Origin: Hadesarchaea archaeon | GTDB lineage: Archaea > Hadarchaeota > Hadarchaeia > Hadarchaeales > JAGGTB01 | Assembly: GCA_021163965.1 (NCBI GenBank) | Contig: JAGGTB010000001.1 | Span: 1 to 32,929 of the forward strand | DNA: 32,929 bases | Direction: 5' to 3' | Shown here: piece after piece, positions 1-32,929 of the stretch | Position numbering within the stretch: the stretch's first letter is position 1 | How the letters are laid out: the number at the start of each line of letters is the position of its first letter | Translations under genes and position numbers: made by a program | Notes under the pieces: model-generated | The model's input: only the letters and a program-made list of their open reading frames with translations | Database searches by the model: none | Told to the model about the DNA's origin: nothing

Positions 1-35
1 CTTATTCTTGGGGTAAGGGGTATGTCACTTAACAC
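1..35 (-). CDS. 5' end of a CDS truncated by the window edge (possibly ribosomal protein S27e, the usual neighbour of L44e)
   Basis: GTG at 33-35 (minus) preceded by GCGAGGT, reads VLSDIPLTPRI..., 7 nt after the rpl44e stop. Identity is inferred from gene order only. Confidence 0.3.
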   Translation of the reverse strand, partial: MLSDIPLTPRI

Positions 36-42
36 CTCGCAC

Positions 43-321
43 CTATTCACCCACCCTTAACCTCTTCGTCCTCGGCCAGCTACGAACGTGTTTCTTTCCA
101 CATTCGGTGCACTCTAAGATTAGTGTGGCTTTCTTGGTGGTCTTCGCAAATGTCCGCTGCTCAGATCTCGGTTGGCTACCGTAGCCTTTCTGCACGCGAA
201 GAAACTGTCGCTGGCCCCAGCTCAAAGAACGGGCGGGATTTTTCCTCTGTTGCCTTACCTTATGGGCCGTGTGCTTCCGGCAGAAGGGACAATACGTATT
301 GATCTGCTTGGGTATCTTCAT
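43..321 (-). CDS. rpl44e: 50S ribosomal protein L44e
   Basis: 92 aa, MKIPKQINTYCPFCRKHTAHKV...ECTECGKK; two CxxC zinc motifs typical of L44e. Confidence 0.95.
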   Translation of the reverse strand: MKIPKQINTYCPFCRKHTAHKVRQQRKNPARSLSWGQRQFLRVQKGYGSQPRSEQRTFAKTTKKATLILECTECGKKHVRSWPRTKRLRVGE

Positions 322-570
322 CTGCTCTCTCTCCTTTTCTTTTCTTTAACGAACCTTCGCTTGTGAAGACTAGGGTCTCCCAAGAGTTTTAGCTTTTTCC
401 GTCGACACGCGGGCATAAAGTGATCTGAAGAATTCGGCTGCAGCCAAAATTGATAATAAAGAATGAAGACGCGTCCCTCCGTTCGGAGACCAGCGTGGAT
501 ATAGGCGCGTCTGTCATCAAACGCTGGTATGGATTACTCAGTGCTAGAAACAGCGATTTATTACTTGATT

Positions 571-834
571 ACCGAAACCTAGCATATCTTCACGCGAAGA
601 CATGGTAGGTCGGTTTTCAAGCTCCCCGCGAAGGAGAGCCCCCAGATACTAGGGATCTCCGGGTAGCCTTCGTTGCACACAGCAACTTCATCGCCCCCAT
701 CCGATGCGATGCGCTCTTGGCGACTGTTTCTCACCTCCTCAAGCCCACGAGGGTGCCAAGCGAGACTTCCCAATTTGCGAGGTTTGCCCCTCTATCGTCG
801 TGGTATCTTGACTTCCCGTTTTTCCTCGATACCA
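571..834 (-). ncRNA. candidate structured RNA, or long structured leader of rpl44e
   Basis: No convincing ORF. Series of inverted repeats on the minus strand: TGGTATC/GATACCA, CATCGC/GCGATG, GTTGC/GCAAC, GCTCTCC/GGGGAGC, and an ~18-bp interrupted stem at 571-614 with GCGT loop. Confidence 0.3.
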
Positions 835-1386
835 TCACTCCCTGACCTCAATTTTCTTCGCCAATCCCCGTCTTACCAGTAACTCTGCGCTGCGTTTAGG
901 GAGATTCACTACCTCCCCCGGTTTGAAGGGACCATACGATTTTAGATCATCGCCAACTATCTGTGGCATTTCCGATTGGATTACAATCATGGCGTTTGCC
1001 TTTTCACGCGTCACGGGGAGAGCGGCCTTGCCCTCAACCGCTGTGGAAACTACTTCAGCATGTAACTTATTTAGGCTCTGCCGGATTTCATCGAACGCGT
1101 ACCTCTCGCTCTCAAGTAGCGGCTCCGGAAATCTGCCCCTCAGCGTCTCATCCATTGCCTTGGTCACCCTGAGCAGATATATCTCCTGAATCATTCGCAA
1201 AACCTCGCGAAGCTCGGTTCGGAGGATATCGCGGCGCAACTCATCCCCGCGCTCGGCTTCCCTCCTAAGTTCAGACACATAGGCAGCGGCTTTCGCGTAA
1301 AACTCCTCGTTGAGATCCGTGAGATTTCGCTCCCTTTTCTCCTCGATCCAAACCTTTCTCACATCCTCAAATCCGAAGCTGGACAT
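835..1386 (-). CDS. DNA replication factor GINS, Gins51-type (A domain then C-terminal B domain)
   Basis: Starts MSSFGFEDVRKVW (ATG overlapping the priS stop as TGATG); ends in small B-domain ...YGPFKPGEVVNLPKRSAELLVRRGLAKKIEV. The longer ORF to 1464 is an unneeded extension. Confidence 0.8.
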   Translation of the reverse strand: MSSFGFEDVRKVWIEEKRERNLTDLNEEFYAKAAAYVSELRREAERGDELRRDILRTELREVLRMIQEIYLLRVTKAMDETLRGRFPEPLLESERYAFDEIRQSLNKLHAEVVSTAVEGKAALPVTREKANAMIVIQSEMPQIVGDDLKSYGPFKPGEVVNLPKRSAELLVRRGLAKKIEVRE

Positions 1387-2342
1387 CACGCTCCACGCTC
1401 CAGGACAAATTTCGGGATAGCATCTTCTGGACAAAAACTTTCGATATCCTTTATCAAAACGCACTTCATGCTCACCGCGGAGTGCAGAGAGGAAGGTAAT
1501 CTCAATATCCGCTTCGTGTCTATCGTCACCTTCCCATCGACCATCTCGGAGTTTAAACGGGCCAGAAACTGAAGCAGACGCTCGATGGTTTTCTCACCTA
1601 TCCCCTCCAGACTTTCTATCTCGTCCATCCTCCCCCGGCGCAACGCGACTAGCACTTTCTCCTTTTCCTTCATGAGCTTGCGTGCCGCTGCCGTCGCTAT
1701 CCCGGACTTCGCGAGCCGCTTCTCATCCAACATCTCGAATACGCGAGATATCCTTTTCCGAAAGATGCTCGAATATCCGAGCGCCATCGTCATATCCGTG
1801 GGTATGACGCCGCCAGTAATGTACTCCACCACTTGACCGCGCTCGGTCGGACCCATCTTCATTACCGACTCATCGAAAACCCGGATGTGAAACCCCCTCC
1901 CGGAGTATACGTAGTATATCTCCCGCAGGGCGAGATCCGAGCGTAGTGCTTCCCCAAACATTGCGGTAATCCTGCGCGCATCTTCCAAGCACTTCTCGCA
2001 TACTTTTCCCCCCGAACAGTCGCAACTTTTTATTGGAAGATCCTTTGCATCCACATCGAAGACCAACTCGGACTTCAGCCATCCCTTCCGCTCCGATGGC
2101 CTCTCGTAGAGCGCGACGCTTCCGTAGACCGCATAAGGTGCCCTATTGCGCAGGAAGTCCGACAGTTGCTCAACCGTCGTAAATTGGTTGTACCTATCGC
2201 TAGGGCCGCTCCCGTCATGATCGAAGCCAAATTCTCTCAAGGAAAGCGTGTGGAGGATAAAGCTAGGGAGCTCGCGCTTATCCCACTCTTCTCTGTAGTA
2301 TCTCCTACGTTCCTCCAGCGTTGCACTTCTCAGAGGTAACAT
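1386..2342 (-). CDS. priS: DNA primase catalytic (small) subunit PriS
   Basis: 318 aa; LVFDVDAKDLP catalytic motif, CDCSGGKVCEKC zinc motif, YSGRGFHIRV. Confidence 0.95.
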   Translation of the reverse strand: MLPLRSATLEERRRYYREEWDKRELPSFILHTLSLREFGFDHDGSGPSDRYNQFTTVEQLSDFLRNRAPYAVYGSVALYERPSERKGWLKSELVFDVDAKDLPIKSCDCSGGKVCEKCLEDARRITAMFGEALRSDLALREIYYVYSGRGFHIRVFDESVMKMGPTERGQVVEYITGGVIPTDMTMALGYSSIFRKRISRVFEMLDEKRLAKSGIATAAARKLMKEKEKVLVALRRGRMDEIESLEGIGEKTIERLLQFLARLNSEMVDGKVTIDTKRILRLPSSLHSAVSMKCVLIKDIESFCPEDAIPKFVLERGA

Positions 2343-2414
2343 CTAAACCCCTTTGACGCACTCAAGGTCAAAGAATTTTCTCGCCAACGAAGAAATACTT
2401 TTGCGAACCGCGGT

Positions 2415-2532
2415 GGGGAATAGTCTCTTTGGACGGAGGCCGCCCGAAAGGGTGGAAACGGTGAGCCCAGGGGGATGGGGCAGCAGTCAAGGGGGAAATG
2501 CCTCGGCGAGCCGAAAGGCGAGGTGGCCCGCC
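2415..2532 (+). ncRNA. candidate structured RNA in the priS-priL gap
   Basis: Two GAAA-tetraloop hairpins in plus-strand sense (CCGCCC-GAAA-GGGTGG; GCC-GAAA-GGC within CCTC..GAGG) plus GGGGCA/TGCCTC stem; possible TATA-like AAATACTTTT ~20 nt upstream. Confidence 0.25.
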
Positions 2533-3813
2533 CTAAGCTGGGGAGAAGAGGTCACCTGCCTCTCTCGATTTCTCCGCCAATTTTTTGTAATAATACGTCA
2601 GTGGGTTCCTTATTTTTCTACACAGCTCATCTGGATTACAGAGGGAGGGAACCGCAGTCCTGATCTTCCTGCAGTTAGGGGTCCTATACCACTTGCTCCT
2701 CCCCGAATCGCTCATGCGGGGGTTCGTCGTCATCCCAAATCCTAAGTGATAATATATGTTGGCCTTCTCTTGGGGCTGATCTTTGAACAAGGGGGGCCTA
2801 CATTTCTCCGCAGCCTCAAAAATTAGCGGAACTATCTCGTCCTTCACCACAGATATGTCGTCGATGAAATCGGAAATCTTGACAACCAACTTACCGGAAG
2901 GCGAGACTCGCGCATACGACAGGAACGACGTTAAAAGAACCGTGATCGCGTAGTTTCTGGCACCAGCCCCCACCCCTCCCAATGCCGCTCGAACACAAGG
3001 AGGAAAAGCACTTGGATGAAGCCGTCCGCGAGGCGCCACAAATCTGTCTCTCTCCACTCCCCGAGGGGTAAGTTCGGCTATTTTCTTCCCCACTTCCTCC
3101 AGTGTCTTCGATACCACAGGCCTGTCGGAGAACCTCTCGTAGAGCGACGTTATGTACTCCTCGGTCCTCGCGGCGATGTGCTCGGCGAAAAAATCCCATA
3201 GTTCTCGGGGAGTTATCACCGCCCACCCATTCACCACGTAAAGCTTAGTCAAATCCGCACGGCGATGCCTCAGCAGGAGAGCAAAGTCCGTCCAACGTAT
3301 GGCATATTTCGGCGTATATTGTGGAAGTTCCCTGTCGTCCTTTACCTCCCTTCCTCCGAGAGCTCTATCCCTAAGTTTGAGGAGATCGCTCTCCGGCATC
3401 TCAACGTTGCCAATTTTCACTCCACGCGTGCCCTCTAATTTGATGAGCCTGAAAGACCTCCGAACGGCATCAAGACACAAATCCTCATATCCGTGCTTGA
3501 ACAGATCGTACATTCTGTACATTATGAGGGCTTTGGTGGTTTCAGTCACAAAGCGCGACTCGGCAGAGTACGGGTACGAAACGGATGCCACTCCCTGACA
3601 CATTAGGTAAAACGACAAAACATCCTCGCGGACGGCTTGTTCGTCAAACTCCACTGCCTCCGACCTTAATGTTTCCTTAATTTCCCTAACCCTATCAACG
3701 GCTTTCTTCACCACCCCGCGTGGCAAAGAGTCAAATGGGGGAGCATCTCTAGCTATTGCTTTCCCCTCGGTGGAGAACGGATCCAAGACCGCCACGTACC
3801 CATCGACAACCAT
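2533..3813 (-). CDS. priL: DNA primase large subunit PriL
   Basis: 426 aa; C-terminal Fe-S domain cysteines (CVRAALGG, CRPPLF, NCRKIRTAVPSLC...ELCRKIRNPLTYYYKK). Confidence 0.92.
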   Translation of the reverse strand: MVVDGYVAVLDPFSTEGKAIARDAPPFDSLPRGVVKKAVDRVREIKETLRSEAVEFDEQAVREDVLSFYLMCQGVASVSYPYSAESRFVTETTKALIMYRMYDLFKHGYEDLCLDAVRRSFRLIKLEGTRGVKIGNVEMPESDLLKLRDRALGGREVKDDRELPQYTPKYAIRWTDFALLLRHRRADLTKLYVVNGWAVITPRELWDFFAEHIAARTEEYITSLYERFSDRPVVSKTLEEVGKKIAELTPRGVERDRFVAPRGRLHPSAFPPCVRAALGGVGAGARNYAITVLLTSFLSYARVSPSGKLVVKISDFIDDISVVKDEIVPLIFEAAEKCRPPLFKDQPQEKANIYYHLGFGMTTNPRMSDSGRSKWYRTPNCRKIRTAVPSLCNPDELCRKIRNPLTYYYKKLAEKSREAGDLFSPA

Positions 3814-3825
3814 ACCACCGCCTAC

Positions 3826-4578
3826 TTACCTCGCCTCGATCCTCGGGGCAAGAAGGAAGCTCAAACGCCCCTTCTTTCCCATCGGAAAATTGAGCTGAAT
3901 CGGTAGATCTGTTCCAAGATTTACCGTGACGATGTCATCGGAACTCGCAGCCTTAGACATATCTTCCAAGTAATTTATGTTATACATGGCCCTAGCTTGT
4001 TGCCTGACATCCAATTTTTTTAGTCCCTCGTCGCCCTTTGACAACTTCATTTCCACGCTCCCGCTGTCCCCCTCCGCTGACATTTTGAATTCCTCACTCG
4101 AAATTTCAAACTTCACGCTATCTCCAACCAATCCCGCATCCTTGAGGGCATCTTGGATAGCACCGGCCGAAACCTGAGCCGACGCCGTGAATTCCAACTT
4201 CGGCTCTGGGAGTTCCGTCTCGCGAATGTCTATGAGGGGCAAACTGAAGCGTCTTGTTGATTTGCCCCTAAAGGTCAATATCAGACGATTCTCCCCCTCG
4301 CTCAACTCCAAGACGAACTCATCTTCACTCTTGGCGCGGGACATAACTTTATCCATCTCCGCTAAATCGATTCCGAGAACTGTCTCTTTCCTAACCTCAT
4401 ACTCCACAAATGCATCAGCAGGGAGTTCAAAATCAACCAATGCCACGTGAGAAGGATCTATTGCTTTCATTCTCATCCCCTCCGGGGTGAATTTAAAAGC
4501 CGCCTCATCGATGAGCGCTGCTATCGCGCTAATACAGGTCTTCCAAGTCTTCGCGTTTTCCATTCGAATTCTTACCAC
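3826..4578 (-). CDS. pcn: DNA polymerase sliding clamp (PCNA)
   Basis: 250 aa; AFKFTPEGMRMKAIDPSHVALVDFELP and C-terminal LAPRIE typical of archaeal PCNA. Confidence 0.95.
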   Translation of the reverse strand: MVRIRMENAKTWKTCISAIAALIDEAAFKFTPEGMRMKAIDPSHVALVDFELPADAFVEYEVRKETVLGIDLAEMDKVMSRAKSEDEFVLELSEGENRLILTFRGKSTRRFSLPLIDIRETELPEPKLEFTASAQVSAGAIQDALKDAGLVGDSVKFEISSEEFKMSAEGDSGSVEMKLSKGDEGLKKLDVRQQARAMYNINYLEDMSKAASSDDIVTVNLGTDLPIQLNFPMGKKGRLSFLLAPRIEAR

Positions 4579-4596
4579 GAGGAAACCTCCAACACT

Positions 4597-4938
4597 TTAT
4601 TGTTGCAACCCTTTTTCAAACTTTTTTATCTCACGCCTGACCTCCTCGTAAAGCTTTAGATCCAACTTGTCAAGCTTCTGGATTATATCAGCGTGCAACT
4701 CGTGCGCATCTGCAACGCTGAGCGGCGCCCCGAAGACTCTAACTGTTGAGCCAACCTCTACGTCCCTAGCCAGTGAGGGATCGTCAAACACCACTGTGAT
4801 TCTTCCTGAACCGTCGTCCACAAGCAGCTCCGCCTCCTTCTTATCGACGACGACGCCCAATATACTAACCCGCTCGTCGGCTGTTCTAATTTCCGAGATC
4901 TTACGTGGCTTGGCTGGCTCTATTGGGGAAAACTTCAT
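4597..4938 (-). CDS. small OB-fold nucleic-acid-binding protein
   Basis: 113 aa; VSILGVVVDKKEAELLVDDGSGRITVVFDDPSLARDVEVGSTVRVFG is an OB-fold (RPA/Stn1-like) pattern. Confidence 0.7.
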   Translation of the reverse strand: MKFSPIEPAKPRKISEIRTADERVSILGVVVDKKEAELLVDDGSGRITVVFDDPSLARDVEVGSTVRVFGAPLSVADAHELHADIIQKLDKLDLKLYEEVRREIKKFEKGLQQ

Positions 4939-4950
4939 AACTGATCCACC

Positions 4951-5283
4951 TTAATACTCCCGCCATACGTGACCACACTTCACGCACTTATAAAATCTCG
5001 TGCTTGGCTCGTCTGCTCCCCTAGTCTGCCGCAACCACCAGTAAGCCCTATCGTGCCCACACTTGGGGCAGACAGCGCGGGTTGTGGGCATAGCCGCTTT
5101 TTCTCCCTCAACTATCACTGGGCCTCCTTCCTTTTCTCCTCTCTTCCTAGTGCTTTGAGCTAATGTATACTCGCCTATTTCCTCTTTCTCGAAAACCTGC
5201 CCACACCCTCTGCAGATTAACTTCAACTCCTCTCCCTTTCTTTCCGGAACCAGCAGCCCACCACACTTCGGACAAAACTTCAT
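4951..5283 (-). CDS. tfs: transcription factor S (TFIIS/RPB9-like RNA cleavage factor)
   Basis: 110 aa; N-terminal MKFCPKCGGLL...CRGCG and C-terminal CPKCGHDRAYWWLRQTRGADEPSTRFYKCVKCGHVW. Confidence 0.95.
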   Translation of the reverse strand: MKFCPKCGGLLVPERKGEELKLICRGCGQVFEKEEIGEYTLAQSTRKRGEKEGGPVIVEGEKAAMPTTRAVCPKCGHDRAYWWLRQTRGADEPSTRFYKCVKCGHVWREY

Positions 5284-5687
5284 GCCCCCTCACCAAACCC
5301 TGCATCTCTCAGTATTTTGGCATGATCGAACGCGAGTTTCTCAGTCGGGATATCCTTAAAAACCATCGCCTCCGCGGCATCTGTGGCAGCTCTCAATTTT
5401 CCGCCAACACTTTCGGCCAAAAAGCAAATGGAAACGACGTGCCCTCTGGGATCCCTACTGGGATTCGAATACACCCCAAGCAATCTCCTCAGCTTAATTT
5501 TCAACCCCGTCTCCTCCAGTACTTCCCTGACAACTGCGTCCTCCACCGTCTCGCCGTAGTGCACGAATCCCCCCGGCAACGCCCAGTATCCCTTGTACGG
5601 CTCCTTCGCTCGTTTGACCAACACCACTCCGCCACCTGAGAGAACCACCGCGTCGACCGCTAGCATCGGCTGTTTTCCCATCGCCAT
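5280..5687 (-). CDS. NUDIX hydrolase
   Basis: 135 aa; Nudix box GGFVHYGETVEDAVVREVLEETGL. Confidence 0.93.
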   Translation of the reverse strand: MAMGKQPMLAVDAVVLSGGGVVLVKRAKEPYKGYWALPGGFVHYGETVEDAVVREVLEETGLKIKLRRLLGVYSNPSRDPRGHVVSICFLAESVGGKLRAATDAAEAMVFKDIPTEKLAFDHAKILRDAGFGEGA

Positions 5688-5690
5688 CCC

Positions 5691-6230
5691 TCATACCAAC
5701 AGCGATAGATATCCTAGTTTTGGTATTACAAATACTACTTTTCCTATGACGTTGTCGAAGCTCACCTCCTCAGTGGCGAGGATGCGAGGATTATCTCCTT
5801 TAGTTGTGAAAAAAATTTCTCCATCCAGATTTTCTATCTGAACAACGCGATGTACAATTGGTATTTTCGAGTCCTCTGAATTGTAAACAATAACATCCCC
5901 TAGTTTTATCTCCTCGGGAGAACTAACACCTTTAACCACTATCAAATCGCCCCTTTCAAATCCCCCCTTAACCGGGAAATTATCAATCGTGGAAAAATCA
6001 ACCCCATAGTGATTATGGATGAATGACATCCAACTGTTGTCCATATGCTTCATGCTGTTCGATACGATTGCCATCATCGGTGTATCGGTGTGCAGGACCA
6101 AAATCATGGTTCCCTTAATGCAAAAATAGAAAATTCCCGCCATCAACAACACCACGGAGACAAAATGCACTACTTCACGCCAGGTGACTCGAGAAGAAGT
6201 TTTTCGCCCACTAGCTTTCATGACCCTCAC
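5691..6230 (-). CDS. archaeal signal peptidase I (Sec11-like)
   Basis: 179 aa; TM helix, IVSNSMKHM Ser motif, GDVIVYNSEDSKIPIVHRVV, TKGDNP. Confidence 0.85.
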   Translation of the reverse strand: MRVMKASGRKTSSRVTWREVVHFVSVVLLMAGIFYFCIKGTMILVLHTDTPMMAIVSNSMKHMDNSWMSFIHNHYGVDFSTIDNFPVKGGFERGDLIVVKGVSSPEEIKLGDVIVYNSEDSKIPIVHRVVQIENLDGEIFFTTKGDNPRILATEEVSFDNVIGKVVFVIPKLGYLSLLV

Positions 6231-6830
6231 CTATGCTCTCCCAGTGCTTTCGCCACTAACGACCCCAGTGGCAATGAGATGGGCCACGCGCAGAGGTTCG
6301 GGTATAAGACCCCGGACGGTAGTTGACCTAACTATCTCCTCAGCATCGGCTCGCTCTATTCCGGCTATTTGCATGTACACTGCCCCTCGTCTAGCCCTTA
6401 CCTCGTAGATTTTTCCAGCGGACTTAAATTTATCCCAACGCTCGCTCCAGTCGGGAAGATTCCGCAAAGCTCTCTCAACCGAAGCGAGATCTGGGAGCCT
6501 TCTAGATATCGAGATAACCGGTAGTCCCGTCTCCTCGAAAATCTCACGAATATCGGCGACATTGAAACCTGCAAAGGTGATGCCACTAGTCATTATTACC
6601 CTAAGTTGATCCTTATGCCTGCTCCCGTTGATCATATCTACTATCTTCCGCGTTGCATCCGTTCCGTCGACCTGAACGTGCGTGCTCAATACGCCATCCA
6701 ACCATTTCCCGCCTCTAAAAATCGTCCCTACAAGCAAGACTTCCTCATTGCTATGGGGGGTGAACGGACCGTCGTCAACCCCCACGACCCTGATCTCCGA
6801 CTTAATCTTTCGAAATTTGACTCTAGCCAA
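6231..6830 (-). CDS. DUF99 family protein (endonuclease dU-like)
   Basis: Reads (TTG)LARVKFRKIKSEIRVVGVDDGPF...GVLSTHVQVDGTDAT...ISRRLPD. TTG start at 6828-6830 with GGAGG upstream; longer ORF to 6953 overlaps the upstream gene too far. Confidence 0.8.
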   Translation of the reverse strand: MARVKFRKIKSEIRVVGVDDGPFTPHSNEEVLLVGTIFRGGKWLDGVLSTHVQVDGTDATRKIVDMINGSRHKDQLRVIMTSGITFAGFNVADIREIFEETGLPVISISRRLPDLASVERALRNLPDWSERWDKFKSAGKIYEVRARRGAVYMQIAGIERADAEEIVRSTTVRGLIPEPLRVAHLIATGVVSGESTGRA

Positions 6831-7245
6831 TTTCGGCCCTCCGCTTGATTTCGAGAAGGAGGCGGGTAAATCCCGCTTCCGCTGCGATACGGACTTCTTT
6901 TCTTTCGTGGAGATCCCGCTTGGCGAGTTCATCAGCAACGATTTTGGAAGCATTGGTGATGGTAAATAGATTCCTCAGCCAAAAATAGGCAATCACCGAC
7001 TCCGCAACGTTGGCCAAACGTTGCCGATCCGCCCTGGAAGGTGCGAGTTGCCGCAGACTCGCATTCACCAACGCTCGCTCTAGGACTAGATTTGAGATCT
7101 TCCCACCATCCGCTCGTTTTTTCGCAAAGGACAGGGCAAGAGAATAGATTAAGTTAACTAGGGCATCACCAAGGCAGGCTAATCCTTTGTCGCGGAGCGC
7201 CTCCCCAACATTTGAGTAGCGTGCCAAGAGGCCGTCTGGATTCAC
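6823..7245 (-). CDS. ribonuclease III family protein (archaeal, short)
   Basis: 140 aa; GLACLGDALVNLIYSLALS resembles RNase III-type helical core; overlaps neighbours by a few nt. Confidence 0.65.
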   Translation of the reverse strand: MNPDGLLARYSNVGEALRDKGLACLGDALVNLIYSLALSFAKKRADGGKISNLVLERALVNASLRQLAPSRADRQRLANVAESVIAYFWLRNLFTITNASKIVADELAKRDLHERKEVRIAAEAGFTRLLLEIKRRAEIG

Positions 7246-7523
7246 TTTCTTAGCGCCTTCTTGAGCTTTTGTCGGAGGTCCCTGCAGTCTTTCTCGAGTT
7301 TTCTCGACGCTCGCACTAACGCGTAATACGGTGACCTTCTTGCCTTCGTCTTCACGTAAAATTTTGGATGCGCAAGTAAAGGATGTTCCACACTGTATGC
7401 CGCTGTGACAACACTTTCGTCCTCATGTAAGTTCTTCCGGATCGGATTACAAAATGTATGATCCTCCCCTATTATCCTCAACTCAACTACCGTGCCTTCC
7501 TTCTTTAATAGTTCAAGTTCCAT
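7242..7523 (-). CDS. rpoL: DNA-directed RNA polymerase subunit L (Rpb11-like)
   Basis: 93 aa; IIGEDHTFCNPIRKNLHEDESVVTAAYSVEHPLLAHPKFYVKT. Confidence 0.95.
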   Translation of the reverse strand: MELELLKKEGTVVELRIIGEDHTFCNPIRKNLHEDESVVTAAYSVEHPLLAHPKFYVKTKARRSPYYALVRASRKLEKDCRDLRQKLKKALRK

Positions 7524-7531
7524 TGCAACAC

Positions 7532-7753
7532 CTACGGGTTTCCGCTTGTAGATTTTGACTGTTTTGCCATTGAAATAATTTTCCTAGATACTTCTCGAAT
7601 CTTATCTTTTGTACCATAGACTGTGACTTTTAGCGAAGAGGGAGTAAAATCTGCAACCACATCTATATCCAACTTGCTGAGCGCCTCCAGTACTCCTATC
7701 ACTTGAGTGGTGCTATCCGCTCTAAAATTTAAAACCCGCTTGTATCGAACCAT
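7532..7753 (-). CDS. conserved-looking small alpha/beta protein of unknown function, csl4-rpoL neighbourhood
   Basis: Likely start MVRYKRVLNFRADSTTQVIGVL (ATG 7751-7753), immediately after the csl4 stop; longer ORF overlaps csl4. Confidence 0.6.
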   Translation of the reverse strand: MVRYKRVLNFRADSTTQVIGVLEALSKLDIDVVADFTPSSLKVTVYGTKDKIREVSRKIISMAKQSKSTSGNP

Positions 7754-7754
7754 T

Positions 7755-8336
7755 TCATAGTCTCCCTTGACGATAATCGTCGGCAATCTTCCGGGTTTCG
7801 ATATGTCCACAGTTTGGACATACCAGCCTCATTCCATCCCGCTCGAGAGGTGTGCGACAATTTGAGCAGGTTGCCAATATTACCCCTAAGTTCTCGCCCT
7901 CCGTGGAGAGTTGAATTGGTCTCCGCTTCGGGTTTACCACTTTTGCCCTTACTATATCTCCCGGTCTAAATTGGTCCTTTATGTCCTTGACGTACTCCCT
8001 ACGCACATCGGACACATGGATGGACCCCAGGTCTGGGATAGGGGGTTGCCTATTTTCACTCCCCCTTAACGCGCCTATTTCCACCTCCACCCACTGCTCT
8101 CCTATCTTCTCAACCCGTCCTATGATCACGCTACCTCGCTTCAGAACTGGGGGTATTCGGGTCTTCGGGTGAACAGAAGCTTTCTTCGTTCTCGCATCCA
8201 ACAATACTATTCCAATACGCGAGGAGTATATTCCACCGCCCTCCTCGTAGGTTCCCTCCCCCGGTATGAACTCCTCCGCCATTGCTAGGAAATCCCCAGG
8301 CAAGACAAAATCTCCCGTCTTTACACCTTCAACCAC
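7755..8336 (-). CDS. csl4: exosome complex RNA-binding protein Csl4
   Basis: 193 aa; N-terminal GDFLAMAEEFIPGEGTYEEGGGIYSS, S1 domain, C-terminal zinc ribbon CSNCRTPL...CPNCGHIE. Confidence 0.93.
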   Translation of the reverse strand: MVEGVKTGDFVLPGDFLAMAEEFIPGEGTYEEGGGIYSSRIGIVLLDARTKKASVHPKTRIPPVLKRGSVIIGRVEKIGEQWVEVEIGALRGSENRQPPIPDLGSIHVSDVRREYVKDIKDQFRPGDIVRAKVVNPKRRPIQLSTEGENLGVILATCSNCRTPLERDGMRLVCPNCGHIETRKIADDYRQGRL

Positions 8337-8951
8337 TTATTTTCCTCCTTCGATCCGGTAGAGGTCCACCTTGAACCTATATATATTGCGCGTGTGAAAT
8401 TTAAATTGCATCGGAATGTGAAACGTCAACTCAACTCTTTTTGTTATCTTCCCCCCAAACACCTTCACTCGATTCTCTATAAATTCGCGGTTCCTCGGAG
8501 CCGCCTTGTGGAGGGTATACACTATTTTACCGAGTTCCATAGCCTTTCGGAGGAATTTCACATCGGCGCCTCTGCGTTGAACGCCGAAAGGGGGATTTTG
8601 AACCACCGTGTCCGCTCGCTCTCGCCTAAACTCCTCCACGTCTTCCATCACCCAATCTACTTTAACCCCGGCTTTGTCGGCGTTCCTCCTCGCAACCTCC
8701 AGAGCCCGCTCGTCTATGTCCACTCCGACGACCTTCTTCGCTCCCAGCAACGCGGCACCGATCGCCAGTCTCCCCGTGCCACACCCCAGATCGTAAACAA
8801 CCTTTCCAGCTATATCCCCCTGAGAGTAGGCCAAACAGAGAAGGGTCGACGCCACGTCCCCCGGAGTCATGTACTGTTCAAGCTCGGGGACGGGGTCCGG
8901 GTGCGGGTCCAGCTTCTGCAGGATTATCTCGAGTTGCTTCTTACGGATCAA
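8337..8951 (-). CDS. RNA adenine-N6 methyltransferase-like protein (METTL5-type fold)
   Basis: 204 aa; VYDLGCGTGRLAIGAALLGAKKVVGVDID and NPPFG motif. Confidence 0.85.
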   Translation of the reverse strand: MIRKKQLEIILQKLDPHPDPVPELEQYMTPGDVASTLLCLAYSQGDIAGKVVYDLGCGTGRLAIGAALLGAKKVVGVDIDERALEVARRNADKAGVKVDWVMEDVEEFRRERADTVVQNPPFGVQRRGADVKFLRKAMELGKIVYTLHKAAPRNREFIENRVKVFGGKITKRVELTFHIPMQFKFHTRNIYRFKVDLYRIEGGK

Positions 8952-8954
8952 ATT

Positions 8955-9950
8955 TTACGCATCCCCTTCCTCGATTTCATCCAGCTCATAGGGCTCCAAC
9001 TCGGCTTTCCCCATCATCACTCGCGCCTCGAATGGCGTCAACACCGGGCGCTTGAAGCGTTCAACATCATCTATCGGTATCCTCGGGCAAGCCACGGATA
9101 CCACTCCTCCCTCCGGAAAATCCTCCACAGTCTCCGGCGTGATCTCATCCGCCACCAGCAACTCGGCATTTAATCCATTTTGTCTGAGCTCCCTTACTAC
9201 CTTCCTCGCCAGCCCCAAGCGCCTCTGACCGGGCTTAACGCTGGAGACCACGTAGAAATCCTCGTATGAGCTCGCTCGCCCCACAACAGCTGCCCTTTTT
9301 TTAATGAAATCCTCAAATCCTCTTACCCTCTCGTAGGATCCCGAAATGGGGTTCGCCGCCACTACCTCCTTCCCCGTCGCTAGGACCATCCCCAGAGGGT
9401 GAAACCTCCCAGTACCAACGTACAGTATTCCGTCGATCTCCCCCGCTATGGACCTCACGCAACCCCAGTCGCAACCCAAAACTTGGCCCGGATACCTCGC
9501 GCGCGGACCGGGATTGCCGATCACGCTCTCAATCCCATTATCCGCGAGAAATTTCATAATGCGGGGGAGATGCTCGATGTGCTGAACAGTCGTAGCTACC
9601 CCCCATCGCTTGCCCTCCAGCTCCGGCAAAGCCAGCTCAATAGCCCCTCTTGGATCTATCTTCATCCGAGCCTCCACGAAAAGCGTAGGGAGAACTGTCC
9701 GTAACCCCATATCGGCGTGACCGTAGTGGATCAGAGCATCGCACCCAAGGCGTTTTGCCTTGACGTCCGCGAGGTCGCAGGCCCCATAGCAACTGTCGCT
9801 GAGAACTACAGCCTCCACCTCGGCCTCCTTAAACGTCCGAATTATCTCTCGCAGATTTCTCCTCAATCCGGGGGGAAGCTGAATCGCCGCGCGCCTTACG
9901 TTATGGCTTTCTAGAAACTGCCTGACTTTCTCAGGCTCAAAGTCGTACAT
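8955..9950 (-). CDS. dph2: diphthamide biosynthesis enzyme Dph2
   Basis: 331 aa; AIQLPPGLRRN, SDSCYGACDLAD, VLGCDWGCVRS radical-SAM-like cluster cysteines, VACPRIPIDD. Confidence 0.92.
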   Translation of the reverse strand: MYDFEPEKVRQFLESHNVRRAAIQLPPGLRRNLREIIRTFKEAEVEAVVLSDSCYGACDLADVKAKRLGCDALIHYGHADMGLRTVLPTLFVEARMKIDPRGAIELALPELEGKRWGVATTVQHIEHLPRIMKFLADNGIESVIGNPGPRARYPGQVLGCDWGCVRSIAGEIDGILYVGTGRFHPLGMVLATGKEVVAANPISGSYERVRGFEDFIKKRAAVVGRASSYEDFYVVSSVKPGQRRLGLARKVVRELRQNGLNAELLVADEITPETVEDFPEGGVVSVACPRIPIDDVERFKRPVLTPFEARVMMGKAELEPYELDEIEEGDA

Positions 9951-9961
9951 CTGTGCACCAA

Positions 9962-12271
9962 TTATTCCGCGCGCTGGAGTTCGCGGATGCGGGAGAGGAT
10001 CAAATTCTGCTCCGTGCGATAGACCATCTCCCTTACCTTCCGAACAGCGTCCGGGTTCGCGGAGACGCTGGTGATCCCGTACTCAACTAGCTTCTTCACG
10101 ACGTCAGGATAACTGCCCGCCTGTCCACAAATGCTGGATTCAACCCCAGCCTTATTGCACTGTTCGATCACGTACTTGACCAACTTCTGAACGGCCGGGT
10201 GTCTCTCATCGTAGAGGTGGGCTATTCTCTCGTTGTCCCTGTCTATAGCCAAGGTAAACTGCGTGAGATCGTTAGTGCCGAAAGAGATGAAATCTATGCC
10301 CTCCTTGATGAACTCATCTATAATGAGTGCAGCGGCTGGGATCTCGATCATCAGCCCAACTTGGATATCTTTGTGGGGCTCCAACCCCACCTCGCGGACT
10401 ACCTTCTTGAAGCGGCGCAACTCCTCCGGGTGCTGAACCATTGGAATCATCACGCCGAGGTTGGTGAATCCCTCCTCGACCACCTTCTTGATCGCCTTAA
10501 GCTCAAGTTTCAAAATCTCTTGCTCCTCCGGCCACTTCGGATCGACAAACCTCCGCACGCCACGCCATCCGATCATGGGATTTGGCTCATCTGGCTCCTT
10601 TTCGCCGCCTGGGAGGTTCTTAAACTCGGCGGTCTTGAGATCGAGAGTACGATACCATACTTTTCCAGGATAGAATGCCTCGGCGACCTTCCTTATGCCC
10701 TCCGCAAATCTCTCTATCATTAACTCCTCCCCGCCTTCCTCCAGCAGTTTTCGCGGGTGTTTGCCTATTCCGAGAAGCATATGTTCCGCTCGAAGGAGGC
10801 CCACACCATCGGCCCCGGTCTCGCGAGCGACCTTCTGCGCGATTTCCGGTATGCTAAGGTTTACCTTAACCTCGGTTGCAGTCACTAACGACGGGGGTGC
10901 AACGGCCGCCGGAACTTCCTCGGGCTTCTCCACTTTCATTATTCCCTTATAAACAACCCCAGTGGCTCCGTCAACCGTCACTTCCATACCGTCTTTGAGT
11001 ACCTCCGTAGCATTGCCCGACCCCACCACACAGGGGGTGCCGAGTTCCCTGGATACTATCGCCGCATGACACGTCATCCCCCCCTCATCCGTAACTATGG
11101 CTGCGGCACGGCGCATCGCTGGAACCCAGTCGGGGGTAGTCATCTTGGTAACCAAGATATCCCCCTCTTTGACCTTGCTAATTTCCTTGACGCTCGGGAC
11201 CACCCTGACTCTGCCGAATGCCATGCCTGGGCTCGCTCCGAGGCCCTTCACCAGCACCTCTCTAGGAGCCTCCTCCTCAGCCGGTGCCTTCTCCTTTTCT
11301 TCTCCATAAAGGACCGTTATGGCGCGCGATTGGACGAAGTATATGTCGCCGCCTTCCACTGCCCACTCGATGTCCTGCGGGCGCCCGTAGTGTTCCTCTA
11401 TCTTCTTCCCGAACTCCGCAAGCTTTCTGGCTTCCTCCTCGCTGAGGCACTGGGCCTTGCGCTTCTCCTCGGGCGTTGCCACCTCCGTTGTCTCCCCGGT
11501 CTTCGGATCGCGAACGTGCATTACCTCCTTCGACCCGATGGTGACATCTAGAATTTTCCCAGTCTCCTTATCCACGACGTAGACATCGGGAGTGGCGGAA
11601 CCCGAAACAACGGTCTCGCCAAGTCCCCAGTTCGCCTCGATGACTTCCTTGCTTCGATCCCCCGTCGACGGATGCGTAGTGAACAAGACCCCAGCTTTAT
11701 CAGCGTTCACCATCTTCTGAACCACTATCGATATCAAAACCTTCTCGTGTTCGAAGCCGTGTTTCTCCCGGTAGAAAATCGCGCGCGGAGTAAACAAGGA
11801 TGCCCAACAATCTTGAACCCTGCGAACCACGTTTTCGTCGCCTTGGATGTTAAGGTACGTCTCCTGCTGGCCTGCAAATGAGGCGTCGGGCAGGTCCTCG
11901 GCGGTCGCGGACGAGCGGATTGCCACCGGCTCATTTTCACTCCCAAGGCGCCTATTCAGCTCCTTGTACGCCTTAATTATGTCCTCCCGAATATCCTCGG
12001 GCATCTTCGCCTTCTTTATCAGGTTCCGAATTTGATCAGCCGCCTTGGTCAAAGCATCGGAATCATCCACATCGACTCCTGAAAGGATCTCCTTGATTTT
12101 CCCGACCAGCCCCTCCTCCTCGAGGAATCTTTTGTAAGCCTGAGCCGTGACGGCGAATCCCGGAGGAACCGGGACTCCAAGCCTAACTAGCTCCCCCAGA
12201 TTGGCTCCCTTGCCGCCGGCTGTCCCTACGTCCGACTTCGATAATTCCTCAAACCAAACCACGTTTTCCAT
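9962..12271 (-). CDS. ppsA: phosphoenolpyruvate synthase
   Basis: 769 aa; GGKGANLGEL, TDEGGMTCHAAIVSRELGTPCVVG, FGTNDLTQFTLAIDRDN, SICGQAGS. Confidence 0.96.
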   Translation of the reverse strand: MENVVWFEELSKSDVGTAGGKGANLGELVRLGVPVPPGFAVTAQAYKRFLEEEGLVGKIKEILSGVDVDDSDALTKAADQIRNLIKKAKMPEDIREDIIKAYKELNRRLGSENEPVAIRSSATAEDLPDASFAGQQETYLNIQGDENVVRRVQDCWASLFTPRAIFYREKHGFEHEKVLISIVVQKMVNADKAGVLFTTHPSTGDRSKEVIEANWGLGETVVSGSATPDVYVVDKETGKILDVTIGSKEVMHVRDPKTGETTEVATPEEKRKAQCLSEEEARKLAEFGKKIEEHYGRPQDIEWAVEGGDIYFVQSRAITVLYGEEKEKAPAEEEAPREVLVKGLGASPGMAFGRVRVVPSVKEISKVKEGDILVTKMTTPDWVPAMRRAAAIVTDEGGMTCHAAIVSRELGTPCVVGSGNATEVLKDGMEVTVDGATGVVYKGIMKVEKPEEVPAAVAPPSLVTATEVKVNLSIPEIAQKVARETGADGVGLLRAEHMLLGIGKHPRKLLEEGGEELMIERFAEGIRKVAEAFYPGKVWYRTLDLKTAEFKNLPGGEKEPDEPNPMIGWRGVRRFVDPKWPEEQEILKLELKAIKKVVEEGFTNLGVMIPMVQHPEELRRFKKVVREVGLEPHKDIQVGLMIEIPAAALIIDEFIKEGIDFISFGTNDLTQFTLAIDRDNERIAHLYDERHPAVQKLVKYVIEQCNKAGVESSICGQAGSYPDVVKKLVEYGITSVSANPDAVRKVREMVYRTEQNLILSRIRELQRAE

Positions 12272-12315
12272 TCAGCTCCCCCAGAAGTTACAACCTTCTC
12301 TTTTCCCCGATTTGG

Positions 12316-12324
12316 ATATAAAAG
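12316..12324 (-). promoter_or_regulatory. TATA box of ppsA
   Basis: CTTTTATAT on minus strand, ~45-50 nt upstream of the ppsA ATG. Confidence 0.4.
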
Positions 12325-12421
12325 GATTTCCCCGCCTGCCTTTACTAGCGCTACTTATGATAGTCACATTCATCCAGGCTTTTAACCAGCCGACACCGCC
12401 CCTTCCTTCAAAAGTTAATGG

Positions 12422-12510
12422 AGCCGCCGGTGGGATTTGAACCCACGATCTATCGCTTTCCCGCTTGATAGTTACGAGGCGATCGCTGTACCAGGCTCAG
12501 CTACGGCGGC
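12422..12510 (-). tRNA. tRNA-Thr(CGT) with a 15-nt intron at 37/38 (intron 12458-12472)
   Basis: GCCGCCG/CGGCGGC acceptor, GCTG/CAGC D-stem, ATCGC/GCGAT anticodon stem, GTGGG-TTCAAAT-CCCAC T-arm; U73. Extra 15 nt ACTATCAAGCGGGAA fits bulge-helix-bulge (CTCG/CGGG helix, 3-nt bulges TAA and AAA). Confidence 0.93.
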
Positions 12511-12709
12511 TCATTTTCACTCTTCCTACGATGGGTATATCAATTTTATCGAGCCAAATCAGAAATCCAATCTCCGCCCTCAATGCGCGCGTCGTTCGGG
12601 GGCAGGGATTTGAGCGCCAATTTTGCGGGGTTATTGGTCCTCGAAGTAGATCGGCTACTATCAGACCGCGCAACCAGCTACCCGCATCCTGTGGTGTCTC
12701 GTTGCCTAG

Positions 12710-13171
12710 TTACGGGCGCTTAGCGCACGTAACGAATGCCTTGGATCCATCTTTTAGAAGAATCTCCAGCGCGTTCAGGATTTCCCTACCGACGACGATG
12801 TTCTCAGCCAAGTTTTCGGCCTTGATGGGGATGTAAACCGAGATATCACCCAAGTCAATTTTCCCTTCTCCTCCCCCCTCTCGCAATAACCATCCCCTCG
12901 CCTTGAAGACCTCACACTTTATCCGACCGCCAAACTGGTGCAGCGTTTCGAGCCTCTCGGGTGCTTCCCCCTCGAAGATTGCGGGCAACCTATCGTCCGA
13001 GTAGACGCCCCCGTCAAATCCGGTATCGATGATCGCCGGTGATATCGCGGAGAGCTTGGAGGATCGTATACGTAGCCACATTACCGGTATACTGGGTATT
13101 TCCCTGCCACTTGGGGTCTTCCCGCCCGGCGCGTATTCGTAGACCAAACTATTCGATCCGGAATCCCTCAA
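12710..13171 (-). CDS. retropepsin-like (clan AA) aspartic protease domain protein
   Basis: Reads PAIIDTGFDGGVYSDDRLP (D-T-G motif) and NIVVGREILNALEILLKDG; non-ATG (TTG) start overlapping the upstream RHH gene. Confidence 0.7.
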   Translation of the reverse strand: MRDSGSNSLVYEYAPGGKTPSGREIPSIPVMWLRIRSSKLSAISPAIIDTGFDGGVYSDDRLPAIFEGEAPERLETLHQFGGRIKCEVFKARGWLLREGGGEGKIDLGDISVYIPIKAENLAENIVVGREILNALEILLKDGSKAFVTCAKRP

Positions 13172-13430
13172 GCCTAGGCCTCCCCATCAGTGCTGGAGAT
13201 GGCCCCCTCAGCCCCCCTCGGGCTCTAAGGCTCCTGAGCACAAGGGGTCCGGCCGGCTCTTCCCGCGGGAGGAAATCGGGGTAATGGGCTTCGAAATATT
13301 CGCTCAAAGCGTCCGCCAGTAGGTGCGATCTCTTCCGGATTTTTGGCTCCTGCTTGAGAATTTTCTCCATCGTTTCGACGAGGTCATCGGGTAGGCTCAC
13401 GGTTATTCTCCTCATTTTCATACCCTTCAT
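13149..13430 (-). CDS. ribbon-helix-helix (CopG-like) DNA-binding protein
   Basis: 93 aa; MRRITVSLPDDLVETMEKILKQEPKIRKRSHLLADALSEYFEAHYPD. Confidence 0.8.
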   Translation of the reverse strand: MKGMKMRRITVSLPDDLVETMEKILKQEPKIRKRSHLLADALSEYFEAHYPDFLPREEPAGPLVLRSLRARGGLRGPSPALMGRPRLEGFRIE

Positions 13431-13599
13431 ACTTTTATTCTAATTTCATATAGTTTATGATTTTCGCTCATTTTAGACCGGAGCCCCGAGGAGGATCGAA
13501 GGGGATTGGGGAAGCTCAAAACCAAACCGAAGGTGTCTGCACGAGCCCTTCCCCTCATTCAACTAAAACATCAAAAGAGCTCTTGTACTTTTGGTGTGG

Positions 13600-13685
13600 C
13601 GCCGGGGCAGGGATTTGAACCCTGATGGTCCAGAGGACCACCGGATCTCGAGTCCGGCGCGTTAGCCTGGTTCCGCCACCCCGGC
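13600..13685 (-). tRNA. tRNA-Ser(CGA)
   Basis: GCCGGGG/CCCCGGC acceptor, CCGGA-CTCGAGA-TCCGG anticodon arm (CGA), long variable arm TGGTCCTCTGGACCA, T-arm CAGGG-TTCAAAT-CCCTG, discriminator G. Confidence 0.95.
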
Positions 13686-13727
13686 CAATGATAATTATGT
13701 CAGGTTAACCTAAAAACGAAAACTCGA

Positions 13728-16700
13728 TCAGATAAAATCCGCTATGCTGAGCTGTCTCCTGTCGTCGCTCTCGAAAATCGATTTGATTTCCCTCTCCACC
13801 AAGCTAAGGCGCTGGCGGGTATAGTTCTTCACCCCGAACTCGTCCGCCACCCGCATCGCCACCTGCAGGTACTTCTCCACTCCGCCTCGGGTCACCGTGA
13901 GGATGAGTTCCCCCCCGCAACGGCACTTCCCGCTGAGCGGAACCCTCCTGTACTTTGCGTTACAACTCGTGCACCTGAACTTCTGCTTGGCAAAAGCCCG
14001 GATGTTCCCCCTGAGGTCTGGAATGAAGTGGTGCTCTATTAGGCGCTCGGCGACATCCCGCTCATCGACGGCCCGAATCTTCCTCCCGAGCGAGAGCTGC
14101 GCATCCACCTTCTCCTCCATCGTTGCAAGCGTCTTGTAGCGGCAAGCCTTCGGGCCAGCAGCTATGTCCGATGTGTCGTGGGTGAACCGCAATCCTTCAT
14201 ACTGAGCCCTAGTTCCGAGCCTTCTCTTCACCGTCTCCACCTTTGACGCCATTTCGCTGGGATCCGCGAACCTCAACGTCGCCTCGTAGAACTCAAGCGG
14301 GTATGCGGGGGAGACATCCACGTTGTGCGCCTCCCTGTCTATTTCCCTGGGATCGATGCGGGCGTTGAGGACGAGGGGGGCATCCATCGTCCCGCCCCGC
14401 GACGACGGGAGAAAATGCCGGCTGAAGTTCAAGAGCGCGTCCATTAGAAGCATCACCGCGTCCTCGTCACCATCGGCGTCTCGACGTTTGGCCGCGTGGA
14501 AGTAAGGATGGGCATATCCTACGTTTGCCTCCGTGAACCCTATTATCCTCCCGACGACTCCAGCCGAAGTGTGTGGGGCCAGACCTATAATCAACTGACC
14601 GACTAGGTCCTCCAGTTGCGTTGCGTTGTAGTAAGGCGGTAGCCCGTAGAACTTCTGGAGAAGGTCGTCGACAAATCTCGCCGCCCGGAGGAGGTACTCG
14701 GCACACGGTTTGGACAGCACGACATCTTGGACTTTCAGCTCTAGCACTTGATCCTCCCTTTCCAAAGGATTTCCGTCCACATCCCTTTCGTACCCCAGCT
14801 CGCGGAGCCTCTCCACTGACGTCCCCACCTCCCTCGGACGGAAGTGGGTCAACGGAAGGTTCGTGGCATCAAACCTGATAGTTCCATCCTTGAAGACGTA
14901 GACCCCATGTTTCGCCCTGAGGATCCCCTTTTCCAAGGGCTCAGGGATCTTGTGATCACTTGTCATTCCTCGGACGCCCTTGATCTCCTTCGGAAGTTGC
15001 TCCCGTAATTTCTTAAGAGCCTCGTCGAGAAGCGAGCGTATCTCTATTTCACGGCGGTCATAGTACACCGTGCGAGCACCGCACGCTACACACGTCTCGG
15101 TCTTCGATGTTCTCCCGCAGTTAGAACATATCCTAGTGAACTCCGTTCTCCCCCCACACTTCGGACACTTCCTCCTGAAAGTTATCGTGCCGCACTCTGG
15201 GCACTGACATCTGACCACCTCCACGTAAACTACCCCCTTCTCAGCCGCCTTGGGGATACTCCGTGCGTGTCCCCCGCGTAGACCAATGGGGAACAGAACG
15301 TGTGGGGGCGGGGACATCTTGCGGGGATTCGCTTTCTCCGGTCTCCCCATTCTGCACCCAATTCTCGTCGGGGCCTTCACCCTAACTGGGAACCCGGCGA
15401 GAATTTGAATTATCTCCATCGTGTCATCCGTTGGATGGGTCCTAATCGTCTCCCGAAGCCTCTCACTCGTCAAACGCCCCTCTTGAATCAGGCCGAGGCA
15501 CGTGCAGAGGGGAAGCGCTGGCTCTTCGATCACGACATGTCCATCCTCCACAGCGTGGGGGACCCCTAAAATTTCAAGCACACGCTTTTGCGTCGGACTT
15601 ATCTTCAAGCGAAGCCGCTTAAGAGCCCCTTCATCGAATTCCGGCTCCCCTTCAGCTAGCCACTCCCCAACCTCCCTTATCTCCTCCAAGCTGACATCGT
15701 TGAAGTGATAAGTATAGGCCGGGTGGAGAGGAACACCGAGCTTCTGGGAGAGTTCAACCGCCACCCTTGCCGGAGGCCTCAGCTTCGCGTCCGTATATTT
15801 CTCTAACTCTCGCCGGGGCAGGCTTTTCCCCTTCTCCTTCAGGGCTTTTTTTACCTCCTGGGCCCACCACTCCTCGCAGTATCCCGCCGGCATCAACGGG
15901 TGATTGTTCTCGAGAAACTCACCAAAGCCTATGAGGATATCTCCAAGAAACAGTATTTCGCTGACCTTACTTCTAATCTCCTCCGCGAGCGCTACTGAAT
16001 CCACTTGAACTACGGACCCATCCGCCAATTTAACTATCGGCCCCTCTATCGTATCTACCGGTGCTACTGCGGCTGCTTTGCCAGGACGTTCGATCTTAAG
16101 TTGCGTTCCGATTGCCAAGTGATCTTCCAAGATTTTCATCGTCGCGGGGTGGATCCCAACGGCCGCGAGGCCCGTATTCCTCGCACGGCCATACCTTAGC
16201 CTGAACCCTCCCTCGCGTGCCGGGTGGCCGAATACTGCTCTCCCCGCGATGATATCCGCCAGATACCTATCACTTCCAGAAAGAGGCCGGGCCTCCTCCT
16301 CTTCCTCCGCTGGACGGTGCGAGAGCTCGTGGAGCCATTCCCATCCCTCAATGCCCAGTTTTTTGACATACTTCAAAATTTTCGGCGCCTTCTGGAGTAC
16401 TCCCTCCGCCAATGCCAGAACGGCTCCCCCTCGGATGCGGTTAGTCTCGATGCGATCCAGATTGCGATAACCGCTGACGGTCACCTGTTCCGTGGGTTCG
16501 CCGTTTATTTCAACGGGAATATTTCTAACAGCTTTTCGCACGTCGTCCGCTGGCGGGGTATATTGTAAGTGGGTCACCTCAGACGAATACATCTCAACCT
16601 CTTCAACAAAACGTTCAACTTCCTCGTCCGTGGGCTTGTAGGCGTCAAGGTAGAGTTTACGGCGAACAAAGTCCCCAGTGAGAACGGCCAAGGCGGCTGC

Positions 16701-17153
16701 AGTGCCCCCCGCCGAACGAATAGGTCCCGCGAAGTATAAAGCAAGGTAGCGTGACCCGTCGAAGTTCTTCTTAATTTTCACCTGCGTTATTCCCTCGATC
16801 GGAGCCGCTGCTGCTATCCCCTCGGTAATTATCGCCAAAGCTGTCCGGACAGCTTGCTCAGCTGCTCGGGCCTCATCGAGCCTTCCAAAGTGCCCGTCTA
16901 CGATCATTTCCGCTATCTTAAGAGCCACCTCCTCCCGCGGCAGCTCTTTCTCAAGCTTCCGTATTGTCGGGGCTACTCCCTTTGGACCTACAAGCTTCTC
17001 TACCCTCGCGGCTAGGTCTTCAGCGCGGGGAATCTCCGGTTTCGGCTCGGGGTCAAGACATAAAGCGCGTGCCTTCTCGGCCACCCTATATGCCTCTTCA
17101 ACCTTTTTCTCCAGTTCATCGAAGTATTTCATTTGTTCACCTGAATTAGGCAA
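13728..17153 (-). CDS. polC: DNA polymerase II (PolD) large subunit DP2
   Basis: 1141 aa; YLALYFAGPIRSAGGTAAAL, AKRRDADGDEDAVMLLMDALLNFSRHFLPSSRGG, zinc-binding cysteines; no intein. Confidence 0.97.
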   Translation of the reverse strand: MPNSGEQMKYFDELEKKVEEAYRVAEKARALCLDPEPKPEIPRAEDLAARVEKLVGPKGVAPTIRKLEKELPREEVALKIAEMIVDGHFGRLDEARAAEQAVRTALAIITEGIAAAAPIEGITQVKIKKNFDGSRYLALYFAGPIRSAGGTAAALAVLTGDFVRRKLYLDAYKPTDEEVERFVEEVEMYSSEVTHLQYTPPADDVRKAVRNIPVEINGEPTEQVTVSGYRNLDRIETNRIRGGAVLALAEGVLQKAPKILKYVKKLGIEGWEWLHELSHRPAEEEEEARPLSGSDRYLADIIAGRAVFGHPAREGGFRLRYGRARNTGLAAVGIHPATMKILEDHLAIGTQLKIERPGKAAAVAPVDTIEGPIVKLADGSVVQVDSVALAEEIRSKVSEILFLGDILIGFGEFLENNHPLMPAGYCEEWWAQEVKKALKEKGKSLPRRELEKYTDAKLRPPARVAVELSQKLGVPLHPAYTYHFNDVSLEEIREVGEWLAEGEPEFDEGALKRLRLKISPTQKRVLEILGVPHAVEDGHVVIEEPALPLCTCLGLIQEGRLTSERLRETIRTHPTDDTMEIIQILAGFPVRVKAPTRIGCRMGRPEKANPRKMSPPPHVLFPIGLRGGHARSIPKAAEKGVVYVEVVRCQCPECGTITFRRKCPKCGGRTEFTRICSNCGRTSKTETCVACGARTVYYDRREIEIRSLLDEALKKLREQLPKEIKGVRGMTSDHKIPEPLEKGILRAKHGVYVFKDGTIRFDATNLPLTHFRPREVGTSVERLRELGYERDVDGNPLEREDQVLELKVQDVVLSKPCAEYLLRAARFVDDLLQKFYGLPPYYNATQLEDLVGQLIIGLAPHTSAGVVGRIIGFTEANVGYAHPYFHAAKRRDADGDEDAVMLLMDALLNFSRHFLPSSRGGTMDAPLVLNARIDPREIDREAHNVDVSPAYPLEFYEATLRFADPSEMASKVETVKRRLGTRAQYEGLRFTHDTSDIAAGPKACRYKTLATMEEKVDAQLSLGRKIRAVDERDVAERLIEHHFIPDLRGNIRAFAKQKFRCTSCNAKYRRVPLSGKCRCGGELILTVTRGGVEKYLQVAMRVADEFGVKNYTRQRLSLVEREIKSIFESDDRRQLSIADFI

Positions 17154-18726
17154 AGCGTATTGCCCTTACTTTTCTTGTCCGTAAATCCACTAAGGGGACT
17201 ATTCCTGGAGTTGGCCTAACTCCGCGCCTCTTCATGTAGCTAGTCCTCTCTTGGAAAGTCGCCGAGTTGACCAGAAGCACTCCCCTGTACTTTCCACAAC
17301 CGTAGACGTGGAGATGGCCCGTGTGAAAAACGTCCGGTACCTCCTCTATCACTAGATAGTCCCTCCCCTCTGGGGCGATCGGAGCGCGTCCGCCCATAGG
17401 CTCGCCATATATGGGGGCGAGATGACGCTTCTTGAGGGATTTGATCATGGGATTGACGGAGTTCTTCCGGTCGAGAGAGGAGTCCGCAGAAATCAAATCG
17501 TCAAATCCCCTACCGTGATAGATCAAAAACCTTGTGCCGTGGAGCAACAAGTGGGCCGGATTTCCTACGAGCACGGGTTCGAAACTCTCGAAATCTGAGG
17601 CAATGTCCTTGGGAAGCGCGGGCTGAGGCTCCAGAGGTCTGACAGCATCGTGGTTGCCCGGAGACACTATTATCTTCACGTGCTCTGGAACTTGACTCAG
17701 GTACTCCACAACTGCATCGTATTGTTTATTTATGTCGTGGATGACCAGTTCTTCTTCCTGATTCGGATATATCCCCACCCCGTCCACGAGATCACCAGCT
17801 ATCACTAGGTACTTAACACGCCCCGCCACTTGTCGCTGGTTCGGATTTCCTGATTCCCCCCGCAACCATTTTAAAAACCTTGCAAAGGCATCCTCCAAGA
17901 ACATCTCACTTCCCACGTGAAGATCTGAAATGAGCGCAGCATAGATGGGTTCACTCCCTTCCTCAGCTGTCCCCTCGTCTCTCCTCTGTCTAGGTACTGG
18001 GATATCCGGCCAAACTATATCATTGACAAAGAGGAGGCGAGACCAGCGGGAATCACTACCGACCCTCGCCTCAACGCCTATCACCTCATCCGTGACTACT
18101 TCCGAGGCCTTCCTCATAAGTTCGTTCCTATTTTTGTGAACGAAAACCACAGCATTTCCCGTGGGGTCCTCAAGCTCTATGATTAGATCTCTCTTCCTTG
18201 TCTCCCTCTTGTCCATCACCATACCTATAATTCTCACCGTCTGACCCTCGTACTCTCTTACACTACCTATCGGGATCGCTCCTCTCATATCCAATCTCTC
18301 CTTCAGTATCCTGCTCAGGCGCTCATACCTGTCGTTGAATAATCTGATGAAATCCTCTATCCTTCCCTGACTGTTGCTATGTCCGGTGACATCGATCAAA
18401 ACCTCAACCTCCGGCTCGATATCCGCTGCTGGAGGCTCAAACTTCCCGCAAGCTATTTTGGTCTTGATCTTTTCTGGATGGGTCTCAGCTTGTGAAAAGA
18501 CGGGGGGCTCCGCCTCTACTGAAGTTTTAGATCCTCCCCTTAGGATCCTCCTAACCAGCTCCTCTGTAACTATCACCGGCTTTTCTGGCATCGATCTGAA
18601 CCTTTCGAGAACCATCTCAGCCGCGGATCTAAGGTCCCCAGTTTCCCGCAACGAGTTGAGGGCTCCGGGCGTCACATGCATGTCCGCATCGATGAATTTT
18701 TTAATTATCTCTACATCTTCAGCCAT
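17146..18726 (-). CDS. polB: DNA polymerase II (PolD) small subunit DP1
   Basis: 526 aa; OB fold plus calcineurin-like phosphodiesterase motifs LISDLHVGS, VIAGDLVDG, SPGNHDAVR, HTGHLH. Confidence 0.96.
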   Translation of the reverse strand: MAEDVEIIKKFIDADMHVTPGALNSLRETGDLRSAAEMVLERFRSMPEKPVIVTEELVRRILRGGSKTSVEAEPPVFSQAETHPEKIKTKIACGKFEPPAADIEPEVEVLIDVTGHSNSQGRIEDFIRLFNDRYERLSRILKERLDMRGAIPIGSVREYEGQTVRIIGMVMDKRETRKRDLIIELEDPTGNAVVFVHKNRNELMRKASEVVTDEVIGVEARVGSDSRWSRLLFVNDIVWPDIPVPRQRRDEGTAEEGSEPIYAALISDLHVGSEMFLEDAFARFLKWLRGESGNPNQRQVAGRVKYLVIAGDLVDGVGIYPNQEEELVIHDINKQYDAVVEYLSQVPEHVKIIVSPGNHDAVRPLEPQPALPKDIASDFESFEPVLVGNPAHLLLHGTRFLIYHGRGFDDLISADSSLDRKNSVNPMIKSLKKRHLAPIYGEPMGGRAPIAPEGRDYLVIEEVPDVFHTGHLHVYGCGKYRGVLLVNSATFQERTSYMKRRGVRPTPGIVPLVDLRTRKVRAIRFA

Positions 18727-18735
18727 TACCAGTCC

Positions 18736-20013
18736 TCACACAAGTTTGAGTTGCCTCGGGATGGACGCAGGATCCGGATCTCCTATCTCCATATCATCCA
18801 GTATCGCCGCCTTGACCTGAATTGGCTGGACGTTAAGCTCTATTTCCTTGGTCCTCCCGTAACGCCCCTTGTTGGTTATCCTAGCATTCACTATCCCCAA
18901 CATATCCAGCTCAGAAATCAGGTCGCTAACGCGGCGCTTGGTCAAGATGTCCTGTCCATTTCTGCGGCAGAGGGCGCAGTAGACGTTGTATACATCTCCG
19001 GTGACTATCCTGGGTACCCTGTGCTCGTTCAAGAGGACTATGCTGTAAAGGACTAACTTAGACTGAGTCGGGAGGGTGTGGATCACCTCCAGCATCTTGT
19101 CCCTTTCTATCTTCTCGAAAGCCCTTGAGACGTGAGTCGTCGTGACTTTTTCCGCCCCCTCTATCTCTGCGAGCTCCCCGGCCGTGCGCAATAGATCTAG
19201 TGCGCGCCTCGCATCCCCATGTTCCCTCGCGGCATGGGCGGCGCAGAGTGGTATTACCCCGGGATCAAGGACTCCTTCTTCGAAACTCATTTCTGCCCTC
19301 TTTCTCAATATGTCGCCGAGCTGGAGAGCATTGTAAGGTGGAAAGACCAATTCTTCCTCGCTGAGGCTACTCCTAACGCGAGGATCTAGATAGTCCATGA
19401 AATTCAGATTATTCGAAATTCCAACTATGCTCACCTTGGAGTTCGTTAGGTCGGAGTTCATACGAGTAAGCGTATATAATACCTCGTCGCCGCTCCTCAT
19501 AACCAACCTGTCTATCTCATCGAGCACTATGATCAGCACCTGCTCCACGGCATCCACCGCCTCAAAGAAGTATCGATACACTTGATCCGTTGGCCACCCG
19601 GTCATCGGGACCTGCTCGGGCAGGCCCTTTCCATTCCCCCGACCTTCCTCACTCCTTCTCTCGAGGAGGACATTGGCCAGCGTCGCTAAAATGCGGTATT
19701 TAGTCCGAATCTCCTCACAATTCAAATATATGACCTCGATTTTCTTCGGGGCTCGCCCCCCGACCTTCTCAAGCTCCTTCATCACATGTTTGACCGTAGC
19801 AGTCTTACCAGTCCCGGGCTTGCCATATATGAAAACATTCGAGGGGGTCTCCCCGCGCAAAGGAGCAGCCCAAATACGCGCGAGGTTGTGAATCTGTTCC
19901 CTACGGTGGGGAAGCTCTTCTGGCGTGTAGCTCGGCCGGAGATACTCTCTGTTCCGGAATATTCGTTGCCCCCTCAGCAACATATCAAACAGGCTTCCTG
20001 AATTTTTCTCCAT
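18736..20013 (-). CDS. cdc6: Orc1/Cdc6 origin-binding initiator
   Basis: AAA+ motifs IYGKPGTGKTATVKHVM, VLDEIDRL, SKVSIVGISNNLNF, DPRVRSSL, C-terminal WH; likely ATG (MEKNSGSLF) at 20011-20013, though the ORF extends to 20043. Confidence 0.93.
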   Translation of the reverse strand: MEKNSGSLFDMLLRGQRIFRNREYLRPSYTPEELPHRREQIHNLARIWAAPLRGETPSNVFIYGKPGTGKTATVKHVMKELEKVGGRAPKKIEVIYLNCEEIRTKYRILATLANVLLERRSEEGRGNGKGLPEQVPMTGWPTDQVYRYFFEAVDAVEQVLIIVLDEIDRLVMRSGDEVLYTLTRMNSDLTNSKVSIVGISNNLNFMDYLDPRVRSSLSEEELVFPPYNALQLGDILRKRAEMSFEEGVLDPGVIPLCAAHAAREHGDARRALDLLRTAGELAEIEGAEKVTTTHVSRAFEKIERDKMLEVIHTLPTQSKLVLYSIVLLNEHRVPRIVTGDVYNVYCALCRRNGQDILTKRRVSDLISELDMLGIVNARITNKGRYGRTKEIELNVQPIQVKAAILDDMEIGDPDPASIPRQLKLV

Positions 20014-20500
20014 TTTCACCTGCCTCCTCGGTCCTCTTTCCAAGAAAACGGCCCAACCATTCCCTCCAACTATTCAAAACTAAGGTAAGACGGTTGAGCA
20101 AAAACTGCTCTTCCGGTGGCAAACCCTTAACCCTAACCCCAGATACCGCCAAATTCACAATCTTTTGCACGCGTGTCTCCACGAGAGAATCGGTAGCATC
20201 TAGCAACTCTTCAAGGTGCTCAATCTCGCCGCTCTCCCGTGCTCTCGTGACCTCCCCGGCAATTGTGAGATAAAAATCCAGCGGCAGCTCCCTCAAAGTA
20301 GGAGATTTTTCCTCCGCGAGCACGAGCTTGCGCAATTCCGCCACCGTGGGTTTCCATATCCTTTCCACAAACCCGTGACGCTCGAGAACTTGAGCCTCCC
20401 AAGTCCATACGTCGATCTCCTGACCGCTAGCTACCGGTCCCACCTTCCTCCCAACGAGCATTAGCTTGGGCAAATCCTTAACGACACGGACGCGTTGCAT
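19985..20500 (-). CDS. DNA replication factor GINS, Gins23-type (N-terminal B domain then A domain)
   Basis: 171 aa; N-terminal VVKDLPKLMLVGRKVGPVASGQEIDVWTWEAQVLERHGFVE, then ELPLDFYLTIAGEV. Confidence 0.75.
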   Translation of the reverse strand: MQRVRVVKDLPKLMLVGRKVGPVASGQEIDVWTWEAQVLERHGFVERIWKPTVAELRKLVLAEEKSPTLRELPLDFYLTIAGEVTRARESGEIEHLEELLDATDSLVETRVQKIVNLAVSGVRVKGLPPEEQFLLNRLTLVLNSWREWLGRFLGKRTEEAGENGEKFRKPV

Positions 20501-23500
20501 TTATCCCACCGCCCTCTTGATTACCCCCTGTCTTGGCTCATAGAGATGCCCTCGTTCTTTCTCTCTCTCGATCATGTTCTCCACAAAACGCTCGCTGATC
20601 CCCTCAGATCCCGCTATGCGCTTTACCTCGTCCACGGGAGCTGCTCCCCCGTAATCCTCCTCGAGCTCGCGGATTATCTCCAGCACCTTTTCGAACTTCT
20701 CGCGCTGGGATTTGCTCCTCCCGGTCATTATCACGTCTATGTCCACTTGCCCCGTCTCTGGATCTATCCCGGCCTGTTGCAGGGAGAGCTTAACGAGTTT
20801 TATCGCGCGATTTGCATCCTCGACTGTCACGGTGTCACTCAGGCGCATTCTGGCATTTGCCTTGGTCAAGCGCACGAGCCCCTCCAGTTGCCTCGCCGTG
20901 ATCGGGAGAGCTCCGTGCTCCGCAACCCTCCTCCACTGCACGAAGAAGTCCTCGAGCGCCTTCATCGGCTTCTTGCTCTTGAACCTCGGGTTGACATGCT
21001 TCCTCGCATAGATTATGATCTTCCGAAGAGTTTCCACGTCGAACGGCGGCTTGACCACCTGTTCGGGTTTTCTGTGCAACTCCAGCATATGGTGCGCTAT
21101 CTTCCGATCTTTCTCTTCCCTCGGCTCATCGCGCATGATGAATATCAAATCGAACCTCGACAGGATGACTGGCGGGATGTCTATCTGCTCAGTAAGCCTC
21201 CTGTACTCGTCGAATCTGCCTAGATGGGGGTTTGCCGCCGCCAAAATCGCCGTCCTAGTGTTAAGAGTTGCAACTATCCCGGCCTTGGCCACGCTAACTG
21301 TCTGTTGCTCCATCGATTCCAGAATTGCCCCCGAATCCTCTGGGCTTATTTTGTCGAACTCGTCTATACAGGCCAACCCCCCGTCGGCTATTGCAAGGGC
21401 GCCAGCTTCGAGGGTCCATCCTCCCCCGAGATCATCCCTTACCGCGCTAGCTGTAAGTCCCGGTCCCGTGGCCTTCTTCCCAGAGGTATAGAGTCCCCTA
21501 GGGGCCACTTGGGCAACCCACTTCAGGATCTGACTCTTGGCCGTGTTGTGCGAAACAACCCCGTTGGCAATAAAACGATGACTTTTAGGAACCTCGATAT
21601 CATAAACATCGGCTCGACCTGCGAAACGGACGCTGACAACGCGCTCGCTGAGTTGTTCCCCCCTACACCTATTGAGTTTCCGACAATTCGCGACAATCTT
21701 GGCTAACTTCTCTCTTTTTTTCTTGGATCGAAAACCGATATTCTTTGAGAATCCCAGGATAGATCTCGCTCGTTGGATTACGAGATAGTTGCCAACGATT
21801 CGAGAGTGGATCCCAAAGCGGAGGAGGAGCATCTGAACGTCGCGCAGGAGTTCGATGTCTTCCGCCCTGAGCCGAATCGCCCCTCTGCCCCTTCCTTTTG
21901 AGAGAACGCCGCCATTGGCCTCAAAAAGCCAAGCCAAAAATTCGGCGACTACTTCGTTCCCCGATTTCATTATGAGAGCAGGAACTCGCCTTTCCCTGAG
22001 AAACTGCAGATTGGTAGCAACATATGCATTATGAACTTCAGCTTCAAGAGGAGAACTCTTCTTCCCAGTCCTTCGAATTTCGAGGAATAAGCCGAACTTC
22101 CTCTCGAAAATAGACGAAAGAAGCGGAAGGAGATCCTCCTCCCCACAGGCAATATTGAAACCTATGTAGTCCCCCCGAACCCATCCCTTCCCAAGCACGT
22201 ATCCAAGAACCGCCGCAACCTCCGCATCCACTTGCGCCGGAAGCTTGCATTTGGCGCGAGTGTCACATCCTGCATTTGGTATGCGCCAGCCGGTTTTTAC
22301 CGGTTTAGTGATGCTGCATGGGATCCATGAAACAGTCGCCACCCGATCGCCCGGCTGAATCTCATCCATCCGCTTCCACCTTTGAACTTGCGGGGACTGT
22401 TTTTCTATCACGAGAAGGGGGTGGTTGAAAGTTCCCTTAACGGATTTCCCAGTTTCCGTCACGATTTCCAAAATGGGCTGATCACGATAGATATGAAATC
22501 GTGTCGCTATGTCTCTTTGGCTTCCTTGGCCAGTCAGAACTTGTTGCCTCAAAGGCTGGAGATGCTCCGATCCTAAGTCCCCTATCTTCACGATCTCCCC
22601 GTTCCCCAAAACAATACGCTCATCGGCGACCAAACAGCCTGGGTCTCCACTAAGAAGGATGTGAGTATCACCTCGAATACGTGTACCGTCTGGAAGTTCA
22701 ACTGCGGGGCAACCGAAAAGTTGTAATGCGATCGCTTCCTTTATGGGCTCGTAGCCGTAAATGCTCGGAGCGATGGAGGAAATGATCTTATTCCGAATCC
22801 ATTTGTCCTTCGCTAGCTCTTTGATTCTCTCTTCGTCCTCGGGCTTCAGCTCTTCCTCCTCGACTCCCTTGCGGAGGACATCGATGTAGTTGACAAAAAG
22901 GACTTTCCTGAACGTGGTCTTGCGTTGTTTACCTCCAGCTCTTTCCTGAAAGACCCGAAGGATCCCAGATATTACCACTCTGTTCCCTGGCACCGCTCTG
23001 TCAACGAAATCATCCCTCACTATGCAGTCTAAGAAGCGCGGCATCTGCCCTCCCCTCAGCTCCTCCGGACGCTCTTGGACGCGAAGGCTCTGCCAATCGC
23101 GAAATTCCGATCTCTCGACGACCAGTTTGAAGGGCCCCCTCCTCCCGCAATTTGGATTCTCGCATGCAAGGGGTTCCCTGAAGCTTTCTTCCGTCTGCGG
23201 GACCGCGGTCTCCTCGCCGCACCGGAGACACTTGAAAACCGCCTCCCTCACTTCCGGTTTAACATCGCTTGCTCGCGTCAAAACTCCTTCCACTTGAATG
23301 AACTTCCCAACCTGCTCCGCCCGAACCTCACGTATTTTCGTCGTTTCACCGAGATTTGCCACCCTGAAATGGAAGCCGGGGATCTTCGTTATGCCGTAGA
23401 GGATCTCATCCGCTGTCTGAAGGAAATCTTCCGGATTGTCACATAAGTACCTAGATAGCTCCATGTCATGTTCTAACAGGTCATCAAAATTGACTACTAA

Positions 23501-23596
23501 GGATTTTTTCCCCTCGGCCGCTAGTCTGCGTAGCTCCTTTGAAATTTTCCTATTATGCAGAAATTCCTCTAATTTCTCCTTTATTTTTTCCTCCAA
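20501..23596 (-). CDS. mcm: replicative DNA helicase MCM, intein-containing (667-aa extein)
   Basis: 1031 aa; zinc motif CLRCGEE...CENPNCG, Walker A GDPG^TAKSQ split by intein, Walker B LACIDEFDK, LSRFDLIF; TTG start. Confidence 0.96.
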   Translation of the reverse strand: MEEKIKEKLEEFLHNRKISKELRRLAAEGKKSLVVNFDDLLEHDMELSRYLCDNPEDFLQTADEILYGITKIPGFHFRVANLGETTKIREVRAEQVGKFIQVEGVLTRASDVKPEVREAVFKCLRCGEETAVPQTEESFREPLACENPNCGRRGPFKLVVERSEFRDWQSLRVQERPEELRGGQMPRFLDCIVRDDFVDRAVPGNRVVISGILRVFQERAGGKQRKTTFRKVLFVNYIDVLRKGVEEEELKPEDEERIKELAKDKWIRNKIISSIAPSIYGYEPIKEAIALQLFGCPAVELPDGTRIRGDTHILLSGDPGCLVADERIVLGNGEIVKIGDLGSEHLQPLRQQVLTGQGSQRDIATRFHIYRDQPILEIVTETGKSVKGTFNHPLLVIEKQSPQVQRWKRMDEIQPGDRVATVSWIPCSITKPVKTGWRIPNAGCDTRAKCKLPAQVDAEVAAVLGYVLGKGWVRGDYIGFNIACGEEDLLPLLSSIFERKFGLFLEIRRTGKKSSPLEAEVHNAYVATNLQFLRERRVPALIMKSGNEVVAEFLAWLFEANGGVLSKGRGRGAIRLRAEDIELLRDVQMLLLRFGIHSRIVGNYLVIQRARSILGFSKNIGFRSKKKREKLAKIVANCRKLNRCRGEQLSERVVSVRFAGRADVYDIEVPKSHRFIANGVVSHNTAKSQILKWVAQVAPRGLYTSGKKATGPGLTASAVRDDLGGGWTLEAGALAIADGGLACIDEFDKISPEDSGAILESMEQQTVSVAKAGIVATLNTRTAILAAANPHLGRFDEYRRLTEQIDIPPVILSRFDLIFIMRDEPREEKDRKIAHHMLELHRKPEQVVKPPFDVETLRKIIIYARKHVNPRFKSKKPMKALEDFFVQWRRVAEHGALPITARQLEGLVRLTKANARMRLSDTVTVEDANRAIKLVKLSLQQAGIDPETGQVDIDVIMTGRSKSQREKFEKVLEIIRELEEDYGGAAPVDEVKRIAGSEGISERFVENMIEREKERGHLYEPRQGVIKRAVG
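21545..22636 (-). mobile_element. MCM P-loop intein (364 aa) with degenerate LAGLIDADG region
   Basis: Starts CLVADERIVLGNGEIVKIGDL after GDPG; block B GTFNHPLLV; ends VYDIEVPKSHRFIANGVVSHN before TAKSQ. LAGLIDADG motifs read LGYVLGKGW and LAWLFEANGG. Confidence 0.95.
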
Positions 23597-23832
23597 TTGT
23601 CCGCCCCCCCAAACAAAAGCAAAAGAAAGAGAAACAGGCTTTCCTTTTTACCCCTTTTTGTGCACATTTTGAAGCCATTAGTTAATAATCGAGGGAAAGA
23701 GTGAAGATGTCTTTTGCCCCACTCGTGCACGTTATGCATATTTTTTCTCGCAGCTCCAGCACTGAAGAACCCCAAATACGGAGGCCCCCTTTTCCTTTCT
23801 AGCTTTCAAAGACCTCTAAAATTCAAATAGAG

Positions 23833-24110
23833 CTAAATTTTTCCCAGAGAGAGATGACCGAAAGTAATCTCAACGTATTTCTTAGAATTTGGGTGCTTTT
23901 TCCTCGTAGCAAAAACGCGCGAAAATCTCCCCAATCCGGGAAAATATCCCCGGCTTCCACTGCTTTCGTCTGTTTCCTCTGGAAAAATGGATAATCACAA
24001 ACAGGCGGGGTGCTACTCTACAGAGTCAAGAAATTTTAAATTTTGAGGACTGAAACCCTCCAGCAAGCTGTACTGGTTTCTTTTAGCATCCCCCTTGAAA
24101 CACGCGGAGT
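23833..24110 (-). pseudogene. decayed partial homologue of the uncharacterised gene at 29974-30588
   Basis: 3' end ATTACTTTCGGTCATCTCTCTCTGGGAAA vs GTTACTTTCGGCTATCTCTCTGGGAAA; upstream piece PPVCDYPFFQRKQTKAVEAGDIFPDWGDFRAF vs PPGAVDSEVQRRIRRVLQAADELMRMDWSDGRVF; frameshifts and a TAG. Confidence 0.45.
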
Positions 24111-24152
24111 TGCAGTCACTAGTTGGTTCGATGCTAGGAATTAGACGGCGGG

Positions 24153-25451
24153 TTAGGGGATCTCTATGTACTCATATGCCTCCGTCTCGGATTCGAAGGC
24201 GTAGTGCACCTTCTGATAATCCTTGGCGAATTCCCTGACCTCGACCGCCACCTTCTCCGGTTCCTCTTGATCGATGACAACCCGCTTTATGAACTCTGCG
24301 ATCTCCGCCATCTCCCTCTCCTTCATCCCCAGCCTAGTCACCTCAGAGGTCCCTATCCTCAAACCACCAGGATGCTTATAGTGCCTCCCCTCTCGGGGGT
24401 CCCATGGGAGGAGATTTCGGTTGAGGATTATGTTTGCCCTTTCCAAACGCTTCTCCAGCTCTTGTCCGTCCCCGTACTCGGTAATGTCTATCACTATGGT
24501 GTGGGAAGCCGTAAAGTTCTGCTCCGGGCAAAGGACCTTGAACCCCCTATCGTAGAGCTCCTTCCCTAGAGCTCTCGCATTTTTCACTATCTGAGCTGTA
24601 TATTCCCTGCCGAACTTCAGCATCTCAGCCAGAGCTATCGCCAAAGCTGCAACTGCATGGAGGTGATGGTTGCTCACCATGCTTGGGAACACCGCTCTAT
24701 CTATCCTATCGGCCAACTCCTTGGTGCAGAGAATCATCCCGTGTTGTGGGCCGGGGAGGGTCTTGTGCGTGCTAGCAGTGACAACCTCTGCGCCTTCCCT
24801 CAAGGGATCTTGGAACTGCCCGCCAGCGATGAGCCCAATAACGTGAGCAGAATCGTACGCCACGCGCGCGCCGTGTTCCTTCGCCACCTCGCTGAGTTCC
24901 TTGACCGGATGCGGGAACAGAAAGACGCTCCCGCCGAAGGTCACCAAGTCGGGCTTAACCTCAGCGATTTTCTCAGCGGTGGCATTTACGTCGATATTCA
25001 TCCGCTCCTCATCAAAGGGGAAATACTCGACCTCCAGCCCGTGGACGGCTCCAGCGGCTCCACCCAGCTTTTTCTTACCCATAGTTATGTGTCCCCCACA
25101 AGCCACTGAGAGACACATCATGGTGTCCCCCGGATCCGTCAACGCCGTGTACATAGCGAGATTTGCTACTGCCCCGGAGATCGGTTGCACATTCACGTGC
25201 TCGGCCTTGAACAATTGCTTGGCTAAATCCATCGCGAGGAACTCGACCTCGTCTATGTACTTGCATCCCGCATAAACCCGCTCGCCCGGCTTCCCCTCAG
25301 CGTAGCGGTGTTGAAAGTCACTTATCAAGGCCTCCCGCACCGCTGGGCTCGTAACGTTCTCGCTCGCGATGAGGTTGACCGTCCCCTTCATCCACTCGTG
25401 GTGCTCCTTCAGCAGCCCGCGTGTCCTTTCAAACGCCTCCCTCGGATCCAT
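24153..25451 (-). CDS. glyA: serine hydroxymethyltransferase
   Basis: 432 aa; NLIASENVTSPAV, YAEGKPGERVYAGCKYID, VVTASTHKTLPGPQHG. Confidence 0.96.
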   Translation of the reverse strand: MDPREAFERTRGLLKEHHEWMKGTVNLIASENVTSPAVREALISDFQHRYAEGKPGERVYAGCKYIDEVEFLAMDLAKQLFKAEHVNVQPISGAVANLAMYTALTDPGDTMMCLSVACGGHITMGKKKLGGAAGAVHGLEVEYFPFDEERMNIDVNATAEKIAEVKPDLVTFGGSVFLFPHPVKELSEVAKEHGARVAYDSAHVIGLIAGGQFQDPLREGAEVVTASTHKTLPGPQHGMILCTKELADRIDRAVFPSMVSNHHLHAVAALAIALAEMLKFGREYTAQIVKNARALGKELYDRGFKVLCPEQNFTASHTIVIDITEYGDGQELEKRLERANIILNRNLLPWDPREGRHYKHPGGLRIGTSEVTRLGMKEREMAEIAEFIKRVVIDQEEPEKVAVEVREFAKDYQKVHYAFESETEAYEYIEIP

Positions 25452-25455
25452 TCGA

Positions 25456-26673
25456 TCACTCCAGTAGTCTCACCACCTCTTCGAACTCCGCAGGTGCCTC
25501 AACCGGCCTCTCCGAGACCTCCATTATCTCCTGCGGATCCTTGAGGATGTGACCAGTTATTACGCATACGATGCTCTCGTCCTCGCTTATAGCATTAACC
25601 CTCAGTAACTTCCTGAGGCCCGCGATGGTGGTTGCGCTGGCCGGTTCGGCGCCTATCCCCTCTAGCCTCGCTAGATCCTTCTGGGCCCGAACTATCTCCT
25701 CGTCCGTCACTGCCTCCGCCGTGCCATTGGACTCTCTTATAGCCCTGAGGGCCTTCGGGCCGTTGAGGGGATTTCCTATGCGGATCGCCGTCGCCAAGGT
25801 TTCGGGGTTCTCGACTGGCCTGAACTCCTTCAGTCCCAGCTTGATGGCTTCAACTATCGGCATCGCTCCCGTTGCTTGGATCCCCGTCATCTTCGGGATG
25901 TCCTCGATCAAGCCGACCTCTCGGAATTCCCAGAAACCCTTGTAGATGGCCCATATGTTGGCGCAGTTCCCCATTGGCACTATCACCCTGTCCGGTGCTC
26001 TGAAGCCTAGCTGATCAGCTATCTCGAAGCCTATAGATTTCTGGCCTTGGAGCCTGAAGGGGTTCAGGGAGTTGAGGAGGTATATGTCGTCCTTTTCCTC
26101 GCAGAGTCTGCGGACGATCGCCAGCGCCTGGTCGAAGTTCCCTCTAATCCCTATGACTCGTGCGCCGTGCATCACCGTCTGGGCGAGCTTTCCGAGAGCG
26201 ACCTTCCCGGCTGGCAGGATCACCACGCACTTCAGGCCCGCCTTTGCCGCATAGGCGGAGAGGGAAGCCGCGGTATTCCCCGTGGAAGCGCAGGCCACGA
26301 CTTTCGCCCCGAACTCTAGGGCCTTGGTCACGCCGACCGTCATCCCGCGGTCCTTGAACGAGCCAGTCGGATTCGCCCCCTCGTATTTAACGTATAGTTC
26401 ACGGACCCCGAGTTCCTCCTCCAGCCGCTCGCATCGGTAGAGCGGTGTCCCGCCCTCCCCCAAGGAGACTATCTTAGAATCATCGAGGATCGGCATAAAG
26501 GGGCGGTACTTCCATACAGAGAGAGGGGCCGTCTCCAAGAACTTGGTGTCGAGCCCCTCCTTTACTTTTTCTAAGTCGAACTCCACTTCAAGGAGCCCTC
26601 CACACTTCGGGCAGGTATAGAGCTTCTTCTCGAGCGGAAAGATGCTCCCACACTCTATGCACTCATACCTCAT
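25456..26673 (-). CDS. thrC: threonine synthase
   Basis: 405 aa; zinc ribbon CIECGSIF...CPKCGG, GANPTGSFKDRGMTVGVTKA, ASTGNTAASLSAYAAKAG. Confidence 0.95.
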   Translation of the reverse strand: MRYECIECGSIFPLEKKLYTCPKCGGLLEVEFDLEKVKEGLDTKFLETAPLSVWKYRPFMPILDDSKIVSLGEGGTPLYRCERLEEELGVRELYVKYEGANPTGSFKDRGMTVGVTKALEFGAKVVACASTGNTAASLSAYAAKAGLKCVVILPAGKVALGKLAQTVMHGARVIGIRGNFDQALAIVRRLCEEKDDIYLLNSLNPFRLQGQKSIGFEIADQLGFRAPDRVIVPMGNCANIWAIYKGFWEFREVGLIEDIPKMTGIQATGAMPIVEAIKLGLKEFRPVENPETLATAIRIGNPLNGPKALRAIRESNGTAEAVTDEEIVRAQKDLARLEGIGAEPASATTIAGLRKLLRVNAISEDESIVCVITGHILKDPQEIMEVSERPVEAPAEFEEVVRLLE

Positions 26674-26799
26674 GTTTCTGCCTCGCTACGTGTCGGTCGC
26701 CGATACCTAGTGAGCCTCGCCTATTATACTTTGGTCTTTGGAGTCTGTTGCTTGTGGACGAATTCCGCATCTTTCGTAATAATCACCGCAGACGGTGGG

Positions 26800-27816
26800 C
26801 TATCGGGCACCGACAGACCGGTGGATGCTGATCATATCTCCGATTAGGGCGCTCGCCGTCTCCCGCGGCCCCGCCCCGAACCCCGTAATCGAGATCTCGC
26901 GCGCCAAATCCATCTCTAGGGTTACCGCGTTGAGGGTCCCCCCGACCGCCAGCGGGTGTCCTAGGGGAACCAGCTTCGGGGCGACTTCCAGCAGATCGGG
27001 CTTGGCTACCCCCACCAGCTTCACCGTGTATCCCGTCTCCCTAGCCAACTTGGTGACCTCCGGGGTAACATTCCTGATGCCAGTAACCTTAACGTCCGCG
27101 AGCTTGGCATCCATCCCGAGAATGGCGTTCGCAAGGATCACTACCTTGCACGCCGCATCTATCCCGTCCACATCCAGCGTCGGGTCTTTCTCCGCTATCC
27201 CGAGCTCTTGAGCCTCCCTCAGCACTACATCGAACGGGACCCCCTCCTTGCTCATGCGCGTGAGTATATAGTTCGTCGTGCCATTCAGGACCCCTCTTAT
27301 CGCGCGAATTTCATTCCCCGCTAACAAGTTCTTGGCTAGGTCTATCACGGGGATTGCCCCGCCCACGGATGCTGAGTACCTGAACTCCACCTCACTTTCC
27401 TCCGCGAGCCTTTCAAGCTCCGAGAAGGCGACCACCAGCGGGCCTTTGTTCGAGGTGATTACGTGGCGTCCGGCGCGCATCGCCCTCTGAATGTGCGTCA
27501 GCCCCGGCTCCCCCGTTTCTATGTTCGTGGGGGTGAGCTCGAACACCACATCCGCCTCTACCTCCTCTATCACCTCTACGGCAGGTTTTTCTCTCTTCCC
27601 TCCCGGATAATCCGGCACCTGCCCACCACCTTCGACGATCTGGAGCAGGCGCCTGAGGTTCACCCCTCCATCATCGACCGCCGCGCCGTACTCATCGACG
27701 ACAGCGACTACCTTTGTCCTGAGACCGTAGGATGAGTGTAGGGCCCTCCCCTTGTCCAGCAGAGCGCGCGCCAATCCCCTGCCGAGATTTCCAAACCCAA
27801 TCAGCACCAGCCTCAT
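26800..27816 (-). CDS. hom: homoserine dehydrogenase (no C-terminal ACT domain)
   Basis: 338 aa; LIGFGNLGRGLARAL, ITSNKGPLV, GVLNGTTNYILTRM, DPTLDVDGIDAACKV. Confidence 0.95.
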   Translation of the reverse strand: MRLVLIGFGNLGRGLARALLDKGRALHSSYGLRTKVVAVVDEYGAAVDDGGVNLRRLLQIVEGGGQVPDYPGGKREKPAVEVIEEVEADVVFELTPTNIETGEPGLTHIQRAMRAGRHVITSNKGPLVVAFSELERLAEESEVEFRYSASVGGAIPVIDLAKNLLAGNEIRAIRGVLNGTTNYILTRMSKEGVPFDVVLREAQELGIAEKDPTLDVDGIDAACKVVILANAILGMDAKLADVKVTGIRNVTPEVTKLARETGYTVKLVGVAKPDLLEVAPKLVPLGHPLAVGGTLNAVTLEMDLAREISITGFGAGPRETASALIGDMISIHRSVGAR

Positions 27817-27823
27817 AGAATCC

Positions 27824-28318
27824 TCACATCTCCTTGATTACCAGAAGCTTCTTCTCGGCTGCTATCTCATCCAGCAACCGAAGGGCCGCCTCGGCTCTCC
27901 CCTCATTGTCGGCGAGGATTATTATTCTAGCTGCGGATTCTTCGCCGGCTCCGCCCATCGCGAGGCTGAGATCCGAGATCCTCACGCCCTCGAGCGAGTT
28001 CACGCGGTCGATGGTATCCCTGACGTTGGTGTGAACTATGTGCCCAACTAAGAGTACCACTTTTTTGACCATCCCCTCCCTTTCCCCGACTAGGGTTATC
28101 CTAGCCCCGGAGTCCCTGAGCTCCTTCAGGATCCTGTCTAGCCGCTCCCTGTCGTCCACGTCGAAAATCACCGTGACGGGGACCCTGCCAAGAGGCGTCT
28201 TTCTCTCCCTCTGATGGACGACGTTCTGGATATTTGCACCGAACTTGGATATCGGCTCGAGAGCCTTCACGAGCTGGCCCGGAACGTCCTCGAGCTCCAT
28301 CTCGATGCGTACCCTCAT
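27824..28318 (-). CDS. ACT-domain protein adjacent to hom (probable threonine-pathway regulator)
   Basis: 164 aa; VRIEMELEDVPGQLVKALEPISKFGANIQNVVHQRE. Confidence 0.8.
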   Translation of the reverse strand: MRVRIEMELEDVPGQLVKALEPISKFGANIQNVVHQRERKTPLGRVPVTVIFDVDDRERLDRILKELRDSGARITLVGEREGMVKKVVLLVGHIVHTNVRDTIDRVNSLEGVRISDLSLAMGGAGEESAARIIILADNEGRAEAALRLLDEIAAEKKLLVIKEM

Positions 28319-28319
28319 C

Positions 28320-29252
28320 CTACTCCTCCTTCAACACTACTTCGACACCTCTTCCCGGAGAAGTAATAAATGTCTTGCACCCTACCCCCGCCTCCTCAAA
28401 TGCTTCGCGCATGGCCTTGGCGACTTCCTCATGCGGCTCCTCGGGCTCGAGCACGGCGAAGACGGCTGGTCCAGCACCGGCCATCGCCGCTCCGAGCGCC
28501 CCAGCCTCCAAAGCCGCCCGCTTCACCTCGGCGAACCCGGGAATAAGGTGGGAGCGAGCTGGCTCAGCGATGCTGTCGATCATCTGCTCGCCGAAGAGTT
28601 TGAGATCCCCCTTGCTCACGGCGGCGGCCATCGCGCTGGCTCTCCCTGCATTAGCAACGGCGTCCCTTAGCTTCACCCTCTCGGGAAGGACCTGGCGCCC
28701 TTTCCTCGTAGGTAGCTCGATGTCGGGTTGAGCGACCACTATTTTCATCTCGGGCGGACTCAACTTGACGAACTTGGGAGGATCGCCAGCTATTACCACG
28801 AACCCGCCGAGTATCGCCGGGGATACGTTGTCGTAGTGCTTCGCCCCCGCGACCTCGCCCTCCGCGAAAGCTGCCGCCTCTATGAGTTGTTCCTTCGTCA
28901 GTTCTCCTCCCAAGAGTTCATTGGCAGCTACAGCTCCGGCGGCGGCGCTCGCTCCGCTACTCCCTAGACCCCCGTTGGGCTTAACCCCCTTCCTTATGCT
29001 AAACTCGGCGCTCAAGGTTGCATCGAGCATCTCCGCCACCCTCATAGCGGCTACCGTTGCCGAGTTCCTCGCCGGGTCCCTCGGTATCTTCTCAGAGCCT
29101 ACCCCGCTGATGTCGGATATCCTCACCCCCTCGGCTGCCGAGCTAACCTCGACGACGTCCGCTGGCTCGGCTATCGCCAACCCAAAGATGTCAAAACCTG
29201 GACCGAGATTTGCTATCGTCGCCGGAGCGGATACGACAACCCTAGATGTCAT
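28320..29252 (-). CDS. thrB: homoserine kinase (GHMP family)
   Basis: 310 aa; VSAPATIANLGPGFDIFGLA, NGGLGSSGASAAAGAVAANELLGG, GAMAGAGPAVFA. Confidence 0.95.
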   Translation of the reverse strand: MTSRVVVSAPATIANLGPGFDIFGLAIAEPADVVEVSSAAEGVRISDISGVGSEKIPRDPARNSATVAAMRVAEMLDATLSAEFSIRKGVKPNGGLGSSGASAAAGAVAANELLGGELTKEQLIEAAAFAEGEVAGAKHYDNVSPAILGGFVVIAGDPPKFVKLSPPEMKIVVAQPDIELPTRKGRQVLPERVKLRDAVANAGRASAMAAAVSKGDLKLFGEQMIDSIAEPARSHLIPGFAEVKRAALEAGALGAAMAGAGPAVFAVLEPEEPHEEVAKAMREAFEEAGVGCKTFITSPGRGVEVVLKEE

Positions 29253-29261
29253 CTCTCCACC

Positions 29262-29807
29262 TCAGAGATGGAGGCGCCGGGGAATTGTGACCACGAGCAT
29301 TTTTCCCTTGATTTCCACCTTTCTTTCCTCAAAACTCACATCTGGCGGCACCTCAAAAGCGGCAAAGTAGGCATCGCCATCCGGCTTTCTAGCTATCACT
29401 TCCAGAGTACCCCCCAGCCTCCTTATCTCCACGTCCTCCTTCCTCACACCCGGGGTCTGCAAGGTCAAAACTACCTCCCGAGGTCTCTCGACCTTCGCGG
29501 CATTCGTCTCAAGGGTACGCCTTATCGGTTTTGCTTTGGGAGGTTCTTGCTTGGCTCGAGGCTCCATAAGTGGTCCAGTAGATTTAGCTCGGCTGGGAAC
29601 CTCCCCGAACCTCTTAACCCTTATCTCGGGCCTCCCCGTTCCGCGGTCCCTTATCTCCACACGGAGGCCTCGGATCCTCGGGCGTTCCTCTTTAAGGTTG
29701 CCAAAAATATCGCCGATATCCTCTCCGAGCACCCACTCGAGATCCTTCACATCCCGTATGAGCTTTTTAAAGAACTTGTCGAACTCGTCGAAGGGATCCT
29801 CGGGCAT
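29262..29807 (-). CDS. Hsp20/alpha-crystallin-like protein with charged N-terminal extension
   Basis: 181 aa; EVVLTLQTPGVRKEDVEIRRLGGTLEVIARK...KVEIKGKMLVVTIPRR. Confidence 0.75.
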   Translation of the reverse strand: MPEDPFDEFDKFFKKLIRDVKDLEWVLGEDIGDIFGNLKEERPRIRGLRVEIRDRGTGRPEIRVKRFGEVPSRAKSTGPLMEPRAKQEPPKAKPIRRTLETNAAKVERPREVVLTLQTPGVRKEDVEIRRLGGTLEVIARKPDGDAYFAAFEVPPDVSFEERKVEIKGKMLVVTIPRRLHL

Positions 29808-29888
29808 CTTTCCACTGAGATAATTCCTCTCTTCCTACTTCTTATTATTTTGGATTACCATGGGGCCAGCAACTCCTAGAGAACCCCA

Positions 29889-29935
29889 AGCTTGGGTGGA
29901 ACTCATCGGTGGGGGGCCTCAGTTCCGCCCAAGCT
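29889..29935. repeat. 15-bp-arm inverted repeat (hairpin)
   Basis: AGCTTGGGTGGAACT (29889-29903) / AGTTCCGCCCAAGCT (29921-29935), 17-nt loop; one position is G.U on plus, A.C on minus. Confidence 0.85.
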
Positions 29936-29973
29936 CGAGGAGGAGGCAGGTGCCAATCCCCAAGGCTGAAGAC

Positions 29974-30588
29974 TTACTTTGGTTTTTTAGTCCCTTTCCC
30001 AGAGAGATAGCCGAAAGTAACATTATCCCCAACGTTTGACGGTTGGAGGCGGCTCCTGAGGCGCCCCAGTCTGGCCTCCAGATCCCTAGAGAAAACCCTT
30101 CCATCGGACCAGTCCATCCTCATCAGCTCGTCGGCCGCCTGAAGGACTCTGCGAATCCTACGTTGGACTTCAGAATCCACAGCGCCCGGTGGGAAACTTT
30201 CGAGTATCCTCATCTCCTCCTCCAGATATATACCAGGACGAACGCTCGCTCTCTGAAGCGTCTCCCTCATCGCTTTGAGTCTCTCGTTGGCGGGTAAAAT
30301 TGCGTCGAAGACATGGAGCTCCATGGGCTTCCACCTCGGATCGTCGAAGAAGGAATCCAGCCTGCCGGCAGCGGGGAGGGGAACGGCTATCACGCTCTTC
30401 CCCAGTCGAAGGTGAGGAATCGAAGTTAGGACTCCCGCATACTCATGGGTATAGGTTCGGGGCCCATCATCCGCCGTGCGAGTCGTGCGTGCGGTGAAAC
30501 CGAAGAGTTTGCGGTAAAACGTCGTGCGCTTCCCCCCGCGAAACTTGATATCAAAGCTATAGACGCGGGCTAGAGTTTGGTTCCTCAT
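29974..30588 (-). CDS. uncharacterised protein adjacent to the candidate origin
   Basis: Likely ATG at 30586-30588: MRNQTLARVYSFDIKFRGGKRTTFYRKLFGFTARTTRT...; the longer TTG-initiated ORF would read through a perfect palindrome. Confidence 0.7.
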   Translation of the reverse strand: MRNQTLARVYSFDIKFRGGKRTTFYRKLFGFTARTTRTADDGPRTYTHEYAGVLTSIPHLRLGKSVIAVPLPAAGRLDSFFDDPRWKPMELHVFDAILPANERLKAMRETLQRASVRPGIYLEEEMRILESFPPGAVDSEVQRRIRRVLQAADELMRMDWSDGRVFSRDLEARLGRLRSRLQPSNVGDNVTFGYLSGKGTKKPK

Positions 30589-30591
30589 CGT

Positions 30592-30613
30592 TTTTGTTAC
30601 ACGTGTAACAAAA
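30592..30613. promoter_or_regulatory. palindrome 1, candidate operator: TTTTGTTACACGTGTAACAAAA
   Basis: 22-bp perfect palindrome directly upstream of the ATG at 30588; shares TTGTTA-N6-TAACAA with three other sites. Confidence 0.75.
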
Positions 30614-30680
30614 CTTAACTTTGTCGGCGAGCCTTTGGGGCGGAGGTTACCTCTTTCTCTCTTATATCGTGTCAAAGCCC

Positions 30681-30704
30681 GGACCCCTTCATTTCCACTG
30701 GAAC
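30681..30704 (-). other. origin recognition box-like element (ORB-L)
   Basis: Plus strand GGACCCCTTCATTTCCACTGGAAC; reverse complement GTTCCAGTGGAAATGAAGGGGTCC, like archaeal Orc1/Cdc6 ORB (TTCCAGTGGAAAC..A-GGGG). Confidence 0.65.
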
Positions 30705-30901
30705 ATTATTCATTATTTTACATCCTTTTTTGTTACATATGTAACAAACAAAACACTAAAAGAGACCGTTGTGAGCTATTATTCTACCAAGAACCCTCCT
30801 TTTTCTGATTAAGACAAAAGTTAATTCTATTTTGGAAGATAAAAGCTAATTTTCAAGTTTTAGTCCCCCCCACAGTGAAAAGAATTCTTATGGATCAAAA
30901 G
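30705..30901. other. AT-rich intergenic region between inverted ORB-like elements: candidate replication origin / unwinding element
   Basis: Long A/T stretches with no ORF of note, bounded by ORB-like elements in opposite orientation. Confidence 0.55.
30729..30748. promoter_or_regulatory. palindrome 2: TTTGTTACATATGTAACAAA
   Basis: 20-bp perfect palindrome inside the candidate unwinding region. Confidence 0.75.
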
Positions 30902-30924
30902 TTCTCCAGTCGAAACAAGGGGGT
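30902..30924 (+). other. origin recognition box-like element (ORB-R)
   Basis: TTCTCCAGTCGAAACAAGGGGGT, opposite orientation to ORB-L, abutting the tyrS stop. Confidence 0.65.
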
Positions 30925-30929
30925 GTCCC

Positions 30930-31970
30930 CTAATGCGTTACTTCCTGCTCCCTGACGAACTCGTAAAGTCTTTGGGCTCTCTTATCACGTTCAAAATGCC
31001 TCCTGATTGGCGCACAGAGTCGATTGATGTAGTCCGCAACCCCCCTCTTGAGGTCTAGGGGATGGAGTTCCCCTTTCACATACGCTCGCTCTAGCTCCGA
31101 AAAACCGCGATAGACAACATCTCCCCCGTATTTCCTTTCCCTACATATCTCCATGGAGTCGAAGGCTCCGAAGATCACGTGTTTCGCGTAATCGGTGATT
31201 GGATTGTCTTGGACGCTCCTCTCCGGGCAGTATGCCCTCTCGATTTTCCTCCTTATCTCCTCCTCCGAGTCGTGGACGTAGATGCAGGTCTCCGGCTCGC
31301 TCTTGCTCATCTTCTTATCCCTCGGTCCTCGAAGGCTCATGAGCATGTGGTGATGGACGGCTACTGGCTTCTTCCTCCCGAGCCTTGGGGCGATCTCCCT
31401 GGCCAGCATATTTGCCCTTCGCTGGTCCATCCCCAACTGGCAGATGTCGACGTCTAACTGGAAGATATCGGCCACCTGCATGCTGGGGTAAAACGCCCAC
31501 GCCGTAGGACTCTCCATGGTCCCCTCCCTACCGGCGATTGACATGGCTCGCACAGTTCGCCTGAGGGTGTGATTTTTGGCGATGGAAATGACGGTCTTCC
31601 AGTACTCTCTGTCCATCTGCTCGGAGGCCCACAGCACCTCCACCTTGTCCATGGGGACCCCGGCGGCCTTCCAGACCTCGATGAAGTACTCGCCGACTTT
31701 CCTTATCTTCTCGAGGTCACCTCCCATCTTGTCGTTTATCCAAGCGTACCAGTCGGCGAGCAGGAGCTTGAACCTCACTCCAGCATCTATCATTTTCTTG
31801 AGATTGATCGCCCGGTAAACCCCGAAGGGGAGGTGCGCCATCCCCGAGGGCTCGAAGCCGTCGTAGGCCACGGGATGCTCCTTTGTCTCTAAGAGTTCCC
31901 TCAGCTCCTCCTCCGTGACTATCTCCTCCCCCACCTGTTTGATCAGCTCCAGCCTCCCTTCTACGTCCAT
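30930..31970 (-). CDS. tyrS: tyrosyl-tRNA synthetase
   Basis: 346 aa from MDVEGRLELIKQVGEEIVTEEELRELL; AYDGFEPSGMAHLPFG, KKMSKSEPETCIYV. The ORF upstream of 31970 is a poor N-terminal extension. Confidence 0.95.
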   Translation of the reverse strand: MDVEGRLELIKQVGEEIVTEEELRELLETKEHPVAYDGFEPSGMAHLPFGVYRAINLKKMIDAGVRFKLLLADWYAWINDKMGGDLEKIRKVGEYFIEVWKAAGVPMDKVEVLWASEQMDREYWKTVISIAKNHTLRRTVRAMSIAGREGTMESPTAWAFYPSMQVADIFQLDVDICQLGMDQRRANMLAREIAPRLGRKKPVAVHHHMLMSLRGPRDKKMSKSEPETCIYVHDSEEEIRRKIERAYCPERSVQDNPITDYAKHVIFGAFDSMEICRERKYGGDVVYRGFSELERAYVKGELHPLDLKRGVADYINRLCAPIRRHFERDKRAQRLYEFVREQEVTH

Positions 31971-32049
31971 CTCAATCAAATTCGTATAGTGGGTTGGGAA
32001 ATTAATAAACACCGATAATACGGACTGGGTGGAAGATCTGAACAAGTAG

Positions 32050-32067
32050 TTGTTATATATATAACAA
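32050..32067. promoter_or_regulatory. palindrome 3: TTGTTATATATATAACAA
   Basis: 18-bp perfect palindrome upstream of tyrS. Confidence 0.75.
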
Positions 32068-32117
32068 GTCCTCGGGGGGGCCAAATCCCTCCACTTGTTG
32101 AGCAAGATTCCCAATCG

Positions 32118-32135
32118 TTGTTAATATATTAACAA
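32118..32135. promoter_or_regulatory. palindrome 4: TTGTTAATATATTAACAA
   Basis: 18-bp perfect palindrome upstream of tyrS, centre 68 bp from palindrome 3. Confidence 0.75.
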
Positions 32136-32253
32136 ATGGCTACCATCTCGGCACCTCTAGTTTAAATATAACAAAGATTGACGGTTAAAGCGATTATTTT
32201 CCCGATTGGTGAAAAACTTACAAATAAATGAAACCCAAAAGTGAAACTACTGT

Positions 32254-32379
32254 ATGAAAACCGAAAGGATTCTAAGGACGTTGCGGGAGAGCAGGGCCGA
32301 GTACAAAGCCCTCGGACTGAGCTATCAGCGGGACGGCGTCGGGCTAAGGGAACGCGTGGAGAAGGAGTTTACAACTTAG
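32254..32379 (+). CDS. possible small protein (41 aa)
   Basis: MKTERILRTLRESRAEYKALGLSYQRDGVGLRERVEKEFTT then TAG; charged, helical-looking. Short, so uncertain. Confidence 0.35.
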   Translation: MKTERILRTLRESRAEYKALGLSYQRDGVGLRERVEKEFTT

Positions 32380-32448
32380 CCCGAGCTCTCTCCGAGCACC
32401 ATCCGGAAACTCGACCGGCTTGCCCGGTGTTGCCACAGAGCGGAATAC

Positions 32449-32456
32449 CTTATAAG
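32449..32456 (+). promoter_or_regulatory. TATA box of the ParA/MinD gene
   Basis: CTTATAAG ~45-50 nt upstream of the GTG start. Confidence 0.4.
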
Positions 32457-32494
32457 CCCTTTCTTCCATTTTTCTGCAGGCAGGAGGCGAAGGT

Positions 32495-32929
32495 TTGCGG
32501 GTGAGACCTCGTTCCATAGCGATCACCTCCGGGAAGGGGGGAACGGGAAAGACGACCCTCACTGCGAACTTAGGGGTGGCTCTCGGGGCCTTGGGCAGGG
32601 ACGTGACGATACTCGACGCCGACATCGGGATGGCGAACCTCGCGCTCGTTGTGGGGATGCAAAAGGTCGAGCTTTCCCTCTCCGACGCGCTTATGGGAAA
32701 GGCCGAGGTCCCGGACGTCGTGCACGAGAACTACGGGATAAAGGTAGTTCCGATGGGGATCCGATTCGAGGATGCTCATGAGGCGCTCTCCAACGTGAAG
32801 CGCGAGCGGGTCGAGGAGGTGGTAGAGGAACTCCTGAGGCAGACGGAGTTCCTGCTGGTGGACGCGGCGGCCGGGGTTCAGGACTCCACGATAATCTCGA
32901 TCGCGTCGACGAGGGAGATGCTCCCCGTC
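32495..32929 (+). CDS. ParA/MinD family ATPase (3' end outside window)
   Basis: GGAGG at 32482 then TTG (32495) or GTG (32501); RSIAITSGKGGTGKTTLTANLGVALGALGRDVTILDADIGMANL, deviant Walker A and Walker B-like FLLVDAAAG. Confidence 0.9.
   Translation, partial: MRVRPRSIAITSGKGGTGKTTLTANLGVALGALGRDVTILDADIGMANLALVVGMQKVELSLSDALMGKAEVPDVVHENYGIKVVPMGIRFEDAHEALSNVKRERVEEVVEELLRQTEFLLVDAAAGVQDSTIISIASTREMLPV

Follow-up and report, generated by a model that had tools for sequence, protein, structure and literature searches.

A candidate origin-binding protein with a predicted Cas2-like fold, encoded beside predicted ORB-type origins in Hadarchaea

The gene at positions 29974 to 30588, (-) strand, of the window (the whole 32.9-kb stretch of DNA analyzed here; 32,929 nucleotides) encodes a small basic protein of 204 amino acids. 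This protein, overlooked until now, probably binds the origin and regulates its own gene, since that gene adjoins a likely replication origin and is accompanied by palindromes that stand at a fixed distance from an ORB in two unrelated groups of archaea. Our main reading, to which we assign a probability of roughly 0.6, is that the product is a basic, probably dimeric DNA-binding protein of a so far undescribed family in archaea, that its ferredoxin fold is like that of Cas2, and that it has roles both at oriC and in autoregulation. As judged from the sequences, the family is best read as a new group of dimeric palindrome-binding proteins, in which one paralogue would act in oriC and control itself and the other would run a small regulon.

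A likely oriC and its palindromes in the window

The ORB-like element that a preliminary description had placed upstream of the gene proved to be a perfect ORB, ORB1 (TTCCAGTGGAAATGAAGGGG; 30684 to 30703, (-) strand), which is the only match with 0 mismatches in the genome. An inverted ORB2 (30904 to 30923, (+) strand) is degenerate, with three mismatches; most orthologous loci have better-matching inverted second ORBs. The 200 bp between the two are 70% AT, compared to 46.5% across the window, and the predicted oriC spans 30684 to 30923. Inverted ORBs around an AT-rich segment, with cdc6 nearby, are features of ORB-type origins. The orc1/cdc6 initiator gene (18736 to 20043, (-) strand) lies about 10.6 kb from the predicted oriC and is followed by the genes for PolD DP1 (17146 to 18726) and DP2 (13728 to 17153), all three falling within 10 to 17 kb, and nearly all genes to the left of the predicted oriC are transcribed away from that point. 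The opposite side is occupied by a conserved neighbor, the tyrosyl-tRNA synthetase (TyrRS) gene (30930 to 31973, (-) strand), and by a gene for a MinD/ParA-type ATPase (32495 to 32929, (+) strand), a candidate target gene that is cut by the contig end. These ORBs and neighboring genes make this site a likely oriC. GC skew was uninformative about origin position in three genomes (G009, G015, and G037). AT skew helped in G046 only, where the gene sits at the maximum of the cumulative AT skew, next to an inverted pair of TAGTGGAAGTGTGGGG ORB-like copies that are the only two in the ~420 kb sampled.

Four palindromes had been described in the window, and they are indeed perfect sites of 22, 20, 18, and 18 bp. 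Palindrome 1 (TTTTGTTACACGTGTAACAAAA; 30592 to 30613), the 22-bp site, is a proposed autoregulatory operator; it had been correctly placed just ahead of the start codon, with a gap to the ATG that is 3 nt rather than the 4 given earlier. Palindrome 2 (20 bp; 30729 to 30748) lies between the two ORBs, with its center 35 bp before ORB1, and is a proposed origin element. The two 18-bp sites, TTGTTATATATATAACAA (32050 to 32067) and TTGTTAATATATTAACAA (32118 to 32135), are upstream of minD. Apart from these four, the window contains a single perfect palindrome of ≥16 bp, the 18-bp AAGCTGTCCGGACAGCTT (16838 to 16855) within the PolD large-subunit gene, and its sequence is unrelated. With up to two mismatches allowed, TTGTTAN6TAACAA occurs four times in the window, each time exactly; shuffled sequences averaged 0.42, and none of 100 shuffles reached four. 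The 780-kb genome has 42 exact sites versus 0 for the reversed-motif control; since ~29 of them belong to a dispersed repeat, fewer sites than this raw count suggests have been retained independently, and we base our argument on those at the origin and at promoters. Two types can be told apart by their centers. The P type (CACGTG or CATATG), to which palindrome 1 belongs, is found beside the long form of the protein, and the S type (TATATA or TAAATA), represented by the site at 32050, beside a short form, which suggests that each paralogue may own its version of the palindrome.

A palindrome at a fixed distance from the ORB

Orthologues were recovered on contigs of Hadesarchaea/Hadarchaeota MAGs, and all 10 found in Hadarchaea are directly beside ORBs. 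At most of these loci one ORB lies directly at the 5' end of the gene, a second, inverted ORB follows 90 to 222 bp beyond, and TyrRS comes after the pair, accompanied in some genomes by minD; the palindrome lies between the inverted ORBs in the window and in most orthologous loci. Five genomes (G009, G012, G015, G017, and G019) each have a single ORB with ≤1 mismatch, and it adjoins the gene. When nine oriC regions were aligned, only the ORB and the palindrome (TGTTACATATGTAACA to TGTTACAATAGTATCA, of the type TGTTACN4GTAACA) were conserved. The distance from palindrome center to ORB is 35 bp in G000, G006, G012, G016, and G019 and 34 bp in G015, G017, and G025, which together make up the eight Hadarchaea measured; the copy in G009 is degenerate and stands in register. 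A generic palindrome test was significant for three of nine Hadarchaeal long forms, as most relatives have imperfect palindromes. In G008, a Hadarchaeon with no detected homologue, there are three clusters of three to four TTGTTATATTTATAACAA sites spaced 34 to 114 bp apart (on C14, C53, and C59; L230 to L232).

The same geometry recurs in a second archaeal order (G137, G401, and G402), with spacings of 32, 35, and 35 bp and half-sites that read TTGTTAC, CTGTTAC, or TAGTTAC, although the homologues there are no more than distant relatives. The neighborhood comparison with cdc6 and ORBs that had been proposed earlier finds the homologue, ORBs, cdc6, and DP1 in one place in these three genomes, with cdc6 1 to 2 kb from the homologue locus there and in G037. 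In G037, G079, and G222 the homologue and ORBs are no more than ~550 bp apart. In the 1,418,269-bp genome of G037, the homologue, an inverted ORB pair, cdc6, and DP1 are together at 622 kb (C1:622381; L177).

We also searched 394 archaeal genomes blind to the gene with the pattern TTACN4GTANCAN{16,46}GGAAANNNAGGGG and a reversed control. This palindrome-ORB composite was present in eight genomes versus none in the control, and in all eight the adjacent gene is the homologue. A finding that homologues are never near origins or palindromes had been named as evidence against the proposal; those of the Hadarchaea and of the second order are instead found at ORBs with palindromes. The earlier suggestion of a "candidate autoregulated or origin-linked DNA-binding protein" is thereby supported, as a candidate, by homologues at ORBs accompanied by palindromes with the same half-sites at an offset of 32 to 35 bp.

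Predicted fold, paralogues, and promoter sites

The reading frame is intact, and the protein has a pI of 10.4 and includes the basic stretch quoted in the preliminary description. That account had noted a basic protein of ~204 residues from no recognized family, and searches of Pfam, NCBIfam, PHROGs, PADLOC, and the PDB gave no match to the protein or its family, and on these searches we reject a known-family identity and the unrelated enzyme assignment that would have spoken against the proposal. A viral or plasmid origin of the gene was likewise rejected, the IMG/VR, phage, and plasmid collections containing no relative. No recognized DNA-binding motif is present in the protein. AlphaFold produced confident models (pLDDT 89.7 and 90.9), which give the 204-aa protein a predicted Cas2-like ferredoxin-fold N-terminal domain (residues ~1 to 100) followed by a helical C-terminal domain (~100 to 181). 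With Foldseek, Cas2 chains head the list for the short form (probability 0.97 to 1.00, E = 0.02), the best matches being 4qr0 and 5h1o (probability 1.00, TM ~0.6), although E-values reached 0.001 in no search. Of these two programs, which had been recommended as a check, AlphaFold gives the Cas2-like fold with confidence. The likeness to Cas2 (PF09827) lies in the predicted ferredoxin-like fold and in a TM score of ~0.6 to Cas2 structures, whereas hhalign to archaeal Cas2 gave probabilities of only 3.0% for the short form and 0.8% for the long. The Pfam cutoff for Cas2 was not reached (E = 0.014 for the best family member, no match for the window protein), and none of the window neighbors scanned is a Cas protein. 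Assignment as a true Cas2 was rejected: the fold is similar and the profile homology is absent.

Homologues are present in 96 of 393 archaeal genomes. A tree of 73 family members, poorly resolved at depth, joins the Hadarchaeal long forms with the G137 order and G049 (support 95/87), all of which are ORB adjacent; in G049 the ORB is ~185 bp downstream of the homologue. The long form is not universal in Hadarchaea, as several (G001, G002, G004, G005, G008, G010, and G013) lack it. A short form of ~90 to 130 aa is encoded directly before CDC48 in Hadarchaea and in ~20 other small, DPANN-like genomes, and a comparison of the long and short profiles establishes that the two are homologous (hhalign 98.2%, E = 4.6e-14). 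In several other archaea the same domain is fused behind an MNT-type nucleotidyltransferase domain, recognized by eye (L164, L167, L168, L171, and L172).

A palindrome of this kind is also found at the promoter of the short paralogue itself, in keeping with the autoregulation proposed earlier. In ~10 Hadarchaeal genomes an exact TTGTTAN6TAACAA lies within ~50 bp of the short form's start codon, in most cases immediately behind a TATA-like TTTAAATA, and a one-mismatch copy is upstream of the short form in G009, G012, and G019. Most relatives hold 0 to 11 exact sites and some just one or two; the single exact site in the G004 genome, and both of those in G013, are at the short form. S-type palindromes also lie ~100 bp before dnaG in G011, G016, G017, G019, and G021, and they precede minD in the window as well as in G006 and G011. 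The short paralogue of the CDC48 operon may be pictured as acting on TTGTTA-TAWATA-TAACAA at its own promoter and at those of dnaG and minD. DPANN-like members have palindromes near their starts, and we claim no operators there because the per-gene statistics are mostly not significant.

Proposed role, competing explanations, and known systems

In the mechanism that we propose, the 204-aa protein most likely binds the palindrome TTGTTAC-N4-GTAACAA, and it would probably do so as a dimer because the site is a perfect dyad. Palindrome 2, 35 bp from ORB1, would place it at a fixed spot by ORB-bound Orc1/Cdc6 and the AT-rich segment, in a position to assist or gate the loading of MCM. At palindrome 1, directly before the ATG, it would block its own promoter, so that its level would be tied to origin occupancy. 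The fuller version of this proposal, that the Cas2-fold family supplies a sequence-specific accessory factor of the origin whose offset from ORB1 is kept in distantly related archaeal lineages and that the paralogue has a regulon of CDC48, DnaG primase, and MinD, we put forward only tentatively.

The most serious competitor, which we consider improbable, is that another factor (a repressor, Orc1/Cdc6, or an MCM-loading factor) binds the palindromes and that the gene is a bystander, perhaps for a Cas2-like nuclease. A ferredoxin fold with no classic DNA-binding motif would fit such a bystander, as Cas2-like folds include nucleases, and P-type sites elsewhere in the genome often have the ORB 3' half, AAATGAAGGGG, next to them, so that Orc1/Cdc6 may be involved. 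However, the composite occurs only beside this gene family among the 394 genomes, and there are two unlinked paralogue loci, each with palindromes at its own promoter, as self-regulation predicts.

Less probable still is a partition system, made up of a ParB- or SegB-like protein, parS-like palindromes, and the MinD/ParA-type ATPase as motor. The sequence TGTTACACGTGTAACA resembles bacterial parS, and palindromes precede minD in the window and in other Hadarchaea. The count of 42 genome sites, inflated by the repeat as it is, is close to the 46 to 49 sites of the archaeal partition protein SegB, which also has palindromes upstream of its own operon (PMC12284271), and the two systems are alike in combining such upstream sites with dozens more scattered on the chromosome. 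They differ in that SegB is a ribbon-helix-helix protein that recognizes TCTAGA-S-TCTAGA; our predicted structure has neither a ribbon-helix-helix nor a ParB fold and is ferredoxin-like instead, with TTGTTAC-N4-GTAACAA as the site. Further points against partition are the small numbers of sites in most relatives and the ATPase itself, which, partial as it is in the window, matches archaeal MinD rather than ParA.

That the palindromes are terminators or a multiplying MITE- or REP-like repeat, with the gene placed there by coincidence, has very little left to recommend it: a palindrome-bearing, non-coding repeat of 230 to 350 bp does occur at many positions, contig ends included, but the origin and paralogue-promoter sites lie outside it and are conserved, with fixed spacing, in other genera, so that pure repeats were rejected for those sites, and the conserved 34- to 35-bp spacing largely refutes this explanation.

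The repeat has features of its own. Pairs of copies are roughly 75 to 90% identical, and in G000 it was located at C10:5543-5785, C17:16619-16847, and C9:12261-12492 and on C18, C47, C8, C1, and C43 (L035 to L049). Palindromes of both the P and the S type occur in it, in an order that recurs, and the repeat could be a MITE-like element that makes use of the sites of the regulator. Its P-type palindromes are directly flanked by AATGAAGGG-like sequence, equivalent to the ORB 3' half; P sites flanked in this way are at G000:C8:25958, C40:65, C43:35, C18:8286, C9:11322, and C17:16660. Standalone P-type palindromes are accompanied by a shared motif, TTAACT(T/C)TGTCGGCG, at the origin (30615 to 30630 in the window), upstream of TFB (G000:C18, ~3640), and downstream of a second cdc6 (C43, ~4950). 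This second orc1/cdc6 (G000:C43:3584-4666; L048) is flanked on either side by palindromes (C43:2736 and 4874) and may mark a second origin or a captured element. The TFB gene (G000:C18:1049-3355; L043) encodes a 768-aa transcription factor IIB with intein-like matches between two TFB-matching stretches, that is, an intein in TFB.

For the origin-binding protein that we favor, the closest analogue by position is UBP, the ucm-binding protein of Sulfolobus, to which it is not demonstrably homologous. UBP has 111 aa; its monomer is described as binding the 11-bp ucm motif, its dimer is reported to share β strands in a five-stranded sheet (PDB 9EFD, 9EFE, and 9EFF), and it is proposed to be an accessory factor that meets MCM in the AT-rich segment of oriC (PMC12141716), much as we suppose for the protein described here. 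Both are small, basic archaeal proteins with an element between two ORBs in an AT-rich oriC and with further genomic sites; the differences are a palindrome instead of the ucm and 204 aa instead of 111. Profiles of the long form, the short form, and a third subfamily, run against the PDB (2026, assumed to include the three UBP entries) with E-values up to 10, matched unrelated chains only, so that no homology to UBP is detectable at the sequence level, and UBP was absent among the best 50 Foldseek matches for the long and short forms. WhiP, the Sulfolobus oriC3 initiator, is comparable as a non-Cdc6 protein encoded beside an origin; it differs in being a winged-helix protein at an origin without ORBs (PMC4010727), whereas the origins here have ORBs and the protein no winged helix.

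UBP is the sole archaeal non-initiator protein that we found in the literature to act at an ORB origin, and its reported range is limited to Sulfolobales and Desulfurococcales; the authors who discovered it raise the question of analogous proteins in more divergent archaea (PMC12141716). Hadarchaea and at least one further archaeal order now provide a candidate analogue for which site and spacing are defined. This second conserved origin motif should improve origin prediction in uncultured archaea, and, if the fuller version of our proposal is true, a two-protein circuit would link origin activity to replication and segregation genes.
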